From contig NBNI01000007.1 of assembly GCA_004379135.1 (NCBI GenBank), positions 731,501 through 795,500 of the forward strand: 64,000 nt of DNA, in the 5' to 3' direction. Source of the stretch: Acidimicrobiales bacterium mtb01 (GTDB taxonomy: Bacteria; Actinomycetota; Acidimicrobiia; Acidimicrobiales; Ilumatobacteraceae). A model generated the notes under the pieces. The model saw nothing but the letters and a program-made list of their open reading frames with translations, had not been told where the DNA came from and did not search any database. This document shows positions 1 to 64,000 of this stretch, piece by piece (the first letter of the stretch is position 1; the number at the start of each line of letters is the position of its first letter). The position numbers and the translations under genes were made by a program.

Positions 1-347
1 GCCAGCGAGGGGTCCTCGGTGTTCATCCGGTGCGATTCGTCGAGGATCGCCTCCAGTCGGGGCACGAACCCCAGGACGTCGTCGATGGCGTCGTTGAATC
101 GAGCGAGCACCCGCTCCCGGGTGTCATGGTGAACGGCCACGAAGAGGTCGAGTTTCGACGGGAAGTAGTGGTAGAGCGCGGCCGGGGTGATGCCGGCTTC
201 GGTGGCGATCTCGCGGTTGGTCGTGACCTCGAACCCGCGATCGGCGAAAGCGGCCCGGGCGACGTCGAGGATCGTTCGCCGGGTATCGGCCGAGTCGGTC
301 GCCGGCGGACGACCCAGACGCGAACTCGTTTTCTTCTCCCTGCTCAC
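1..347 (-). CDS. TetR-family regulator, 3' end beyond window
   Basis: DNA-binding repressor of the TetR/AcrR type. Read on the minus strand from a GTG at 347, the protein has an N-terminal helix-turn-helix (about residues 15-60) with the typical pattern DVARAAFADRGFEVTTNREI followed by AALYHYFPSK. The ligand domain runs off the window edge, so about 115 residues are visible. It is divergent from the acyl-CoA dehydrogenase gene that begins at 442, and the 94-bp gap carries two inverted repeats. It therefore probably represses itself and the acyl-CoA dehydrogenase/SDR run, with an acyl-CoA or related lipid as a plausible inducer. No gene symbol can be justified. Confidence 0.85.
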   Translation of the reverse strand, partial: MSREKKTSSRLGRPPATDSADTRRTILDVARAAFADRGFEVTTNREIATEAGITPAALYHYFPSKLDLFVAVHHDTRERVLARFNDAIDDVLGFVPRLEAILDESHRMNTEDPSL

Positions 348-369
348 GGCTTCGAGTATGGCCGGAGCT

Positions 370-385
370 CCCGTTCCCGAACGGG
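370..385. promoter_or_regulatory. inverted repeat upstream of TetR gene
   Basis: Perfect 7-bp arms CCCGTTC (370-376) and GAACGGG (379-385) separated by 2 bp. It sits 23 bp upstream of the tetR GTG, over its expected -35 region. Possible second operator for the TetR protein; it differs in sequence from the repeat at 412-429. Confidence 0.35.
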
Positions 386-411
386 TCGAGACGTGGGGCC
401 ACGGTTGCCGT

Positions 412-429
412 ATTGATCGGACGGTCAAT
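412..429. promoter_or_regulatory. putative TetR operator before acyl-CoA dehydrogenase
   Basis: ATTGATCGG followed directly by ACGGTCAAT, an imperfect inverted repeat (outer ATTGA/TCAAT perfect). It immediately precedes the -10-like TACCGT at 430-435, so a bound repressor would block the promoter of the gene at 442. Confidence 0.45.
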
Positions 430-435
430 TACCGT
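430..435 (+). promoter_or_regulatory. -10 element, leaderless acyl-CoA dehydrogenase promoter
   Basis: TACCGT lies exactly 6 nt before the GTG at 442, and no Shine-Dalgarno is present. This spacing recurs across the window and implies transcription starting at or next to the start codon. Confidence 0.45.
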
Positions 436-441
436 GGCCAC

Positions 442-1725
442 GTGGCTGACTCGACCGTCCCCAATCCCCCCTCCCTCGACGACTTCACGCGCGAGGCCAA
501 GGCGTGGCTCGAAGCCAACGCCGAATACCGCACCTCGGGCACCGACGAGAAGGACATCGTCTGGGGCGAGGGCGAGTTCTCCGTCTCGGTGTTCCATTCG
601 CTGTCGTTCGAGGACGAAAAGGCTCTGCTCGAGCGAGCCAAGTCGTGGACGAAGAAGAAGGCCGAGCGCGGTTATCACGCGATCACGTGGCCGGTCGAGA
701 ACGGTGGTCTCGGCTACCCGCGCGAATACGCACGTGCTTTTTCGAAACTCGAAGCGCAGTTCCAGACGCCGACGGGCCACGAGACGCACAGCGTCACCGT
801 CGGCCTCATCGCCCCCACCATCAACATCTACGGCACGCCCGAGCAGAAGAAGCAGTTCGTCGGCCGCTTCCTCGCCACTCAGGATCTGTGCTGCCAGTTG
901 TTCTCCGAACCGGGCGCCGGCAGCGACCTCGCGTCGCTCGCCTGCCGCGCCGAGCGCGACGGCGACGAATGGGTCATCAACGGCCAGAAGGTCTGGAGCT
1001 CGGGCGCCCAGTTCTCCGAATGGGGCGAACTCATCGCGCGCAGCAACCCCGACGTGGTGAAGCACAAGGGCATGACCGCGTTCATCATCCCGATGGATCT
1101 GCCCGGTATCGAGATCCGACCCATCAAGCAGATGAGCGGCGGTTCGTCGTTCAACGAAGTGTTCTTCAACGACGTGCGCATCCCCGACTCGATGCGCCTC
1201 GGCCCGGAAGGCGAGGGCTGGAAGGTCGCTCTCACGACGCTCGGGTTCGAACGAGACCACTCCGGTGACGGCGGAGGCGGCGGATCGCGTGTGGGCGGAT
1301 CGTGGCGACTCGTCCTGGCCGCCGCACGGGCCATGGGCGTCACCGCCGATCCGGTGATGCGCCAGGAACTCGCGGCGCTGTACACGCATTTCCGCGTCGA
1401 GGGATTCGTGAATCGTCGCGCGGCCGATCTGCGTCGGTCGGGTGCGCCCCCCGGACCGGAAGGATCGCTCGGCAAACTGGTCTGGACCGAGGGCATGCGC
1501 AAGGTCTCCGACGCGATCTCCCGGATCCTCGGACCCGCGCTCATCGCCGACACCGGCGAATGGGGCACGTACGCGTGGGGCGAGCAGGTTCTCGGTGCAC
1601 CCGGTTACCGGATCGCCGGCGGATCCGACGAGACGCAACGCAACATCATCGGCGAGCGCGTTCTCGGCCTCCCCGGTGACGTGCGCGTCGACAAGGACGT
1701 CGCCTGGAAGGACACCCGTCGCTGA
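442..1725 (+). CDS. acyl-CoA dehydrogenase (FadE-type)
   Basis: FAD-dependent oxidation of an acyl-CoA thioester to the enoyl-CoA in the cytoplasm. The 427-residue protein begins at a GTG; the reading frame continues upstream, but the -10 spacing and family length favour this start. The flavin signature LFSEPGAGSDLASL lies near residue 155, the middle beta domain follows, and the C-terminal helical domain ends with GGSDETQRNIIGERVLG, typical of bacterial FadE proteins. Glycine-rich insertion near residue 275 (GDGGGGGS). The next gene is an SDR, and the divergent TetR gene likely controls both. Substrate chain length cannot be read from sequence. Confidence 0.9.
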   Translation: MADSTVPNPPSLDDFTREAKAWLEANAEYRTSGTDEKDIVWGEGEFSVSVFHSLSFEDEKALLERAKSWTKKKAERGYHAITWPVENGGLGYPREYARAFSKLEAQFQTPTGHETHSVTVGLIAPTINIYGTPEQKKQFVGRFLATQDLCCQLFSEPGAGSDLASLACRAERDGDEWVINGQKVWSSGAQFSEWGELIARSNPDVVKHKGMTAFIIPMDLPGIEIRPIKQMSGGSSFNEVFFNDVRIPDSMRLGPEGEGWKVALTTLGFERDHSGDGGGGGSRVGGSWRLVLAAARAMGVTADPVMRQELAALYTHFRVEGFVNRRAADLRRSGAPPGPEGSLGKLVWTEGMRKVSDAISRILGPALIADTGEWGTYAWGEQVLGAPGYRIAGGSDETQRNIIGERVLGLPGDVRVDKDVAWKDTRR

Positions 1726-1786
1726 CGAGCGGCCGGCGTTCGAAGTTCTCGATCAAGACAACAACACAACACAACAGGGGGACATC

Positions 1787-2542
1787 ATGGATCTCGGACT
1801 CAAGGGCAAGAAGGCCCTGGTGACCGGTTCGACCAAGGGACTCGGGCGGGCGATCGTCGAAGTCCTGCTCGCCGAAGGCGCCTCGGTCGCCATCTGCGCA
1901 CGCAACGCCGACGAGGTGTCGGCGGCCGTGGCCGAACTCTCGTCGAAGGGCAAGGTCGTCGGCTCGGCCGTCGACGCCGGCAACGCCGACACGCTGCGGG
2001 CCTGGATCGCATCGTCGGCCGAACAACTCGGCGGCATCGACATCTACGTGCACAACACCTCGGGCAAGCCGGCGCGCAAGCTCGAAGGCTGGATCAACAA
2101 CTTCAACATCGACCTCATGGCATTGGTCCACGGCGTCGACGCGGCCACTCCGCATCTCGCCAACGGCGGCGGCAGCGTGATCTCCATCGGTACCACCGCG
2201 ACCACCGAGCATTTCGCCACCGGTTCGGGCAGCTACAGCGCGCTCAAGTCGGCCGTCACCAACTGGACCCTCGGCCAGGCGCAGGTGCTCGGCGCACAAG
2301 GCGTTCGTTGCAACGTCGTGTCACCCGGCCCGATCTTCGTCCAGGGCGGCGACTGGGACATGATCAAGCAGCACATGACCCCGTTCTTCGAGTCGACCGA
2401 GAAGGCCCACCCGGGCGGACACATGGGCGAGCCGTCCGATGTCGCCAACGCGGTGGCGTTCCTCGCCAGCGATCGTGCGAGGCACATCAACGGCGTCAAC
2501 CTCACGGTCGACGGCGGATTCCTCAAGCGCGTCGATTTCTGA
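1787..2542 (+). CDS. short-chain dehydrogenase/reductase
   Basis: Classical NAD(P)-dependent SDR of 251 residues with a Rossmann fold. It shows the cofactor motif TGSTKGLG at about 11-18 and the catalytic YSALK tetrad region near 150. The C-terminal NGVNLTVDGGFL is typical of FabG-like enzymes. The ATG is preceded by an AGGGGGA Shine-Dalgarno, unlike most operon heads here. It lies 61 bp after the acyl-CoA dehydrogenase and 7 bp before a ThuA-like gene, so it is probably part of the same catabolic operon. It may act on a 3-hydroxyacyl or 2-hydroxy intermediate; this is inferred from context only. Confidence 0.87.
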   Translation: MDLGLKGKKALVTGSTKGLGRAIVEVLLAEGASVAICARNADEVSAAVAELSSKGKVVGSAVDAGNADTLRAWIASSAEQLGGIDIYVHNTSGKPARKLEGWINNFNIDLMALVHGVDAATPHLANGGGSVISIGTTATTEHFATGSGSYSALKSAVTNWTLGQAQVLGAQGVRCNVVSPGPIFVQGGDWDMIKQHMTPFFESTEKAHPGGHMGEPSDVANAVAFLASDRARHINGVNLTVDGGFLKRVDF

Positions 2543-2549
2543 TCGCGCG

Positions 2550-3308
2550 ATGAGCGGCCAGCGCATCGACGTCACCTTGGTGGCGGGCGGCAAGTACCAC
2601 GACATCGACTTCGCGCGACGCGAACTCCTCACGTTGCTCGGCGAGCACGACGAGTTCCGTGTTCGCGTGCAACCCGATTACGAGGACTCAGCCGGCATCA
2701 CGCAGGCGTCGATCCTGGTGTCGTACACCTGCGACGTGCGCCCGAGCGAGGGTGCGCAGAAGGCCATTCGAGCCTGGGTCGAGGGTGGCGGCCGATGGGT
2801 CGCACTGCACGGCACCAATGCCGCGCTCACTCTCGGCGGCCCGAACGGCGTCGAGTCGCCGCGCGTGTTCCCGCTGTGGGCCGAGACGCTCGGCAGCCAG
2901 TTCGTGGCGCACCCGCCCATTCAGCCGTACCGCGTCGAGATCACCGATCCGAAGCACTGGTTGGTCGCCGGGGTCGAACCCTTCGACACCGATGACGAGT
3001 TGTATCTCAGCGAATACGCCGATCGATCGAACCTGAAGCCGCTGCTGCACACGACGTGGCAGGGCGAGGCGACCGGATTCGCCGAGTCCGACTGGACCAC
3101 CGCCGACGCACAGCATCTCGTGATGTATCTGCGCGATCTTGGCCGGGGATCGATCCTCTACAACACGCTCGGCCACTGCCGCGGCCATTACGACATGGCC
3201 CCGGTCCTCGCCTACTACCCACGCATCGAACGGTGCTCGTGGGAGAAGCCCGCCTATTACGAATTGCTGCGCCGCTCGCTCCGCTGGGCGCGCGGCCTCG
3301 ACGCCTAG
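2550..3308 (+). CDS. ThuA-like domain protein
   Basis: 252-residue protein with a glutamine-amidotransferase-like ThuA fold. Visible hallmarks are VTLVAGGKYHD at the N-terminus, WVEGGGRWVALHGTN near residue 85, and HCRGHYDMAP followed by YYPRIERCSW near the C-terminus. ThuA proteins are linked to trehalose or sugar utilisation in rhizobia, but most family members have no assigned reaction. It follows the SDR by 7 bp and precedes the E1-alpha gene by 7 bp, which suggests one transcript from 442 to 7759. The start ATG is the one that clears the SDR stop. Confidence 0.8.
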   Translation: MSGQRIDVTLVAGGKYHDIDFARRELLTLLGEHDEFRVRVQPDYEDSAGITQASILVSYTCDVRPSEGAQKAIRAWVEGGGRWVALHGTNAALTLGGPNGVESPRVFPLWAETLGSQFVAHPPIQPYRVEITDPKHWLVAGVEPFDTDDELYLSEYADRSNLKPLLHTTWQGEATGFAESDWTTADAQHLVMYLRDLGRGSILYNTLGHCRGHYDMAPVLAYYPRIERCSWEKPAYYELLRRSLRWARGLDA

Positions 3309-3315
3309 GAGCCAC

Positions 3316-4296
3316 ATGAGCATCACGCCCGCCGTCCAGTTCGACCTGCACCGCCGCATGGTCCGCATCCGCCTGTTCGAGGAGGCCGCCGGCCGCCTGG
3401 CCGAAGCGGCCAAGCTCCCGGGCTTCCTCCACCTGTACGTGGGCGAGGAGGCCGTGGCCTCCGGCATCTGCGGTGCGCTCAACGACGACGACCACATCAC
3501 GTCGACGCACCGCGGTCACGGCCACCTGGTGGCCAAGGGCGGCGACTTCAACCGGATGATGGCCGAACTCATGGGCAAGTCGACCGGATACTGCAAGGGC
3601 AAGGGCGGCTCGATGCACATCTCCGATCTCTCGCTCGGGATGCTCGGTGCCAACGGCATCGTCGGTGCCGGCTCCCCCATCGCCGTGGGCGCCGCCTTCG
3701 CCAACAAGTACCGCGGTCGCGGTCAGGTGGCAGTGGCGTTCTTCGGCGACGGAGCAACGAACATCGGCGCGTTCCACGAAGCCGCCAATATGGCGTGCGC
3801 GCTCCATCTGCCCATCGTGTTCGCGTGCGAGAACAACGAGTACGGCGAGTTCACCCCGCGCGACAAGACCATGGCCATCACCGACATCGTCGACCGCGCG
3901 GCCGGATACGGCATGCCCGGCGTGATCGTGGACGGCATGGACGTCATCGCAGTGCACGAAGCGGCCCTCGAAGCGGTGGCCAAGGCGCGGGCCGGCGGCG
4001 GGCCGTCGCTGATCGAAGCCAAGACCTACCGCTTCTACAACCACCACGGCGTGCAGAACCTCGGTCTGAAGTACCGCTCGGACGACGAGGTCGCCAAGTG
4101 GAAGGAGCGCGATCCGATCTTCACTCTCGAGGATCGCATGATCGAGAACAAGGTCGCGACGCGTCAACGGTTCGACGACATCTGGGCCGAACTGCGCAAC
4201 GACATCGAGACGGCGATCAAGTTCGCCGAGGACAGTCCGCTGCCCACGTCCGATCAAGTTCTGGTCGACGTCTATTCGGCCAACGGAGGCAACTGA
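3316..4296 (+). CDS. acoA: acetoin/2-oxoacid dehydrogenase E1 alpha
   Basis: Thiamine-diphosphate-dependent E1 alpha subunit of 326 residues. It decarboxylates or cleaves the substrate (acetoin or a 2-oxo acid) and passes the acyl or acetaldehyde unit to the lipoyl group of E2. The TPP/Mg motif GDGATNIGAFHEAANMAC ends in the ENN pair near residue 175, and the E1 signature HRGHGHLVAKG and KGKGGSMHI is intact. AGGAG Shine-Dalgarno before the ATG. Its stop overlaps the next start by one base (TGATG). The neighbouring AcoX homologue makes an acetoin dehydrogenase more likely than a pyruvate or branched-chain complex. Confidence 0.85.
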   Translation: MSITPAVQFDLHRRMVRIRLFEEAAGRLAEAAKLPGFLHLYVGEEAVASGICGALNDDDHITSTHRGHGHLVAKGGDFNRMMAELMGKSTGYCKGKGGSMHISDLSLGMLGANGIVGAGSPIAVGAAFANKYRGRGQVAVAFFGDGATNIGAFHEAANMACALHLPIVFACENNEYGEFTPRDKTMAITDIVDRAAGYGMPGVIVDGMDVIAVHEAALEAVAKARAGGGPSLIEAKTYRFYNHHGVQNLGLKYRSDDEVAKWKERDPIFTLEDRMIENKVATRQRFDDIWAELRNDIETAIKFAEDSPLPTSDQVLVDVYSANGGN

Positions 4297-5297
4297 TGAG
4301 CGACGAACGCAAACTCCCGTACGTGATGGCCTTCAACGAGGCCGTCCGACAGGCGATGGAGGACGACCCGAACGTGTTCTGCGCCGGTGAGGACATCGGC
4401 GCGTTCGGCGGGGTGTTCGGTACCTTCGGCGGATTGCAGGCCAAGTTCGGCGCCGAGCGCGTGGTCGACACGCCCATCAGCGAGCAGGCCATCATCGGCC
4501 TCGGCGTGGGTGCGGCCGTCACCGGTCTGCGCCCGATCGTCGACTTGATGTTCATGGACTTCATGTGCGTGGCCATGGACCAGATCGTGAATCAGGCGGC
4601 CAAGTTGAAGTACATGTTCGGCGGCGAGGCGCGCATTCCGCTCACCATCACCACCGCCGGCGGGGGCGGACTCTCCGCCGCCGCCCAGCACAGCCAGTCG
4701 CTCGAAGCACTGCTGTGCCACATCCCCGGCCTGAAGGTGGTCCACCCGGCCACGCCGTACGACATGAAGGGCCTCATGGCGGCCTGCATCCGCGAGGACA
4801 ATCCCACGGTGATGATCAAGCACAAGCGCTTGCTCGGCATCCAGGGACCGGTGCCCGAGGAGCGCTATATCGTTCCGCTCGGTGTGGCCAACGTGGTGCG
4901 TCCCGGCAACGACGTGACGATCGTGGCCTGGGGTCGCATGGTCCACGAGGCCACCGCGGTCGCCGAGAAGCTGGCCGGCGAGGGGATCCAGTGCGAGGTC
5001 ATCGATCCGCGCACGCTGCAACCGCTCGACATCGACACGATCGTGGCGTCGGCGAAGAAGACCAACCGCGTCGTCGTTGTGCACGAAGCCGTGCGCTTCG
5101 GCGGTCTGGGTGCCGAAGTGGCCGCGCAGATCCAAGAGCACGCGTTCGATTACCTCGACGCTCCGGTCGGCCGCATCGCCGCTCCGTTCTCGCCGGTGCC
5201 GTTCTCGCCGGCTCTCGAGCAGCACTACATCCCCGATGGAGCGCGCATCGAGGCCGGTATCCGCAGCGTTCTCTTCCGGACTCCGGTCGGAGCCTGA
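4296..5297 (+). CDS. acoB: acetoin/2-oxoacid dehydrogenase E1 beta
   Basis: 333-residue partner of the E1 alpha subunit. It shows the beta-subunit TPP pyrimidine-side motif EDIGAFGGVFG near 30 and the conserved SEQAIIGLGVGAA near 65. HSQSLEALLCHIPGLKVVHPA near 130 and the C-terminal transketolase-like domain (VIDPRTLQPLDIDTI, VHEAVRFGG) are also clear. Translationally coupled to acoA by a one-base overlap. The alpha2beta2 tetramer is expected to dock on the E2 encoded at 6299-7759. Confidence 0.87.
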   Translation: MSDERKLPYVMAFNEAVRQAMEDDPNVFCAGEDIGAFGGVFGTFGGLQAKFGAERVVDTPISEQAIIGLGVGAAVTGLRPIVDLMFMDFMCVAMDQIVNQAAKLKYMFGGEARIPLTITTAGGGGLSAAAQHSQSLEALLCHIPGLKVVHPATPYDMKGLMAACIREDNPTVMIKHKRLLGIQGPVPEERYIVPLGVANVVRPGNDVTIVAWGRMVHEATAVAEKLAGEGIQCEVIDPRTLQPLDIDTIVASAKKTNRVVVVHEAVRFGGLGAEVAAQIQEHAFDYLDAPVGRIAAPFSPVPFSPALEQHYIPDGARIEAGIRSVLFRTPVGA

Positions 5298-5304
5298 ACG
5301 ACAC

Positions 5305-6309
5305 GTGTCGACCGTCGGCATCATCGTCAACCCGAACGCGGGCAAGGACATCCGGCGTCTCGTGACGCCGGCAACGCACACGAGCGACGTCACCAAGGTC
5401 GGCATCGTGCGCCGGGCGATCGTGGCCGCGGCCGAATCGGGAGCCGAGCGCATCCTCATCGCACCCGACACCCATCGCCTGGGTCGCCGGGCCGCCGACG
5501 GGCTCGACGCTCCGGTCGAGATCGTCGACGAACCCGTCACCGGCTCGCGCTTCGACACCATCGGTGCGGCTCGCCGCTTCTGGAAGGAGCAAGTCGGTGC
5601 CGTCATCGCCCTCGGTGGCGATGGCACGTCGCGCGACGTGGCCCTGGGTTGGCCCGATGCGCCGCTCATCGCCATTTCCACCGGCACCAACAACGTGTAC
5701 CCGGTGGCAGTCGACGGAACATCGGCCGGCGCGGCCGCCGGACTCGTCGCCTCGGGAATTGTTTCGGTGGCCGACGTGGCACGCCGCTCGAAGAAGATCG
5801 TGGTGCGCGTGGACGATCGCGACTCGTCGGTCGACGACGTCGCCCTCGTCGATCTCGCCTTCATCGATGCCGACTTCATCGGTGCCCGCGCGGTTCGAGA
5901 TCCGAGCACCATCACCGCGGTCGTGGCTGCCGTCGCGACTCCCGCCAGTACCGGCCTGTCGTCCATCGCCGGTCGCATCCATCCGGTCGATCGCTGGGAG
6001 TCCGGCGGGGTCTTCGTGCGACTCGGTGCCGGCGGTCGGCGCGTTCGCGTGCCGCTCGCGCCCGGTTCGTTCACCACGATCGACGTGGCCGAGGTTCGAC
6101 CGCTCGCGGAAGGCGAATCGATCACGCTCAGCGGACGCACCATCCTCGCCTTCGACGGCGAACGCGATCTGGCCGTGAGCCCCGACGGTACGGTCACGGT
6201 ACGCGTCGAATCATCCGGACCGCTCGTCATCGACGTCGAGCGCACCCTCGTCCGCGCCGCCTCGGCACTGGCGTTCGATCACTCCGAGAAAGACGATCAT
6301 GGCCACTGA
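5305..6309 (+). CDS. acoX: AcoX-like protein, NAD-kinase fold
   Basis: 334-residue protein whose N-terminal half has the ATP-NAD kinase/diacylglycerol kinase fold (VNPNAGKD near 11, GGDGTSRDVALGW near 100, STGTNN near 127). Homologues lie inside acetoin-catabolism operons and are called AcoX; their biochemical role is not established. It lies 7 bp after acoB and overlaps acoC by 11 bp. It starts at a GTG, because no ATG lies upstream in frame past the acoB stop. It should not be read as the general NAD kinase PpnK: the C-terminal half differs and the genomic context is acetoin-specific. Confidence 0.75.
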   Translation: MSTVGIIVNPNAGKDIRRLVTPATHTSDVTKVGIVRRAIVAAAESGAERILIAPDTHRLGRRAADGLDAPVEIVDEPVTGSRFDTIGAARRFWKEQVGAVIALGGDGTSRDVALGWPDAPLIAISTGTNNVYPVAVDGTSAGAAAGLVASGIVSVADVARRSKKIVVRVDDRDSSVDDVALVDLAFIDADFIGARAVRDPSTITAVVAAVATPASTGLSSIAGRIHPVDRWESGGVFVRLGAGGRRVRVPLAPGSFTTIDVAEVRPLAEGESITLSGRTILAFDGERDLAVSPDGTVTVRVESSGPLVIDVERTLVRAASALAFDHSEKDDHGH

Positions 6310-7759
6310 TTTCCTGATGCCCAAGCTCGGCCTCACCATGGAGGAGGGCACGATCCTCGAATGGCTCGTGCCGTCGGGTCAGAAGATCACCGCGGGCATG
6401 GCGGTGCTGCGTATCGAAACCGACAAGGTGGAGAGCGACGTCGAGGCCGCGGGTGAGGGCATCCTGCACCACATCGCCGACGTCGGATCGACTCATCCGT
6501 GCGGCGCCGTGATCGCCCTGTTGCTCGCCGACGGAGAGCAACCGCCGGCGGCCGGTCAGCCCGCACCCGTGGGCACGACTCCTGCATCGACACCGGCGAC
6601 ACCGGCGACACCGGCGACACCGCCGACGTCGACGACGCCGACTGCGACTGCGACTCTGCCGTCCCGTCGTGATGGTCGCCTCTTCGTGTCACCGAACGCA
6701 CGCCGTCGCGCCACCGAACTCAGCGTCGATCTGAACACGGTCGTCGGAACCGGACCCGACGGTCGCATCGTGTCGGAGGACGTCGAACTCGCCGCCACGC
6801 GACCCCGGCCAGTCGCAGCCGTTTCATCAGTCGTTGCCGTCGCGCCCATCGTGTCGTCGTCGGGTCAGGTGCTGGCCACCGCGGCGGCCCGTCAATTGGC
6901 CGAGCTGCTCGGCATCGATCTCGCTGCGGTTCCGTACGACGTCCAGGACGGTCGCGTCACCCGTGACTCGGTCGCCGCCCACGTGCGCCAACGACTCGCG
7001 GCGAACACGGCGACGACATCGCCGACGACAGCAGCTTCACCGGCACCGACATCGGAGTCACTGCCCCCGGTCAGTCAGACGCCCACGTCGGTGAAGAGGA
7101 TGTCGGGGATGCGCGGCACCATCGCCAAGCGCATGCACGCGTCGCTTCAGCAGATGGCGCAACTCACCTTGACGATGGACGCCGATCTCGATGCCGTGAT
7201 CGCCGATCGCGAGGCGCGCGAGACCAAACCGGGTTTCACGGACTACGTGATCGCCGCAGCCGCCCGCGCACTGCGCGCGCACCCGATCGTCAATAGCCAG
7301 GTCACCGCCGAGGGAATCGCGTTGTTGCCCGATGTGCACGTCGGCATGGCGGTCGCCCTCGACGAAGGCCTCATCGTTCCGGTGGTCCGACACGCCGATC
7401 GACTCGACCTCACGGCCCTGGCCGCCGAGACCAAGCGACTCGCCACGGCCGCCCGCGCCGGGTCGTTGGCCCTCGACGATCTCGAGGGCGGCACGTTCTC
7501 GGTGAGTGCCCTCGGCATGTTCGGGGTCGACGCGTTCACACCCGTCATCAACCCGCCCAATGCCGCGATCCTCGGCGTCGGGCGTCTGCGCGACGATCTG
7601 GTGCTCGGCGCCAAGGGCAAGGTGGGTACGACCAAGCGCCTCACTCTCAGCCTCACGTGGGACCACCGAGTGTTCGACGGTGCGCCGGCCGCGCAATTCG
7701 CGCAGACGATCGTCGAACTGCTGAACGATCCGGCCGCGCTGGACGCCATCAGTCGGTGA
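6299..7759 (+). CDS. acoC: dihydrolipoamide acyltransferase E2, two PSBD-like domains
   Basis: Core E2 subunit of 486 residues. An N-terminal lipoyl domain (1-80) carries the lipoylation lysine K43 in ETDKVESD. A Pro/Thr/Ala linker built on repeats follows. A peripheral-subunit-binding domain lies at about 127-162 (SPNARRRATELSVDL with GTGPDGRI) and a second PSBD-like unit at about 190-228 (ATAAARQLAELLGIDL with DGRVTRDSV). The catalytic CoA-acyltransferase domain (265-486) has its H456 and D460 in DHRVFDG. Typical E2 proteins have one PSBD. No E3 (lipoamide dehydrogenase) gene is in the window, so E3 must be supplied from elsewhere. The gene ends 11 bp inside the convergent Rieske gene. Confidence 0.85.
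   Translation: MATDFLMPKLGLTMEEGTILEWLVPSGQKITAGMAVLRIETDKVESDVEAAGEGILHHIADVGSTHPCGAVIALLLADGEQPPAAGQPAPVGTTPASTPATPATPATPPTSTTPTATATLPSRRDGRLFVSPNARRRATELSVDLNTVVGTGPDGRIVSEDVELAATRPRPVAAVSSVVAVAPIVSSSGQVLATAAARQLAELLGIDLAAVPYDVQDGRVTRDSVAAHVRQRLAANTATTSPTTAASPAPTSESLPPVSQTPTSVKRMSGMRGTIAKRMHASLQQMAQLTLTMDADLDAVIADREARETKPGFTDYVIAAAARALRAHPIVNSQVTAEGIALLPDVHVGMAVALDEGLIVPVVRHADRLDLTALAAETKRLATAARAGSLALDDLEGGTFSVSALGMFGVDAFTPVINPPNAAILGVGRLRDDLVLGAKGKVGTTKRLTLSLTWDHRVFDGAPAAQFAQTIVELLNDPAALDAISR
6589..6624 (+). repeat. 9-bp tandem repeat in E2 linker
   Basis: GACACCGGC is repeated three times perfectly and once with one change, encoding a TPA-type linker between the lipoyl domain and the first PSBD. 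Length variation here would change linker reach without shifting frame. Confidence 0.8.
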
Positions 7760-8969
7760 CGAGTCGCCCGGCCGAGATGCCGCGGCGGAACAAGTCGGAC
7801 AGTTCGCTGTCGGGTGTCTCGAGGATCGCGTCGAGCCAGCCGTGCACGTACTGGGCGCCGCCCTCGTTGCGACCGAACACCAATTCCTTCTTGGCACCGG
7901 TCTTGACGGTGCGCTGGATCTTCAGGCCGGTGGCGTAGTCCTCGTCGCGCACGACGTGCTCGAGGAACGCGATCTGCTGATTGGCGGTCTCGATGAACTC
8001 GTCGGTGAGCGGAGCGGTGGAGATGAAGTCGAGATACGAGATCGATTCGTCGGCGTTGGCCCCCGGGAAGATGCGCGCCACTTGGTAGATCTTGTGCTCG
8101 CCGATGTCGAAGCCGGCGATGGACGCGTGCGGGAAGACGCTCCAGACTCCCCCGGTCAGAACGCCGTCGGGCCATTCGTCCTTCGGAACGCCTTCGAGCT
8201 TCGACCACGAACCGCGCGGACCGGTGACGCGCTGGTGCGGGCCCACGCGATGGAACAGCGCATCGGCCGGGAAGTTGGCGCCGAAGGTGTTCTTGTGCAG
8301 GATCGGCAGGTGGTAGAAGTCGACGTAGCCGTCGAACGACACCTTCCAGTTGGGTCCGACCAGGCGACGGGAACCGAAGTGGTTCATCTCGCCGAAATTG
8401 CAGAAGCCCAGGAGCTCGTCGTAGCCGGCGAAGAACGCATCGAGGTCGAGCGTCGACGTGGGCGAGAGAATGACCCAGATGAGTCCGGCCCGCTCGGTGA
8501 CCGGCAGGCTCGTGAGACTCATGCACGAGAAGTCGATGTCGCCGAAGTCGCTCTGCTTGAAGATGCCGACGAGATCGCCCTGCTGGTTGTAGCTCCAGGC
8601 GTGGTATGGGCAGGTGAAGCGACGGGTGGAACCCACGCCCTCGTCGACGAGCATCGCGCCGCGGTGGCTGCACATGTTGACGAATGCGCGCACGACTCCG
8701 TCGGAGTCGCGGACCACCAACACGGGCATCCCGCACACTTCGATCGCCTTGTACGAATTGGGCTCCTTGATCTCGGCCGACGTGGCCAGGAGAAGCGGAA
8801 CTCGCTTGAAGATCAGATCGACCTCGCGCTGCCAACGCTCGGGATCGAAGTAGTTGGCGGCGGGAATCCGCGTGACCGACTCGGTGAGATCGGTGGTTCC
8901 GGCCTGATTGTGGGCCAGCGTCCGCTCGGCCTGGGCCAGGAGTATGCGACGAACTTCCTTCTCCCCCAT
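7749..8969 (-). CDS. Rieske non-haem iron oxygenase, large subunit
   Basis: 406-residue ring-hydroxylating-type oxygenase alpha subunit. The [2Fe-2S] Rieske ligands are C100-x-H102 and C120-x2-H123, with the canonical 17-residue spacing. The C-terminal catalytic domain carries the iron-binding motif VDFYHLPILH near 205-215. Family members hydroxylate aromatic rings, choline-type amines or steroids; the substrate is not readable here. No ferredoxin, reductase or beta subunit lies nearby, so electrons must come from other loci. The -10-like TAAGGT lies 6 nt before the ATG. It is followed after 19 bp by nothing on its own strand, as it is the last gene of the minus-strand pair with the dehydrogenase at 8989. 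Confidence 0.87.
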   Translation of the reverse strand: MGEKEVRRILLAQAERTLAHNQAGTTDLTESVTRIPAANYFDPERWQREVDLIFKRVPLLLATSAEIKEPNSYKAIEVCGMPVLVVRDSDGVVRAFVNMCSHRGAMLVDEGVGSTRRFTCPYHAWSYNQQGDLVGIFKQSDFGDIDFSCMSLTSLPVTERAGLIWVILSPTSTLDLDAFFAGYDELLGFCNFGEMNHFGSRRLVGPNWKVSFDGYVDFYHLPILHKNTFGANFPADALFHRVGPHQRVTGPRGSWSKLEGVPKDEWPDGVLTGGVWSVFPHASIAGFDIGEHKIYQVARIFPGANADESISYLDFISTAPLTDEFIETANQQIAFLEHVVRDEDYATGLKIQRTVKTGAKKELVFGRNEGGAQYVHGWLDAILETPDSELSDLFRRGISAGRLVTD

Positions 8970-8975
8970 GCCCGT

Positions 8976-8981
8976 ACCTTA
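8976..8981 (-). promoter_or_regulatory. -10 element, leaderless Rieske gene
   Basis: TAAGGT on the minus strand, exactly 6 nt before the ATG at 8969. It lies between the stop of the upstream dehydrogenase (8989) and the start, so the oxygenase can be transcribed independently. Confidence 0.45.
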
Positions 8982-8988
8982 CGCCCGC

Positions 8989-9876
8989 CTAGTCGTTCTG
9001 AAGCAGATGAACGAGGCTGCTGGTGTCCCAACGACGACCACCCCGCGCCAGAACCTGCGCGTAGAACTGGTCGACCAGCGCGGTGACGGGGAGCCGGGCG
9101 CCGTTCCGATCGGCCTCGGCCAGACAGATGCCCAAGTCCTTGCGCATCCACTCGACGGCGAACCCGAACTCGAATTCGCCCTTGGCCATCGTGCTGGCCC
9201 GATTGTCCATCTGCCAGCTCTGCGCCGCGCCCTTGCCGATCACCGCGACGACCGCGTCGACGTCGAGTCCAGCCTTCTGCGCGAAGTTGACGCCCTCGGA
9301 GAGACCTTGCACGAGACCGGCGATGCAGATCTGGTTGACCATCTTGGTGAGCTGGCCGGCCCCGGCCGAACCGAGAAGCGCGCACGCGCGCGCGTATGGC
9401 GCCACCGCGTCACGAACCCGCGCGAACACCGCCTCGTCGTCGCAGCCGCACATGATGGTCAGGGCTCCGTTCACGGCACCGGCTTGTCCACCCGACACCG
9501 GAGCGTCGACGAAACCCACTCCCTTCGCCGCACACGCGGCGGCCAGTTCGCGTGCCACGTCGGCCGATGCGGTCGTGTGATCGACGAGGACCGATCCGGG
9601 CGCCATACCGGCCAGTGCTCCGTCGGGCCCGAGTGCGACCGCGCGAACATCGTCGTCGTTGCCCACGCACATCATCACGAACTCGGAGCCAGCGGCGGCC
9701 GCGGCTGGTGTGGGTGCGCTACGACCACCGTGCTCGCCCACCCACTGATCGCCCTTGGATGCGGTGCGGTTGTACACGGTGACGTCATGGCCGGCCTTGG
9801 CGAGATGTCCGGCCATCGGCCCACCCATCACCCCGAGTCCGAGGAACGCCATGCGACGACGAGAAGTTTCCGACAT
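8989..9876 (-). CDS. 3-hydroxyisobutyrate dehydrogenase family protein
   Basis: 295-residue NAD(P)-dependent beta-hydroxyacid dehydrogenase. The Rossmann motif GLGVMGGPMAGHLAKAG is at the N-terminus, the substrate-binding DAPVSGGQAGAVNG lies near 120, and the catalytic lysine sits in GQLTKMVNQ near 170. The family includes 3-hydroxyisobutyrate, tartronate semialdehyde and gamma-hydroxybutyrate enzymes; the substrate cannot be chosen from sequence. The ATG at 9876 is preferred over a start 33 bp upstream because CAAACT sits 7 nt before it and the glycine-rich motif is then correctly placed. Divergent from the VOC gene. Confidence 0.85.
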   Translation of the reverse strand: MSETSRRRMAFLGLGVMGGPMAGHLAKAGHDVTVYNRTASKGDQWVGEHGGRSAPTPAAAAAGSEFVMMCVGNDDDVRAVALGPDGALAGMAPGSVLVDHTTASADVARELAAACAAKGVGFVDAPVSGGQAGAVNGALTIMCGCDDEAVFARVRDAVAPYARACALLGSAGAGQLTKMVNQICIAGLVQGLSEGVNFAQKAGLDVDAVVAVIGKGAAQSWQMDNRASTMAKGEFEFGFAVEWMRKDLGICLAEADRNGARLPVTALVDQFYAQVLARGGRRWDTSSLVHLLQND

Positions 9877-9883
9877 GACCTCG

Positions 9884-9889
9884 AGTTTG
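9884..9889 (-). promoter_or_regulatory. -10 element, hydroxyacid dehydrogenase gene
   Basis: CAAACT on the minus strand 7 nt before the ATG at 9876. Only 31 bp separate the two divergent start codons, so the -35 region lies inside the VOC gene start. Confidence 0.35.
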
Positions 9890-9907
9890 GCAGGCTCGAG
9901 GGAGCCC

Positions 9908-10573
9908 ATGGGTACTCACTTGACGATCGATCACCTCGTGTACGCGACTCCCGACCTCGGTCAGAGCGTTCGTCACATCGAGGAGTTGCTCGGGGTGGCA
10001 CCGGTTCCCGGCGGAGCCCATGTCGGTTGGGGCACCTACAACGCGTTGGTCGGATTGGGCGGATCCACCTATCTCGAAGTCATCGGCCCCGACCCGGCCC
10101 AACCCGAGCCCACATCGCCACGACCTTTCGGCATCGACGATCTCGACGAACCGCGACTCGTCGCGTGGTGCGCGTCGTCGCGGCGGCCACTCGTCGACGT
10201 TGTCGCGCTGGCTCGTGAATCGGGATTCGATCCGGGAGCGATCGTGTCGATGTCCCGTCGACGGCCCGATGGCGTGGTGCTGGAATGGTCGCTCACGGTC
10301 GCCGCACGAACGACCGAATCGTCGAGCGTCCTGCCCTTCTTCATCGACTGGGGCCACTCGCCCCACCCGTCGAACGACCTGCCGGTGGCCGGCCTCCTCA
10401 TCGACCTGGAGATCTTCCACCCCGAACCGCGGTCGATCGACCTCATGCTCTCGGCCGTGAGCGACGACACGCGTCTCGGCGACGAACCGGCCCGCATCGT
10501 CGTCGACTTCGCCGATCGGGCGACGCTCGCCGCGCGGATCCAGACCGCGCGCGGCATCGCCGTGATCGATTGA
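9908..10573 (+). CDS. VOC/glyoxalase-like domain protein
   Basis: 221-residue protein with an N-terminal vicinal-oxygen-chelate-like domain (HLTIDHLVYATPDLG, then VGWGTYNALVGLG and YLEVIGPDP). This is the pattern of glyoxalase-like domains often found in uncharacterised actinobacterial proteins. The ATG at 9908 has a GAGGGA Shine-Dalgarno. An alternative ATG at 9875 would add 11 residues and share the CATG palindrome with the divergent gene. Metal-binding residues are not complete by eye, so enzymatic activity is uncertain. It ends one base before the convergent SDR stop. Confidence 0.75.
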   Translation: MGTHLTIDHLVYATPDLGQSVRHIEELLGVAPVPGGAHVGWGTYNALVGLGGSTYLEVIGPDPAQPEPTSPRPFGIDDLDEPRLVAWCASSRRPLVDVVALARESGFDPGAIVSMSRRRPDGVVLEWSLTVAARTTESSSVLPFFIDWGHSPHPSNDLPVAGLLIDLEIFHPEPRSIDLMLSAVSDDTRLGDEPARIVVDFADRATLAARIQTARGIAVID

Positions 10574-10574
10574 C

Positions 10575-11345
10575 TCACTCGGGCGTCACGTAGGCGGCGG
10601 TGATGCCACCGTCGATCACGAGCGACTGCCCCGTCATCCAACTGCTCTCGTCGCTCGCGAGGAACAACGCGCCCTGGGCGATCTCGTGCGGCTCGCCGAA
10701 TCGCCCCATCGGGATGTGCACGAGGCGGCGGTTGCGCTTGGCGTCGTCGCTCAGGAACTTGGCCAGAAGTGGCGTCATCACCGGCCCGGGGCAGAGTGAA
10801 TTGGCGCGGATCCCCTGCCGTGCGTAGATCACCGCGATCTCACGGGTCATCGCCAGCACGGCTCCCTTGGATGCGGTGTAGGCGACCTGCGGAGTGGCGG
10901 CACCCATGTGGGCCACGAAACTCGCGACGTTGACGATCGACCCGCCGCCCGAGGCGCGCAGGGCGGGGATCGCATGCTTGCAACCGAGCAGCACACCCTT
11001 GACGTTGATGTCCATCGTCTTCTCGTAGGTCGCGATCGTCGTCGTCTCGGGATCGTCGTCGTCGCCCAGCATCACGCCGGCGTTGTTGTAGATCACGTTG
11101 AGTCCGCCGAACGTCGCGACCGCATGGTCGACCGCGTTCTTCACCGACTCGTCGTCGGTCACGTCGCAACTCACGAACGTGGCGTCGCCGCCGGCGTCGT
11201 CGATCGCCGACACGACATCGTCGCCGTCGACCACATCGGCGATCACGACCGCGGCACCCTCGCGCGCGAACAGTTCGGCGGCCACCCGGCCGAGTCCGGA
11301 CGATGCACCGGTGATGAGAGCGACCTTGCCGTCGAGACGACCCAT
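10575..11345 (-). CDS. short-chain dehydrogenase/reductase
   Basis: 256-residue classical SDR. Cofactor motif TGASSGLG at about 12-19, NNAGVM near 87, catalytic YTASK near 150, and C-terminal SLVIDGGITAAY. D38 (ADVVDG region) suggests NAD(H) preference, as acidic residues at the end of beta-2 usually do. It follows the glutamine-synthetase-like gene by 13 bp on the same strand and is probably co-transcribed with it. A longer reading frame extends upstream into that gene but is not credible, because the SDR fold begins at MGRLDGKVAL. Confidence 0.87.
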   Translation of the reverse strand: MGRLDGKVALITGASSGLGRVAAELFAREGAAVVIADVVDGDDVVSAIDDAGGDATFVSCDVTDDESVKNAVDHAVATFGGLNVIYNNAGVMLGDDDDPETTTIATYEKTMDINVKGVLLGCKHAIPALRASGGGSIVNVASFVAHMGAATPQVAYTASKGAVLAMTREIAVIYARQGIRANSLCPGPVMTPLLAKFLSDDAKRNRRLVHIPMGRFGEPHEIAQGALFLASDESSWMTGQSLVIDGGITAAYVTPE

Positions 11346-11358
11346 GGACAACCTTTCG

Positions 11359-12732
11359 TCAGATCCGCTCGAAGTAGCGGTTGAGTTCCCAGTCGGTGAC
11401 CGTGCGATTGAAGGCTTCCCATTCGGATTCGGCGCAGCGCAGGATCCAGTGGTGCACCTCGTCGCCGAAGCACTCGCGCGCGACCTCGCTCCGCTTCCAC
11501 AATTCGATCGCGTCGGGGAGGTTCCACGGAATCCGGGCCACGTCGGGCGCGGTGTAGCCATTGCCGTCGTACGGTGCCGGCAATTCGAGTCGATGACGGA
11601 TGCCGTGCAAGCCGCCGGCGATGGCTCCGGCGAAGGCGAGGTAGCTGATCGCGTCGGCACCCGGAATGCGGCTCTCCACGCGCGTGGACGATCCGTGTCC
11701 GACCTTGCGGAAACCAAGGGTCCGGTTGTCGATTCCCCAGCCGACGCCGGTGGGGGCCCATGATTCGGGCTGGAAGCGTTTGTAGCTGTTCACCGTCGGG
11801 GCCCACAGCAACGCGAACTCGCGGGCGGTGGCGATCTGTCCGGCGAGGAAGTGATGGAACGTCTCGCTCATTCCCCACGGACCGGAGTCGTCGGGGAACA
11901 ACGACGTCCTTCCATCGGGGCTCCACAGACTCACGTGGAGGTGGCACGACGAACCCACGTCGTGGAAGCCGGGTTTGGCCATGAACGTGATCGACTTGCC
12001 GGCCGCGGCGGCGATCTCCTTGGCCGCCGTCTTGTACACCAGATTACGGTCGGCCATCTCGAGCGGCGACGCGTATCCGATGTTGATCTCGTGCTGGCCG
12101 GCCCCCGCCTCACCCTTGGAGAATTCGACCGGACACCCGGCTTCGACGAGAGCGCGCCGAATGCGGCCGATCACTTCTTCGTCGCGCGTGGTGGCCAGGA
12201 TGTTGTAGTCCTCGGCGAACGCCGAATGCGGATGGAGGTCCCGATAGCCGCGACCGTGCGCTTCCTCGTACGAATCGTGGAACAAGAAGAACTCGATCTC
12301 GCTGCCGACCATGGGCACGACTCCGAGGGCCCGGGCCGCTTCCTCCTGGCGGGCCAGGATCGTGCGCGGGGCGACGTCGACCGGACGGCCGTCGGGTGTG
12401 AGCAGATCGCACAACACCAGGGCGGTTTTCGGGACCCAGGGCAGAACGCGCACCGTCGACCAGTCGGCCACCGCGACCATGTCGCCGTAACCCTTGTCGA
12501 AACTCGAGAACCGAAAACCCGCTTGCGGCTGGTAGTCGAGATCGCAGGTGAGCAGATAGTCGCAGTTCTCGGTGCCGTGGTCGGCCACGTGGTCGACGAA
12601 GAACGGCGCCGCGGTTCTCTTGCCGGTCAGACGTCCGTACCGATCGGCGAAGCCCATGATGACCGTGTCGATTTCGCCGTGCGCGATCTTCGACATCAGG
12701 TCGTCGCGAGTGATCGACACCCTGTTCAGCAT
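11359..12732 (-). CDS. glutamine synthetase-like ligase (GlnA3/GlnT group)
   Basis: 457-residue member of the glutamine synthetase I fold, which joins an amine to the gamma-carboxylate of glutamate with ATP. Catalytic landmarks are visible: SEIEFFLF near 140, AGAGQHEINIGY near 215, GSSCHLHVSLW near 265, and the arginine-rich ESRIPGADA near 340. The C-terminus lacks the NLY-type adenylylation loop of housekeeping GlnA, so it is unlikely to be controlled by GlnE. Relatives make gamma-glutamyl-polyamines or gamma-glutamyl-ethanolamine. Paired with an SDR downstream, it probably serves amine catabolism. TAGGGT lies 6 nt before the ATG. Confidence 0.8.
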   Translation of the reverse strand: MLNRVSITRDDLMSKIAHGEIDTVIMGFADRYGRLTGKRTAAPFFVDHVADHGTENCDYLLTCDLDYQPQAGFRFSSFDKGYGDMVAVADWSTVRVLPWVPKTALVLCDLLTPDGRPVDVAPRTILARQEEAARALGVVPMVGSEIEFFLFHDSYEEAHGRGYRDLHPHSAFAEDYNILATTRDEEVIGRIRRALVEAGCPVEFSKGEAGAGQHEINIGYASPLEMADRNLVYKTAAKEIAAAAGKSITFMAKPGFHDVGSSCHLHVSLWSPDGRTSLFPDDSGPWGMSETFHHFLAGQIATAREFALLWAPTVNSYKRFQPESWAPTGVGWGIDNRTLGFRKVGHGSSTRVESRIPGADAISYLAFAGAIAGGLHGIRHRLELPAPYDGNGYTAPDVARIPWNLPDAIELWKRSEVARECFGDEVHHWILRCAESEWEAFNRTVTDWELNRYFERI

Positions 12733-12738
12733 GAGCGC

Positions 12739-12744
12739 ACCCTA
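12739..12744 (-). promoter_or_regulatory. -10 element, leaderless GlnA-like gene
   Basis: TAGGGT on the minus strand exactly 6 nt upstream of the ATG at 12732, located in the 41-bp gap after the carD stop. Confidence 0.45.
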
Positions 12745-12773
12745 CCGAGCCGTCTCGCGGCCCCGGCGAGCGA

Positions 12774-13523
12774 CTACTTCTTGGTCGGCTTCTTGGCGGG
12801 CGCGACAGCCTTCTTGGCCGGAGCGACGGTCTTCTTGGCCGGTTCGGCCTTCTTGGCCGCCGGCTTCGCATCGGCTTTCGCGACCGCCTTCTTCGCCGGC
12901 GCGGCTTTCTTCACGTCGGCTTTCTTGGCCGGCTCGGCCTTCTTGGCCGGCTCGGCTTTGGCTTCGGGCTTCTTGGGGGCCGTCGCGACCGGTGCGTCCG
13001 CCTTCTTCGCCGCCGCCTTGGCGACCTTCAGGACTCCCTTGGCCAACGCGTCGTCGAGATAACGCTCGGCCTCTTCGGGCGACACCTTCAAGGCCGGGGC
13101 GATCTCCGAGATCAAGTTGACCCGAGCGCGCTCGTACATCGTGCGCTCGGCCGCCGACAGGCTGGCGTCGCGGTTGCGGGCCGAAAGGTTGCGCACGACT
13201 TCGGCCACTTGGTACACGTCGCCGCTCTTCAACTTCTCCTGGTGGTTCTTGAAGCGACGACTCCAGTTGCTCGGCACGCGCGGGTCGGGCTTGGCGAGCA
13301 CGGCCACCAGGTCGGCCAACTCGTCGGGCGACACCGGCGGACGCACGCCCACGTCGTCGACCTTCGACATCGGGACCTTGAGCATCATCTCACCGATGAC
13401 GGTGCTGAGAACCAGGTACTCGATCTGCTTGCCGCTGCCGAACGGATCTTCCTTGCGGGTCGCCACCACTTTGCAGGCCCCGTGCTGGGGATAGATGACG
13501 GTGTCACCCTTCTTGAACTTCAC
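12774..13523 (-). CDS. carD: CarD-type RNA polymerase regulator with H1-like tail
   Basis: 249 residues, against about 160 for mycobacterial CarD. Residues 1-162 form the usual module: an RNAP beta-interacting Tudor-like domain (KGDTVIYPQHGACKVV) and a helical DNA-binding domain with the conserved tryptophan W87 in SNWSRRFKNH. CarD stabilises the open complex at promoters. Residues 163-249 are a low-complexity Lys/Ala/Pro tail with six PAKK units and about 27 lysines, like eukaryotic H1 or the tail of actinobacterial HupB. GTG start with a GAGG Shine-Dalgarno five bases away and a TAGAAT -10 just downstream of the tRNA gene. The tail is in frame and GC-rich like the rest, so it is not a sequencing artefact of a stop. 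Confidence 0.93.
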   Translation of the reverse strand: MKFKKGDTVIYPQHGACKVVATRKEDPFGSGKQIEYLVLSTVIGEMMLKVPMSKVDDVGVRPPVSPDELADLVAVLAKPDPRVPSNWSRRFKNHQEKLKSGDVYQVAEVVRNLSARNRDASLSAAERTMYERARVNLISEIAPALKVSPEEAERYLDDALAKGVLKVAKAAAKKADAPVATAPKKPEAKAEPAKKAEPAKKADVKKAAPAKKAVAKADAKPAAKKAEPAKKTVAPAKKAVAPAKKPTKK

Positions 13524-13562
13524 GGAAACCTCGATCGTTGGGGGTACGCAGGCCGACGGGAG

Positions 13563-13568
13563 ATTCTA
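13563..13568 (-). promoter_or_regulatory. -10 element upstream of carD
   Basis: TAGAAT on the minus strand, 39 nt before the carD GTG and 22 bp beyond the tRNA 3' end. It predicts a leader of about 30 nt carrying the GAGG ribosome-binding site. No good -35 is visible. Confidence 0.4.
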
Positions 13569-13589
13569 GACCTGACCGGCCGATTTGGG

Positions 13590-13663
13590 CGCCCTCGGCA
13601 CGATTCGAACGTGCGCGCTACGGATTAGAAGGCCGTTGCTCTATCCAACTGAGCTACGAGGGC
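13590..13663 (-). tRNA. tRNA-Arg (anticodon UCU)
   Basis: A 74-nt cloverleaf read on the minus strand. The acceptor GCCCTCG pairs perfectly with CGAGGGC, the D arm is GCTC/GAGC, the T arm is GCACG/CGTGC with loop TTCGAAT, and the anticodon loop is CTTCTAA. The anticodon TCT (plus-strand 13627-13629) reads AGA and AGG codons, which are rare in this GC-rich genome. The innermost anticodon-stem pair 31-39 is a C-U mismatch. CCA is not encoded. Confidence 0.95.
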
Positions 13664-13671
13664 CGGAAAAC

Positions 13672-13677
13672 ACGGTA
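13672..13677 (-). promoter_or_regulatory. possible -10 element for tRNA-Arg
   Basis: TACCGT on the minus strand ends 8 nt before the mature tRNA 5' end, a plausible -10. No convincing -35 at 16-18 bp spacing. Confidence 0.3.
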
Positions 13678-13722
13678 CGAAACCATGGTACGGAGACCGG
13701 CGCCCCGATTCGGGCCACCGGG

Positions 13723-14973
13723 TCAGACGAGACGTCTTCGCAGCAGATCGAGTGCCGAGATGACCGACATCTGGCGCATCTGATCGCGAGTGCCCGGCAT
13801 ACGCAACAGTGTGGCGGTGGTCTCGTGATTCGGCAACGCCAGGCCCACCCACAACGTTCCGACCGGCTGGCCATCCTGCTCGGCTGGTCCGGCCACACCG
13901 GTGAGCGACAGACCAACATCGGCACCGAGAACTCGACGCGCACCATCGGCCATCGCGATGGCGGATTCCGCACTCACCACCGGCCCACGCGGAACCGACA
14001 ACACGTCGAACTTCACCTCGCTCGCGTACGACACGATCGAACCCTTGAACGTGCGGCTGGCGCCCGGCACCGCGGTGATGCGACCGGCCACCAGACCGCC
14101 GGTGACCGATTCGGCGAGTCCGAACGACCAACCGCGAGCCTCGAGCAGATCGAGTACGACCGACTCCATCGTGTCGGCGTCGTAGCCGAACACGAACTCG
14201 CCGGCGTGGCGATGCACCTCGGGCAGCCAGCGTTCGATGATCGCCTGGGCTTCGACGACGTCGGCGCCCTTCGCGGTGAGGCGCACCTTGATGCCCTCCC
14301 ATCCGCTGGCGAGGAAGGCGAGGGTCGGGTTCCCTTCTCGTTCGAGTTGCTCGATGAGCGGAGCCAGACGCTCGTTGAGACCGCTCTCGCTCTCACCCCA
14401 GGTGCGCACGACCTTGCTCGCGATCACGCTCACGTCGCCCATGCGCCGACGCAGATCGGGAAGTACCGCCCGCTCCATCATGTCGTACATCTCGTGCGGC
14501 ACCCCGGGCACCGCGTACACGACCTTGTCGCCGTTCGATCCGCCGAGGCCCACGGGGCAGATGAGCCCGGGAGCGGTGCCGCGCGTCTGCGGGATGATGG
14601 TCGCTCCGCGCGGCACCATGGCCTGACGCAGATTGTTGTCGGCCATGCGTCGACCGCGCGACGAGAAGATCTCGCGGATCACGTCGGCCACCGCGTCGTT
14701 CATCTCCAGTTCGACGCCCATGACCTCGGCGATCGCCTCGCGGGTGAGATCGTCGTGAGTGGGTCCGAGCCCGCCGCACATGATCACCGCATCGGCTTCG
14801 TCGAGAGCCGACCGCAACAGGGCGACGATGCGCCGATGGTTGTCCCCCACCTTGAACTGCACGTGCGAATCGATGCCGTTGGCGGCCAGTCGCTCGCCGA
14901 TCCAGGACGAATTGGTGTCGACGATCTGGCCGAGCAGCAGCTCGGTTCCGACGGCGATCACCGAACAGCGCAC
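13723..14973 (-). CDS. cinA: CinA-like protein / NMN deamidase
   Basis: 416 residues in the two-domain CinA layout. An N-terminal molybdopterin-binding-like (MoCF, COG1058) domain begins CSVIAVGTELLLGQIVDTN and contains GGLGPTHDDLTREA. The C-terminal PncC nicotinamide-mononucleotide deamidase domain carries AESVTGGLVAGRITAVPGAS with its catalytic serine. It recycles NMN and may act as an ADP-ribose pyrophosphatase; the old competence label is historical. The GTG start lies one base after the pgsA stop, so the genes are translationally coupled. In many actinobacteria recA follows cinA; here a tRNA and carD follow instead. Confidence 0.9.
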   Translation of the reverse strand: MRCSVIAVGTELLLGQIVDTNSSWIGERLAANGIDSHVQFKVGDNHRRIVALLRSALDEADAVIMCGGLGPTHDDLTREAIAEVMGVELEMNDAVADVIREIFSSRGRRMADNNLRQAMVPRGATIIPQTRGTAPGLICPVGLGGSNGDKVVYAVPGVPHEMYDMMERAVLPDLRRRMGDVSVIASKVVRTWGESESGLNERLAPLIEQLEREGNPTLAFLASGWEGIKVRLTAKGADVVEAQAIIERWLPEVHRHAGEFVFGYDADTMESVVLDLLEARGWSFGLAESVTGGLVAGRITAVPGASRTFKGSIVSYASEVKFDVLSVPRGPVVSAESAIAMADGARRVLGADVGLSLTGVAGPAEQDGQPVGTLWVGLALPNHETTATLLRMPGTRDQMRQMSVISALDLLRRRLV

Positions 14974-14974
14974 G

Positions 14975-15520
14975 TCAGGCCCTCTGGCGCTGGGCTCGCC
15001 ACAAGTACTGCAAGCCGCTCGTGACGGTGAGGACGACGGCGATCCAGAGCAGCCACTTCCAGAGCCAAGTGGCGTCCTCGGCCGTGACCGGCGCGATGGC
15101 GAAAGCAACGCTGAACTGCTGGATGGTCGTCTTGTACTTGGCCAGACGGCTGGCCGGCATGCTCACACCGCGCGCGCCCACCACCACGCGATACATGCTG
15201 ATGGCCACTTCGCGTGCGGCGATGATGAGGACCGGGACGATCCAGTAGATGTCGTTGCTCACCAACGTGAACATGGCGATGAGGACGAGCACCTTGTCGG
15301 CCAACGGATCGAGGAACGCTCCGGCCCGGGTGGTTCCGTGGCGACGCGCCAAATAGCCATCGAATCCGTCGCTCACGCACAACACGAACCACACGGCCAG
15401 GGCGACCCACGATCCGCTCGTGCCGTCGGGGACGACGAGGAACATGAGCGGCGCCGACAGGATGCGTCCGACGGTGACCGCGTTGGCCCACGTGGCGATG
15501 GCGTTCGGATCGACCGGCAT
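14975..15520 (-). CDS. pgsA: phosphatidylglycerophosphate synthase
   Basis: 181-residue integral membrane CDP-alcohol phosphatidyltransferase that makes phosphatidylglycerol phosphate from CDP-diacylglycerol and glycerol 3-phosphate. The family motif DGFDGYLAR followed by G and two aspartates (AGAFLDPLADK) is complete, and several hydrophobic segments span the protein. Its ATG overlaps the rimO stop by one base (TGATG). The order rimO-pgsA-cinA is common in actinobacteria. PgsA versus PIS or cardiolipin synthase is decided by this neighbourhood and length. Confidence 0.9.
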   Translation of the reverse strand: MPVDPNAIATWANAVTVGRILSAPLMFLVVPDGTSGSWVALAVWFVLCVSDGFDGYLARRHGTTRAGAFLDPLADKVLVLIAMFTLVSNDIYWIVPVLIIAAREVAISMYRVVVGARGVSMPASRLAKYKTTIQQFSVAFAIAPVTAEDATWLWKWLLWIAVVLTVTSGLQYLWRAQRQRA

Positions 15521-16788
15521 CAGACCGCCTCGGCGATCAGGTCGGGACCGAGCGCACCGGTCACGCGGACGGAATGGAACCGCCCGACGGCGAGCGATGC
15601 GGCCACTTCGACGATGCCATCGATCTCGGGTGCCTCGCGATGACTGCGACCGATGCCGGCCGAATCGACGAGCACTTCGATGGTGCTCCCGATCAGTTCG
15701 TCGCGTTTGCGCGCGGTGATCGCATCCTGCATCTCGGAGAGCTCGGACAGGCGTTCGCGCACGAGCGGCTCGGGCACGACTCCGTCGAGGTCGTACGCGT
15801 AGGTCCCCTCCTCGGGCGAGTAGGCGAAGAAACCGCACCAGTCGAGTTGGGCCTCTTCGACGAAGGCGAGCAGTTCGTCGTGATCGGCCTCGGTCTCGCC
15901 GGGATAGCCGACGATGAAGTTGCTGCGGAACGCCGCCGACGATTCGCGGCCGCGGATGTCGGCGATGCGATCGAGGAACCGCCGTCCGTCGCCCCACCGC
16001 CGCATGCGGCGAAGAAGAGGCTTGCTCACGTGCTGCAGCGACAGGTCGAAGTACGGAACACCCGACGCGAGGATGGCCTCGACGAGTTCGTCGCTCAGGT
16101 CGCTCGGGTAGAGATACAACAGGCGCGTACGGTCGACGAGCGCCGACACCGACTTCACGAGCGGCACGATGCTCCCGGCTCCCAACTCGTCGGGGCGGTC
16201 CTTGCCGTAGCTCGCGAGGTCCTGGGCCACCAGCACGATCTCGCGCGCTTCGAGTTGTTCGACCTCGGCCAGGATGGACGCGACGTCGCGACTCCGTTGC
16301 GGTCCGCGGAACGACGGAATGGCGCAGAAGCCACAGGTCCGGTCGCACCCTTCGGCGATCTTGACGTACGCCCACGGCGACGCCGACTTCGGACGCGGCA
16401 GGTTCAGCAGATCGAGCGACGGCACCGGGCTCGACGACACCGGAATGAGCTTCTTGGCCGCCGGCGCGACCGGCACACCGAATCCGGCCACCAAGTCGAC
16501 TTCGGGAAGTTCGGCCGCGAGTTCGTCGCCGTAGCGCTCGGCCATGCAGCCCGTGACGACCAGGCGCGCCGAGGCCTTGCGCCGTTCGTCGAGCGCCAGG
16601 ATCGTCTCGATCGATTCGCGTCGGGCGTCCTCGATGAACGCGCAGGTGTTGACCACCACGAGATCGGCGCCTTCGGCCGACTCGGTGGCCACCATGCCCT
16701 CGGCCAGCAACGTGCCGATGAGCTTGTCGGAATCGACCTGGTTCTTCGGGCAGCCGAGCGTCTCGACGTAGAAGCGCTGCTGAGCCAC
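15520..16788 (-). CDS. rimO: ribosomal protein S12 methylthiotransferase
   Basis: 422-residue radical-SAM enzyme that methylthiolates an aspartate of ribosomal protein S12. The N-terminal UPF0004 domain supplies three cysteines (ETLGCPKNQVDSD, VVNTCAFIEDA, VVTGCMAERYG) for the auxiliary cluster. The radical-SAM CxxxCxxC motif is in EGCDRTCGFCAIPSFRGP near residue 145. A C-terminal TRAM domain follows. The ETLGCPKN and SFRGPQRSR patterns are RimO rather than MiaB. GTG start with TAGCAT 8 nt upstream. Confidence 0.93.
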   Translation of the reverse strand: MAQQRFYVETLGCPKNQVDSDKLIGTLLAEGMVATESAEGADLVVVNTCAFIEDARRESIETILALDERRKASARLVVTGCMAERYGDELAAELPEVDLVAGFGVPVAPAAKKLIPVSSSPVPSLDLLNLPRPKSASPWAYVKIAEGCDRTCGFCAIPSFRGPQRSRDVASILAEVEQLEAREIVLVAQDLASYGKDRPDELGAGSIVPLVKSVSALVDRTRLLYLYPSDLSDELVEAILASGVPYFDLSLQHVSKPLLRRMRRWGDGRRFLDRIADIRGRESSAAFRSNFIVGYPGETEADHDELLAFVEEAQLDWCGFFAYSPEEGTYAYDLDGVVPEPLVRERLSELSEMQDAITARKRDELIGSTIEVLVDSAGIGRSHREAPEIDGIVEVAASLAVGRFHSVRVTGALGPDLIAEAV

Positions 16789-16796
16789 GACGGACG

Positions 16797-16802
16797 ATGC
16801 TA
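16797..16802 (-). promoter_or_regulatory. -10 element, rimO-pgsA-cinA operon
   Basis: TAGCAT on the minus strand 8 nt before the rimO GTG, within the 27-bp gap after the SMP-30 gene. Predicts a leaderless or nearly leaderless transcript. Confidence 0.35.
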
Positions 16803-16815
16803 CCCCCGGGTCGGG

Positions 16816-17751
16816 TCAGGCCGAATGGGCCAATCGCAGGCCGGGGTACGGCCAGTCCATCTTCACGAGTCGACCGGTTCCCGACAGCGTGATCCACGCG
16901 GTCGACGATCCGTCGGCGGCGAAGCAGATGTTGGTGGTGAGCAGATCACCGGTCGGAACGTGCTGCAGGATGTCGCCGTTGGGCGAGATGACGGTGATGC
17001 CGCCGTTCACGAGCGTGGCCACGCACACGTTGCCCGCACCGTCGACGCCGAGCGAATCGAGCAACTGGAGTCCGGGCAGGCCGCACAACAGCGACGACGT
17101 GTCGCCGGGTGCGGTGGGTGCGAGTTCACCGGGCGACACGATGGCGCGCTTGAACACGCGACCGGTGTGCGTCTCGGCGTAGTAGAGCGTCTTGCCGTCG
17201 GGTGACAGGCCGATTCCGTTCGGGCCCTCCACCGGGAACGCGATCTCCTTGATCGAGGAACCATCGGCCTTCGCGTAATACAGCGAGGTGAGATCGCTCG
17301 TGCGCGCCTCGTTGTCGCGAATGCCGTGATCGGTGAAATAGAAACCGCCCAAACCGTCGAAGACGAGATCGTTCGGCGCCCGCAGGGCCCGACCGTCGCA
17401 CGACGTGTAGAGGTCGGTCACGCGACCGTTCGAGAGATCGACGCGCTGGATACGGCCGCCGATGTACTTCTTCGCGTCGAACGGACCGGGGAAGCACAAA
17501 CCGCCGAAGTCGATCTCGGTGAAGCAGCCGCCGTTGTTGCACAGATACAGCGCTCCGTCGGGGCCGATGGCGGCGCCGTTGGGGCCGCCGGCGATCTCGG
17601 CCACGGTCTCCTTGCGGCCGTCGGGCCACACGCGCGTGATGCGCGGGCCGAACATCTCGACGAGAACGACGCTGCCGTCGTTCATGGCGATCGGACCTTC
17701 GGGGAACTTGAGGCCCGCGGTGACTTCGGTGAACGACGGTGCAGATGTCAT
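16816..17751 (-). CDS. SMP-30/gluconolactonase-like protein
   Basis: 311-residue six-bladed beta-propeller of the SMP-30/gluconolactonase/luciferin-regenerating family, whose enzymes hydrolyse sugar lactones using a divalent metal. Visible blades: FPEGPIAMNDGSVVLVEMFG, GGPNGAAIGPDGALYLCNNG, APNDLVFDGLGGFYFTDHG, and GPNGIGLSPDGKTLYYAET. The metal-ligand glutamate and asparagines of the family (PEGP, GPNG, PNDL) are present. It sits between ftsK and rimO, where it has no known functional link. CATGAT 6 nt before the ATG suggests its own promoter. Confidence 0.85.
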   Translation of the reverse strand: MTSAPSFTEVTAGLKFPEGPIAMNDGSVVLVEMFGPRITRVWPDGRKETVAEIAGGPNGAAIGPDGALYLCNNGGCFTEIDFGGLCFPGPFDAKKYIGGRIQRVDLSNGRVTDLYTSCDGRALRAPNDLVFDGLGGFYFTDHGIRDNEARTSDLTSLYYAKADGSSIKEIAFPVEGPNGIGLSPDGKTLYYAETHTGRVFKRAIVSPGELAPTAPGDTSSLLCGLPGLQLLDSLGVDGAGNVCVATLVNGGITVISPNGDILQHVPTGDLLTTNICFAADGSSTAWITLSGTGRLVKMDWPYPGLRLAHSA

Positions 17752-17757
17752 GGCGAG

Positions 17758-17763
17758 ATCATG
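17758..17763 (-). promoter_or_regulatory. -10 element, leaderless SMP-30 gene
   Basis: CATGAT on the minus strand, 6 nt before the ATG at 17751. Confidence 0.4.
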
Positions 17764-17782
17764 CCACGACGGTCGGGGTGGA

Positions 17783-20137
17783 TCAGCCCTGGGCTTCCAG
17801 TTCTTCGACGGTCATGAGCACCTCGCGGGCCTTGCTGCCGGTGCTCGGGCCGACCACCCCGCGTTCCTCGAGGAGATCCATGATGCGACCGGCGCGGGCG
17901 AACCCGACCTTGAGTTTGCGCTGGAGCATCGACGTCGAACCGAGCTGCGAACGCACCACCAGTTCGATCGCCTGGCGCAACAGGGCTTCGTCGTCGTCAT
18001 CGCCCCCGCCGTACGAATCGGTGATGGCCGATCCGGCCGCACTGCCGGTGGACGGCTCGTCGCCTTCGACGCCCTTCACGTATTCGACCTCGGGTGCCTG
18101 CTTGCGCCAGTGGGCCACGACCTTGCGCACTTCGTCCTCGGTGACCCAGCAGCCCTGGATGCGCTGCGCGACCGAGGTGTTGCCGGGGAGCAGGAGCATG
18201 TCGCCCCGGCCCACCAGCTTCTCGGCGCCGATCTGGTCGAGGATCACGCGGCTGTCCATCTGGCTCGACACCGCGAAGGCCATGCGCGCCGGAATGTTGG
18301 CCTTGATCACACCGGTGATCACGTTGACCGACGGACGCTGCGTGGCGACGATGAGGTGGATGCCCACCGCGCGGGCCTTCTGCGCGATGCGCGTGATGCT
18401 CTCTTCGACGTCGCGCGCGGCCACCATCATCAGGTCGTTCAACTCGTCGACCACCACGACGATGTACTTCATGCGCTCGAGCACGCGATCGGAACCCGGC
18501 TCGGGGGTGATCTCACCGCGATCGAAGGCCGCGTTGTATCCGGTGATGTCGCGGTAGCCCATCTCGTAGAGGATGTCGTAGCGTTTTTCCATCTCGCGGA
18601 CGGCCCATGACAACGCGTTGGCCGCCTTGCGCGGATTGTTGACCGGCTGCGTGAGCAGATGCGGCAGACGCGCGTACTGACCCATTTCGACCTGCTTGGG
18701 GTCGACCAGGATCAGCTTCACCTGATCGGGCGTGGTGCGCATGAGCAACGACGTGATGATGCAGTTGATGCCGCTCGACTTGCCGGCACCGGTCGCACCG
18801 GCGATGAGCAAGTGCGGTGTGGTCGCGAGGTTCAGGAAGACCGAACGGCCCGAGATGTCCTTGCCGATGGCCACATCGAGCGGATGACCGGCCGCCTTGG
18901 CCTCGGCCGAGGCCATGAGGTCGCCCAGAGCCACGAGTTGGCGCGACGAATTGGGAACTTCGATGCCGATGGCCGAGCGACCCGGAATGGGCGCCAGGAT
19001 GCGCACGTCGACCGCCGCCAGCGAATAGGCGATGTCCTTCTGCAGGCTGGTGACCCGCGCGACCTTCACACCCGGTCCGAGTTCGAGTTCGTAACGGGTG
19101 ACGGTGGGGCCGACCGTTCGGCCGACCAACTTCACTTCGACACCGTGCGACGACAACGACTCTTCGAGGATGCGACCGCGTCGATCGATCTCGGCCTCGT
19201 CGATCGACTGCGCTCCGGTGCGAACGAGGAACGACGCCGGTGGCAACTCCCACTCGCCCCGCGGCTGCGTGACCTTCACGTCGAGTTCGGCTTGTTTCAC
19301 CGGAATCGAGGGATCGATGGGTGGCAGCGACGGCTTGCGCGGACGACGCGCCGCGGGAACCGGAGTCGGATCGCGCTCGTCGTCGTCGTCGTCGAGTTCT
19401 TCGTCTTCGTCGACGGGCACCGGGATCAGCGGCGCGAAACCGGGTTCGACGACGACCCCCGGACCCGTGGCGTCGGCGTCGCGCTCCGAACGCAGCGAGC
19501 CGAGATCGTCGGCCGCCGCGCGCACCCCGGCGCGCAGACGGGAGAACAGTCGAGCCAGGAGTTCGCGCACGGTGCCGTAGGCGCCGATGATCGACAAGGT
19601 GGTGATGAGGAGCGCACCACCGAGGCCAACGGCAACGAGCACGAGCGTCGCGCCGATGGTGCCGAGAAGCGAGTCGAGCGTCTGGCCGAACAACGCGCCG
19701 ATCCAGCCGCCAGCCCGCGACAACTCGTCGAGACCGGTGTAACCGTCGGGACCGCGGAACACATGGAGCAGACCGAGGGCGGCGATTCCCACGCCACCCC
19801 AACCCAAGGCGAACTTCGTTCCGCTCGGCGTGGAGTCGCCGCGAAGCAACGCCACACCGATCGCCGCCGCCACGAACGGCAGCAGATAACGACCCCAGCC
19901 CATGACGGCGCCGAGAGCATCGTCGGCACCGCGACCGACCGGCCCGGCCAACTTGAAGTACACCGCGAGGGCGATGAGCAAGCCAACGGCGAACGCCGCG
20001 ATGGCGGCCAACTCGTGCTCGCGCCCCGAGATCGCGGTGCGCACTTCGCCCGAACTGCGCTTGGGTCGCGGCGACCCTGTGGTGGGGCTGTCGGACGACG
20101 AAGTTCGTCCCGGTGCTTTCCGTTTCTTCGCAGCCAC
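17783..20137 (-). CDS. ftsK: DNA translocase FtsK/SpoIIIE
   Basis: 784-residue septal DNA pump that segregates the chromosome terminus. An N-terminal membrane domain with about four hydrophobic segments (30-200) is followed by an acidic linker rich in D and E near 240-255. The RecA-like motor has Walker A GATGAGKS at 447-454 (K453) and Walker B VVVVDELNDLMM near 555. The winged-helix gamma domain at the C-terminus (RSQLGSTSMLQRKLKVGFARA) would read orienting sequences. GTG start with TAGCGT 6 nt upstream. The gene follows rnj by 41 bp. Confidence 0.94.
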   Translation of the reverse strand: MAAKKRKAPGRTSSSDSPTTGSPRPKRSSGEVRTAISGREHELAAIAAFAVGLLIALAVYFKLAGPVGRGADDALGAVMGWGRYLLPFVAAAIGVALLRGDSTPSGTKFALGWGGVGIAALGLLHVFRGPDGYTGLDELSRAGGWIGALFGQTLDSLLGTIGATLVLVAVGLGGALLITTLSIIGAYGTVRELLARLFSRLRAGVRAAADDLGSLRSERDADATGPGVVVEPGFAPLIPVPVDEDEELDDDDDERDPTPVPAARRPRKPSLPPIDPSIPVKQAELDVKVTQPRGEWELPPASFLVRTGAQSIDEAEIDRRGRILEESLSSHGVEVKLVGRTVGPTVTRYELELGPGVKVARVTSLQKDIAYSLAAVDVRILAPIPGRSAIGIEVPNSSRQLVALGDLMASAEAKAAGHPLDVAIGKDISGRSVFLNLATTPHLLIAGATGAGKSSGINCIITSLLMRTTPDQVKLILVDPKQVEMGQYARLPHLLTQPVNNPRKAANALSWAVREMEKRYDILYEMGYRDITGYNAAFDRGEITPEPGSDRVLERMKYIVVVVDELNDLMMVAARDVEESITRIAQKARAVGIHLIVATQRPSVNVITGVIKANIPARMAFAVSSQMDSRVILDQIGAEKLVGRGDMLLLPGNTSVAQRIQGCWVTEDEVRKVVAHWRKQAPEVEYVKGVEGDEPSTGSAAGSAITDSYGGGDDDDEALLRQAIELVVRSQLGSTSMLQRKLKVGFARAGRIMDLLEERGVVGPSTGSKAREVLMTVEELEAQG

Positions 20138-20143
20138 ACCCGA

Positions 20144-20149
20144 ACGCTA
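20144..20149 (-). promoter_or_regulatory. -10 element, leaderless ftsK
   Basis: TAGCGT on the minus strand exactly 6 nt before the GTG at 20137. Confidence 0.45.
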
Positions 20150-20178
20150 CCAACGGGGTGCGTCGCGCCCCGGGAATG

Positions 20179-21840
20179 TCAGGCTTCCATCACCACCGGA
20201 ACGATCATCGGTCGACGTTTGGTTCGCTCGTTCACGAATCGACCGGCCGCTCGTCGCACGTCGCGTTCGAGACCTTCGGGGTCGCGAACACCTTCGGCGA
20301 GCGCCTTCTCGACGGCGGCCGCCACGGTGTCGCACGCTTCGTCGAGCAGATCTTCGGCTTCGGGCGCGTACACCCATCCGCGCGTGATGATCTCCGGACC
20401 CGTGAGCACCTTCCCGCTCTCGACGTCGACGGTCACCACGACCACCACCACACCCTCTTCGGCCAACACGCGTCGATCGCGCAGCACGCCGTGGCTCACG
20501 TCTCCGACGATGCCGTCGACGTAGAGATATCCGGCCGGAACGCGACCGGCCAGATTCAGACCGTCGTCCGACAATTCGACCACGTCGCCGTCCTCGCACA
20601 TGAGGACGTTCGATCGCGGAATGCCCATCAACTCGCCCAGGCGCGCGTTGGCCACCAGGTGGCGATATTCGCCGTGGACCGGCACGAACCACTCGGGCTT
20701 GACGATCGAGTAGTAGGTCTTGAGTTCGTCGGCCTGCGCGTGACCGGTTGCGTGGACGTCGACCAGGCCCGAGTGCACCACGTCGGCGCCGGCCCGCAGC
20801 AGTCCGTCGATCACGCGCGTGACGTTGAACTCGTTGCCCGGGATGGCGTGGCTCGACAGGATCACCGTGTCCTGATCGCCCACCTTGAGCCACTTGTTGT
20901 CGCCGCGCGCGAGGAGCGACAGCGCCGACATGGGCTCGCCCTGGCTCCCGGTGGAGATCACGCAGACCCGGCCCGGGGGGTAGTCGTCGATCTGCTCGAT
21001 GTCGATCAGCGACTCGTCGGGCACCGTGAGCACACCGAGGTCGCGTGCCATGCGGACGTTCTTCTGCATCGAGCGGCCGAGGGTGGCCACCTTGCGGTCG
21101 GTTTCGACGGCCGCGTCGATGATCTGCTGCACGCGGTGGATGTGGCTGGCGAACGACGCGGTGATGATGCGGCGATCGCGATGCTCGTGGAAGAGTGCGC
21201 GCAGAACGGCGCCGACGGTCTTCTCGCTCGGAGCGTGACCGCGTTCTTCGGCGTTGGTGGAATCGCACATCAGCAAGCGCACGCCCGGACCGGCCGCGAT
21301 CGCACCGATGCGCGACAGGTCGGTGCGGCGACCGTCGACCGGCGTGAGGTCGAGTTTGAAGTCGCCCGAATGCAGGATGACACCCTGGGGTGTGTGCACC
21401 GCCACCGCGAACGCGTGTGGCACCGAGTGCGTGACCGGGATGAACTCGACGTCGAAGGGCCCGATCATGCGCCGTTCGTTGTCGGCCACCGTCACGAGTT
21501 CGGTGGCACCGAGCAGACCCGCTTCTTCGATACGGCCACGCGCCAGGCCGAGGGTCACGGCCGATCCGAAGACCGGGAACGACACGTCGCGCAACAAGAA
21601 CTGCAGTCCGCCCACGTGGTCCTCGTGACCGTGCGTGGCGACGCAACCCACGATGCGGTCGGCATTCTCGCGGAGCCAGGTGAAGTCGGGCAGGACCAGA
21701 TCGATGCCGTGCATGTCGGCATTGGGGAACATCAACCCGCAGTCGATCAGGAGGATGCTGTCGTCCTGTTCTATGGCCATGCAGTTCCGGCCGATCTCCC
21801 CCAACCCACCGAGGAAGACGACACGGACCGGTGCCGGCAT
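20179..21840 (-). CDS. rnj: ribonuclease J
   Basis: 553-residue metallo-beta-lactamase/beta-CASP nuclease with 5'-3' exo- and endonuclease activity in mRNA decay and rRNA maturation. The zinc motif H70-G-H72-E-D74-H75 is intact, with HSVPHAFAVAVHTP and SGDFKLD further on, then beta-CASP segments (TASFASHIHRVQQI, STGSQGEPMSAL) and HATGHAQADELK. A C-terminal domain follows. The start overlaps the dapA stop by one base. dapA-rnj is a conserved actinobacterial pair. Confidence 0.94.
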   Translation of the reverse strand: MPAPVRVVFLGGLGEIGRNCMAIEQDDSILLIDCGLMFPNADMHGIDLVLPDFTWLRENADRIVGCVATHGHEDHVGGLQFLLRDVSFPVFGSAVTLGLARGRIEEAGLLGATELVTVADNERRMIGPFDVEFIPVTHSVPHAFAVAVHTPQGVILHSGDFKLDLTPVDGRRTDLSRIGAIAAGPGVRLLMCDSTNAEERGHAPSEKTVGAVLRALFHEHRDRRIITASFASHIHRVQQIIDAAVETDRKVATLGRSMQKNVRMARDLGVLTVPDESLIDIEQIDDYPPGRVCVISTGSQGEPMSALSLLARGDNKWLKVGDQDTVILSSHAIPGNEFNVTRVIDGLLRAGADVVHSGLVDVHATGHAQADELKTYYSIVKPEWFVPVHGEYRHLVANARLGELMGIPRSNVLMCEDGDVVELSDDGLNLAGRVPAGYLYVDGIVGDVSHGVLRDRRVLAEEGVVVVVVTVDVESGKVLTGPEIITRGWVYAPEAEDLLDEACDTVAAAVEKALAEGVRDPEGLERDVRRAAGRFVNERTKRRPMIVPVVMEA

Positions 21841-22739
21841 CAGGCCGCCTTGCTTCGACGGGCCTGAAGGTTGGCCCATACCGTCTTGGCGCGTTCGAGC
21901 ACGAAGTCGGCCGGAGGGCCCATGGGAAGACGACACTGCCCCACCGGCACGCCGAGGTGGTTCATCATCACCTTGGACGGAATCGGGTTGGGCGAATCGT
22001 CGCCGGTTTCGTACGAGAAGCTCTCGAGCAGCGCCTGATTGACGGCGCGCGCTCCGGCCACGTCGCCGGCGTTCCAGGCCCGGAACATCTCCTGGTGCTC
22101 GGGCGCCGACCAGTGAGTGGCCACACCGATGACCCCCACGGCCCCCACCGACAGCAGCGGAAGAGTGAGTCCGTCGTCGCCGCTGTACACCTCGAACGAG
22201 GACGGCGCTTGGGCGATCACGTTGGCGGTCTCGCCCGGATTGCCGGCCGCGTCCTTGAGGGCGAGCACGTTGGGAACCTCGCGCGCGAGTTTCAGCAGGG
22301 TTCCGGTGGCGATCTTGCGACCCGTCCGAACGGGGATGTCGTACACGACGACCGGCAGGTCGGTTGCGCCGGCCACCGCGCGGATGTGTGCGTCGATTCC
22401 GGATTGCGGCGGGCGGTTGTAGTACGGAGCAACGACGAGGACGCCGGCGGCGCCCAACTTGGTCGCTTCCTTGGTCATGTGGATGGAGTGCAGCGTGTCG
22501 TTGGTTCCCGATCCGGCGATCACCGGAACGGTCACGGCTTCGATGACGGCGGCGAAGAGCGACAGGCGTTCGTCGTCGGTGAGCACCGGGGCCTCGCCGG
22601 TGGTGCCGGCGATCACGAGACCGTCGTTGCCATTGTCCTGCAGCCACCGGGCGAGACGTCGCGCGCCGTCGAGGTCGAGATTGCCCGACGCGTCGAACGG
22701 CGTGACCATCGCGGTGATGACCTGGCCGAAACGTGCCAT
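21840..22739 (-). CDS. dapA: 4-hydroxy-tetrahydrodipicolinate synthase
   Basis: 299-residue (beta/alpha)8 class I aldolase that condenses pyruvate with aspartate semialdehyde in lysine and diaminopimelate synthesis. GTTGEAPVLT near 44-53, YYNRPPQSG near 107, the catalytic tyrosine in VVVYDIPVRTG and the Schiff-base lysine in VLALKDAAGN are all present. Overlaps its neighbours by one base on both sides (TGATG), which argues for a translationally coupled operon with the winged-helix gene and rnj. Confidence 0.94.
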   Translation of the reverse strand: MARFGQVITAMVTPFDASGNLDLDGARRLARWLQDNGNDGLVIAGTTGEAPVLTDDERLSLFAAVIEAVTVPVIAGSGTNDTLHSIHMTKEATKLGAAGVLVVAPYYNRPPQSGIDAHIRAVAGATDLPVVVYDIPVRTGRKIATGTLLKLAREVPNVLALKDAAGNPGETANVIAQAPSSFEVYSGDDGLTLPLLSVGAVGVIGVATHWSAPEHQEMFRAWNAGDVAGARAVNQALLESFSYETGDDSPNPIPSKVMMNHLGVPVGQCRLPMGPPADFVLERAKTVWANLQARRSKAA

Positions 22740-23362
22740 CAGAAACTCCCTTCCGCCGAGCGGTCGATGCCCTGCGTGAGAATGAGATCCTCGTGCAGTT
22801 CCATCCAGACGTCGTGGAACGAACCGCACATGACACCGGTGAACATGTTCTGCTGGCCGTCCTGAACGAGTCGGCACGTCGCGTCGAGACGAGGCGCGTA
22901 CGGAGTCAGCCGACCGAGGACCGCCGCCATGGCCGACACCACCGGCTGGGCCTCGGCGTTGAGGTCGACGAGACGCCCGATGACCTTCTTGTCGTACTTC
23001 GCGTCGGAGTGATCGTTGGGAGCGCCATCTCGCAATTGCCAGTCGCCGCACAACGTCTTGAACGCGGTGTTGAGTTCGAGGAAATCGTGGTAACGACCTT
23101 TCAGGTCGCCCAGGTCGACGCCATCGAGATCGGCGACGAGGAGTTGGGGGTGCGCGGCCTTGCCCTGCGGGGTGAGCTGCCACAGTGCGCGGGCCTCGCG
23201 AAACATCGCCAATTCGGCCGCAGCCATGCGACCAAGATGCGACTCGATCTCGGGTCCGTCGAGAGCGGTCATGTCGACGAGGGTCTCGACCTTGGCGAAT
23301 CCCTTGATGCGCAAAGCGTGATGCGTGAGGAATCCGGGATCGGATCCGCGTGAACTCGACAT
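22739..23362 (-). CDS. winged-helix protein of unknown function
   Basis: 207 residues. The first about 75 residues resemble a winged helix-turn-helix of the MarR-like kind (FLTHHALRIKGFAKVETLVD, then LTPQGKAAHPQLL). The remainder, with a conserved-looking NDHSDAKYDKKVIGRLVDLN segment, matches nothing I recognise. It heads the dapA-rnj operon with a one-base overlap, and TACGCT lies 8 nt before its ATG. It could regulate this operon or the divergent ddl, both of which feed peptidoglycan synthesis, but this rests on position only. Confidence 0.65.
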   Translation of the reverse strand: MSSSRGSDPGFLTHHALRIKGFAKVETLVDMTALDGPEIESHLGRMAAAELAMFREARALWQLTPQGKAAHPQLLVADLDGVDLGDLKGRYHDFLELNTAFKTLCGDWQLRDGAPNDHSDAKYDKKVIGRLVDLNAEAQPVVSAMAAVLGRLTPYAPRLDATCRLVQDGQQNMFTGVMCGSFHDVWMELHEDLILTQGIDRSAEGSF

Positions 23363-23421
23363 GAACGGCGAGCGTAGTGCGCCCCGCGCGCGAGTTCCCG
23401 ACCCGTTCCGGTGCCCTCCGG

Positions 23422-23427
23422 TAGGGT
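23422..23427 (+). promoter_or_regulatory. -10 element, leaderless ddl
   Basis: TAGGGT exactly 6 nt before the ddl GTG at 23434. The divergent -10-like TACGCT of the winged-helix gene lies at 23371-23376 in the same 71-bp gap. Confidence 0.45.
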
Positions 23428-23433
23428 CTCGCC

Positions 23434-24495
23434 GTGGCCCCGATCAATGTGGTCGTCCTCTTCGGTGGCCGTTCGGCCGAGCACGACGTGAGTTGCGTGA
23501 CGGCCGCGCACGTCCTGCGCGCGATCGATCGCTCCCGGTATTCGGTGACCGCGGTCGGAATCGATCGGGATGGGCAATGGCAACTGGCCGAGTCGGCGAT
23601 GCGCGCCCTCGAGGCCGGGCACGTTCCCGAACGGCTGGCCGCCGACGGGCTTCCGGTGTCGTCGGCTCCGGTGCTCCAGGCCGCCGCCGCCAGCGGGCGG
23701 GCGGTGATCCTGCCCCTTCTGCACGGACCGCTCGGCGAGGACGGAACCATCCAGGGGATCTGCGAACTCCTCGATCTCCCCTACGTGGGTTCGGGGGTGC
23801 TGGCCTCGGCGGTGGCCATGGACAAGGTGATGGCCAAGGACGTCCTCGCGCGTCACGGTGTTCCGCAACCGCGCTACGCCGGCCTGCACGTCGACGAGGT
23901 GTCGCCCTCGCGCCTCGATGCCATCGCGCGCGACCTCGGTTATCCGATGTTCGTCAAACCCGCGAACATGGGCTCGTCGATCGGCGTGAGCAAGGTGCGC
24001 GACCGCGACGAATTGTCGGCGGCGATCGCCTTCGCGTCGTCGTACGACGAGATGCTGATCGTCGAGGAAGGTGTGCCCGGACGCGAGATCGAGGTCGCGG
24101 TGCTCGGCAACCGCTCGCCGCGCGCCAGTGTTCCGGGCGAAATCGTTCCGGGCAACGAGTTCTACGACTACGACGACAAGTACGTCACCGACGGTGCGCA
24201 ATTGCTGGTGCCGGCTCCGCTCGACGCCGGTGCCGCGGCCGAGGTGCAGCAATTGGCCCTCGACATCTTTCGCATCCTGCGTTGCGACGGCCTGGCGCGC
24301 GTCGACTTCTTCTTCGACGAGGGCGGCCGCGGATTCCTGTGCAACGAGGTCAACACGATGCCCGGATTCACCCCGATCTCGATGTATCCGAAGTTGTGGC
24401 AGGCATCGGGCGTGCCATACGCCGAACTCATCGACCAGTTGATCGAGTTGGCCTTCGAGCGTCACGCCCGGCGCCGGCGCAACACCAGTCGTTGA
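23434..24495 (+). CDS. ddl: D-alanine--D-alanine ligase
   Basis: 353-residue ATP-grasp enzyme that makes the D-Ala-D-Ala dipeptide for peptidoglycan. N-terminal NVVVLFGGRSAEHDVSCVTA, HGPLGEDGTIQG near 97, VKPANMGSSIGVSK near 170 and the C-terminal CNEVNTMPGFTPISMYPKLW with the Mg-binding residues are all present. GTG start fixed by the -10 spacing and the position of the first beta strand. Stand-alone gene between divergent and convergent neighbours. No vancomycin-type D-Lac residue change can be judged by eye. Confidence 0.94.
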   Translation: MAPINVVVLFGGRSAEHDVSCVTAAHVLRAIDRSRYSVTAVGIDRDGQWQLAESAMRALEAGHVPERLAADGLPVSSAPVLQAAAASGRAVILPLLHGPLGEDGTIQGICELLDLPYVGSGVLASAVAMDKVMAKDVLARHGVPQPRYAGLHVDEVSPSRLDAIARDLGYPMFVKPANMGSSIGVSKVRDRDELSAAIAFASSYDEMLIVEEGVPGREIEVAVLGNRSPRASVPGEIVPGNEFYDYDDKYVTDGAQLLVPAPLDAGAAAEVQQLALDIFRILRCDGLARVDFFFDEGGRGFLCNEVNTMPGFTPISMYPKLWQASGVPYAELIDQLIELAFERHARRRRNTSR

Positions 24496-24502
24496 GGCAC
24501 CG

Positions 24503-25099
24503 TCACGGCGCGAGTGCGGCGCGTACGAACGTCACCAGTTCGTCGCGCAGACGGCGCAGACCCGCGATGTCGGCGTTCCAGCCCACCACGCGCAACGCCT
24601 CGGGTTCGGTCGCGATTCCGGTGACCGTGGCGTAGGCCAACGCGATCACGAGTGACGGATCGCCGCGGCGCAGGCGGCCCGCGCTCATCTCCATCTCCAT
24701 CCAACGCACGGCCCGGTCGACGAACGGCCGCAACGTGTCGGTGAAACGCTCCGATGCTTCGGCGGGGAGTCGGCTGATCTCGCGCACCAAGCCGAGCAAT
24801 GCCGGTCGCCGCACGGCCGGACGGAACACGGCCTTCACCACGGCTTCCAGGCGGTCGAGCGGGTCGTCGGGTGCGGTTCGAATGGCCGCTTCAACCACGA
24901 CCGCAAGATCGGCGGCCGTGCGGGCCAGGACCTGTTGGACCAGATCGTCCTTGGACGCGAACCAGTACAGGACCGTCTGCTTGGCCACGCCCACCTCGGC
25001 GGCGATCTGGTCGAGGCTCACGGCCTCGAAACCCCAGCGTCCGAAGAGGTCGGTGGCCCTCTCCCGGATGAGGTCGCGGGTTCCGGTTCGACGGGCCAC
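24503..25099 (-). CDS. TetR-family regulator of the acyl-reductase operon
   Basis: 198-residue TetR/AcrR repressor. The helix-turn-helix (about 8-58) reads ERATDLFGRWGFEAVSLDQI then VAKQTVLYWFASKDDLVQQ. The C-terminal ligand pocket is divergent. GTG start at 25099 with TAGACA 6 nt upstream. It is divergent from the fatty acyl reductase gene across a 68-bp gap that contains a perfect 8-bp-arm palindrome, so it very likely controls itself and the four-gene lipid operon, probably sensing an acyl-CoA or related lipid (inference). Confidence 0.88.
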   Translation of the reverse strand: MARRTGTRDLIRERATDLFGRWGFEAVSLDQIAAEVGVAKQTVLYWFASKDDLVQQVLARTAADLAVVVEAAIRTAPDDPLDRLEAVVKAVFRPAVRRPALLGLVREISRLPAEASERFTDTLRPFVDRAVRWMEMEMSAGRLRRGDPSLVIALAYATVTGIATEPEALRVVGWNADIAGLRRLRDELVTFVRAALAP

Positions 25100-25105
25100 G
25101 CCCGG

Positions 25106-25111
25106 TGTCTA
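25106..25111 (-). promoter_or_regulatory. -10 element of the TetR gene with operator half-site
   Basis: TAGACA on the minus strand, 6 nt before the GTG at 25099. It overlaps TCTACCAG (plus strand 25108-25115), a copy of one arm of the palindrome at 25130-25147, so repressor bound there would cover this promoter. Confidence 0.4.
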
Positions 25112-25129
25112 CCAGAAAATCCGGCTCTT

Positions 25130-25147
25130 CTCTACCATTTGGTAGAG
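25130..25147. promoter_or_regulatory. palindromic TetR operator
   Basis: CTCTACCA, two T, TGGTAGAG: perfect 8-bp arms around a 2-bp centre, the size and symmetry of TetR operators. It lies midway between the divergent GTG codons (25099 and 25168), over the expected -35 of the acyl-reductase promoter. Confidence 0.7.
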
Positions 25148-25155
25148 AACGGTGC

Positions 25156-25161
25156 TAGAAC
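25156..25161 (+). promoter_or_regulatory. -10 element, leaderless acyl-reductase operon
   Basis: TAGAAC exactly 6 nt before the GTG at 25168, 8 bp downstream of the palindromic operator. Confidence 0.4.
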
Positions 25162-25167
25162 CGTCCC

Positions 25168-27537
25168 GTGATCCCCTCCGCCCTGGCCGGCAAACGAATC
25201 GGCGTCACCGGAGCGACCGGCTTCGTGGGCACGGCGCTCGTCGAGCGTCTGCTGCGCGCGGTTCCCGATTGCACGCTCGTGCTGCTCGTTCGCGACGGCA
25301 AGCGCACCGCGGCCTCCGAACGCGTGCGACGCGAGATCATCAAGAACAACGCGTTCGACCGACTTCGCTCGGAATGGGGTGCCGACTTCGACGCACGCAT
25401 CGCCGCTCGGGTGAGCGTCGTGAGCGGAGACGTCGGAACCGACGGTCTCGGCCTGTCCCCCGACGATCGCCGCGCTTTCGCATCGTGCGACGTCATCATC
25501 CATTCAGCCGCCAGTGTCTCGTTCGACTCGCCGCTCGACAGCGCGATCGAGATCAACCTCCTCGGCCCCACTCGCATCGCCGCGTTGCTGAACGAGGAAG
25601 GCCCGGGTCCGTCGGGTCGACTCGCCCATCTCGTGGCCGTGTCCACGTGCTACGTGGCCGGAAACCGACGCGGCAACGCCCCGGAAGAACTCGTCAGCGC
25701 CGGGCCCTTCGACATCGGCCTGTCGTGGCGCAATGAGGTGGCAGCGGCGCGTCGTCTGCGCGGAGACACCGAGGCGGCCAGCCGCACGCCCGAACGACTC
25801 GCCGAATTCCGAGCCGACGCGCGTCGCGAACTCGGTGCCGCCGGTGCGCCGGCCCTGGCCGAGAAGACCGAGCAGTGCCGCGAGCGGTGGGTGAAGGATC
25901 AACTCGTCGCGGCCGGACGTTCGCGCGCCGCCAGCGTGGGATGGCCCGATGCGTACGCCTTCACGAAGGCGTTGGGTGAACAAGCACTGCACGAGACGAA
26001 GGGTGCGGTGCCGGTGAGCATCGTGCGCCCGTCGATCATCGAGTCGGCGCTGGCCGAACCGTTCCCGGGTTGGATCCGCGGCTTCCGCATGGCCGAGCCG
26101 GTGATCATTTCGTACGCGCGCGGTCTGCTGAAGGAGTTCCCGGGTGTTCCCGAAGGAACCATCGACGTCATCCCGGTCGACATCGTGGTCGCCGCGATCA
26201 TCGCCGTGGCCGCGCTCGGTCCCGAATCGGCACCCGCGATCACGCAAGTGGCATCGGGCTCCACCAACCCGTTGAAGTACCGCACGTTGGTCGACAACGT
26301 GCGCGATTGGTTCACCGAACATCCGATCTACGACTCGCACGGTCAGCCGATCGTGGTCCCCGACTGGAACTTCCCCGGGCGCGGTCGGGTGCAGAAGCAG
26401 TTGTCGCGCGCCAAGACCGCGGTCACGTGGGCCGAGCGCACGTTGCAGTCGCTCCCATTGCGCGGTGTGCAGGCGTCGTGGTCGGCTCGCCTCGAGGAGC
26501 GCCGCGGCGACATCGAGCGCGCGCTCGAATACGTCGAGCTCTACGGCCTCTACACCGAATGCGAGGCGATCTACCGGGTCGACAACCTGATGCGCATCAA
26601 CGACGACCTCGACGCGGCCGATCGAGCCGCGTTCAACCTCGACCCGCGTTCGGTCGACTGGCCGCTCTACATCTCGACGATCCACCTCCCCTCGGTGGTG
26701 CAGCACGCGAGAGTGAAGACGTCTCCCGGCAAGACCATGGTCGATCGCCGCGATCGACTGCGCAAGCAGGTGCTCGATCCGTCGCGTCAGGTCGCGGCGT
26801 TCGATCTGGAGAACACCCTGATCGCTTCCAACGTGGTCGAGTCGTACTCGTGGCTGGCCACGCGCCGCCTCAACACACCCGAGCGCATTCGCTACGTCGC
26901 CCGCACGTTGCGCGAGGCCCCCGGCCTGCTGTCGATGGACCGCAAGGACCGCGCCGATTTCCTCCGCTACTTCTACCGACGGTACGAGGACGCGCCGGTC
27001 GAGCAGATCGAGGCCGATGCCGCCGAATTGCTGTCGCAGTTGATCATGACGAAGTCGTTCCCGGCCGGCTTGCGCCGCGTTCGCGAGCACCGGGCCCTCG
27101 GACATCGCACCGTGCTCATCACCGGTGCCCTGAGTTTCGCGGTCGAGGGACTGCGTCCATTGTTCGACGAGATCGTCGCGGCCGACATGACCAAGCGTCC
27201 CGACGGCACGTACTCGGGCGAGTTGGCCGTGGTTCCGCCCACTGGCGAAACCCGCGCGCAGATCCTGGCCGACTATTGCCAGGCCGAAGGTTTCCGACTC
27301 GAGGAGTGCGTGGCCTACGCCGACTCCACGAGCGACTTGCCGCTGCTCGAAGCGGTCGGCTTCCCGGTGGCCGTCAATCCCGAGACTCGGCTGGCCGCCA
27401 TCGCGCGCAAACGCGGTTGGCTCGTCGAGAACTGGGAGAAGGCCGAAGGCGCACCTCGCCGACTGCTGCCCATCGGTCCGCTGGTTTCGGAGTCCGAGCA
27501 GAAGCGATTCTCCGTTCGCACGCGGAGGTCGTTCTGA
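25168..27537 (+). CDS. fatty acyl reductase-HAD fusion
   Basis: 789 residues. Residues 1-430 form a FAR-type extended SDR: NAD(P) motif GVTGATGFVG at 12-21, SAASVSFD near 110, the VAVSTCYVAG strand near 155, and catalytic Y263-x3-K267. FAR enzymes reduce acyl-CoA or acyl-ACP to aldehyde or alcohol. A linker leads to a HAD-IB phosphatase-like domain (about 540-770) with D546, an unusual glutamate at 548 where the DxDxT motif normally has Asp, KSFPAGLRR, TGALSF and ADSTSDLPLLEAVG. The reductase could make a fatty alcohol for a lipid; the role of the HAD part is unknown. GTG start. Its stop overlaps the next start by one base. Confidence 0.82.
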   Translation: MIPSALAGKRIGVTGATGFVGTALVERLLRAVPDCTLVLLVRDGKRTAASERVRREIIKNNAFDRLRSEWGADFDARIAARVSVVSGDVGTDGLGLSPDDRRAFASCDVIIHSAASVSFDSPLDSAIEINLLGPTRIAALLNEEGPGPSGRLAHLVAVSTCYVAGNRRGNAPEELVSAGPFDIGLSWRNEVAAARRLRGDTEAASRTPERLAEFRADARRELGAAGAPALAEKTEQCRERWVKDQLVAAGRSRAASVGWPDAYAFTKALGEQALHETKGAVPVSIVRPSIIESALAEPFPGWIRGFRMAEPVIISYARGLLKEFPGVPEGTIDVIPVDIVVAAIIAVAALGPESAPAITQVASGSTNPLKYRTLVDNVRDWFTEHPIYDSHGQPIVVPDWNFPGRGRVQKQLSRAKTAVTWAERTLQSLPLRGVQASWSARLEERRGDIERALEYVELYGLYTECEAIYRVDNLMRINDDLDAADRAAFNLDPRSVDWPLYISTIHLPSVVQHARVKTSPGKTMVDRRDRLRKQVLDPSRQVAAFDLENTLIASNVVESYSWLATRRLNTPERIRYVARTLREAPGLLSMDRKDRADFLRYFYRRYEDAPVEQIEADAAELLSQLIMTKSFPAGLRRVREHRALGHRTVLITGALSFAVEGLRPLFDEIVAADMTKRPDGTYSGELAVVPPTGETRAQILADYCQAEGFRLEECVAYADSTSDLPLLEAVGFPVAVNPETRLAAIARKRGWLVENWEKAEGAPRRLLPIGPLVSESEQKRFSVRTRRSF

Positions 27538-28748
27538 TGCGCGCACTCAAGATCTCGCGCAAGCCGGCGAAGTTCGCCGTCGCGCGTCTGATGAGCCCGA
27601 TCAGCGCGGCCGGAGCGGCGAAGTACGGGCCGCTCGATCTGGTGAACGAGAACGCGCCGGCCCTGCCCTCCGGCGACGGTTGGCACCGCATCACACCGCG
27701 ACTCACCGGGATCTGCGGATCGGATCTGTCGCTCGTCGAGGGTCACGCGTCCACGTACTTCGACGACTGGGTGTCGTTCCCCTTCGTGCCCGGCCACGAG
27801 GTCGTCGCCGATTGCGACGACGGACGACGCGTCGTGCTCGAACCCGTGCTCGGTCACGCCGCGCGCGGGCTGCCGCTTCCGTTCGACGGTGCGGCTCCCG
27901 GCGATGGCGACGACTACGCGCACCTCGTGGGCGGCTGCCTCGAACCGGGCATCCAGACCGGGTTCTGCACATCGACCGGCGGCGGTTGGTCGACCGAACT
28001 GATCGCGCACGAGAGCCAGTTGCACGCCGTTCCCGACGACATGAGCGACGAGTGCGCCGTTCTGGTCGAACCGGCCGCCGGCGGCATCCACGCCGCTCTC
28101 GCCACCTGGCCGGCCGTGAAGGCCGCGCTCGAACGCGGCGAAACTCCGGTGGTCGCCGTGCTCGGCGCCGGGACCATGGGGTTGTGCGCCGTGGCCGGAC
28201 TGCGCGCGTTCGTACCCGGTGCGCGCATCGTGGTCGGAGCCCGTTACCCGCATCAGCAGGCGTTGGCGCGTGCACTCGGAGCCGACGTCGCCGTGCCAAG
28301 TGACGAACTGTCGCGCGCGGTTCGCCGCGAGGTGGGGTGCCACGTCGTCGGCGATCATCTGTCGGGCGGATCGCACGCCACGATCGACGCGGTCGGCGAT
28401 TCGTCGTCGATCGCGGCCAGCATCAAGTTCACTCGCCCACGTGGTCGCGTGGTGCTGCTCGGTATGCCGGCCGAGGTCACCGTCGACCTGACGGGGCTGT
28501 GGCACCGCGAAACCGCCCTCGTCGGCGCGTACACGTACGGCACCGAGACCCTCGCCGACGGATCGCGTCGCCACACGTTCGATCTGGCCATCGAACTCGC
28601 GCGCACCGCGCGGTTCGATCGATTGCTGTCGGCCACCTATCGCCTCGATGAGTACGAGGATGCGATCGCCCACGCCGCCGCCGCCGGACGGCGCGGTGCC
28701 GTGAAGATCGCGTTCGACCTTCGTCCCCCACACCAGGAGACCCGCTGA
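27537..28748 (+). CDS. medium-chain (zinc-type) alcohol dehydrogenase
   Basis: 403-residue MDR family member. The catalytic-zinc region GICGSDLSLVEG near 63 and PGHEVV near 85 are present. The lobe that in relatives holds four structural-zinc cysteines (about 105-135) has only one cysteine, so that site appears lost. The Rossmann motif VLGAGTMGLCAVAG lies near 205 and YTYGTE near 335. It is coupled to the acyl reductase by a one-base overlap, which suggests it handles the aldehyde/alcohol product or a related diol or ketone; NAD versus NADP cannot be told with confidence. Confidence 0.82.
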   Translation: MRALKISRKPAKFAVARLMSPISAAGAAKYGPLDLVNENAPALPSGDGWHRITPRLTGICGSDLSLVEGHASTYFDDWVSFPFVPGHEVVADCDDGRRVVLEPVLGHAARGLPLPFDGAAPGDGDDYAHLVGGCLEPGIQTGFCTSTGGGWSTELIAHESQLHAVPDDMSDECAVLVEPAAGGIHAALATWPAVKAALERGETPVVAVLGAGTMGLCAVAGLRAFVPGARIVVGARYPHQQALARALGADVAVPSDELSRAVRREVGCHVVGDHLSGGSHATIDAVGDSSSIAASIKFTRPRGRVVLLGMPAEVTVDLTGLWHRETALVGAYTYGTETLADGSRRHTFDLAIELARTARFDRLLSATYRLDEYEDAIAHAAAAGRRGAVKIAFDLRPPHQETR

Positions 28749-30337
28749 TGCCCCGTCCCGGATTCGTTCTCGACGTCGACCGCTCCACTCCGCCGATCCT
28801 GTTCTGGCGCGGCGAGAACTTCTCGCTCGAGAAGTTGCCGGCCGGACGCAGCCGCGTCATCTATCCGCCCGAGCCGCTGCCCGCGATCGACGACATCGAC
28901 GGCGCGATCCGCCACGCGTTGCTCAACCCGATCGATCAGGATCCGCTGCCGTCGCAACTGTTCCCCGGTATGCGCCTCACGATCGCCTTCGACGACGTGA
29001 GCCTCCCGCTGCCCAAGATGCAGCGACCCGACATCCGCCAGCGTGTCATCGAGGCCGTCCTCGACCTGGCCGCCGAAGCCGGGGTCGACGACGTCCACAT
29101 CATCGCCGCATTGGCGCTCCACCGCCGCATGACCGAGGCCGAGTTGCGCCACGCCGTGGGCGACCGCGTGTACGACGCATTCGCCCCGCGCGGCTACCTG
29201 TATCAGCACGACGCCGAGGACCCCGACAAGCTGTCGTTCCTCGGAACCACGCCGCACGGCGAGGAGGTCGAGATCAACAAGCGGGCCGCCGAGAGCGACC
29301 TCCTGGTGTACGTGAACATCAATCTCGTGGCGATGGACGGCGGCTGGAAGAGCACGGCCACCGGGCTGTCGTCGTACAAGTCGCTGCGCCATCACCACAA
29401 TCCCGAGACCATGACCCACTCGCGCAGTTTCATGGATCAGCATCGCAGCGAGTTGCACAAGAGCAACTGGCGCATGGGCAAGGTCCTGCTCGACAGCGGC
29501 GTCAAGGTGTTCCAGATCGAGACCACGCTCAACACCGACACGTTCCCGAAGCCCTTCGACTTCCTGTCGAAGCGCGAATGGGAATGGACCGCGCGCGACC
29601 GCATGACCTTCCTCGCCACCACCAAGGCGCTCAATCGCACACCCCATCGCCTGGCCCGCGACATCTTCCACTCGATCGAGGCGCCGCATCAGATGACGAG
29701 CGTGCAGGCCGGCGAAGTGGAGGCGGTCCACCGCATCACCACCGAGCACGTGTACAAGCAGCAACTCGTCGAGGTGAAGGGCCAGACCGACATCCTCACG
29801 ATGGGCATCCCGTACATCAGCCCGTACAACGTGCACTCGATCCTCAACCCCATTCTCGTGCAGGTCATGGCGATGGGCTACTACTTCAACATGTACCGCG
29901 GCATGCCGCTGGTGCGCGAGGGCGGCGTCATCATCATGACCCACCCGTGCCGACCCGAGTTCAACCCGGTGCACCATCCGAGCTACATCGACTTCTTCGA
30001 ACAGGTGCTGGCCGACACCACCGACCCGCACGTGATGTCGCAGAAGTGGGAGAAGCAGTACGCCGAGGACGAGTGGTATAAGCACCTCTACCGCACCGGC
30101 TACGCGTATCACGGCGTGCACCCGTTCTACATGTGGTACTGGGGCACGCACGGCATGAAGCACTGCAGCCGCGTCATCGTGGTGGGCGGCGATCCGAAGA
30201 CGGTCCGCCGCCTCGGTTTCGTGCCGGCCAGCACCATGGACGACGCGCTCGAGATCGCGAGCGACGTGGTGGGCCGCGCGCCGACCATCACGCATCTGCA
30301 CACGCCTCCGCTGATGGTCGCGGACGTGAGCCTCTGA
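28748..30337 (+). CDS. LarA-like (lactate racemase-type) protein
   Basis: 529 residues, longer than lactate racemase LarA (about 425). The N-terminal region matches LarA in AFDDVSLPLPKMQRPDIRQR near 79 and IIAALALHRRMTEAEL, where H125 fits the first catalytic His of LarA. The next block has GGWKSTATG (K201, where LarA K184 binds the nickel-pincer cofactor) and H215-H217 near LarA H200. The PH dipeptide that carries LarA H174 appears replaced by hydrophobic residues. LarA-like proteins racemise or epimerise 2-hydroxy acids. No larB, larC or larE cofactor genes are in the window. Overlaps both neighbours by one base. Confidence 0.7.
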   Translation: MPRPGFVLDVDRSTPPILFWRGENFSLEKLPAGRSRVIYPPEPLPAIDDIDGAIRHALLNPIDQDPLPSQLFPGMRLTIAFDDVSLPLPKMQRPDIRQRVIEAVLDLAAEAGVDDVHIIAALALHRRMTEAELRHAVGDRVYDAFAPRGYLYQHDAEDPDKLSFLGTTPHGEEVEINKRAAESDLLVYVNINLVAMDGGWKSTATGLSSYKSLRHHHNPETMTHSRSFMDQHRSELHKSNWRMGKVLLDSGVKVFQIETTLNTDTFPKPFDFLSKREWEWTARDRMTFLATTKALNRTPHRLARDIFHSIEAPHQMTSVQAGEVEAVHRITTEHVYKQQLVEVKGQTDILTMGIPYISPYNVHSILNPILVQVMAMGYYFNMYRGMPLVREGGVIIMTHPCRPEFNPVHHPSYIDFFEQVLADTTDPHVMSQKWEKQYAEDEWYKHLYRTGYAYHGVHPFYMWYWGTHGMKHCSRVIVVGGDPKTVRRLGFVPASTMDDALEIASDVVGRAPTITHLHTPPLMVADVSL

Positions 30338-31359
30338 TGGCACGCGACGACGCTCCGTGGCGGCCGAGCAATCTGGCCAAGGCGGCGCGCGCCGGTGACG
30401 TGGTCGAGCGCCTCGCGACTCCGTTCGTGAAACGCGTGAAGAAGCGCGGATTCCCGTACACCGCTCCCACTCGGCCGCGTGGAGTCGAGGTTCCAGCCGA
30501 CGAGCCGTCCCTGGGCGCCGATTACGACACGAAGTGGGCGCGTCGCGCTCCGGCGCGTGCGGCCCGTCGCGTCATCATCAGCGGTCCGGTCCGACTCCTG
30601 GTGCGCGGTGTGGCCAGCCCGAGCGTGCACGGAACCGATCGTCTGTCCGATCTCGCTCGCCTCGACGACGCTCCCCCGCTGATCTTCACGCCGAATCACC
30701 ACTCGCATCTCGACACCGCGATCATGGCGTCGGTCGTGCCCGAGCCGTGGCGTTCGAAACTCGTGGTGGCGGCGGCGGCCGATTACTTCTTCGACAAGCG
30801 TTGGAAGGCCACGCTGGCCGCGTTGTCGCTCAACGCGATCCCCATCGACCGAGAAGTCACCGGTCGCAAGTCGTCCGAGATGATCAAGGCGCTCGTGGAG
30901 GACGGCTGGAGTCTCGTGATATACCCCGAAGGCGGACGGTCCCCCGATGGTTGGGGTCAGGAGTTCAAGGGCGGCGCGGCGTACTTGTCGAGCCGTACCG
31001 GGGCCGCCGTGGTGCCCGTGTTCATCGACGGCACCGGATCGATCTTCGGCAAGGGCATGAAGCGTCCGCGACCGGGAACCACCAAGGTGGTGTTCGGACG
31101 TCCGATGTCGGCGCTAGACGGCGAGAACACTCGTCGCTTCGCGGCACGGATCGAGAAGGCCGTCACCGCGTTGGGCGACGAGTCGCTCACCGACTTCTGG
31201 GGTGCGCGCCAACGTGCGGCGCGCAACGACAACCCGACGCTCACGGGCCCCGATTACACGGGTTGGCGTCGGCAGTGGGCGCTGTCGGAGCGGCGCGCGC
31301 TCGGCACGGCCGGACAACGACGTCGCCAGAAGCGCCGCTGGCCCGACCTCGGCTCCTGA
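30337..31359 (+). CDS. PlsC-type acyltransferase
   Basis: 340-residue glycerolipid acyltransferase. The catalytic NHxxxxD motif is NHHSHLD near residue 127 and the glycerol-phosphate-binding block YPEGGRSPDG is near 196. The N-terminus (1-80) is basic and has no clear signal, and the C-terminus is arginine-rich (RRRQKRRW), suggesting peripheral membrane association. It ends the operon begun at 25168. A reductase, a dehydrogenase, a 2-hydroxy-acid-type epimerase and an acyltransferase in one unit suggest synthesis of an unusual acyl or alkyl lipid; that is inference. Confidence 0.85.
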   Translation: MARDDAPWRPSNLAKAARAGDVVERLATPFVKRVKKRGFPYTAPTRPRGVEVPADEPSLGADYDTKWARRAPARAARRVIISGPVRLLVRGVASPSVHGTDRLSDLARLDDAPPLIFTPNHHSHLDTAIMASVVPEPWRSKLVVAAAADYFFDKRWKATLAALSLNAIPIDREVTGRKSSEMIKALVEDGWSLVIYPEGGRSPDGWGQEFKGGAAYLSSRTGAAVVPVFIDGTGSIFGKGMKRPRPGTTKVVFGRPMSALDGENTRRFAARIEKAVTALGDESLTDFWGARQRAARNDNPTLTGPDYTGWRRQWALSERRALGTAGQRRRQKRRWPDLGS

Positions 31360-31380
31360 TCCCGAGATTGTGCTTGGTGT

Positions 31381-31425
31381 TCTGGTGACTGAAAGTCACC
31401 TTCCAGGTGACTTTCAGTCACCAGA
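31381..31425. repeat. 45-bp nested palindrome between operons
   Basis: Perfect 20-bp inverted arms (31381-31400 and 31406-31425) with a TTCCA loop. Each arm is itself a hairpin: GGTGACT, 3 nt, AGTCACC (31384-31400 and 31406-31422). Thus GGTGACT recurs with 22-bp spacing. It lies between the convergent acyltransferase (stop 31359) and LysM (stop 31429) genes with no T-run, so it could be a bidirectional terminator or a dispersed repeat element. Confidence 0.85.
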
Positions 31426-31428
31426 TCC

Positions 31429-32004
31429 TCAGGGTTTGGGGTTCTTGGTGCGGGCGGGGATGTTGACCTCGTCGCCCGGAAGGATCACGACGCTCGAATC
31501 GACCCACCCATTGGCGGCCAAGAGCGCCGACACCTCGACACCCCACTTGTCGGCGATACGCGACAGCGAATCACCCGCTTCCACCACGTACTTGCCCTGA
31601 CCGGGTTGCGGACCGGGCGCGGTGGTGTCGACCGGAATGGGCATACCGGGCAACGTGGTGGTCACGTTGGCGGCACCGGGCGGAATCAGGATCACCTGTC
31701 CGGGCGACAACGGATGCAGGATTCCGTCGGCCCAGGCGTTGTAGCTCGCGATGTCCTCGGCCGCCACACCGAACCGCGACGCGATGGCGTACATCGAGTC
31801 ACCCGCGACCACGGTGTAGGTGAGCGGCGGCGGCAACGTATTGGCCGGATCGACCGTGACGACCACCGACGGCGGTGTGGTTGCGTAATTCGTGGACGTG
31901 AGCGGACGCAACGTGGTCGACGACGCGTTGGGATCGCTTCCGCACGCGGCCGAACCGAACGACGCGGCCGCGATCACAATGGCGCTCACGAGGGGTCGTC
32001 GCAC
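31429..32004 (-). CDS. LysM-repeat lipoprotein
   Basis: 191 residues from the GTG at 32004; a TTG at 32013 would add three residues and cannot be excluded. The N-terminus is a signal peptide with lipobox-like SAAC near residue 21, so the protein should be lipid-anchored outside the membrane. A Thr/Pro-rich spacer leads to two LysM domains (about 61-110, YTVVAGDSMYAIASRFGV; and 136-185, YVVEAGDSLSRIADKWGV), which bind peptidoglycan. No catalytic domain is attached, so it may be a cell-wall scaffold. It begins 15 bp after the gltD stop. Confidence 0.83.
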   Translation of the reverse strand: MRRPLVSAIVIAAASFGSAACGSDPNASSTTLRPLTSTNYATTPPSVVVTVDPANTLPPPLTYTVVAGDSMYAIASRFGVAAEDIASYNAWADGILHPLSPGQVILIPPGAANVTTTLPGMPIPVDTTAPGPQPGQGKYVVEAGDSLSRIADKWGVEVSALLAANGWVDSSVVILPGDEVNIPARTKNPKP

Positions 32005-32019
32005 GGCCGACAATCTAGT

Positions 32020-33471
32020 TCAGACCATGGGGCGATCAGTGGGCAGCACCGGCGCCGGCAGCGTCGTGTCACCCATCAGATACGCGTCCACACCCGCCGC
32101 GCACGCGCGTCCCTCGGCGATGGCCCAGACGATGAGACTCTGGCCACGTCCCATGTCGCCGGCCACGAACACTCCGGGAACGCTGCTCATGTACGCATCG
32201 TTGCGCTTCACGTTGCCCCGCTCGTCGAGGGCCACACCGAGCTCGTCGAGCCAGCCACCCTTCTCCGGTCCGACGAAGCCCATGGCGAGGAACACGAAGT
32301 CGGCCGGGATCTCGCGATCGGATCCCTCCACCTTCACGAATCGTCCGTCGCGCATCTCGACCTCGTGCAGAAGAAGAGCGCGCACGCGTCCGTTGCCATC
32401 GTCGACGAAGCGCTCGGTGTTGACGCTGTAGACGCGATCACCACCCTCCTCGTGAGCCGACGACACGCGGTACACCATCGCGTACTGCGGCCACGGGTTG
32501 GCGCCGGCGCGCTCCTCGGGCGGTCGGGGCATGATCTCGATCTGGGTCACCGAGGCCGCACCTTGGCGATGCGCGGTACCGAGGCAATCGGCGCCGGTGT
32601 CTCCGCCACCGATGATCACCACGTGCTTGCCGTTCACGTCGATGGGCGATGCACCGAGGTCGCCCTCCTGCACCTTGTTCGCGAACGGCAGGTACTCCAT
32701 CGCCTGATGGATGCCCTGTAGTTCGCGACCCGGAACCGGCAGGTCGCGCCACGCGGTCGCGCCGCAGGCGAGAACGACCGCGTCGTAAGTGGCGGTCAGC
32801 ACACCGATGTCGACGTTCTGCCCGACGATCGCGTTGGTCCGGAACTCGGTCCCTTCGGCTTCCATCTGCGCCAGACGACGATCGAGATGCCGCTTTTCCA
32901 TCTTGAATTCGGGGATGCCGTAACGCAGCAACCCTCCGATGCGATCGGCGCGTTCGAGGACCACCACCTCGTGACCGGCCCGCGTGAGCTGCTGAGCGAC
33001 CGCCAGGCCGGCCGGACCCGATCCGATGACCGCGACCCGCTTGCCGGTCTTCACGCTCGGCATCTGCGGGACGACCCAGCCTTCATCCCACGCGCGGTCG
33101 ATGATCTCGACCTCCACCTGCTTGATGGCCACCGGGTCGGCGTTGATGCCGAGAACGCAAGCCGACTCGCACGGTGCCGGGCACAGCCGTCCGGTGAACT
33201 CGGGGAAGTTGTTGGTGGCATGCAGACGATCGATCGCGTCCTGCCAGTGCTCGCGATACACGAGATCGTTCCAGTCGGGGATGAGATTCCCGAGCGGGCA
33301 GCCGTTGTTGCAGAACGGGATGCCGCAATCCATGCACCGCCCGGCCTGCCGCTTCAGGGCGTCGCGGTCGAACGGTTCGTACACCTCTTTCCAGTCGCGC
33401 AGTCGCACGGGCACCGGGCGACGCGACGGCGCCTCCCGGTTCCACTTCAGGAATCCGGTCGTCTCACCCAT
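32020..33471 (-). CDS. gltD: glutamate synthase small subunit
   Basis: 483-residue NADPH-oxidising flavoprotein subunit of glutamate synthase. The N-terminal cysteine-rich segment ([18 protein letters not shown] near 46, then [12 protein letters not shown] near 97) binds two [4Fe-4S] clusters. FAD and NADPH motifs follow: [17 protein letters not shown] near 146 and [13 protein letters not shown] near 290. The C-terminal [18 protein letters not shown] is typical. The start overlaps the gltB stop by 8 bp, so the two subunits are coupled. Confidence 0.95.
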
Positions 33472-36400
33472 TGGTGCTCTCCATCACTCGCTGCAACGTC
33501 TGCTCCTCGGAGAGGCCCTGGCGGCGCGACTCCTCCATCACCGTGAGCACGCGCTTGAAGTCGCGCGGCATCACCTTGCGGAAGTGCGACACCTCGGCGT
33601 CCCACGCACCGAGGATCCGGCCGCCGACCGCGCTTCCGGTCTCCTCGGTGTGCGCGGTGATCGTGGTGCGCAGGAAGTCGAGGTCGGTCGCGTCGAGCGG
33701 TTCGAGTTCGACCAACTCGTAGTTCACCTTCGTCGCGAACACTTCATTCGGGTCGTACACGTACGCGATGCCACCCGACATGCCCGCCGCGAAGTTGCGG
33801 CCGGTCGCACCGAGCACGACCACTCGCCCACCGGTCATGTATTCGCACGCGTGGTCGCCCACTCCCTCCACCACGGCGGTGGCCCCGGAGTTGCGCACGC
33901 AGAATCGCTCGCCGACGAGACCGCGCAGGTAGATCTCGCCGCCGGTCGCGCCGTAGCCGATCACGTTTCCGGCGATGACGTTGTCCTCGGCCGCGAACAC
34001 CGCATCACGATCGGGACGCACGACCAGACGACCGCCCGACAGTCCCTTGCCGAGATAGTCGTTGGAGTCGCCTTCGAGACGCATCGTGATTCCGCGCGGC
34101 ACGAACGCGCCGAAACTCTGACCGGCCGAACCGCGGAAGTCGATCTGGATGGTGTCGTCGGGCAGACCGGCGCCCTTCCATCGACTGGTCACGGCGTGGC
34201 CGAGCATCGTGCCCACGGTGCGATTCACGTTGCGGATCGGAACCGCGAAACGGACGGCCTCACCCTTGTCGATCGCGTTCTTCGACCGAGCGATGAGCTC
34301 GTTGTCGAGCGCTTCGGCCAAGCCGTGATCCTGGGCGACCGTCTGGCGACTCGCCTGACCGTACGGATTGCGGGCCGGAGCGAGGATCGGGGCCAGGTCG
34401 AGACCCTTGGCCTTCCAGTGCGCCACCGCCTTCACGGTGTCGAGCATGTCGCTATGACCCACCATCTCGGCGATCGAGCGGAAACCGAGCTGCGCCATGA
34501 TCTCGCGCACCTCCTCGGCCACGAACTCGAAGAAGTTCACGACGAACTCGGGCTTGCCCGAGAAACGCTTGCGCAATTCGGGATTCTGCGTGGCCACACC
34601 CACCGGGCAGGTGTCGAGGTGGCAGACGCGCATCATGATGCAGCCACTCACCACCAGCGGTGCGGTCGCGAATCCGAATTCCTCGGCTCCGAGCAACGCG
34701 GCGATCACGACGTCGCGGCCGGTCTTCATCTGACCGTCGGCCTGGACGACGATGCGGTCGCGCAGGCCGTTGAGCATGAGCGTCTGCTGCGTCTCGGCGA
34801 GACCGAGTTCCCACGGTGCGCCGGCGTGCTTGAGCGAAGTGAGCGGGGATGCACCGGTGCCACCGTCGTGACCGGAGATGAGCACCACGTCGGCCTTGGC
34901 CTTGCTCACACCGGCCGCCACGGTTCCGACTCCGACTTCGGCCACCAGCTTCACGTGCACGCGCGCCGACGGATTCGAGTTCTTCAGGTCGTGGATGAGC
35001 TGCTTGAGATCCTCGATCGAATAGATGTCGTGGTGCGGAGGCGGGCTGATGAGGCCGACACCCGGCGTGGAGTGACGCGTCTTGGCCACCCACGGGTACA
35101 CCTTGTGACCGGGCAACTGGCCGCCTTCACCCGGCTTGGCGCCTTGCGCCATCTTGATCTGCAGATCGTCGGCGTTCACGAGGTACTCGCTCGTGACTCC
35201 GAAGCGACCCGAGGCGACCTGCTTGATGGCCGAGCGACGCTGCGGATCGTAGAGACGTTCCGGGTCCTCGCCGCCTTCGCCGGTGTTGCTCTTGCCGCCG
35301 ATCGAGTTCATGGCGATCGCCAGGGTCTCGTGCGCCTCGGCCGAGATGGAGCCGTAGCTCATCGCGCCGGTGGAGAAACGCTTCACGATCTCCGACACCG
35401 GCTCGACCTCGTCGATCGGAACCGACGGCCGCACACCATCCTTCAGGTCGAACAATCCGCGCAGCGTCGCGAGGTGGCGCGACTGGTCGTCGACGGCCTT
35501 GGTGTACTGCTTGAAGATGTCGTAGCGCTTGGCCCGGGTGGCGTGCTGCAGGCGGTACACGGTCTCGGGATTGAAGAGGTGGAACTCTCCCTCGCGGCGC
35601 CACTGGTACTCGCCGCCGAGTTCGAGTTTGCGGTGCGCGCGGTGCTCGGGGTTCTTCGGATGGGCGGTGGCGTGGCGAGCCGACACCTCGGCCGCGATCT
35701 CGTCGAGCCCGATGCCGCCCAGGCGACTCACGGTTCCGGTGAAGTATTCGTCGACGAGTTCGGAACCCAGGCCGATGGCTTCAAAGATCTGCGCACCGGT
35801 GTACGACGCGACCGTGCTCACGCCCATCTTCGACATGATCTTGAGGACACCCTTGCCCGAGGCCTTGATGTACTTCTTCACGGCCGCCGGGGCATCGACG
35901 CCGCCGAGTCCGTGCAGGTCTTCGCGGATCATGTCCTCGATCGACTCGAACGCGAGGTAGGGGTTCACGGCACCGGCGCCGAATCCGATGAGCAGCGCCA
36001 TGTGGTGCACTTCGCGCGCGTCGCCGCACTCGACGACCAGACCGGCCTGCGTGCGCTTCTTCTCGCGCACGAGGTGATGGTGGACCGCCGCCGTGAGCAA
36101 CAGCGAGGGAATCGGCGCCAGAGCCTCGTCGCTGTTGCGATCGGACAGGACGATCACCCGTGCGCCAGCCTCGATGGCCGATGACACCTCCGAGCGGATC
36201 TGGTCGAGCGCCGACTTCAGCGCCGCACCGCCGCCCGACACGCGATACAGACCCGACACCACGTGCGCGTGCAGCTCGGGGAACGAGCCTTCGTCGTCGG
36301 CGTGGATGATGCGGGCCAATTCGTCGTTGTCGATGATCGGGAACGGAAGCACGAGCTGGCGGCAGCTTCCCGGACCGGGTAGGAGCAGGTTCGCCTCGGG

Positions 36401-38032
36401 TCCGATGGTGGATCCGACGCTCGTGACGACTTCCTCGCGGATGGCGTCGAGCGGCGGATTGGTCACCTGCGCGAACAGCTGCTGGAAGTAGTCGAACAAC
36501 AACCGCGGGCGATCGGAGAGAACCGCGATGGGCGTGTCGGTTCCCATCGATCCGATCGGTTCGGCTCCGGTCTTGGCCATGGGCGCGAGGATGATCTTGA
36601 GTTCTTCGTGCGTGTAGCCGAACACCTGCTGGCGGCGCAGCACGCTCGAGTGGCTGTGCACGACGTGTTCGCGCTCGGGCAGATCGTCGAACGAGATGAG
36701 ACCCTCGTCGAGCCATTCCTGATACGGCTCGGCTGCGGCCAACTGCTGCTTGATCTCCTCGTCGTCGACGATGCGGCCCTGGGCGGTGTCGATCAGGAAC
36801 ATGCGACCCGGCTGCAGACGACCCTTCTTCAGCACGCGCGACTGATCGATGTCGATCACGCCCACTTCGGATGCCATCACGACCAAGCCGTCGTCGAGGA
36901 CCCAGTACCGGCTGGGGCGCAAACCGTTGCGGTCGAGCACCGCGCCGATCACGGTGCCATCGGTGAAGGCGACCGAGGCCGGTCCGTCCCACGGCTCCAT
37001 GAGCGACGAGTGGAATCGATAGAACGCGCGCTTGGCCGCGTCCATCGTCTCGTGGTTCTCCCACGCCTCCGGGATCATCATGAGAACGGCGTGCGGGAGC
37101 GAGCGACCGCCGAGGTGCAGCAGTTCGAGCACCTCGTCGAAACTCGCCGAGTCGCTGCCGCCCGGAGTGCAGATCGGGAAGGCGCGTTCGAGTCCGGGAA
37201 TGATCTCGCTCGCGAGCAGAGCCTCGCGCGTGCGCATCCAGTTGCGGTTGCCCTGCACGGTGTTGATCTCGCCGTTGTGCGCGATGAAGCGGTACGGGTG
37301 GGCCAGCGGCCAGGACGGGAACGTGTTGGTGGAGAAGCGGCTGTGCACGAGAGCGACCGCGCTCTCGATGCGCTCATCGGCCAGATCGGGATAGAACGCG
37401 CCCAACTGCGGCGTGGTGAACATGCCCTTGTAGACGAGGGTCCGACTCGACAACGACGGGAAGTACGTCTTCTGCTCGGTCGGCAACTCGTGCTCGATTC
37501 GCTTGCGCGCCACGAACACCTTGCGGTCGAGAGCGATACCGCTCGAACCGGCCGCGTCGCCGATGAACAACTGCCTGAACGACGGCATCACTTGGCGCGC
37601 GCTGGCACCGAGGCACGACGGATCGACGGGAACCGAACGCCACCCGATGACCCGCAAACCCTCGTCGGCCACGATCGACTCGATGGTCGCCTGCGCCTTC
37701 TCGGCGTGCACCGAATCGGCGGGCAGGAACGCCATGCCCACCGCGTACGCACCGGCAGCGGGCAACTCGAACGACACGACCCCGCGGAAGAAGCGATCGG
37801 GGACCTGGATGAGGATGCCGGCGCCGTCACCGGTGTCGGCCTCGGCTCCGGTGGCACCGCGGTGCTCGAGATTGCACAGGGCGCCGAGCCCGCGCGCGAC
37901 GATGTCGTGCGACGCGCGACCATGGATGTCGGCCACGAACGAGACACCACAGGCGTCGTGCTCGAACCGCGGGTCGTACAGGCCGTGCGCGACGGGAAGA
38001 CCGGCGTCGTTGAGGGGAAGGTTCATCGTCAT
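33464..38032 (-). CDS. gltB: glutamate synthase large subunit
   Basis: 1522-residue GOGAT alpha subunit that transfers the glutamine amide to 2-oxoglutarate. C28 in [14 protein letters not shown] would be the N-terminal nucleophile after removal of a 27-residue propeptide. The amidotransferase domain is followed by central, FMN-binding ([41 protein letters not shown]) and GXGXG beta-helix domains. The 3Fe-4S cysteines lie in [17 protein letters not shown]. The reading frame extends upstream, but MTMNLP at 38032 has a GAGAAAG ribosome-binding site and a recognisable promoter. Glutamine supply links it with nitrogen assimilation. Confidence 0.95.
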
Positions 38033-38099
38033 CTTTCTCGGGTCCACGAACACACTGGATGTGGCCCCCGGGACGACGCTGGCCCGAACGGCAACGCAA

Positions 38100-38128
38100 A
38101 GACTAGGTGCTGGGCCGGGCCGACCCAA
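38100..38128 (-). promoter_or_regulatory. promoter of gltBD
   Basis: On the minus strand, TTGGGT (38128-38123), 17 bp, then TAGTCT (38105-38100). Predicted start near 38093 with a leader of about 60 nt before the ATG at 38032. The remaining gap to 38161 shows no further structure. Confidence 0.45.
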
Positions 38129-38161
38129 CTGCTTTTCCGTCCCGAGCAGGGGTGACGTGCG

Positions 38162-38983
38162 TCAGGAAACGTCGACGAACTGCGCGGCCCGCTTCTCGAA
38201 GTTCGACATCACGGCCTCGACCTGATTGGGTCGACCGATCAACGAGCCGATCACCCGACGCTCCTCGGCGAACTGGGCCGCCGCATCGTGATTGGCGAGG
38301 CGGTTGATGAGTTCCTTGGCCCCGCGCACCGCATCGGGACTCCGACCGGCGATCTCGGCCGCCATCGCCATGGCGTCGGCGTGCGGGTTCTCCGATAGTC
38401 GCGTGGCCAGGCCGAGATCGAACGCCTCGCGACCCGAGAACACGCGGGCCGTGAACACGAGTTCCTTGGCCACGTCGGGGCGCACGAGCTTCGACAGGGC
38501 GAGCGTTCCGGTCATGTCGGGGACGAGACCCCAGTGGACTTCGCGCACCGACATCTGGGTGTCGGGGTGCACGATGCGGATGTCGGCTCCGAGAGCGATC
38601 TGGATACCTCCACCCAACGCGTGTCCGTGAACGGCGGCGATCACCGGCACCGGCACCTCCTGCCACACCCACGACACCTGCTGGCCGAGATGCGTGATGC
38701 GGCCCTCGGCCATCGTTCCCGGACTGCCTTCGGCGTTCGCACCGCCTCCCCCGCCACCGGCCATCTGCTGGAACGAGCCGAAGTCGAGTCCGGCGCAGAA
38801 CGACGAACCCTCCCCCGACAGCACGACCACGCGCAGGCCCTTCTCGGTCTTGAGTCGTTCGCCGGCCCGGGCCAACGCGAGGAACATCTCGTTGTCGAGC
38901 GCATTGCGCTTGTCGGCGCGGTTGAGTCGGACATCGGCGATGCCCTGCGAAAGAGTGATGGAAACGCGATCTTCGACGGCCAT
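38162..38983 (-). CDS. enoyl-CoA hydratase/isomerase family protein
   Basis: 273-residue crotonase-fold protein. Oxyanion-hole segments FCAGLDFGSF near 62 and GHALGGGIQIALGADIRI near 115 are present, followed by WGLVPDMTGT near 151. A glycine-rich insert (GGGGGG near 76) interrupts the loop after the first motif. Members hydrate or isomerise enoyl-CoA in fatty-acid breakdown; the two catalytic glutamates of true hydratases are not both evident, since D replaces E in the second block, so isomerase or another crotonase activity is possible. CAACAT lies 6 nt before the ATG. Confidence 0.85.
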   Translation of the reverse strand: MAVEDRVSITLSQGIADVRLNRADKRNALDNEMFLALARAGERLKTEKGLRVVVLSGEGSSFCAGLDFGSFQQMAGGGGGGANAEGSPGTMAEGRITHLGQQVSWVWQEVPVPVIAAVHGHALGGGIQIALGADIRIVHPDTQMSVREVHWGLVPDMTGTLALSKLVRPDVAKELVFTARVFSGREAFDLGLATRLSENPHADAMAMAAEIAGRSPDAVRGAKELINRLANHDAAAQFAEERRVIGSLIGRPNQVEAVMSNFEKRAAQFVDVS

Positions 38984-38989
38984 GGGACC

Positions 38990-38995
38990 ATGTTG
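38990..38995 (-). promoter_or_regulatory. -10 element, leaderless crotonase gene
   Basis: CAACAT on the minus strand, exactly 6 nt before the ATG at 38983. It shares a 41-bp gap with the divergent -10-like CAAACT at 39013-39018. Confidence 0.35.
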
Positions 38996-39012
38996 GCAGG
39001 TTCGCGGGCTGG

Positions 39013-39018
39013 CAAACT
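39013..39018 (+). promoter_or_regulatory. -10 element, leaderless membrane-protein gene
   Basis: CAAACT exactly 6 nt before the GTG at 39025. Confidence 0.35.
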
Positions 39019-39024
39019 CACCGT

Positions 39025-40563
39025 GTGCGCGTCCGATCAGCCGTCGACACGATCGCCGGTTCGTTGGCCGGCCTCGGAGCGCTCGCGGTCGCCCTCGTGC
39101 AGTTGCGCGACGGCGTCGTGCCGATCCTCGACACGGTCACCTACTGGAGCGGGGCCGACGACCTCACCCGCGGCAATCTGTTCTCCACCACCCTGGCCCC
39201 GGCCTTCTCCAATTTCGACGCCATCGAATTCCTCGGCCGCGGAGGGCGACTGCCCTTCGTCGACTTCCCCGCCGGCTATCCGCTGGTGGCCGGCCTCCTC
39301 GGCCTCGTGATCGGCACCTCCACCGCCATGGCCGCGCTCACGGTCGTCGCGTTGGTCGTGCTCGCACTCCTGGTGGTGCGCGGAGGCACGACGAAGAAGC
39401 TCGACGCCTCGCTGACGCGGGCCGCCGCGCTCGTCGTGGTGGCCGTCGGCATCGTCGCACTGCCCACCACCCGCCTCGTCACGCACGGTGCGTTGTCCGA
39501 ACCTCTCTTCGCCGCCGCGGTCGTGGGGTTCGTTCTCGCGCTGGCGTCGCATCGCACCACCGGACGTTGGTGGCCGGTCGCGGCGCTCGTGATCGTGGCA
39601 TCGATGCTCCGCTTCATCGGCGGACCGCTGGCGATCCTCGCCGGCTGGGAGCGCTATCAACGAACACGACGTGCGGGCGAGTCGGTCGTCTGGACGGGTG
39701 CACTCATGACACCCGCGCTCGTCAACATCGTGCTGGCCGCCGCGGCGGGTGGCGGACACGACGCCGGCTGGCGGGGCGTCGAACGACTCGACCTCCAACT
39801 CTTCGTCCGCTCGATCGGCGGCTGGTTCGATTCGTCGCAAGGCGATCTCACCCGCACCTATTTCGTCGAGCGATCACCCGCATGGTGGTCGTGGCCGGTC
39901 GCCGTCGTGTGGGTCGGCGCACTCGCCTACGCACTGCTCGGGGTCGTCCGTCGACGCGGTCGACTGAACGCAGTCGCCGAACTCGCGCTGGCGGCCGCCG
40001 CCATCATCACGGTCGGCCTCGTGCTCGGGTTCCTCGGCTTCGACGCGCTGGTGGTTCCCGACAACCGCTTGATGCTGCCGGCCGGGATCCTCACCCTCTG
40101 CGCGATCGTCTGGAGCGTTCCGAACACCAGCCGATGGGGAGTCGCGTCACTGATGGTCGCGGGAGTGTGGTTCGCCGCCGCCACCGCACCGACCGGACTC
40201 GACGAACCGTTCACCGAACCCTCGCGCACCGATCCGTACAGCGCGATGATCGCCGGCTTCGATCCGAAGGCCATCGTGTCGAACGACGCCGACGGAATGC
40301 ACTGGGCCACCGGCATCCCGGCCGTCTACGCGCCCACCCCGGTCAAACCGCTCACGGGAGAACGAGTCGACACCGCACCTCTCTACGCCGAGTTGCCCTG
40401 TGCTCTCGATCGAGCCGACGCGATCGTCGTCATCGTCGACACCGCCGAGTTCTCGAGCGCCGACCAGGACGCGCTCGACACCGAGGTCGGCACCGGTCGG
40501 CTCGACATCACCCGCCGTCCGGGCGCGACGATCTACTCGCCCGGCGCGATCGCCTGCGACTGA
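39025..40563 (+). CDS. multi-pass membrane protein, GT-C-like
   Basis: 512 residues with about ten or more hydrophobic segments. An acidic first outer loop (ILDTVTYWSGADDL near 35) and the DFPAGYPLVAGLL segment recall GT-C glycosyltransferases that use polyprenyl-phosphate sugars, but no family signature is certain. The last about 110 residues form a hydrophilic outer domain. GTG start set by CAAACT 6 nt upstream. The 3' end overlaps the convergent gene at 40533 by 31 bp. Likely an envelope glycan or lipid-modifying enzyme; substrate unknown. Confidence 0.7.
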   Translation: MRVRSAVDTIAGSLAGLGALAVALVQLRDGVVPILDTVTYWSGADDLTRGNLFSTTLAPAFSNFDAIEFLGRGGRLPFVDFPAGYPLVAGLLGLVIGTSTAMAALTVVALVVLALLVVRGGTTKKLDASLTRAAALVVVAVGIVALPTTRLVTHGALSEPLFAAAVVGFVLALASHRTTGRWWPVAALVIVASMLRFIGGPLAILAGWERYQRTRRAGESVVWTGALMTPALVNIVLAAAAGGGHDAGWRGVERLDLQLFVRSIGGWFDSSQGDLTRTYFVERSPAWWSWPVAVVWVGALAYALLGVVRRRGRLNAVAELALAAAAIITVGLVLGFLGFDALVVPDNRLMLPAGILTLCAIVWSVPNTSRWGVASLMVAGVWFAAATAPTGLDEPFTEPSRTDPYSAMIAGFDPKAIVSNDADGMHWATGIPAVYAPTPVKPLTGERVDTAPLYAELPCALDRADAIVVIVDTAEFSSADQDALDTEVGTGRLDITRRPGATIYSPGAIACD

Positions 40564-42068
40564 CGGCGCCTTGCGACCAGCCGAATCACCGCGGTCGAGA
40601 TCATCACAATGGCGATCGGATCGAGAACCGTCCGGAATCGTGATTGCTCTCCCAACTCGGCCACCGCGCCCACGAGAACCGTGAAGACGACGATGAACGA
40701 GCCGGCCAGGTTCACGAGGTCGACCTCTCCCAATCGGCGACGGCGTAGCCACTTCACGAGCAACGCGAAGCCCCACAGACCGATACCGATGTACGCGAAA
40801 GCGAGCGTCACCGAGAAGTCGGCCGGAGCGGAGAGCGATCCGTAGATCGGGGTCCCCCAACCCTCGGTCGACAGGACACCGCGGTAATCGAGACGAACGA
40901 CCGAGTACACGTCGTCGAGAACGCGCATCGCGATCGAATCGGATTCGCTGGGCAGCGTCGCCACGGCGATCGTCGTGCGCATCGACCACATCCGGCCCTC
41001 CCACCAGGCTCCCGGGTGCTCTCGGATCACGGCCCAGGCGTCGCGTCCCGCCTGTTCGAACACAGGGATGTAGCACTCGTAGTTGAAGTTCGGACTCGTG
41101 GCGTCGGTACGCCGCGTCGGCTCGGCGAGCGATCGATACGAGTGCGACGGCTCGCAGGGCTCGACATACGGGGCGTAGAGGTCGTACGCGCCGAAGGGTC
41201 CGACCATCGCGATGTCGGACACCTCGCCGCTCTCGTACATCGATTCGAGATCGTCGCGATCGAGCACCGGAATCACCGCGCGCTGAAGATTCATCCCGAA
41301 CCAACTCGACAGATTGGGCGTCCCGAACATGACCTGGTTCTTCATGATCCAGCCGCCGACGACGACGACCGGAACGAGCACGATCACCAACATCTGCCTT
41401 CTCACGAGGCTCGAGCGGAAGCGCCACAGAACCACGGCGAGGATCACCGCGGCGAACAGTGGGTGATACAGACTGCGCGTCATCACCAGGACGGTGAGCA
41501 CCGCCGCGAGCCAGCCGATGGGCCGGGCGATCTTCGACGTCCCTTCGAGTCGTGACGAATCGACGTCGAGCACGCGAGCCAACGCGACCAGTACGGCAAG
41601 CAGAAGCGCGGCCACCCCGAGTTCGTAGTTGGGCTCGAACGCGCCCTTCAGAACCTCGGGATGCAGGGTCGCCGCCACCGCGATGATCCACGCCGCCCGA
41701 CGCCCGGCCCCGAGCAGTTCGGCCAGCTTCGCCGCCAGCGCCACCGTGGCCAATCCGACGGCGAGCATGACGATCTGCAACGTGATCGCGTCCGACCACG
41801 GAGACAACCACGCGGGCACTCCGAGGAAGAGGTTCCAGAGCGGCGGTTGGACGTGCAGGTACCACGCGCTGCGCAACGGGTCGTTCGACAACACGTCCCA
41901 CGGCGTGAGCTGCCATCCGAATCCGAGGTACGCGGTGCTGAACGCCACTCCGCTCAGCGCGACCACGAGGTAGCCGACCAACCACGTGAGCGCGGCCGGT
42001 ACGGCGGCCGAAGCGCTCCACCTGCGGCGGGCGCGCGCGACGACTCGAACGACCCGGTCAGAGGCCAT
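40533..42068 (-). CDS. multi-pass membrane protein, GT-C/ArnT-like
   Basis: 511 residues with about ten hydrophobic segments. The first outer loop carries GFGWQLTPWDVLSNDP and then HVQPPLWNLFLGVPAWL, resembling the catalytic-loop layout of PMT/ArnT-type glycosyltransferases. A large extracytoplasmic loop with two cysteines (EPCEPSHSYR, NYECYIPVF) lies near 275-330. It overlaps the end of the upstream acyltransferase gene by 11 bp, so the two are co-transcribed and probably act on the same envelope glycan. Not related closely enough by eye to the neighbour at 39025 to call a duplication. Confidence 0.72.
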   Translation of the reverse strand: MASDRVVRVVARARRRWSASAAVPAALTWLVGYLVVALSGVAFSTAYLGFGWQLTPWDVLSNDPLRSAWYLHVQPPLWNLFLGVPAWLSPWSDAITLQIVMLAVGLATVALAAKLAELLGAGRRAAWIIAVAATLHPEVLKGAFEPNYELGVAALLLAVLVALARVLDVDSSRLEGTSKIARPIGWLAAVLTVLVMTRSLYHPLFAAVILAVVLWRFRSSLVRRQMLVIVLVPVVVVGGWIMKNQVMFGTPNLSSWFGMNLQRAVIPVLDRDDLESMYESGEVSDIAMVGPFGAYDLYAPYVEPCEPSHSYRSLAEPTRRTDATSPNFNYECYIPVFEQAGRDAWAVIREHPGAWWEGRMWSMRTTIAVATLPSESDSIAMRVLDDVYSVVRLDYRGVLSTEGWGTPIYGSLSAPADFSVTLAFAYIGIGLWGFALLVKWLRRRRLGEVDLVNLAGSFIVVFTVLVGAVAELGEQSRFRTVLDPIAIVMISTAVIRLVARRRQSQAIAPGE

Positions 42069-44154
42069 GCACGGTCCGAATCGCTTCGTCGATCCACTCC
42101 ACCAGTTCGGGCGCGTACTTCAGGTCGATGTGCGCACCATCGGGTCGCATCTTCGGCTCGAACTCACCGCCGGGGTGGGCGCGAACCGCGGTGGCGAAGT
42201 CGGCGAACTCGACCCGTTCATCGGAGGCGGCGATCGACTCGATCAACCCGTTGTACGCCGCGACGCGCACCGGATCGGATTCGTCGAACGGCGGCACGCC
42301 CGTTTCTCCGGCCACGTACGGCGGCCGCACCGTCGGGCTGGAGAACCACACCACGCGCGCCCCGGTCGCCGCGACGACGTCGACGAACGACGTCATCTGC
42401 GCGGCGAGCCATTCGTCGTACACGGGTTGGCCGATGTGCGACCACTCGTCCGAACCGGGAATCCTCCGATTGGAGAGGTCGGCGGTTCCCCCGACGATCA
42501 CCACCAGATTGGGTCGGAACTTGCCGACGATCTGCGGGAGCGCATTCCGCCACTCGGTGCAGCCGCGGCGCTCGTCCTGTTCGACGCCCAGGTACTCGAT
42601 GGGAGTGTTCTCGCCGATGCCGCAGCCCACACCTGGGCTCGGCACGACATTCACTCCGTTCGCCGCGGCCCACGCTTCGAGTCCGGCCGACAGGACCCAG
42701 CTCTGCGAGTCGCCCACCAGGAGCACGCGAGCCGGCAACGCCGGATCGACCGCCGAGTCGGACGGCGCGTCATCGGGAACAGCCGGGAGTTCGGCGATGA
42801 TCTGCTGCTGCAGTTCGAGTGCCGATTCGTCGAGGCTCGACAACAGGTCACCGGCTTCGGCGCGTCGATCGCGACCGCCGATCACGACCACGACTCCCAC
42901 CAGCGCGATGACGGTCAACCACACGTAGAGCCGCCGACCGACCCAGCGCACACGGCGCCGCACCGGATCCTCGATGAGTCGGTAGATCGCCGTGACGATC
43001 GCCAATGTGATGGTGGTCTTGATGCAGAACGACCAGAAGCGATCGACGAGCACCCAGTCGGTGCCGGGTATCCGCCAGCGCGGCAACGACAGGTCGAGGC
43101 GCAGCGATTCCCACCACAGGAACACCGGCCAGTGCACCAAGTAGATGGTGTAGGTGGTGTGGCCGGCCAACGCGATCGGCCTCCACGACAGGAAGCGGCA
43201 CATGCCCACGTTGGCGATGGAGTACGCGATGAGCACGAGGGTGATGAGGCCATTCACCAGAACGGCCCAGGGGAAGAAGCGGTCGGCCCATTCGTTGCGC
43301 CAGCCGACCTTCCACCACACGAGATAGGCGAACGCGAGGAGTGGCCACGACGCGGCCGCGAACACCGGCTTGCGCAACGTGTCGACGATGCGCGGCGCCA
43401 TCTTCCACACCGACCACAGCACGGCGAAGGCCGCGCCGAGCAGGAATTCGGCGACACGCACTTCCGTCGCGTAGTACGCGCACGACGAACCCTCGCAACG
43501 AGCCGCCAGTCCGGGCAACGCGTTCCAGAGCGGACGGTGATCGGTGTAGTACGCGCCGAGGGCGAAACCGATCGCGGCCAGCGACGACAGGACGGCGAAG
43601 AGGCGCCACACCGCGCGCCGATCGTGTCGCGCCTTCATCATGAACAACACGAGCACCGGGAAGACGAGATACACCTGCTCCTCGAGCGACAGGCTCCACA
43701 GGTGTTGGAGCGGGTTGCCCAGACCGAACAGTCCGCCGTAGTCCTTGCCGGCCGCTTGCAGGTACACGTTCTCGAAGTACAAGAGTCCGCTGAGCCATTC
43801 CCACGGCGCGAATCGACGACCCGAGCCGGGGAACGCGGTCCAGAGCACCGCGACCGCCAACAGCACGACGAACGAAGCGGGGAAGAGTCTCCGCACGCGT
43901 CGTTCGTAGAAGCTCTTCAGCGACACCGTTCCGGTGCGTCCCCATTCGCCCACCATGAGTCGGGTGATGAGGAACCCCGACAGCGTGAAGAACATCGATA
44001 CGGTGAGCTCGCCGCCGGTGATCCACGTGATGCTGTGGTGGTACAGCAGGACGATGAACACGGCGATGCCGCGCAAGCCGTCGAGCCCGGGCAGATGCTC
44101 GAGGCGAGTGGGCACGACGCTCTCGGTCCCCGCGGTCGTTCCCTGCTGACTCAT
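42058..44154 (-). CDS. OafA-type acyltransferase with SGNH domain
   Basis: 698 residues. Residues 18-375 form the acyltransferase-3 membrane domain (PGLDGLRGIAVFIVLLYHH, FFTLSGFLIT, HLWSLSLEEQVYLVFP, HTTYTIYLVHWPVFLWW). The C-terminal periplasmic SGNH esterase-like domain (about 440-698) has GDSQSW with S483 and the dyad D672-x2-H675 in DGAHID. Such fusions O-acetylate peptidoglycan, lipopolysaccharide or other surface sugars with acyl groups carried across the membrane. Minus-strand operon with the GT-C-like gene at 40533. TAGCCT lies 9 nt before the ATG. Confidence 0.9.
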   Translation of the reverse strand: MSQQGTTAGTESVVPTRLEHLPGLDGLRGIAVFIVLLYHHSITWITGGELTVSMFFTLSGFLITRLMVGEWGRTGTVSLKSFYERRVRRLFPASFVVLLAVAVLWTAFPGSGRRFAPWEWLSGLLYFENVYLQAAGKDYGGLFGLGNPLQHLWSLSLEEQVYLVFPVLVLFMMKARHDRRAVWRLFAVLSSLAAIGFALGAYYTDHRPLWNALPGLAARCEGSSCAYYATEVRVAEFLLGAAFAVLWSVWKMAPRIVDTLRKPVFAAASWPLLAFAYLVWWKVGWRNEWADRFFPWAVLVNGLITLVLIAYSIANVGMCRFLSWRPIALAGHTTYTIYLVHWPVFLWWESLRLDLSLPRWRIPGTDWVLVDRFWSFCIKTTITLAIVTAIYRLIEDPVRRRVRWVGRRLYVWLTVIALVGVVVVIGGRDRRAEAGDLLSSLDESALELQQQIIAELPAVPDDAPSDSAVDPALPARVLLVGDSQSWVLSAGLEAWAAANGVNVVPSPGVGCGIGENTPIEYLGVEQDERRGCTEWRNALPQIVGKFRPNLVVIVGGTADLSNRRIPGSDEWSHIGQPVYDEWLAAQMTSFVDVVAATGARVVWFSSPTVRPPYVAGETGVPPFDESDPVRVAAYNGLIESIAASDERVEFADFATAVRAHPGGEFEPKMRPDGAHIDLKYAPELVEWIDEAIRTVHGL

Positions 44155-44212
44155 GCCGAGGCGAGGCTAGTTCCGCGCATCGGAACGGTCGGTGAGCCAG
44201 CCCACGGCGTGG

Positions 44213-44218
44213 CAGACT
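44213..44218 (+). promoter_or_regulatory. -10 element, leaderless E1-like gene
   Basis: CAGACT exactly 6 nt before the GTG at 44225. This supports 44225 over an in-frame GTG at 44192. Confidence 0.35.
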
Positions 44219-44224
44219 CGGAGC

Positions 44225-46552
44225 GTGAGGGGTCACGAAGACGACGTCGATCTGGCGACGCTCGAATCGGTTCAACGACGCATTCTGTGGCTCGCCACAC
44301 GCATGATCGACCACGCCAACCACGATCGTCCGGCCGACGAGATCAAGGTGGGTGGTCACCAAGCATCATCGGCGTCGATGGTGTCGATCATGACCGCGTT
44401 GTGGTTCGCCCATCTTTCCGGCGAGGACAAAGTGGCGGTCAAACCGCACTCGTCGCCGGTGTACCACGCCATCAAATACCTCACCGGCGAACTCGACCGC
44501 TCGTACCTCACTCGTCTTCGTCAGATCGGCGGTCTGCAGGCCTACCCGAGTCGTACGAAGGATCCCGATGTCGCCGACTTCTCCACCGGCTCGGTCGGAC
44601 TCGGAGTCGTGGCCCCGCTCTTCGCCGCCGCCGCCCGTCGTTACGTCGAATCGCGTTTCGGCCCGACCAGCGAAACCGGCGCGCGATTCATCGCCCTGGC
44701 CGGTGACGCCGAACTCGACGAAGGCAACGTGTGGGAGGCCATCACCGATCCGGCCCTGCAGGGACTCGGCAACGTCACCTGGATCGTCGACACCAATCGT
44801 CAGAGCCTCGACCGCGTGATCCCGGGTCAGAAGATCAAGAAGTTGATGGAGTTCTTCGAGGGCGCGGGTTGGCACGTCGTGGAGGCGAAGTACGGCCACC
44901 GACTGCAGACCGCGTTCGCCCGGCCGGGCGGCGATGTCCTCCGCGCGCACATCGATCAGATGTCGAACGAGGAGTACCAGTCGCTCTTCCAGTTCACCGG
45001 AGCCGAGTTGCGGCGCCGGTTCCTCGTCGGTGCCGACTCCGAAGTCGAACGCTTCCTGTCCGAGTACTCCGACGACGACGTCGCCCCGCTCGTGCAGAAC
45101 CTCGGTGGTCACGACCTGTCGTGTCTCATCGAGAGTTTCCGCGCCTGCGACGCCGTGACCGATCGACCGAGCGTCGTGTTCGCCTACACGATCAAGGGTT
45201 GGGGACTTCCGATGGCCGGCGATCCGCTCAACCACGCGGCATTGCTCAGCCGCGAGCAGATCGACGAGTTCCGCCGTTCGCTCTCGCTCGATGCCACGAA
45301 CGAATGGGATCGCTTCGATCCGAATTCCGCGGAAGGTCGCATGTGCGCCTCGACGGGTGGCGAACTCAACAACCGTCCGCTGGCCGAGCGTCCGCGCCTG
45401 CCGATTCCGAACGAGGTGGGCGGCGGCACCGCCAAGTCGGCCAGCACCCAGGAGACCTTCGGCCGATTGCTCGTGCGACTCGGCGAGACACCCGAACTCC
45501 TCGAACGCATGATCACCACGTCGCCCGACGTGAGCGTGAGCACCAACCTGGGCGGCTGGATCAACAAGACCGGCGTGTTCAATCCGGACGAACCGCAGGA
45601 CTTCCTCGGCGAGGGACGTTTGCTGCGCTGGAAGCAGACGGCGGCCGGACACCACATCGAACTGGGCATCAGCGAGATGAACCTGTTCCTGATGCTCCAT
45701 GCGCTCGGACTCGGCCACGATCTGCACGGTCAGCACCTGCTGCCCATCGGCACCGTGTACGACCCGTTCGTGTGCCGCGGTCTCGACGCCCTCATCTACG
45801 CGCTGTACAACGGGGCTCGCTTCGTGGTCGTCGGAACGCCGGCCGGCGTCACTCTCGCACCCGAGGGCGGTGCGCATCAGAGCTCCATCACTCCGTCGAT
45901 CGGCCTCGAACTCCCCGGGCTCACCTACGCCGAACCCGCGTACGCCACCGCCCTCGACTGGTTGCTGTGCGACGGACTCGCGCGGCTGGCCGACGTCGAC
46001 GGCGACAGCCTGTACCTACGCCTCTCCACACGCCCGATCGATCAGGCGCCGTTCGTCGAGGCGACGGCCCGCATCGGCACCGACGAACTTCGCCACCAGG
46101 TGTTGCGAGGCGGATACCGGTTGCGCGAACCGAATCGAAGGGCCGACGTGGTGATCGCGACGTGCGGTCCGGTGGTTCCCGAAGTGCTGCGCGCCGCCGA
46201 TTCATTGGCTGACGAAGGTGTCGAAGCACTCGTTCTCGATCTCACCAGTTCCGATCGCCTCTACCGCGAATGGCGCGGCGGGTTGCGCGACTCGGCCCGC
46301 TCGGCCCGCCGCTCCACCGATGGACACCACTTGGCATCGCTCGTCCGCCCCGACGAACGCGCACTGCCGATCGTCACCGTGCACGACGCGGCCAGCCACC
46401 ACCTCGCTTGGCTGGGCGGAGTGTTCGGAACACGAGTCTTCCCGGTGGGCGTCGACTCGTTCGGGCAGTCGGGCACGATCTCCGACGTCTACGGATTGTT
46501 CGATCTGCAACCGGCGCAGATCGTCAACGCGGCACTGACCGCGCTCGACTGA
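44225..46552 (+). CDS. AceE-like homodimeric 2-oxoacid dehydrogenase E1
   Basis: 775 residues, shorter than AceE (about 890). Landmarks of the homodimeric E1/transketolase family are VKPHSSPVYHAIKYLTG near 77, DFSTGSVGLGVVAPL near 120, then LAGDAELDEGNVWEAI and VDTNRQSLDRVIPGQKI, ending in FFEGAGWHV. The thiamine GDG motif reads G160-D161-A162. The pyrimidine domain has HIELGISEMNLFLML and PEGGAHQSSITPSIG near 550. It should be a pyruvate or other 2-oxoacid decarboxylase component, yet no E2 gene lies beside it. Alternative: a free-standing transketolase-like enzyme. It starts 70 bp from the divergent acyltransferase gene. Confidence 0.75.
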   Translation: MRGHEDDVDLATLESVQRRILWLATRMIDHANHDRPADEIKVGGHQASSASMVSIMTALWFAHLSGEDKVAVKPHSSPVYHAIKYLTGELDRSYLTRLRQIGGLQAYPSRTKDPDVADFSTGSVGLGVVAPLFAAAARRYVESRFGPTSETGARFIALAGDAELDEGNVWEAITDPALQGLGNVTWIVDTNRQSLDRVIPGQKIKKLMEFFEGAGWHVVEAKYGHRLQTAFARPGGDVLRAHIDQMSNEEYQSLFQFTGAELRRRFLVGADSEVERFLSEYSDDDVAPLVQNLGGHDLSCLIESFRACDAVTDRPSVVFAYTIKGWGLPMAGDPLNHAALLSREQIDEFRRSLSLDATNEWDRFDPNSAEGRMCASTGGELNNRPLAERPRLPIPNEVGGGTAKSASTQETFGRLLVRLGETPELLERMITTSPDVSVSTNLGGWINKTGVFNPDEPQDFLGEGRLLRWKQTAAGHHIELGISEMNLFLMLHALGLGHDLHGQHLLPIGTVYDPFVCRGLDALIYALYNGARFVVVGTPAGVTLAPEGGAHQSSITPSIGLELPGLTYAEPAYATALDWLLCDGLARLADVDGDSLYLRLSTRPIDQAPFVEATARIGTDELRHQVLRGGYRLREPNRRADVVIATCGPVVPEVLRAADSLADEGVEALVLDLTSSDRLYREWRGGLRDSARSARRSTDGHHLASLVRPDERALPIVTVHDAASHHLAWLGGVFGTRVFPVGVDSFGQSGTISDVYGLFDLQPAQIVNAALTALD

Positions 46553-46554
46553 TC

Positions 46555-46585
46555 ACTCGACGAGACGTGTTACTCGACGAGACGT
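46555..46585. repeat. 17-bp tandem duplication at gntR 3' end
   Basis: ACTCGACGAGACGT occurs at 46555-46568 and 46572-46585. The second copy encodes the last residues of the GntR protein, and the first lies past its stop, so the last codons were duplicated in tandem. Confidence 0.8.
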
Positions 46586-47301
46586 AGCCCCGACGGCGCG
46601 ATCGACGGTTCGGCCTGCGGCAGATCGACCACGAACTCGGTGCGATGGGCCGGGAACACGTGCTCGGACAGCAACACCGAACGACCCGTCGTGTCGGTTG
46701 TGGTGCGCGAGCACCGCAGCACCGGCGAGCCCGACGGGATCTGCAGCAACGAGGCGTCATCGGCCGATGCGGCGTCGGCGCCGATCGTCTGCACGGCACC
46801 CTTCAACGGAACGTTGAGCAGTTCGTAGAACGGCGAGCGTTCGACGTCGGCCCGCGACAAGTTCTGGGCCAGATCGGCACGACACCACACGGTCACCAAA
46901 GCGAACGGTTCGCCGTCGGCCAGGTTGAGCCTTCGCACGCGCAGCACGTTGTCGGTTCCGAGTATCTGCTTCACGCGGCGCGTGGCCCGCTCGAATGCGA
47001 ACTCGAGAATGCGCCTCTCGGGCCGAATGCCACCTTCGGCCAATTGCGATTCGATGGTGGCCAGGCGACCCAGGCTCTGCTGCAGAGGCGCCGCCGCCAC
47101 GAACCACCCGAACCCTTGGCGGGCGTCGAGCAAGTTCTCGTCGCGCAGGGTCTCGAGCGCACGGCGGACCGTCACCCGACTGGCGTCGAATTCGTGGCCC
47201 AGGTCGGCCTCCGAGGGCAGGAGCCGACCGGCCGCGTAGGTGCCGTCGGCCACGCGACGACGCAACTCGTCGGCGATGGTCCGATACCTGATTTCCCGCA
47301 C
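46570..47301 (-). CDS. GntR/HutC-family regulator
   Basis: 243 residues. An N-terminal winged helix-turn-helix (about 1-70: [40 protein letters not shown]) is followed by a UTRA ligand-binding domain (about 90-240). GTG start at 47301 with TATGAT 6 nt upstream. It faces aconitase across 20 bp that are filled by the ACTTGT-N5-ACTTGT element, so autoregulation and control of aconitase are likely. The same element precedes isocitrate dehydrogenase at 62380. A TCA-cycle metabolite is a plausible ligand (inference). Confidence 0.88.
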
Positions 47302-47318
47302 ACTTGTATCATACTTGT
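47302..47318. promoter_or_regulatory. shared TCA operator and divergent -10 elements
   Basis: ACTTGT (47302-47307), ATCAT, ACTTGT (47313-47318): direct repeats one helical turn apart around an inner GTATCATAC palindrome. The minus-strand TATGAT (47313-47308) is 6 nt from the gntR GTG, and the plus-strand CATACT (47310-47315) is 6 nt from the acn ATG, so one bound dimer would block both. The same repeat pair stands before icd. Confidence 0.65.
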
Positions 47319-47321
47319 CCT

Positions 47322-49589
47322 ATGAGCACCGTGACCGCCGGGACCCCCATCGAACTCGTCAACAAGGTGTACGCCTCGCTCCCCGAGCGCGTCGCCCTCG
47401 GCCGTCAGCGCCTCGGACGGCCGCTGACGCTCACCGAGAAGATCCTCATCAACCACCTCGTCGATCCGAAGAACCAGGAACTCGAGCGCGGCGGCAGCTA
47501 CGCCGACTTCAATCCCGATCGCGTCGCGATGCAGGACGCCACGGCACAGATGGCTCTGCTGCAGTTCATGACGGCCGGCCTTCCGCGCACGCTCGTGCCG
47601 AGCACCGTTCACTGCGATCACCTCATCCTCGCCAAGGTCGGCGCCAAGATCGACCTCGGCGTCGCGATCGACGACAACCGCGAGGTGTACGACTTCTTGA
47701 AGTCGGTGTCGGCCAAATACGGAATCGGTTTCTGGGGTCCGGGCAGCGGCATCATCCACCAGGTCGTGCTCGAGAACTACGCGTTCCCCGGCGGCATGAT
47801 GATCGGCACCGACAGCCACACGCCCAACGCCGGCGGCCTCGGCATGGTCGCGATCGGAGTGGGCGGAGCCGATGCGGTCGACGTGATGACCGGCTTCCCC
47901 TTCAACGTGAAGTGGCCCAAGGTCATCGGCGTGAAGCTCACCGGCACCCTCTCGGGTTGGTCGTCGCCCAAGGACATCATCCTCGAAGTCGCCCGCGTGC
48001 TCACCGTCGAAGGCGGCACCGGTGCGATCGTCGAGTACTTCGGCCCGGGTGCCGACAGCATCTCGGCCACCGGCAAGGCGACGGTGTGCAACATGGGCGC
48101 CGAGATCGGCGCCACCTGCTCGGTGTTCCCCTACGACCACAACATGGCGCTGTATCTGAAGGCGACCGGACGCGAGGACATCGCCGACGCGGCCGACAAG
48201 GTTTCCGTCGACCTGCGACCCGATGACGGTGCGCACTACGACCAGATCATCGAGGTCGACCTCGATCGACTCAAGCCGCTCATCAACGGACCGCACTCCC
48301 CCGACCGCGCCCACAAGGTCGGCCGAGCCGTCGGCGATGCCGCGCGCGAGAACGATTGGCCGCTCGACGTGTCGGCCGCACTCATCGGATCGTGCACCAA
48401 TTCGTCGTACGAGGACATCACGCGCGCCGCTTCCATCGCTCGTCAGGCCGCGGCCAAGGGTCTGCGCGCCAAGTGCGAACTGCTCATCAGCCCCGGTTCC
48501 GAGCAGATACGCGCCACCATCGAACGCGACGGTCTCATGGCCGATCTCGAAGCCGTGGGTGCCACGGTTCTCGCCAACGCGTGCGGTCCGTGCATCGGGC
48601 AGTGGGAGCGCGCCAAGGCGGTCACCGACAAGCCCAACAGCATCGTCAACTCGTTCAACCGCAACTTCCCCAAGCGCAACGACGGCTCGGCCAACACGCT
48701 CAGCTTCGTCACGTCGCCCGACACCGTGATGGCCATCGCCCTCGCCGGTCGCCTCGACTTCGATCCGACGACCGACACCATCACCGCACCCGACGGCACG
48801 CAGGTGAGGCTCGATCCGCCGGTCGGTGAAGTGCTGCCGAACCGCGGTTACGACCCGGGCTCGAACACGTTCACCGCTCCGCCGGCCGACGGCTCGGGAG
48901 TCACGGTCGCCGTGAGCCCCTCCAGCGATCGCCTGCAGTTGCTCGAACCATTCACCGCGTGGAACGGCCAGGACTATCTCGGTCTCCCGGTGCTCATGAA
49001 GGCCCAGGGCAAGTGCACCACCGACCACATCTCGGCAGCCGGCAAGTGGCTCACCTACCGCGGCCATCTCGAGAACATCTCGGGCAACTTGTTCATCGGT
49101 GCGGTGAACGCGTTCGACGGTGCGGTCGGCGAAGGCAAGGACATCACCGACGGCGGAACCCGCTCGTACCCCGACATCGCCAAGCGCTACAGCCAGGCCG
49201 GCATCAAGTGGTGCGCGATCGGCGACCGCAACTACGGCGAGGGCTCGTCACGCGAGCACGCCGCCATGGAGCCGCGCTTCCGCGGTGGCGTGGTGATCTT
49301 CGCCCGTTCGTTCGCGCGCATCCACGAAACCAACCTGAAGAAGCAGGGTCTCGTACCGCTCACGTTCGCCGATCCCAACACGTACGAACTCATCGGCGAG
49401 GACGACCGCATCAACGTGCTGAACCTGCCGCCCGTTCCGGGACGCAACGTGAAGTGCCAGATCGTCAAGCCCGACGGCTCGACGATCGACTTCGAAGCCC
49501 TCCACACGTTCAGCGACGAGCAGGTCGAGTGGTTCAAGGCTGGTTCGGCGCTCAACATCGTGCGCGCGAAAGTGGCCGGAAGCCGCTGA
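47322..49589 (+). CDS. acn: aconitate hydratase, mitochondrial-type
   Basis: 755-residue [4Fe-4S] enzyme interconverting citrate and isocitrate. The three cluster cysteines lie in [11 protein letters not shown] and [11 protein letters not shown]. Substrate residues sit in [15 protein letters not shown] near 155 and in [16 protein letters not shown] in the swivelling domain. Length and motifs match the mitochondrial ACO2-like group rather than the 890-residue AcnA usual in actinobacteria. The ATG at 47322 is chosen because of the -10 spacing and the 20-bp divergent gap. Coupled by one base to the nitroreductase gene. Confidence 0.93.
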
Positions 49590-50251
49590 TGGACCTGCGC
49601 GAGGCACTGCGGTCCACCGCGGCAATTCGCGCCTTCACCGATCGTCCCGTCTCCGACGAGACGATCGCCGCCATCCTCGACGACGCCCGTTTCGCTCCGA
49701 GCGGCGGCAACCGCCAGCCCTGGCGTGTCGCGGTGCTCAAGGGCCCGATCGTGCGGCGTTCGCTCGCCGACGCCATGCAACCGGTCTGGGACGAGTACGT
49801 GGTCTTCACGTCGGCCGGCCACACCCCGTTCACGGCGGTGCCTCCGGCCGGCTACTCGCCGCCGGCCGATCGCCCGTCGCACGCGCCAAATCCGTTGCTC
49901 GCCGACATCGAGTCGATTCCGGCCGTGCTCGCGGTGGCCGCCGACCTGTCGCGCATCGCGATGATGGACAAGGACCTCGACCGTCCGGCCGTGACCGGCG
50001 GTGCGTCTATCTATCCGTTCTGCTGGAGCATCCTGCTGGCCGCGCGCGAACACGATCTGGGCGGCGTCATCACCACCTTCGCCACTCGCGTCGAACCGAT
50101 CTCCGGCCCGATACTCGGCTTGCCGGCCGATCACGCCCTGGCGGCCGTCATCTTCCTCGGCCAGCCCCAACGCCGGCCCACCAAGTTGAAGCGCTCACCC
50201 GTCGTCACGACGGTCGATCGATTCGACGGACCGCCGCTCTCCTACGATTGA
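49589..50251 (+). CDS. nitroreductase family protein
   Basis: 220-residue FMN-dependent oxidoreductase. The N-terminus has AIRAFTDRPVSDETI and the FMN-contact segment FAPSGGNRQPWRVAVLK near 35; the C-terminal LGGVITTFATR and LGLPADHALAAVIFLG complete the fold. Such enzymes reduce nitro groups, quinones or flavins with NAD(P)H; the natural substrate is unknown. Its ATG overlaps the aconitase stop (TGATG), so it is co-translated with aconitase and likely under the same GntR control. It may supply reduced flavin to the LLM oxygenase next door. Confidence 0.85.
   Translation: MDLREALRSTAAIRAFTDRPVSDETIAAILDDARFAPSGGNRQPWRVAVLKGPIVRRSLADAMQPVWDEYVVFTSAGHTPFTAVPPAGYSPPADRPSHAPNPLLADIESIPAVLAVAADLSRIAMMDKDLDRPAVTGGASIYPFCWSILLAAREHDLGGVITTFATRVEPISGPILGLPADHALAAVIFLGQPQRRPTKLKRSPVVTTVDRFDGPPLSYD
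50243..50248 (+). promoter_or_regulatory. -10 element, leaderless LLM oxygenase gene
   Basis: TACGAT exactly 6 nt before the GTG at 50255, overlapping the last codons of the nitroreductase gene. Confidence 0.45.
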
Positions 50252-50254
50252 ACC

Positions 50255-51307
50255 GTGCGCACCGGTCTGCTTTCACTCGGTGATCTGATCCGCGATCCGA
50301 TCTCCGGCGAGATGCGCACACCGGCGCAACGTCATCGCAATCTCATCGACCAGGCGGTGTGGGCCGAAGCGGCCGGCTTCGACACCATCCACTTCGGCGA
50401 ACACCACTTCAGCCGCTACATCATGTCGTCACCGCAGATCGTGCTGGCCGCGGCGGCCGAACGCACCACCACGTTGCGACTCTCCACCGGCGTGGCCCTG
50501 GCGGCCAATCTCGATCCGGTTCGCGTGGCCGAGGATTACGCGACGGTCGACGCCATCTCGAACGGCCGCATCGAACCGTGCTTCGGTCGCGGCACGCTGT
50601 TCCCCGACGTGTACTCCGAATTCGGGCAGGACGAATCGCTCGCCACCGAACGATTCGCCGAGAGCCTCGAGTTGATCCTGCGCCTCTGGACCGAGGAGAA
50701 CGTCACCTGGAGCGGACGTCATCGCCCGCCCCTTCATCACGCCACGGTCCATCCGCGCCCCACTCAAACGCCGCGTCCTCCGGTCTGGATCGGCGCCGGT
50801 CTCAGCATCGAGAGCGTCGACCTGGCCGCGCGTCTCGGCTGCTGGCTCATGCTGCCGTCGGTGTTCGGCGTGTGGGAGATGTTCAAACCGGCGGTCGAGC
50901 ACTACAAGTCGGCCTGGGTGAAGTACGGACACGATCCGTCGCAACGGCGCATCGGTGCGATCTCGCACTTCGGAGTGGCGCGAACGTCGCAGGCCGCGCA
51001 CGCGCGGTTCCGCCCGCGTTACGAGGCGTACTGGGGAGAACTCTCGAAGTGGACCACCGAGAGCGCGCAGCGAGCCGGTCGCGAGCCGCGCCCGTTCCCG
51101 GTTCCCCCGTACGACACCATGACATCGTCGATCGCCATCTGCGGTTCGCCGGCCGAAGTGCTCGAACGCTTCGCCGTGGCTCGCGAGACGCTGCATCTCG
51201 ACACGCATCTGGTGATGCTCGACATGGGCGGAATGCCCGATCGAGAGCTGCGCGATTCGTTCGACGTGTTCGCGAGCCACGTGCTGCCGGCGCTCCGCGC
51301 GGCCTGA
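50255..51307 (+). CDS. luciferase-like (LLM) flavin-dependent oxidoreductase
   Basis: 350-residue bacterial-luciferase-fold protein. A TIM-barrel with the pattern FDTIHFGEHHFSRYIMSSP near 43 and TLRLSTGVALAANLDPVRVAEDYATVD near 75, then RPPVWIGAGLSIESV near 175. Members oxidise substrates with FMNH2 or F420. The family choice between the two cofactors cannot be made by eye, although F420 is common in actinobacteria. It lies 3 bp after the nitroreductase gene and also has its own leaderless promoter. No luxB partner. Confidence 0.85.
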   Translation: MRTGLLSLGDLIRDPISGEMRTPAQRHRNLIDQAVWAEAAGFDTIHFGEHHFSRYIMSSPQIVLAAAAERTTTLRLSTGVALAANLDPVRVAEDYATVDAISNGRIEPCFGRGTLFPDVYSEFGQDESLATERFAESLELILRLWTEENVTWSGRHRPPLHHATVHPRPTQTPRPPVWIGAGLSIESVDLAARLGCWLMLPSVFGVWEMFKPAVEHYKSAWVKYGHDPSQRRIGAISHFGVARTSQAAHARFRPRYEAYWGELSKWTTESAQRAGREPRPFPVPPYDTMTSSIAICGSPAEVLERFAVARETLHLDTHLVMLDMGGMPDRELRDSFDVFASHVLPALRAA

Positions 51308-51337
51308 GAACGACTCGGCGAACTCGGCCCCGCAGCG

Positions 51338-52762
51338 TCAGTCCGTGCCGGGTCGACGCGTCGTTTCGCGCTCGGGATCGCCCTTGTATCCGGGCGGGTA
51401 CGTGAGCCTGAGTTCGGCGTCGGTGGGAACTCGCTTCATGCGCGCCTCGGCCGGCAACAAACCACTGATCGCCGTCATGATCTTCTTGGTGGCCGGAGCC
51501 GGCGTCTTGCCGCCGATCCGGAACGGCTCACCGACGCGAATGCGCACCAGCGGCGGATTGACCACGTTCAAGATGTTGGGCAGACGCGACGAGCGCGGCC
51601 ACACCTTCTCGGTTCCCCACAATCCGACCGGCACCACCGGCGCCTTGGTGAGGATGGCCAGACGCGCCGCACCCCACCGTCCCTTGAGGGCCGGATCGAA
51701 GAAGGCCGGTCCACGCGGAATGGTTCCTTCCGGCATGATCGCGACCACTTCACCGGCCAGCAGTGCGTCGGCCGCGGCCATGAGAGGCTCGTCGCTTCCG
51801 GTGCCGCGCTCGACGCGGATACCGCCGAGTGCGGTGGCGAGTTGCCCGATCACCGGCGCGTCGAACACTTCCTTCTTGCCGAGGGCGCGCACCGGGCGTC
51901 CGGCTCGGGCCACCGTGACCGCCATGGCGAAGATGTCGAAGTACGAGCGGTGGTTGCCGCAGATGATCGCCGGGCCATCGGCCGGGATGTTCTCGGTGCC
52001 CTCGATGTCGAACTTGGCGAACGGGATGAATTGCGGACGCGCCAACTCGAGCAGCAACTTCTGCAGCTCCATGTTGACGACGGGGACCTTGGCGACTCCC
52101 TTGGGCAGATCGAAGTGCAGAACCGGCCAGCGTCGCGCGGCCGCCACCACCGCGAGCCGCGGATCGGGATTCACCGCGTGCGGATGCGCGACGGCCGACA
52201 GCAGCGGAACGTCGAACACGGAATCGGAATACGCGAACGATTCGCTCAGATCGATGTCGTTCCGGGCCGCCCATTCGCGAACGGCTTCGAGCTTGCCGCT
52301 GTTCCACACGAACGGTCCGTCGATGGTTCCGTCGTACGTGCCGTCCTTGGCCACTCCGTAGCGGGTCGCCACGAGATCGTCGAACTTCAACAAGTCGGCG
52401 AGCGGCTTCACCAAGTCGTACGGCGTGGTGGTGGCGATGACGAGTTTGCGTCCGGCGGCGCGGTGCTCTTCGATCACCTTCAACGCGTAGGGCGGAACCA
52501 TGTCGCGCAGCTGCTTCGCCGCGACCTTGGCCGCCGCGCGGACATCGGCGCGCTTGCGACCGCGCGACAACGCCGCGGCCTGCCGAGCCAACGCCATCGA
52601 CGGCAACGTTTCGCCCACACGATTGAAGATCTCGAACAAGGCCTTTTCGCCGGGAAAGGCTCTTGACGTCACACCGGCTTCGCGCATGGCGTCGGAGAAG
52701 ACCGCTCCCGACGCACCCGTGATGAGCGTGCGATCGAGATCGAAGATGGCCGCCGCTGTCAC
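51338..52762 (-). CDS. HAD phosphatase-PlsC acyltransferase fusion
   Basis: 474 residues. The N-terminal HAD-IB domain (1-215) has the canonical DLDRT nucleophile motif near residue 8, TTTPYDLVKP and YSDSVFDVPLLSAV. The C-terminal PlsC domain (about 230-440) has NHRSYFD (NHxxxxD) near 270 and MPEGTIPRG. Actinobacterial fusions of this design are annotated as bifunctional phosphatase/1-acylglycerol-3-phosphate acyltransferases, so it could acylate lysophosphatidate and process a phosphorylated partner. The GTG at 52762 (TACCGT 7 nt upstream) is chosen over a longer frame that runs into the intergenic hairpins. Confidence 0.88.
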   Translation of the reverse strand: MTAAAIFDLDRTLITGASGAVFSDAMREAGVTSRAFPGEKALFEIFNRVGETLPSMALARQAAALSRGRKRADVRAAAKVAAKQLRDMVPPYALKVIEEHRAAGRKLVIATTTPYDLVKPLADLLKFDDLVATRYGVAKDGTYDGTIDGPFVWNSGKLEAVREWAARNDIDLSESFAYSDSVFDVPLLSAVAHPHAVNPDPRLAVVAAARRWPVLHFDLPKGVAKVPVVNMELQKLLLELARPQFIPFAKFDIEGTENIPADGPAIICGNHRSYFDIFAMAVTVARAGRPVRALGKKEVFDAPVIGQLATALGGIRVERGTGSDEPLMAAADALLAGEVVAIMPEGTIPRGPAFFDPALKGRWGAARLAILTKAPVVPVGLWGTEKVWPRSSRLPNILNVVNPPLVRIRVGEPFRIGGKTPAPATKKIMTAISGLLPAEARMKRVPTDAELRLTYPPGYKGDPERETTRRPGTD

Positions 52763-52769
52763 CGGGCGA

Positions 52770-52775
52770 ACGGTA
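52770..52775 (-). promoter_or_regulatory. -10 element, HAD-PlsC gene
   Basis: TACCGT on the minus strand 7 nt before the GTG at 52762. Confidence 0.35.
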
Positions 52776-52789
52776 CCGCTGAACGGGAA

Positions 52790-52816
52790 AGGCCCCACGT
52801 GGGGGACGTGGGGCCT
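52790..52816. terminator. GC-rich hairpin in divergent region
   Basis: Perfect 11-bp arms AGGCCCCACGT and ACGTGGGGCCT with a five-base loop. Read on the minus strand it is followed by TTTCCC, like an intrinsic terminator. It lies upstream of the HAD-PlsC promoter, so it would stop minus-strand transcripts begun in the 150 bp to its right, or serve as an operator. Confidence 0.45.
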
Positions 52817-52869
52817 CTCAACCTCGGATCCCTGTGGCGCTGGGGGGATGGCCACTGGGGGATCGTTCG

Positions 52870-52891
52870 CGTGGATGGGGGGACATCCACG
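52870..52891. repeat. inverted repeat upstream of lysR
   Basis: CGTGGATG (52870-52877) and CATCCACG (52884-52891), perfect 8-bp arms with a G-rich loop. Together with the hairpin at 52790 it flanks a stretch with several G-tracts. Confidence 0.5.
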
Positions 52892-52893
52892 TC

Positions 52894-52920
52894 GTATGTA
52901 CGTGAAAGTATGCACGTGAA
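52894..52920. promoter_or_regulatory. tandem 13-bp repeats upstream of lysR promoter
   Basis: GTATGTACGTGAA (52894-52906) and GTATGCACGTGAA (52908-52920), 12 of 13 identical at 14-bp period. They end 10 bp before the lysR -35, a usual activator position. Confidence 0.5.
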
Positions 52921-52930
52921 TGGGTGACCG

Positions 52931-52959
52931 TTCAAGCCGATAGACGAGATAGGTAGTAT
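52931..52959 (+). promoter_or_regulatory. promoter of the lysR gene
   Basis: TTCAAG (52931-52936), 17 bp, TAGTAT (52954-52959). Predicted start near 52966, just before a TGGAG ribosome-binding site and the ATG at 52971. Confidence 0.5.
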
Positions 52960-52970
52960 CGTTTCTGGAG

Positions 52971-53906
52971 ATGGACCTCCGCCAGATCTCGACCCTCGTG
53001 GCCATCGCCGACCACGGATCGTTCTCGGCTGCCGCCCGGGCCCTCTACACCGTCCAGTCGAACGTCTCGGCCCACATCGCCCGGCTCGAACGCGAGCTGG
53101 GGGTCACTCTCATCCATCGGGCCACCGGGCAGGTCACCGAGGAAGGGGCGCTCGTCATCGAGCGGGCTCGTCGCATCCTGCGCGAGGTCGACGACATTTC
53201 GGCCGACCTGGCCGCCCTCGACGACGTGATCTCGGGCGACACCCGTATCGGAGTGATCGGCACCACCGCGCGCTGGCTCATGCCGGCCTTCCTCACCACC
53301 TTGCGCACGCAGTACCCGGCCATCCGCCCCACCATCTCCGACGGGGGAACCTCGACCCTGGTGCCACGCCTCGTGGCCGGCCAACTCGACGCCGCGATCG
53401 TCCACCTCCCCGTCGACGACCCCGAACTCACCGTCGAGCCACTGTTCGCCGAGGACTTGATCCTCCTGGTGCCGAAATCCCATCCGCTGTTCGGTCGCGA
53501 CTCGGTGGGCATCGTCGAACTCGCCGAGCACCCGATCCTGCTCGCGCCCCGCTCATCACAGTTGCGCCGCATCATCAATCGCGCCGCCGAATCGCACGCC
53601 GTCACGTTGACGGCGCAGGCCGAGATCGACGGCGTCCGCCTCATGGCGTCATTGGCCTTCGAAGGTTTCGGCGCTGCGGTGGTTCCGGCCACCGCCGTTC
53701 CGAAGTGGTTGTCGGGTGATTTCCAGCGCATCGACGTTCCCGAACTCCCCCGTCGCGTGGTGGGTTGGGTGCAACGTCGCCGCCCGCGTCCCGGCCCGCC
53801 CACCCGCGCCGCTCTCGACACCGTGCGCGAACTCGTGGCGCGACGAGGAAAACGTCAGCCCGGTGTGCACGTGGGCTCCGACGCGTTCCCCCTCAAGGCG
53901 AACTGA
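52971..53906 (+). CDS. LysR-family transcriptional regulator
   Basis: 311 residues. The N-terminal winged helix (1-65: DLRQISTLVAIADHGSFSAA, then VQSNVSAHIARLERELG) is followed by a type-2 periplasmic-binding-like effector domain (about 90-290). The basic C-terminus (RRRPRPGPP, RRGKRQPG) is an odd extension. It faces the HAD-PlsC gene across 208 bp and precedes a carboxyltransferase gene by 16 bp, but that gene has its own leaderless promoter. Target genes are unknown; HAD-PlsC and itself are the obvious candidates. Confidence 0.9.
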   Translation: MDLRQISTLVAIADHGSFSAAARALYTVQSNVSAHIARLERELGVTLIHRATGQVTEEGALVIERARRILREVDDISADLAALDDVISGDTRIGVIGTTARWLMPAFLTTLRTQYPAIRPTISDGGTSTLVPRLVAGQLDAAIVHLPVDDPELTVEPLFAEDLILLVPKSHPLFGRDSVGIVELAEHPILLAPRSSQLRRIINRAAESHAVTLTAQAEIDGVRLMASLAFEGFGAAVVPATAVPKWLSGDFQRIDVPELPRRVVGWVQRRRPRPGPPTRAALDTVRELVARRGKRQPGVHVGSDAFPLKAN

Positions 53907-53910
53907 GACC

Positions 53911-53916
53911 TACGCT
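53911..53916 (+). promoter_or_regulatory. -10 element, leaderless carboxyltransferase gene
   Basis: TACGCT exactly 6 nt before the GTG at 53923, 5 bp after the lysR stop. Confidence 0.45.
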
Positions 53917-53922
53917 CGCGCC

Positions 53923-55266
53923 GTGGACCCGGTCGCACTGATCTCTCGAATCCCCGGCGCCGCCCGGGCCGAGGTTCGACCGTTCGGCGATCGTCGCGTG
54001 GTCTGGGTCGACGTCACCTCGGATGTCCACAAGGGTGCCCTGTCGTTCGAGGCGTCGAGCGTGATCGAAGCGGCCGCCCGCACCGCCGCCGATCAACTCC
54101 TTCCGTTCGTGGCCGTGATCGCGTCGTCGGGCGCAGAAATCCGCGACGGATTCTCGGCCCTGCACGCGTGGGGACTGGCCGCGAGGGCCCTCACCGACTG
54201 CTCGGGTCGCGTTCCCACCGTCATCATCGTCGATGGCCCCGCGGTGTCGGGGCCGGCTCTGCTGCTCGGCATCGTCGACCACGTGATCATGACCGAGGCG
54301 TCGTACGCGTTCGTGTCGGGTCCCACCATGGTCGCCGAGTTCACCGGGGTCACCGTCGACAACGACGAGTTGGGCGGCTCGGCCACCCATGGTCGCCACA
54401 CCGGTGCGGCCTCTCTGGTGGCGAGCGACCTGGAAGCCGCCGTCGCCCTGGCCGAACAGTTGCTCTCGTACGTCCCCGATCATTGCGACGACGAACCGCC
54501 CGTGTTCGCCACCGACGACGACCCACACAGGTCGGTGCCCGAGGCCGGTGAGGTCATTCCTGTCGTCTCCACCGGCAGCTACGACGTTCGCAACGTGATC
54601 CGCGCGGTGTTCGACGACGGCGAGTTCTTCGAACTCCGATCACGGTGGGCCGCCAACGTCGTGACCGGCTTCGCCACGCTGTCGGGAAGGCCCGTCGGCA
54701 TCGTGGCCAACCAACCCGTCGTGCTGGCCGGAACTCTCGACATCCCGGCTTCGCAGAAAGCCGCCCGATTCGTCGCGTTCTGCGACGCGTTCAACATTCC
54801 GATCGTCACGTTGGTCGACACCCCCGGCTTCTATCCGGGCAAGGACCTCGAATGGCGCGGCATGATCCGCCATGGCGCCCAGTTGGTGTTCGCCTACGGA
54901 CGTGCCACCGTGCCGCGCATCTGCGTGATCCTGCGCAAGAGCTACGGCGGCGCGTACATCGTCATGGACTCCAAGAAGATGGGCAACGACCTGTGCCTGG
55001 CCTGGCCGTGGGCCGAGCTGGCCGTCATGGGCGCCGGTCAAGCCGCGGCCATCCTCCAGCGTCGGGCCACCCCCGACGAGCGTGCGGCCTTCGAGGCCGA
55101 CTACTCCGAGCGACTCCTCAACCCGTACGTGGCCGCCGAACGCGGGTTCGTGGATGCCGTGATCGAACCGGCCGACACGCGGGCCGTGATCTCGGCCGCC
55201 CTCGACGCTCTGATTGACAAGCGCGAACGCCTGCCCGGGCGCAAGCACGACAACACACCCCTCTGA
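53923..55266 (+). CDS. acyl-CoA carboxylase beta (carboxyltransferase) subunit
   Basis: 447 residues, shorter than AccD/PccB proteins (about 510-540), and the N-terminal half is the reduced part. Two crotonase-like lobes are visible. The N-lobe has ASSGAEIRDGFSAL near 65 and GPAVSGPALLLGIVDHVI near 107. The C-lobe has VDTPGFYPGKDLEWRGMIRHGAQL near 300, SYGGAYIVMDSKKMG near 343 and the carboxybiotin-side WPWAELAVMG. It would transfer carboxyl from a biotinylated alpha subunit to an acyl-CoA; no alpha subunit gene is in the window. Alternatively it may belong to a methylmalonyl-CoA decarboxylase-like group. Confidence 0.82.
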   Translation: MDPVALISRIPGAARAEVRPFGDRRVVWVDVTSDVHKGALSFEASSVIEAAARTAADQLLPFVAVIASSGAEIRDGFSALHAWGLAARALTDCSGRVPTVIIVDGPAVSGPALLLGIVDHVIMTEASYAFVSGPTMVAEFTGVTVDNDELGGSATHGRHTGAASLVASDLEAAVALAEQLLSYVPDHCDDEPPVFATDDDPHRSVPEAGEVIPVVSTGSYDVRNVIRAVFDDGEFFELRSRWAANVVTGFATLSGRPVGIVANQPVVLAGTLDIPASQKAARFVAFCDAFNIPIVTLVDTPGFYPGKDLEWRGMIRHGAQLVFAYGRATVPRICVILRKSYGGAYIVMDSKKMGNDLCLAWPWAELAVMGAGQAAAILQRRATPDERAAFEADYSERLLNPYVAAERGFVDAVIEPADTRAVISAALDALIDKRERLPGRKHDNTPL

Positions 55267-55302
55267 CCGCGCACGGCTGGGGGCTGAACGGTCTTCCCTG
55301 GT

Positions 55303-55360
55303 TATCCTCGTTCTTCGGGGAGAAAGCCCCACCACATAGCCACGGTCCGAACAACGGACC
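55303..55360 (+). promoter_or_regulatory. citrate synthase promoter and leader hairpins
   Basis: -10-like TATCCT (55303-55308) is followed by a predicted leader of about 70 nt. The leader holds two hairpins: GGGG/CCCC (55317-55330) and GGTCCG-AACAA-CGGACC (55344-55360), and then an AGGGGA ribosome-binding site before the GTG. The second hairpin ends 23 nt before the start. Confidence 0.35.
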
Positions 55361-55383
55361 TCACGATCAAGGGGACGAGCAAG

Positions 55384-56652
55384 GTGCCCGACACCATCAC
55401 GATCATCGACGACCGCACCGGCAAGAAGGTGACGGTCCCCATCCAGGGCGGCACGTTCCCCGCTTCAGCCGTTCGAGAGCTCGATCCGCAGCTCTTCATC
55501 TACGACCCGTCCTACATGCAGACGGCGGCTTGCAAGAGCTCCATCACCTTCCTCGACGGTGACGCCGGCATCCTGCGCTACCGCGGCTATCCCATCGAGC
55601 AGTTGGCCGAGAAGTCGACCTACCTCGAAGTGGCGTACCTGCTCCTCAACGGCGAACTGCCCTCCAAGGACCAGTTGGCGAAGTGGACGAACGACGTCAC
55701 CCACCACACGTTCATCCACGAGAACATGCGCAAGCGCTTCGTGGACGGTTTCCACTACGACGCGCACCCGATGGGCATGTTCGTGTCGTCGCTGGCCGCG
55801 CTCGGCACGTTCTACAACGACGCCAAGGACATCGAGTCGAAGGAGTCGCGCGACAAGCAGATCCTGCGCCTCATCGCCAAGACGCCCACTCTGGCCGCCA
55901 TGGCCTACCGCTTCTCGGTTGGTCTGCCCTTCGTCTACCCCACCAACGAGATCTCGTTCCCGGCCAACTTCCTCAACATGATGTGGCGAGTCGGCGAATA
56001 CGAAATCGACCCGCGCCTCGAGCGCGCGATGGACGTCCTCTTCATCCTCCACGCCGACCACGAGCAGAACTGCGGCACCACCGCGATGCGCGTCACCGGT
56101 TCGAGCCACGCCGACCCGTACTCGTCGGCGGCCGCCGCCGCGTCGGCGCTCTACGGTCCGCTGCACGGCGGAGCCAACGAGGCCGTGGTGCGCATGCTCG
56201 AGGAGATCGGCAGCATCGACAACGTTCCGGCCTTCATCGCCGACGTCAAGAGCGGCAAGGGCGGACGCCTCATGGGCTTCGGACACCGCGTCTACAAGAA
56301 CTACGACCCGCGGGCCAAGATCATCAAGAAGACCGCGTACGAGGTCTTCGAGGTCACCGGCAAGAACCCGCTGCTCGACGTCGCTCTCAAGCTCGAGGAG
56401 ACCGCGCTCAACGACCCGTACTTCGTCGACCGCAAGCTCTACCCCAACGTCGACTTCTACTCGGGCCTCATCTACCAAGCGCTCGGCTTCCCGGTCGCGA
56501 TGTTCACCGTGCTGTTCGCCATCCCGCGCACGGCCGGCTGGCTCGCCCACTGGCAGGAACTGCTCACCGACAAGGAGCAGAAGATCAGCCGTCCGCGCCA
56601 GTGGTACACGGGTTCCGAGACCCGCGACTACGTGCCGATGTACGAGCGGTGA
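55384..56652 (+). CDS. gltA: citrate synthase
   Basis: 422-residue enzyme condensing acetyl-CoA with oxaloacetate. The three catalytic residues sit in HADHEQNCGTTAMR (His), YGPLHGGANEAVV (His) and NVDFYSGLIY (Asp). Length and the DPSYMQTAACKSSITFLDGDAGILRYRGYP N-terminal region, seen here in two parts, match the type II hexameric class. GTG start with AGGGGA eight bases away. It carries an untranslated leader, in contrast to most genes here. The last four bases overlap the next start (GTGA). Confidence 0.95.
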   Translation: MPDTITIIDDRTGKKVTVPIQGGTFPASAVRELDPQLFIYDPSYMQTAACKSSITFLDGDAGILRYRGYPIEQLAEKSTYLEVAYLLLNGELPSKDQLAKWTNDVTHHTFIHENMRKRFVDGFHYDAHPMGMFVSSLAALGTFYNDAKDIESKESRDKQILRLIAKTPTLAAMAYRFSVGLPFVYPTNEISFPANFLNMMWRVGEYEIDPRLERAMDVLFILHADHEQNCGTTAMRVTGSSHADPYSSAAAAASALYGPLHGGANEAVVRMLEEIGSIDNVPAFIADVKSGKGGRLMGFGHRVYKNYDPRAKIIKKTAYEVFEVTGKNPLLDVALKLEETALNDPYFVDRKLYPNVDFYSGLIYQALGFPVAMFTVLFAIPRTAGWLAHWQELLTDKEQKISRPRQWYTGSETRDYVPMYER

Positions 56653-58223
56653 CCGAGACTCTCGAAGTCGATCCCCGGGCGCCCCGCGCCCCGCTACCCA
56701 ACCCTCCGCGAATCGTCGGCGCGTTCGCGGGCCTCCTGGCCGGACTGTGCTCGGTGTGCGTGGGCATCCTCGTCACCGCTCTCGGCAGCACGGCCTCGCC
56801 CATCGACACCGTGGGCAGTTCGTTCATCGATCGTGTGCCGCGGTGGTTGAAGAACCTGGCCATCGATCTCTTCGGCACCAACGACAAGACCGCGTTGCGC
56901 GTGGGCATCTGGATCGTGCTGGCCCTCGCCGCCACCGCGCTCGGCGCCACGCGGCGTCGGTCGGCCTACACGTGGGGCACGGTCGTGTTCACGCTGTTCG
57001 GCCTGGCCAGTGCGGCCGAACGCACCGGAGCGACCACCTGGTCGTACGTCGGACCCATCGTGGGCGCGGCGGCCGGAATCGCGGCGTTCGTGTTCTTGAT
57101 GACGTCGGGAACCCGTGAATGGTTCGCTCGCCGTCGACCCACCGAATCGGTGGCTCCCCTCGGGTTCGACCGTCGACGGTTCGTCGGTGCCGCCGGGGCC
57201 GTGGGCGCGGTGACTATCGCCTCGGGACTGCTCGGACGTTGGCGTCAGGACGATCGCGTGCGGCGCATCGAATCGCAACGACCCTCGGCGCTACCCGATG
57301 TCGACGACGTGGTCGACGTTCCGAACACGGATGGCTTCCACCCCACCGATCCGTTCTTCACGCCCAACGACGACTTCTATCGCATCGACACGGCCATGTC
57401 GTTCCCGACGGTCGACCGAGACACGTGGTCGTTCACCATCGACGGCCTCGTCGACACGCCACTCACTCTCACCTACGCCGATCTGCTCGCCCTGCCACAA
57501 GTCGAGCGTCCGGTCACGTTGTGCTGCGTGTCGAATCCGGTCGGTGGCCCATTCATCGGCACGGCGATGTGGCAAGGAGTCCTGTTGAAGGATCTGCTCG
57601 ATCGCGTGGGCGTTCGCGACGACGCCGAGCAGGTCTTCAGCACGAGCCTCGACGGCTGGACGTGCGGATTCCCGGTGGAGGTCGCCCTCGATGGGCGCGA
57701 CTGCATGATCGCCATCGGCATGAACGGCGAACCGCTGCCGCTCGAACACGGTTTCCCGGCTCGTCTCGTGGTTCCCGGTTTGTACGGGTACGTGTCGGCA
57801 ACCAAGTGGCTGGCGCGCATCCAACTCGCCACGTGGGACCGCGAGGGCTATTGGGTTCCGCTCGGCTGGTCGCGGCTCGGCCCCGTGAAGACGCAGTCGC
57901 GCATCGACGTGCCGCGCCACCGCGAGAAGGTGGCGCCGGGTCGCATCACGATTGCCGGTGTGGCCTGGGCGCAGCACACCGGCATCGAGAAGGTGGAGGT
58001 GCGCGTCGACGACGGCCCGTGGCAGCAGGCCGAGCTCGGCAACGACGTGAGCGACGACACCTGGCGTCAGTGGATCGTCGAGTGGGACGCCACGCCGGGA
58101 CGTCACGTGGTGCAGGTGCGCGCGACCGACAAGGACGGCGACACGCAAACCGACGTCGTGCAGGACGTCGCACCCGACGGTGCCACCGGCTGGCACACGC
58201 GCACGTTCGACGTCACGAACTGA
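56649..58223 (+). CDS. membrane sulfite-oxidase-family molybdoenzyme
   Basis: 524 residues. About four hydrophobic segments (20-150) precede an internal twin-arginine-like DRRRFVG (R175-R177) and a fifth hydrophobic stretch. A molybdopterin domain (about 230-415) follows with the Mo-ligand cysteine in TLCCVSNP (C293 aligns with the SUOX cysteine), then a Mo-co dimerisation domain (about 420-524: PGRITIAGVAWAQHTGIEKV). The catalytic part is expected outside the membrane. Substrate unknown: sulfite or another S/N-oxide. Translation is coupled to citrate synthase by the GTGA overlap, an unusual pairing. Confidence 0.85.
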   Translation: MTETLEVDPRAPRAPLPNPPRIVGAFAGLLAGLCSVCVGILVTALGSTASPIDTVGSSFIDRVPRWLKNLAIDLFGTNDKTALRVGIWIVLALAATALGATRRRSAYTWGTVVFTLFGLASAAERTGATTWSYVGPIVGAAAGIAAFVFLMTSGTREWFARRRPTESVAPLGFDRRRFVGAAGAVGAVTIASGLLGRWRQDDRVRRIESQRPSALPDVDDVVDVPNTDGFHPTDPFFTPNDDFYRIDTAMSFPTVDRDTWSFTIDGLVDTPLTLTYADLLALPQVERPVTLCCVSNPVGGPFIGTAMWQGVLLKDLLDRVGVRDDAEQVFSTSLDGWTCGFPVEVALDGRDCMIAIGMNGEPLPLEHGFPARLVVPGLYGYVSATKWLARIQLATWDREGYWVPLGWSRLGPVKTQSRIDVPRHREKVAPGRITIAGVAWAQHTGIEKVEVRVDDGPWQQAELGNDVSDDTWRQWIVEWDATPGRHVVQVRATDKDGDTQTDVVQDVAPDGATGWHTRTFDVTN

Positions 58224-60174
58224 CGCGACAGGCCGACAGGGCGAGGCGACCCGCATCGGTCAGGCAACCGGTGCTTCGCATCTCTTCGAGCGTTCGACCA
58301 AGAACTTCACGCAGTCGCGGAATCAACGATTCGCGGGCGAGCCTTTCTCCGAACGCCGCGTCGAGGTGGGTGCCATCGGGACGTTCGAGTCGACCCTCCT
58401 CGGAGTCGGGGTCGGCCAGCAGGTCGGCGTACGGAACCACCGCGACCGAGTGCCAACGCTCGTCCCACGAACGCATGACAGAGTTCCAGGCCGCCCGCGG
58501 TTCGGTGGTGTCGCCGTTCATCATCGGGTCGTCGCCCACCACCGGCGACTCGAGCACCAGCACCGGCACGCCGCCGAACGCGAGCACGCCGTTCACGTCG
58601 TCGATGAAGCGATCGAGATCGGCGCGGTAGCGATCGCCGCCCACCACCACGCGCTCATCCGAATCGAGCGGGCGGTAATCCCACTGATTGGCCACACTCG
58701 CGACGATCACGAGAACGTCGATGTTGGTGGCGTGATCGGCGATGGTCAGGAGGTTGTCGGGGCAATAGTCGGTGTCCTGGTTCTGGTCGACGCGGAGGAA
58801 CACCATTCGCACGTCGACGAGCGGACAGCCGATCACCGCGCCCGACACGACGCCGAGTCGACCGTCGCCGCCGTTCGAGAGCGCCAACGCCACGTTCTCG
58901 CCACTCGAGTCGCCGATCACCAGAACCTCGAGCGGACCGTCGCCAGTGTTCGACGTGTCGGGAACGACCGTGGGCGGAATCGTCGACAACACTTCGGGAA
59001 CCACGTCGATCGTCGTCGTGGTGGGCGCGGCCAGCACGACGAGAGGCACCGTCATCGCCGCCGCCACGGCCGCCACGAACGTGGCCAGTGCGACACGCGG
59101 ATTCACGAGCCGGGTGCGGAGACGAATAGGCATCTCGAGATACCGATACGACAACGCGGCCACGGCGAAGGTGACGGCCAGCCGCACCGCGAACAGTGGA
59201 ACGGGATCGAGATCGAGACGCTCGCCGTCGAGCCACACGTACACCGGCCAGTGGACGAGGTACAGGCCGTAACTGATACGGCCGATGTACACGAGCGGCC
59301 GCCACGAGAGCACGGTGCGCACCGCTCCCGGCATGATCGCACCGGCGCACAGGGCCGCGCTCACCAGCGCCACCGCGGTGAATCCGCCCGATACGAGCCA
59401 CGTGCTGTCGAGATCGACGAGTCGACATAGCACCACGAACGCCACCAGGGCGATCGGGCCGATGATCGCTCGCGATCGGTTGATCGACAGCGCCCAACGT
59501 TCGAGACGCGGGCCGAGCAGGCACGCCAGTGCGGCCCCCACGAAGAGTTCCGAAGCCCGGGTATCGGTTCCGTAATAGATCCGGTCGAAACCATCGGACG
59601 CGATCGCGATCGCGCACGACACCGCGGCGCCGGCCGCGAACATCACGCCGATGCCCTGGCGTTTCAACCCGATCCGGGCGGCGATCACGACGACGATGGG
59701 GACAAGCAGGTACAGCTGCTCCTCGATCGACAGCGACCACATGTGCTGCAACGGACTGGCGTTGGCGAAGATCTCGGCGTACGACTCGTCGGCCGCGATG
59801 GCCCGCCAATTGGCCACGTACGACGCCGCCGCCACCGCATCGCCGCGGATGCGACCCTGTTCGAGCGACGACGACAGCCATGACGACAGTGCCACCACGC
59901 CCAGGACGACGACCGTCGCGGCCGGCGCGAGACGGCGCAACCGGCGCGCCCAGAACGCGCGCAGCGACACCGACCCGTTGCGTTCGAATTCGGTCACGAG
60001 CAGATTGACGATGAGATAACCCGACAGCGTGAAGAAGAGCGACACGCCGAGGAATCCGCCCGGCAACCAGTTCTGCTCGGCGTGGAACACGAGAACCGCC
60101 AGCACCGCGACGGCGCGGACTCCGTCTAGACCGGGGTGATGTACCGAAGTGCGCAGTCGGTCGTCGACGGTCAT
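58213..60174 (-). CDS. second OafA-type acyltransferase with SGNH domain
   Basis: 653 residues with the same plan as the protein at 42058. The membrane acyltransferase-3 domain (13-370) shows HPGLDGVRAVAVLAVLVFHAE, FFTLSGYLIV, HMWSLSIEEQLYLLVP and ISYGLYLVHWPVYVWL. A Thr/Pro-rich linker follows, then an SGNH domain (about 415-640) with VIGDSSGENVAL and the DGTHLD dyad. It should O-acylate a surface polymer or lipid-linked sugar. It lies 3 bp downstream of the quinone reductase gene and converges on the molybdoenzyme gene with 11-bp overlap. The two paralogues differ clearly in sequence. Confidence 0.9.
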   Translation of the reverse strand: MTVDDRLRTSVHHPGLDGVRAVAVLAVLVFHAEQNWLPGGFLGVSLFFTLSGYLIVNLLVTEFERNGSVSLRAFWARRLRRLAPAATVVVLGVVALSSWLSSSLEQGRIRGDAVAAASYVANWRAIAADESYAEIFANASPLQHMWSLSIEEQLYLLVPIVVVIAARIGLKRQGIGVMFAAGAAVSCAIAIASDGFDRIYYGTDTRASELFVGAALACLLGPRLERWALSINRSRAIIGPIALVAFVVLCRLVDLDSTWLVSGGFTAVALVSAALCAGAIMPGAVRTVLSWRPLVYIGRISYGLYLVHWPVYVWLDGERLDLDPVPLFAVRLAVTFAVAALSYRYLEMPIRLRTRLVNPRVALATFVAAVAAAMTVPLVVLAAPTTTTIDVVPEVLSTIPPTVVPDTSNTGDGPLEVLVIGDSSGENVALALSNGGDGRLGVVSGAVIGCPLVDVRMVFLRVDQNQDTDYCPDNLLTIADHATNIDVLVIVASVANQWDYRPLDSDERVVVGGDRYRADLDRFIDDVNGVLAFGGVPVLVLESPVVGDDPMMNGDTTEPRAAWNSVMRSWDERWHSVAVVPYADLLADPDSEEGRLERPDGTHLDAAFGERLARESLIPRLREVLGRTLEEMRSTGCLTDAGRLALSACRVSS

Positions 60175-60177
60175 GGT

Positions 60178-61158
60178 TCAGGACACGTCGATGAGGATCT
60201 TGCCCGTGTTGAGGTTGGCCGCCATGGCCTCGTGGCCCTCGGCGATCCGGTCGAACGGATAACGACGATCGATGATGGGGCGCAGCGCTCCCGTGTCGAA
60301 CAAGGGCAGCATCTCGGCCGCGAAACGCTGCGTGACGGCCACCTTCTCCTCCAGCGGCCGCGCCCGCAGAGTGGTACCGATCCAGCGGGCCCGCTTGGCC
60401 AACAGCAGTCCGACGTTCACCGGAGTCTGTGCTCCACCCATGAGGCCCACCTGGACGATCGAACCGCGCGTCGTGACGGCCTTCAGATTGCGATCGACCT
60501 CTTCGCCGCCGACCACGTCGAGGATCACGTCGAAGCCTCCTGGCACGGCCTTCATCGCGTCGCTCGACCAATCGTGCGGCGAACGTTCGAGGACCACATC
60601 GGCACCGAGTGCGCGACAGGCATCGGCCTTGCCGGCGCTGCACGTGACCGCGATGCGCGCACCGATGGCCTTGGCGATCTGGATGGCCGCGGTGCCCACA
60701 CCCGACGCGCCGGCGTGCACGAGCGCCCATCGGCCCGACGTGAGACCGCCTTGCAGGACGAGGGCGTCCCACGCGGTGAGGAACACTTCGGGGATCGCGG
60801 CCGCGTCGCGCACGCCCACCGATGCGGGCACGCGCATGAGTTGACGCTCGTGCGTGCAGATGAGTTCGGCGTACGCGCCACCGGCGTCGATGGCCATGAC
60901 CTCGTCACCGGCTTTCCAGAGCGACACGCGCTCGCCCACCGCCCGCACGACACCCGAGAACTCGAGGCCGGGGATTTCGAGGGCCACACCGCGACGCGGG
61001 TCGGGGTAGCCGCCCATGCGCTGCAGCAGATCGGCACGATTGAGCGCCGTCGTGCGGATGGCGACCAGGACCTCGTCCGGTCCTGGAACCGGATCGGGGA
61101 CGTCCTCGAAGGTCAGGACCTCCGGGCCACCGTGCGCGCGCAGGACGACGGCTCGCAC
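60178..61158 (-). CDS. NADPH:quinone oxidoreductase, PIG3-like MDR
   Basis: 326-residue zinc-free medium-chain reductase. N-terminal LNRADLLQRMGGYPDP near 40 is characteristic of the PIG3/quinone oxidoreductase branch, and LVHAGASGVGTAAIQIAKAIG near 145 is the NADPH-binding motif. It reduces quinones or enones. GTG start, 4 bp after the icd stop, so it is probably co-transcribed with isocitrate dehydrogenase, which makes the NADPH this enzyme uses. Confidence 0.88.
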   Translation of the reverse strand: MRAVVLRAHGGPEVLTFEDVPDPVPGPDEVLVAIRTTALNRADLLQRMGGYPDPRRGVALEIPGLEFSGVVRAVGERVSLWKAGDEVMAIDAGGAYAELICTHERQLMRVPASVGVRDAAAIPEVFLTAWDALVLQGGLTSGRWALVHAGASGVGTAAIQIAKAIGARIAVTCSAGKADACRALGADVVLERSPHDWSSDAMKAVPGGFDVILDVVGGEEVDRNLKAVTTRGSIVQVGLMGGAQTPVNVGLLLAKRARWIGTTLRARPLEEKVAVTQRFAAEMLPLFDTGALRPIIDRRYPFDRIAEGHEAMAANLNTGKILIDVS

Positions 61159-61162
61159 GCGA

Positions 61163-62380
61163 TCACTTCATCTTCTGCTGCAGGCGACGGTCGAGCGCCG
61201 CGAGGTAGTCCTCGGTGGTGAGCCACGGCTGATCCTTGGAGATGAGGATCGAGAGGTCCTTGGTCATCTCGCCGCCCTCGACGCTCTCGACGCACACGCG
61301 CTCGAGGTTCTCGGCGAACTCGATGAGCTTCGGATTGTTGTCGAGCTTGCCGCGGTGCTTGAGGCCACCCGTCCAGGCGTACACCGACGCGATGGGGTTG
61401 GTCGACGTCTTGTTGCCCTTCTGGTGCTCGCGGTAGTGGCGCGTGACGGTGCCGTGCGCCGCCTCGGCTTCGACGGTCTTTCCGTCGGGCGTCATGAGCA
61501 CCGAAGTCATGAGGCCGAGCGATCCGTAGCCCTGGGCCACGGTGTCGGACTGCACGTCACCGTCGTAGTTCTTGCAGGCCCACACGTAGCCGCCCTCCCA
61601 CTTCATGGCGCAGGCGACCATGTCGTCGATGAGGCGATGCTCGTAGGTGAGACCGGCCTTGTCGAAGTCGGCCTTGAACTCGGCGTCGAACACTTCCTGG
61701 AACAGGTCCTTGAACTGGCCGTCATACGCCTTGAGGATCGTGTTCTTGGTGCTCATGTACACCGGGTAGTTGCGGGCCAGGCCGTAGCGGAACGACGCGC
61801 GCGCGAAGTCGCGGATGCTGTCGTTGAAGTTGTACATGCCCATGGTGACGCCGCCGTCCTTGCCGAACTTGGCGACCTCGAACTCCATCGGCTTGCCGCC
61901 GTCGGTCGGCGTGTAGGTGAGCGTGACGGTGCCGGCGCCGGGAACCTTGAAGTCGGTCGCCTTGTACTGGTCGCCGTGCGCGTGACGGCCGATCACGATG
62001 GGCTTGGTCCAGCCCGGAACGAGACGCGGGATGTTGCTGCAGATGATCGGCTCGCGGAACACCACGCCGCCGAGGATGTTGCGGATGGTGCCGTTGGGCG
62101 ACTTCCACATCTTCTTCAACTTGAACTCTTCGACGCGCGCCTCGTCGGGTGTGATGGTGGCGCACTTGACGCCCACGCCGTGCTTGAGGATCGCGTTGGC
62201 GGCATCGATCGTGACCTGGTCGTCGGTCTGATCGCGGTACTCCATGCCGAGGTCGTAGTACTCGAGTTCGACGTCGAGGTACGGGAGGATGAGGCGGTCC
62301 TTGATGAACTGCCAGATGATGCGAGTCATCTCGTCGCCGTCGAGTTCGACGACCGGGTTGTCGACTTTGATCTTGGCCAT
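61163..62380 (-). CDS. icd: isocitrate dehydrogenase (NADP)
   Basis: 405-residue eukaryote-like dimeric NADP-IDH, the same class as mycobacterial Icd1. Landmarks: [13 protein letters not shown] at 13-25, [12 protein letters not shown] near 94, [12 protein letters not shown]-type segment near 130, [23 protein letters not shown] near 250 (split here as DDMVA and [13 protein letters not shown]), and the NADP-binding [17 protein letters not shown] near 308. It oxidatively decarboxylates isocitrate. GGAGG ribosome-binding site before the ATG. The repeat pair ACTTGT-N5-ACTTGT lies 17-33 bp upstream. Confidence 0.94.
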
Positions 62381-62396
62381 GGAGCGCCTCCGGGTA

Positions 62397-62413
62397 ACTT
62401 GTCTTTGACTTGT
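62397..62413. promoter_or_regulatory. TCA operator copy before icd
   Basis: ACTTGT (62397-62402), CTTTG, ACTTGT (62408-62413): identical half-sites and spacing to the element in the gntR-acn gap. It overlaps the expected icd transcription start, just downstream of the -10-like TAGGGT (minus strand 62422-62417), a repressing position. Confidence 0.6.
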
Positions 62414-62416
62414 CTT

Positions 62417-62422
62417 ACCCTA
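62417..62422 (-). promoter_or_regulatory. -10 element of icd
   Basis: TAGGGT on the minus strand, predicting a start near 62410 and a leader of about 30 nt that contains the GGAGG ribosome-binding site. No good -35. Confidence 0.4.
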
Positions 62423-62462
62423 GCCGAATCGGTGCCCCGACCAGCATCTGATGACCAGCAAC

Positions 62463-62468
62463 TAGCGT
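62463..62468 (+). promoter_or_regulatory. -10 element, metallo-hydrolase gene
   Basis: TAGCGT 7 nt before the ATG at 62476. Confidence 0.35.
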
Positions 62469-62475
62469 CACCGTC

Positions 62476-63825
62476 ATGGCGGACCTGCTCGAACTGTCGG
62501 CGCGCATCATCGACTCGGGGCAGGCCGACCAGCCCGTCAACCGGGTGACCAACGAGTTGTCCGAGATCGCCGAGGGCCTGGCCTTGGTGGAGAGCTTCAG
62601 CCACGCCGCGGTGTGGGACGTGGGTGAAGGTCTCGTCACCTTCGACACCTCGGGTGCCCACACCGGAGCCGCCGTGGTCGAGTCGATCCGCCGCTGGCGC
62701 CTGCGCACACCGTTCACGCACCTCGTGTACACACACGGCCACGGCGACCACGTGGGCGGCAGCGGTTTCTTCGCCGCCGACGCGGCGTCGCTCGGCCAGT
62801 GCGCACCGCAGGTGATCGGCCACCACAACGTCGACCGTCGACTCGATCGGTACGAATCGATGGCCGGCTGGAACATCCTCATCAACGCCCGTCAGTTCGG
62901 AGGACTGCGCGGTGAGCTGAACCTCACCGTCGGCGACACCGATTCCGGCGGCGCCTCGGTCGCCGTCAACCCGAACGCGCGTCGCTTCCTGCCCGCCTCG
63001 GTGCTTCGACCTACGACGAGCGTCGACGAATCGCTCGATCTCGACATCGCCGGACACCGTCTGGAGTTGCGCCACGCCAAGGGCGAGACCGACGATCACC
63101 TGTGGGGTTGGGTGCCCGAGAAGAAGTGGTTGTTCTCGGGCGACTTCGTGATCTGGAACTTCCCCAACGCCGGCAACCCGCAGAAGGTGCAGCGCTTCCC
63201 CATCGAATGGGCGGCCGCGCTGCGCGACATGGCGGCGGCCGGGCCCGAGTTGCTCGTTCCGGCCCACGGCCTTCCCATCGCCGGACGCGAACGGATCGCC
63301 CGCGTTCTCACCGAGATCGCGTCGGCGCTCGAGGACCTCGTTCGCGAGGTCGTCGACATGATGAACTCCGGCGCGACGCTCGACGAGATCGTGCACACCG
63401 TGCGGGTCCCCGACGACACTCTCGCCAAGCCGTACCTCCGGCCGTTCTACGACGAACCCGAGTTCGTGATCCACAACATCTGGCGCCAGTTCGGCGGTTG
63501 GTGGGACGGCGCGCCGTCGCGCCTCAAGCCCTCGCCCGATGCGCACCTCGCCCGCACCCTCGCCGAGTTGACCGGCGGAGCACTCGCCTTGGCCCGCCAC
63601 GCCCGCGCCATCGCCGACGCGGGCGACTTCCGACTGGCGTCGCATCTGGTCGACTTCGCCGGTTGGGCCGCACCCGACGATCCCGACGTGCACGAGATCC
63701 GCGCCGATCTCTACATCCGCCGCCGCAAGGCCGAATCGTCGCTCATGGCCAAAGGAATCTTCCTCGGCGCCGCGCGCGAGTCGCAGGCCGTGGTGGAGGC
63801 GTCGCGCCCGTCAGCGCCCGAGTGA
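62476..63825 (+). CDS. MBL-fold hydrolase, alkylsulfatase-like
   Basis: 449 residues. A metallo-beta-lactamase domain (about 20-265) carries the binuclear zinc motif H87-G-H89-G-D91-H92 in YTHGHGDHVGG, then ETDDHLWGWVPEKKWLFSGDFV and LVPAHGLPI. A helical C-terminal domain (about 280-420) with AKPYLRPFYDEPEFVIHNIWRQFGGWWDG is the dimerisation segment of SdsA1/BDS1-type linear alkylsulfatases. It may hydrolyse sulfate or related esters. The sterol-carrier-like third domain of SdsA1 is absent. The 3' end overlaps the convergent transporter gene by 15 bp. Confidence 0.83.
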   Translation: MADLLELSARIIDSGQADQPVNRVTNELSEIAEGLALVESFSHAAVWDVGEGLVTFDTSGAHTGAAVVESIRRWRLRTPFTHLVYTHGHGDHVGGSGFFAADAASLGQCAPQVIGHHNVDRRLDRYESMAGWNILINARQFGGLRGELNLTVGDTDSGGASVAVNPNARRFLPASVLRPTTSVDESLDLDIAGHRLELRHAKGETDDHLWGWVPEKKWLFSGDFVIWNFPNAGNPQKVQRFPIEWAAALRDMAAAGPELLVPAHGLPIAGRERIARVLTEIASALEDLVREVVDMMNSGATLDEIVHTVRVPDDTLAKPYLRPFYDEPEFVIHNIWRQFGGWWDGAPSRLKPSPDAHLARTLAELTGGALALARHARAIADAGDFRLASHLVDFAGWAAPDDPDVHEIRADLYIRRRKAESSLMAKGIFLGAARESQAVVEASRPSAPE

Positions 63826-64000
63826 CACCAGGGCCAGCGCCAGACCGGCCAGCAGCATTCCGAGCACCTGCGAGTGGGTGACTCGTTCGCGGTCGATGCG
63901 CATGGCGAGAACGATCGTGCTCACCGGATAGAGCGACGTGATCACCGCGACGAGCGACAGCAGCCCCTCGCGGGTGGCCGCCAGGAACAGCAGATTCGCC
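63811..64000 (-). CDS. EamA/DMT-family transporter, C-terminal end
   Basis: Only the last 63 codons are inside the window; the gene begins to the right. The translated end reads GLLSLVAVITSLYPVSTIVL, then MRIDRERVTHSQVLGMLLAG and LALALVSLGR. This is the last two transmembrane helices of an EamA-type drug/metabolite transporter, with the usual SLYPVxTxxxA motif. Substrate unknown. Confidence 0.8.
   Translation of the reverse strand, partial: ANLLFLAATREGLLSLVAVITSLYPVSTIVLAMRIDRERVTHSQVLGMLLAGLALALVSLGR

What the first reader, a model, noticed from the sequence alone, without database searches (positions are those of the whole stretch)
24503..31359. TetR-controlled acyl-reductase/ADH/LarA-like/PlsC operon: candidate undescribed lipid pathway
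Seen: four genes (25168-31359) each overlapping the next by one base, headed by a palindromic operator and a divergent TetR gene. Known: FAR proteins reduce activated acyl chains, MDR enzymes interconvert alcohols and carbonyls, LarA proteins racemise or epimerise 2-hydroxy acids, and PlsC acylates glycerol phosphates. Inference: together they could build an unusual acyl, hydroxy-acyl or alkyl lipid, with stereochemistry set by the LarA-like enzyme. I know of no described pathway with this set.
Basis: partly seen in the sequence, partly recalled or inferred. Interest (0 to 1): 0.72.

Follow-up and report, generated by a model that had tools for sequence, protein, structure and literature searches.

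The report
Nickel-cofactor lipid operon of actinobacteria
A self-contained, separately switched set of genes that seems to build an unusual fat-like membrane molecule includes a relative of a rare nickel-cofactor enzyme whose job is unknown, so that job can now be tested.

Summary
In detail: a divergent TetR gene, a palindromic operator, and four genes (FAR-HAD, MDR, LarA-like, PlsC) each overlapping the next by one base. In 296 phylum genomes FAR-HAD and the LarA-like protein occur together in 69, singly in 6 and 2, neither in 219. Gene order is kept across many families. In Rubrobacteraceae PlsY takes PlsC's place, the only PlsY in 5 of 6 genomes. Genes for the nickel-pincer nucleotide (NPN) join the operon in four loci. 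The operator occurs once per genome in 12 of 18 genomes, always between TetR and FAR. The LarA-like protein belongs to a named family without known substrate, LarAH14/15/16. It keeps the cofactor residues but lacks the second catalytic histidine (Asn192), so 'racemase that sets stereochemistry' is doubtful. Best reading: a fatty-alcohol-dependent glycerolipid pathway, most likely alkyl-ether-type without AGPS, with LarAH14 making a non-inverting hydride-transfer step. Product and step are inferred. Searches found no print linking NPN enzymes to lipid synthesis; the 2020 survey's supplement was unreadable here.

The parts
24503..25099 (-). TetR-family repressor, divergent from the operon
   Evidence: Pfam TetR_N 3e-11; divergent TetR conserved next to FAR in 63 loci
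25128..25149 (.). TetR operator, 22-bp palindrome (10-nt arms, 2-nt centre); an extra half-site lies at about 25108-25114
   Evidence: with up to one mismatch a single copy in G000 and in each of the 11 other genomes with a site, each between TetR and FAR
25168..27537 (+). FAR-HAD fusion: fatty-acyl reductase domain (about 1-515) and HAD-IB phosphatase-like domain (about 540-755)
   Evidence: Pfam/NCBIfam; PDB 7eoz fatty acyl-CoA reductase 1.5e-62 over residues 4-514; Tyr263/Lys267 and HAD Asp546, Asp719, Asp723 invariant in 101 of 101 aligned sequences
27537..28748 (+). MDR zinc dehydrogenase of the polyol/ketose type
   Evidence: best PDB matches ketose reductase 1.4e-15 and sorbitol dehydrogenase 4.7e-15; catalytic-Zn ligands Cys60, His87, Glu88, Glu178 in 108 of 108; structural-Zn Cys set missing here, present in 88 of 108
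28748..30337 (+). LarAH14/15/16-family NPN enzyme with a single catalytic His
   Evidence: NF052592 903.8 bits, cut-off 740; AlphaFold model pLDDT 89.6, closest chain 9q3k Z 39.1, rmsd 2.4 over 454 residues; residues
30337..31359 (+). PlsC/AGPAT-type acyltransferase
   Evidence: Pfam Acyltransferase 4.8e-17; PDB 5kym PlsC 7.3e-8; HX4D His121/Asp126 and Glu198/Gly199/Arg201 in 99 of 99
31381..31425 (.). perfect 21-nt inverted repeat after the operon, between convergent genes; possible terminator or other element (no T-run seen)

Best explanation
This is a dedicated, TetR-repressed lipid-biosynthesis operon of Acidimicrobiales, with relatives in Rubrobacteraceae and several other families of the phylum. 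Shown: the gene set, its order, its co-occurrence, intact catalytic residues, an operator found only at this operon (as far as near-perfect sites tell), NPN genes in the genome and in some lineages in the operon. Inferred: the FAR domain reduces a long-chain acyl thioester to a fatty alcohol; the acyltransferase (PlsC, or PlsY in Rubrobacteraceae) acylates a glycerol-phosphate backbone; HAD removes a phosphate; MDR, where present, interconverts a C2 hydroxyl and ketone of the backbone. LarAH14 does a hydride-transfer step on a hydroxy-lipid or backbone intermediate with its tethered NPN. As it has only one of the two catalytic histidines, it more likely takes and returns hydride without inverting the centre. 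The set maps onto the animal ether-lipid enzymes (acyltransferase, FAR1, AGPS, alkyl-DHAP reductase) with LarAH14 in the AGPS place, so the most likely product is an alkyl-ether (fatty-alcohol-containing) glycerolipid made without AGPS. Layers, my estimates: dedicated fatty-alcohol lipid operon about 0.8; glycerolipid with an alkyl chain about 0.4; LarAH14 itself forming the ether bond about 0.15.
For: Co-occurrence 69 both / 6 FAR-HAD only / 2 LarAH14 only / 219 neither of 296. Of 63 LarAH14 loci, one per genome, 61 have MDR upstream on the same strand, 56 FAR upstream, 37 PlsC directly downstream, and 15, all of family f24, have PlsY upstream; most of the FAR misses lie at contig or stretch ends. 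f24 = Rubrobacteraceae: G076 is 100% identical over 7001 bases to a Rubrobacter indicoceani plasmid. One f24 PlsY is over its NCBIfam cut-off, and the operon's PlsY is the only one in 5 of 6 f24 genomes tested, so the operon touches the first step of glycerophospholipid synthesis. A PAP2 + lipid-kinase (DAGK/YegS) fusion lies beside PlsC in two f51 loci. LarE, LarB and LarC lie downstream of PlsC in three f22 loci, LarB and LarC also in one f70 locus. Own genome: LarB and LarE over their cut-offs, LarC. LarC in 62 of 71 LarAH14 genomes against 130 of 225 others. All four enzymes keep their main catalytic residues. One operator per genome, between TetR and FAR. The elb ether-lipid operon of Myxococcus also combines FAR-like, AGPAT-like and HAD parts and works largely without AGPS (PMC9131029, passages). 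Loss of the second His was predicted to allow hydride transfer 'to an adjacent site' (PMC7583248, passages).
Against: No lipid analysis was available. Nine of 71 LarAH14 genomes show no LarC, among them G252 (98% complete), G284 (96%) and G106 (95%). The own genome does hold an AGPS-like gene (C1:153923-155500), so ether lipids there could use AGPS. FAR families also serve wax-ester synthesis (recalled). The phyletic link is partly shared ancestry; the Fisher p ignores this. Three FAR-HAD genomes (G040, G064, G259) show no LarAH14 over cut-off and no fragment that I counted as one. MDR is missing from the operon in 9 of the 70 named-collection loci with a FAR hit and in G252. The HAD second acid is Glu in 82 of 101, so phosphatase activity is not certain. 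The AGPS-place role of LarAH14 has no direct evidence.
Confidence: 0.4

Rival explanations
1. 2-Hydroxyacyl / 1,2-diol lipid: LarAH14 acts on a 2-hydroxy fatty acyl group, FAR reduces the 2-hydroxyacyl thioester to a long-chain 1,2-diol, and PlsC acylates it, as in the diol lipids of Thermomicrobium, where the diol replaces glycerol.
For: LarA relatives act on 2-hydroxy acids (PMC7583248 section 5 and passages, PMC11770544 passages). Diol lipids exist in Thermomicrobium (PMC3426160, passages). Relatives of the LarA protein in family f28 (about 39% identity, no FAR beside them) lie near a family III CoA-transferase and an AMP-binding protein (clusters; one of each assigned by Pfam).
Against: No hydroxylase or source of 2-hydroxyacyl is in the operon. 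The Arg75 equivalent, which binds the substrate carboxylate in LarA of Isosphaera (PMC12611868), is mostly a hydrophobic residue here, and the second His is Asn. The PlsY in Rubrobacteraceae fits glycerol-3-phosphate better than a diol. The f28 CoA-transferase passes no NCBIfam cut-off.
Confidence: 0.2
2. AGPS-coupled ether lipid: the operon only supplies fatty alcohol and acyl-glycerol phosphate, AGPS elsewhere in the genome forms the ether, and LarAH14 does an unrelated trimming or salvage step.
For: G000 has a protein whose best PDB match is alkyl-DHAP synthase (2uuu 1.3e-50, against D-lactate dehydrogenase 2.1e-38), beside GlpD- and GlpK-like genes.
Against: Strong AGPS-like proteins (E < 1e-60) occur in 21 of 71 LarAH14 genomes against 44 of 225 others, p 0.10. 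Of the 26 f24 genomes listed only G173 has one. Operon-less relatives G145, G166, G210 and G230 do have one. NCBIfam puts the G000 protein nearest GlcD, below cut-off.
Confidence: 0.12
3. Wax ester or other neutral fatty-alcohol ester: FAR makes a fatty alcohol and the PlsC-type protein esterifies it; LarAH14 and MDR handle a hydroxy-acid moiety of the ester.
For: FAR plus an acyltransferase is a general logic for fatty-alcohol esters (recalled, not from a call).
Against: PlsY and the lipid kinase/phosphatase found in other lineages point to glycerol-phosphate lipids. The PlsC keeps HX4D and EGxR motifs of glycerolipid acyltransferases (motif names recalled).
Confidence: 0.13
4. LarAH14 is an ordinary 2-hydroxy-acid racemase or epimerase of a small metabolite and shares the operon only for historical reasons.
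For: LarA fold over almost the whole chain and membership in a LarA-homologue family.
Against: Near-complete co-occurrence with FAR-HAD. Second catalytic His absent. The LarAH14 of Frankia was inactive on all seven tested racemisation/epimerisation activities (PMC7583248 Table 1).
Confidence: 0.15

Closest known systems
LarA homologue group LarAH14/15/16 (NCBIfam NF052592) and the Asn-substituted LarA subfamily of 9q2u/9q3j/9q3k
   Same: Family score over the curated cut-off; same fold, Z 39.1 to 9q3k; cofactor Lys, Ni-ligand His, one catalytic His, and Asn in place of the second His.
   Different: The solved members are reported with carbohydrate genes (PMC12611868); here the setting is lipid synthesis. 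Arg75 of LarA (Lys76 in the Streptococcus protein) is Leu86 here. No substrate is known for either in what I read.
elb operon (ElbA-ElbE) of Myxococcus xanthus
   Same: FAR-like and AGPAT-like domains plus a HAD protein in one ether-lipid operon that works largely without AGPS (PMC9131029, passages).
   Different: ElbD also holds acyl-CoA synthetase and ACP domains, which none of the four proteins here shows; no LarA-like protein or MDR is named in the elb operon in the passages read.
Animal ether-lipid enzymes (GNPAT, FAR1, AGPS, alkyl-DHAP reductase)
   Same: Acyltransferase, fatty-alcohol-forming reductase and a backbone C2 oxidoreductase (AGPS, FAR1, GNPAT named; alkyl-DHAP reductase recalled).
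   Different: No AGPS in the operon and no significant co-occurrence with AGPS; LarAH14 and HAD are extra.
Ger/PlsA bacterial ether-lipid enzymes
   Same: Bacterial alkyl-ether formation without AGPS (PMC11150832, PMC11868695, passages).
   Different: Ger is a single protein of about 159 kDa that reduces the ester in place; none of the four operon proteins is of that size. I did not search genomes for Ger.

Membership tests
LarAH14/15/16 (NF052592) | score over the curated cut-off | tested here: met
   903.8 bits against 740
LarA superfamily, NPN-binding | covalent-Lys (LarA K184) and Ni-ligand His (H200) | tested here: met
   Lys201 and His217 in 137 of 137 grouped FAR-context sequences (some are the same DNA held twice); register from the alignment to 9q2u and the text of PMC12611868
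LarA-type 2-hydroxy-acid racemase | two catalytic His (H108, H174) | tested here: not met
   His125 present (136 of 137, one gap), second position is Asn192 in 137 of 137
LarA-type 2-hydroxy-acid racemase | Arg75 equivalent that binds carboxylate and cofactor phosphate | tested here: not met
   Leu86; Leu or Ile in relatives, Cys in 6 of 20 Rubrobacteraceae, 2 gaps
NPN-dependent enzyme | larB, larC and larE in the genome | tested here: met
   for G000; over the sample only LarC was tested: 62 of 71 LarAH14 genomes, 9 without
NPN-dependent enzyme | NPN bound to the protein | not testable with these tools
   needs protein and mass spectrometry
Fatty acyl-CoA reductase (FAR) | Rossmann GxTGxTGF motif and YxxxK catalytic pair, FAR C-domain | tested here: met
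   Y263/K267 101 of 101; NAD_binding_4 over cut-off, 'Sterile' domain only at 28.1 bits, under its cut-off of 35.4; 7eoz over 4-514; motif names recalled
HAD-IB phosphatase | DxDxT motif I and late DxxxD | tested here: inconclusive
   first Asp and late Asp pair 101 of 101; second acid Glu in 82, Asp in 19; TIGR01490 95.6 bits, just under its cut-off of 98.3, TIGR01488 51 bits, over its cut-off of 45
PlsC/AGPAT acyltransferase | HX4D and EGxR motifs | tested here: met
   99 of 99
AGPS-dependent ether-lipid pathway | AGPS co-occurs with the operon | tested here: not met
   21 of 71 against 44 of 225, p 0.10
elb operon | ACS and ACP domains with FAR and AGPAT | tested here: not met
   no AMP-binding or ACP domain in any of the four operon proteins
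Alkyl-ether lipid pathway (any) | ether lipids in the organism | not testable with these tools
   no ether-lipid data for these organisms found

The most novel reading that the evidence does not exclude
LarAH14 is a nickel-pincer-nucleotide enzyme that makes the alkyl-ether bond of membrane glycerolipids. It transiently takes hydride from C2 of an acyl-glycerol phosphate, which makes the neighbouring acyl group exchangeable for the fatty alcohol supplied by FAR, and gives the hydride back to the same face: an AGPS- and Ger-independent way to ether lipids, and a lipid role for NPN.
Probability: 0.15. Interest if true: 0.92.

Novelty: new variant of a known kind. Interest (0 to 1): 0.68.

Why it matters
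A family of NPN proteins has been named but has no known substrate in what I read, and its tested Frankia member was inactive on all seven activities tried. This operon gives the family a tight, repeatable genetic setting: a fatty-alcohol-forming reductase and a glycerolipid acyltransferase. If right, NPN chemistry extends from hydroxy-acid isomerisation to membrane-lipid synthesis. It would also mean that some actinobacteria hold a lipid pathway that the usual marker genes (AGPS, Ger, ElbD) would not detect.

Tried and rejected
AGPS coupling: an AGPS-like gene in G000 looked promising, but it does not significantly co-occur with the operon; demoted. Strand-blind alignment failed and was redone. 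My first gene caller missed the MDR gene and was changed. The plasmid collection gave only distant LarA matches, none covering 80% of the query, but one Rubrobacter plasmid served to name family f24. Literature on ether or diol lipids in Rubrobacter and Acidimicrobiia gave nothing on such lipids in these organisms (with all four terms required, and 43, 49, 79, with three of six; open-licence library only); one passage gives branched fatty acids for Rubrobacter xylanophilus (PMC6461809). PMC11150832 was opened for its one listed 'Rubrobacter' count; the whole-word search found none in its main text. A broad search of nickel-pincer with lipid words (12,722 papers, 12 listed) says little. Foldseek and VIA-align gave only LarA relatives as strong matches. 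LarE/B/C in the operon are seen only in families f22 and f70, so I do not claim this as general; in the f70 locus L159 a LarE-cluster ORF was called on the other strand and tblastn did not find LarE on the operon strand there. Counts mix named and unnamed loci, so a few sequences are counted twice; one search used only called genes over a length limit. In one search the 137 FAR-context sequences were grouped by locus number, not re-tested one by one (L152 has no FAR beside its LarA; some short contigs do not reach FAR). If truncated LarAH14 fragments are counted as members, co-occurrence becomes 72 both, 3 FAR-HAD only, 4 LarAH14 only, 217 neither. The AGPS threshold E < 1e-60 was my choice after seeing the list. 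Not run: a second structure job, a search for Ger or ElbD in genomes, trees.
Full report
WHAT IS THERE. Five genes and an operator lie at the stated coordinates. TetR (24503-25099, minus) faces FAR-HAD (25168-27537), MDR (27537-28748), LarA-like (28748-30337) and PlsC (30337-31359), all plus; each junction is TGATG, a one-base overlap. The genome is 2.56 Mb in 7 contigs, 97.7% complete. Its family is most likely Ilumatobacteraceae: a same-family genome (G156) has a LarAH14 contig of the same length (85,620) as a record named Ilumatobacteraceae, with the same identities to the window genes.

WHAT THE PROTEINS ARE. FAR-HAD: NAD_binding_4 (200 bits) and HAD (83 bits); best solved relative 7eoz, a fatty acyl-CoA reductase, over residues 4-514. 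The FAR catalytic Tyr and Lys are invariant in 101 aligned sequences; the HAD nucleophile and late Asp pair too, the second acid being Glu in 82 and Asp in 19. MDR: nearest solved relatives are ketose reductase and sorbitol dehydrogenase, with all catalytic-zinc ligands invariant in 108 sequences; the structural-zinc cysteines are missing in 20, this one included. PlsC: motifs intact in 99 of 99. LarA-like: 903.8 bits to NF052592, 'NPN-dependent hydroxyacid isomerase, LarAH14/15/16 family', cut-off 740. Catalytic roles of these residues are recalled, except for LarA.

THE LARA-LIKE PROTEIN. An AlphaFold model (pLDDT 89.6) matches 9q3k, the Streptococcus single-histidine LarA, best (Z 39.1, rmsd 2.4, 454 residues), then 9q3j (35.4) and the lactate racemases (31.1 and below). 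From the alignment, the text of PMC12611868 (parts 1-3 of 5 read), the residues are: D83 (D72 of LarA), L86 (R75), H125 (H108), N192 (H174), K201 (K184), H217 (H200). So cofactor attachment and nickel binding are kept, one catalytic His is kept, the second is Asn, and the Arg that holds carboxylate and cofactor phosphate is mostly hydrophobic. The 2020 family survey (PMC7583248, section 5 and passages) found the Frankia LarAH14 inactive in seven assays. It said that a LarAH lacking one His may use one enantiomer and transfer hydride to an adjacent site, and it left group 16 out of its analysis because catalytic and NPN residues were not conserved. The 2025 paper says groups 14 and 15 lack the second His. 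The JBC 2024 'LarAH15' of Phytophthora is a gluconate epimerase of another branch (PMC11770544, passages), so that number is not the same thing.

In 296 genomes drawn over the phylum, NF052592 passes its cut-off in 71 and FAR-HAD (E <= 1e-60) is found in 75. Both: 69; FAR-HAD only: G040, G064, G095, G141, G259, G287; LarAH14 only: G149, G216; neither: 219. Three of the six FAR-only genomes (G095, G141, G287) hold what look like LarAH14 fragments below cut-off; counting fragments gives 72, 3, 4 and 217. The Fisher p (1.4e-57) takes no account of relatedness. In 63 LarAH14 loci, one per genome, MDR is upstream on the same strand in 61, FAR in 56, PlsC directly downstream in 37. Of the seven without FAR, six have short room upstream or a stretch that I cut short, and G065 (L152) has LarA away from FAR. 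LarA proteins of 22-40% identity (L177-L193, 17 loci, some from genomes that also have LarAH14) show no FAR, MDR or PlsC beside them, apart from one opposite-strand HAD hit in L180. In 9 of the 70 named-collection loci with a FAR hit, and in G252, no MDR was found; in all of these but L112 FAR-HAD is followed directly by LarA. So the core is FAR-HAD, LarAH14 and an acyltransferase.

WHAT OTHER LINEAGES ADD. (a) In family f24 no PlsC was found in the operon, and PlsY sits just upstream of FAR-HAD in 15 of 20 f24 loci; in the other five the stretch shows neither FAR nor an acyltransferase. The PlsY of L145 is over its cut-off (TIGR00023, 185.5 bits, cut-off 137.2). Genome G076 of f24 is 100% identical over 7001 bases, at the same plasmid coordinates, to Rubrobacter indicoceani, so f24 is Rubrobacteraceae. 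In G011, G053, G076, G195 and G237 the operon's PlsY is the only one; G041 has three; G000 and G134 have one and G031 and G113 three, away from the operon; eight genomes of other families have none (G080, G049, G022, G051, G226, G092, G140, G289). Two unrelated acyltransferases in the same setting are good evidence that acylation of a glycerol-phosphate-like acceptor belongs to the pathway. (b) LarE, LarB and LarC follow PlsC in L058, L059 and L147 (family f22), LarB and LarC in L159 (f70) (Pfam assignments for L147). (c) A PAP2 + DAGK/YegS fusion adjoins PlsC in L057 and L172 (f51). (d) G000 has LarB and LarC side by side and LarE. LarC occurs in 62 of 71 LarAH14 genomes against 130 of 225 others, p 3e-6; the nine without are G084, G106, G160, G163, G181, G213, G252, G270, G284. 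Six of these are drafts of 81-92% completeness, but G252, G284 and G106 are 95-98%, which speaks somewhat against strict NPN dependence.

REGULATION. The 22-bp palindrome at 25128-25149 has 10-nt arms (2 of 2000 shuffles reach this). The core TACC-N4-GGTA is between TetR and FAR in 62 of 63 loci. Searched with up to one mismatch in 18 genomes, TCTACCANNTGGTAGA occurs exactly once in each of 12 and in none of 6; all 12 lie between TetR and FAR. In 10 of these 12 the site is on the contig that holds LarA. In G156 the gene is split over two contigs (FAR-HAD residues 2-330 and 330-787), and in G263 the site is beside a full-length FAR-HAD on another contig, while a partial FAR-HAD adjoins LarA, so a second copy or an assembly overlap is possible there. 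The reversed-pattern control gave 0-2 sites per genome, so the number of sites alone is weak; their position is what counts. The repressor thus seems to serve this operon alone, as far as near-perfect sites tell. Of the six genomes without a site, G145 lacks the operon; G102, G134 and G274 have the divergent TetR with a less perfect site; G284 shows no TetR; in G220 the stretch does not reach FAR.

MECHANISM. Fatty-alcohol formation, backbone acylation, phosphate removal and C2 redox are what the families do; their order here is inference. The same functions make up the animal ether-lipid route, and FAR + AGPAT + HAD recur in the myxobacterial elb operon, which works largely without AGPS (PMC9131029, passages). 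AGPS itself was tested as the missing partner. G000 has an AGPS-like protein beside glycerol-metabolism genes, but AGPS-like proteins (E < 1e-60) are in 21 of 71 operon genomes and 44 of 225 others, p 0.10, and in only one of the 26 Rubrobacteraceae genomes listed. So either the product is not an ether, or the ether is made otherwise. The bold form is that LarAH14 makes it, by transient C2 oxidation with hydride held on NPN. This would explain one His (no inversion needed), a pocket without the carboxylate-binding Arg, and why MDR can be absent. It has no direct evidence.

NOVELTY. The parts are known families; LarAH14/15/16 is named but without substrate in what I read. In the open-licence library, nickel-pincer with lipid gave four papers, none about lipid synthesis by an NPN enzyme as far as titles and abstract starts tell (one of them, PMC11796402, was opened for passages); lactate racemase with ether lipid gave none. 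The neighbour table of the 2020 survey was not readable, so adjacency may already be listed there without interpretation. I call it a new variant of a known kind (fatty-alcohol lipid operon), with a categorically new reading not excluded.

Noticed in passing
G000 C1:153923-155500 (L204:1465-3042 -): AGPS-like FAD protein beside GlpD-like and GlpK-like genes; nearest solved relatives are alkyl-DHAP synthases, but NCBIfam puts it nearest GlcD below cut-off.
   Followed up: partly
window 31381-31425: Perfect 21-nt inverted repeat with 3-nt loop whose arms are themselves palindromic (two copies of GGTGACTNNNAGTCACC, none elsewhere in the window), between convergent PlsC and LysM genes.
   Followed up: partly
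L178, L179, L181, L184 (family f28): LarA relatives of about 39% identity, without FAR nearby, lie near a family III CoA-transferase and an AMP-binding protein: a second unexplained LarA setting that hints at acyl-CoA chemistry.
   Followed up: partly
G252 and G284: Nearly complete genomes with LarAH14 and FAR-HAD but no LarC match; either assembly gaps or a LarAH14 that works without home-made NPN.
   Followed up: no
G263 C31:657-2972 and C51:42194-43144: Two FAR-HAD matches, one full-length with TetR and operator, one partial at a contig end beside LarA: a second copy or an assembly overlap.
   Followed up: no
L076, L129, L089: Records titled Bifidobacterium breve (two) and Acidobacteria (one) carry the operon at 72-79% LarA identity to the window; the labels may be wrong.
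   Followed up: no
window 23434-24495 and 32020-36000: Neighbours Ddl and GltD keep their places beside the operon in many Acidimicrobiales loci, although they look like housekeeping genes.
   Followed up: no
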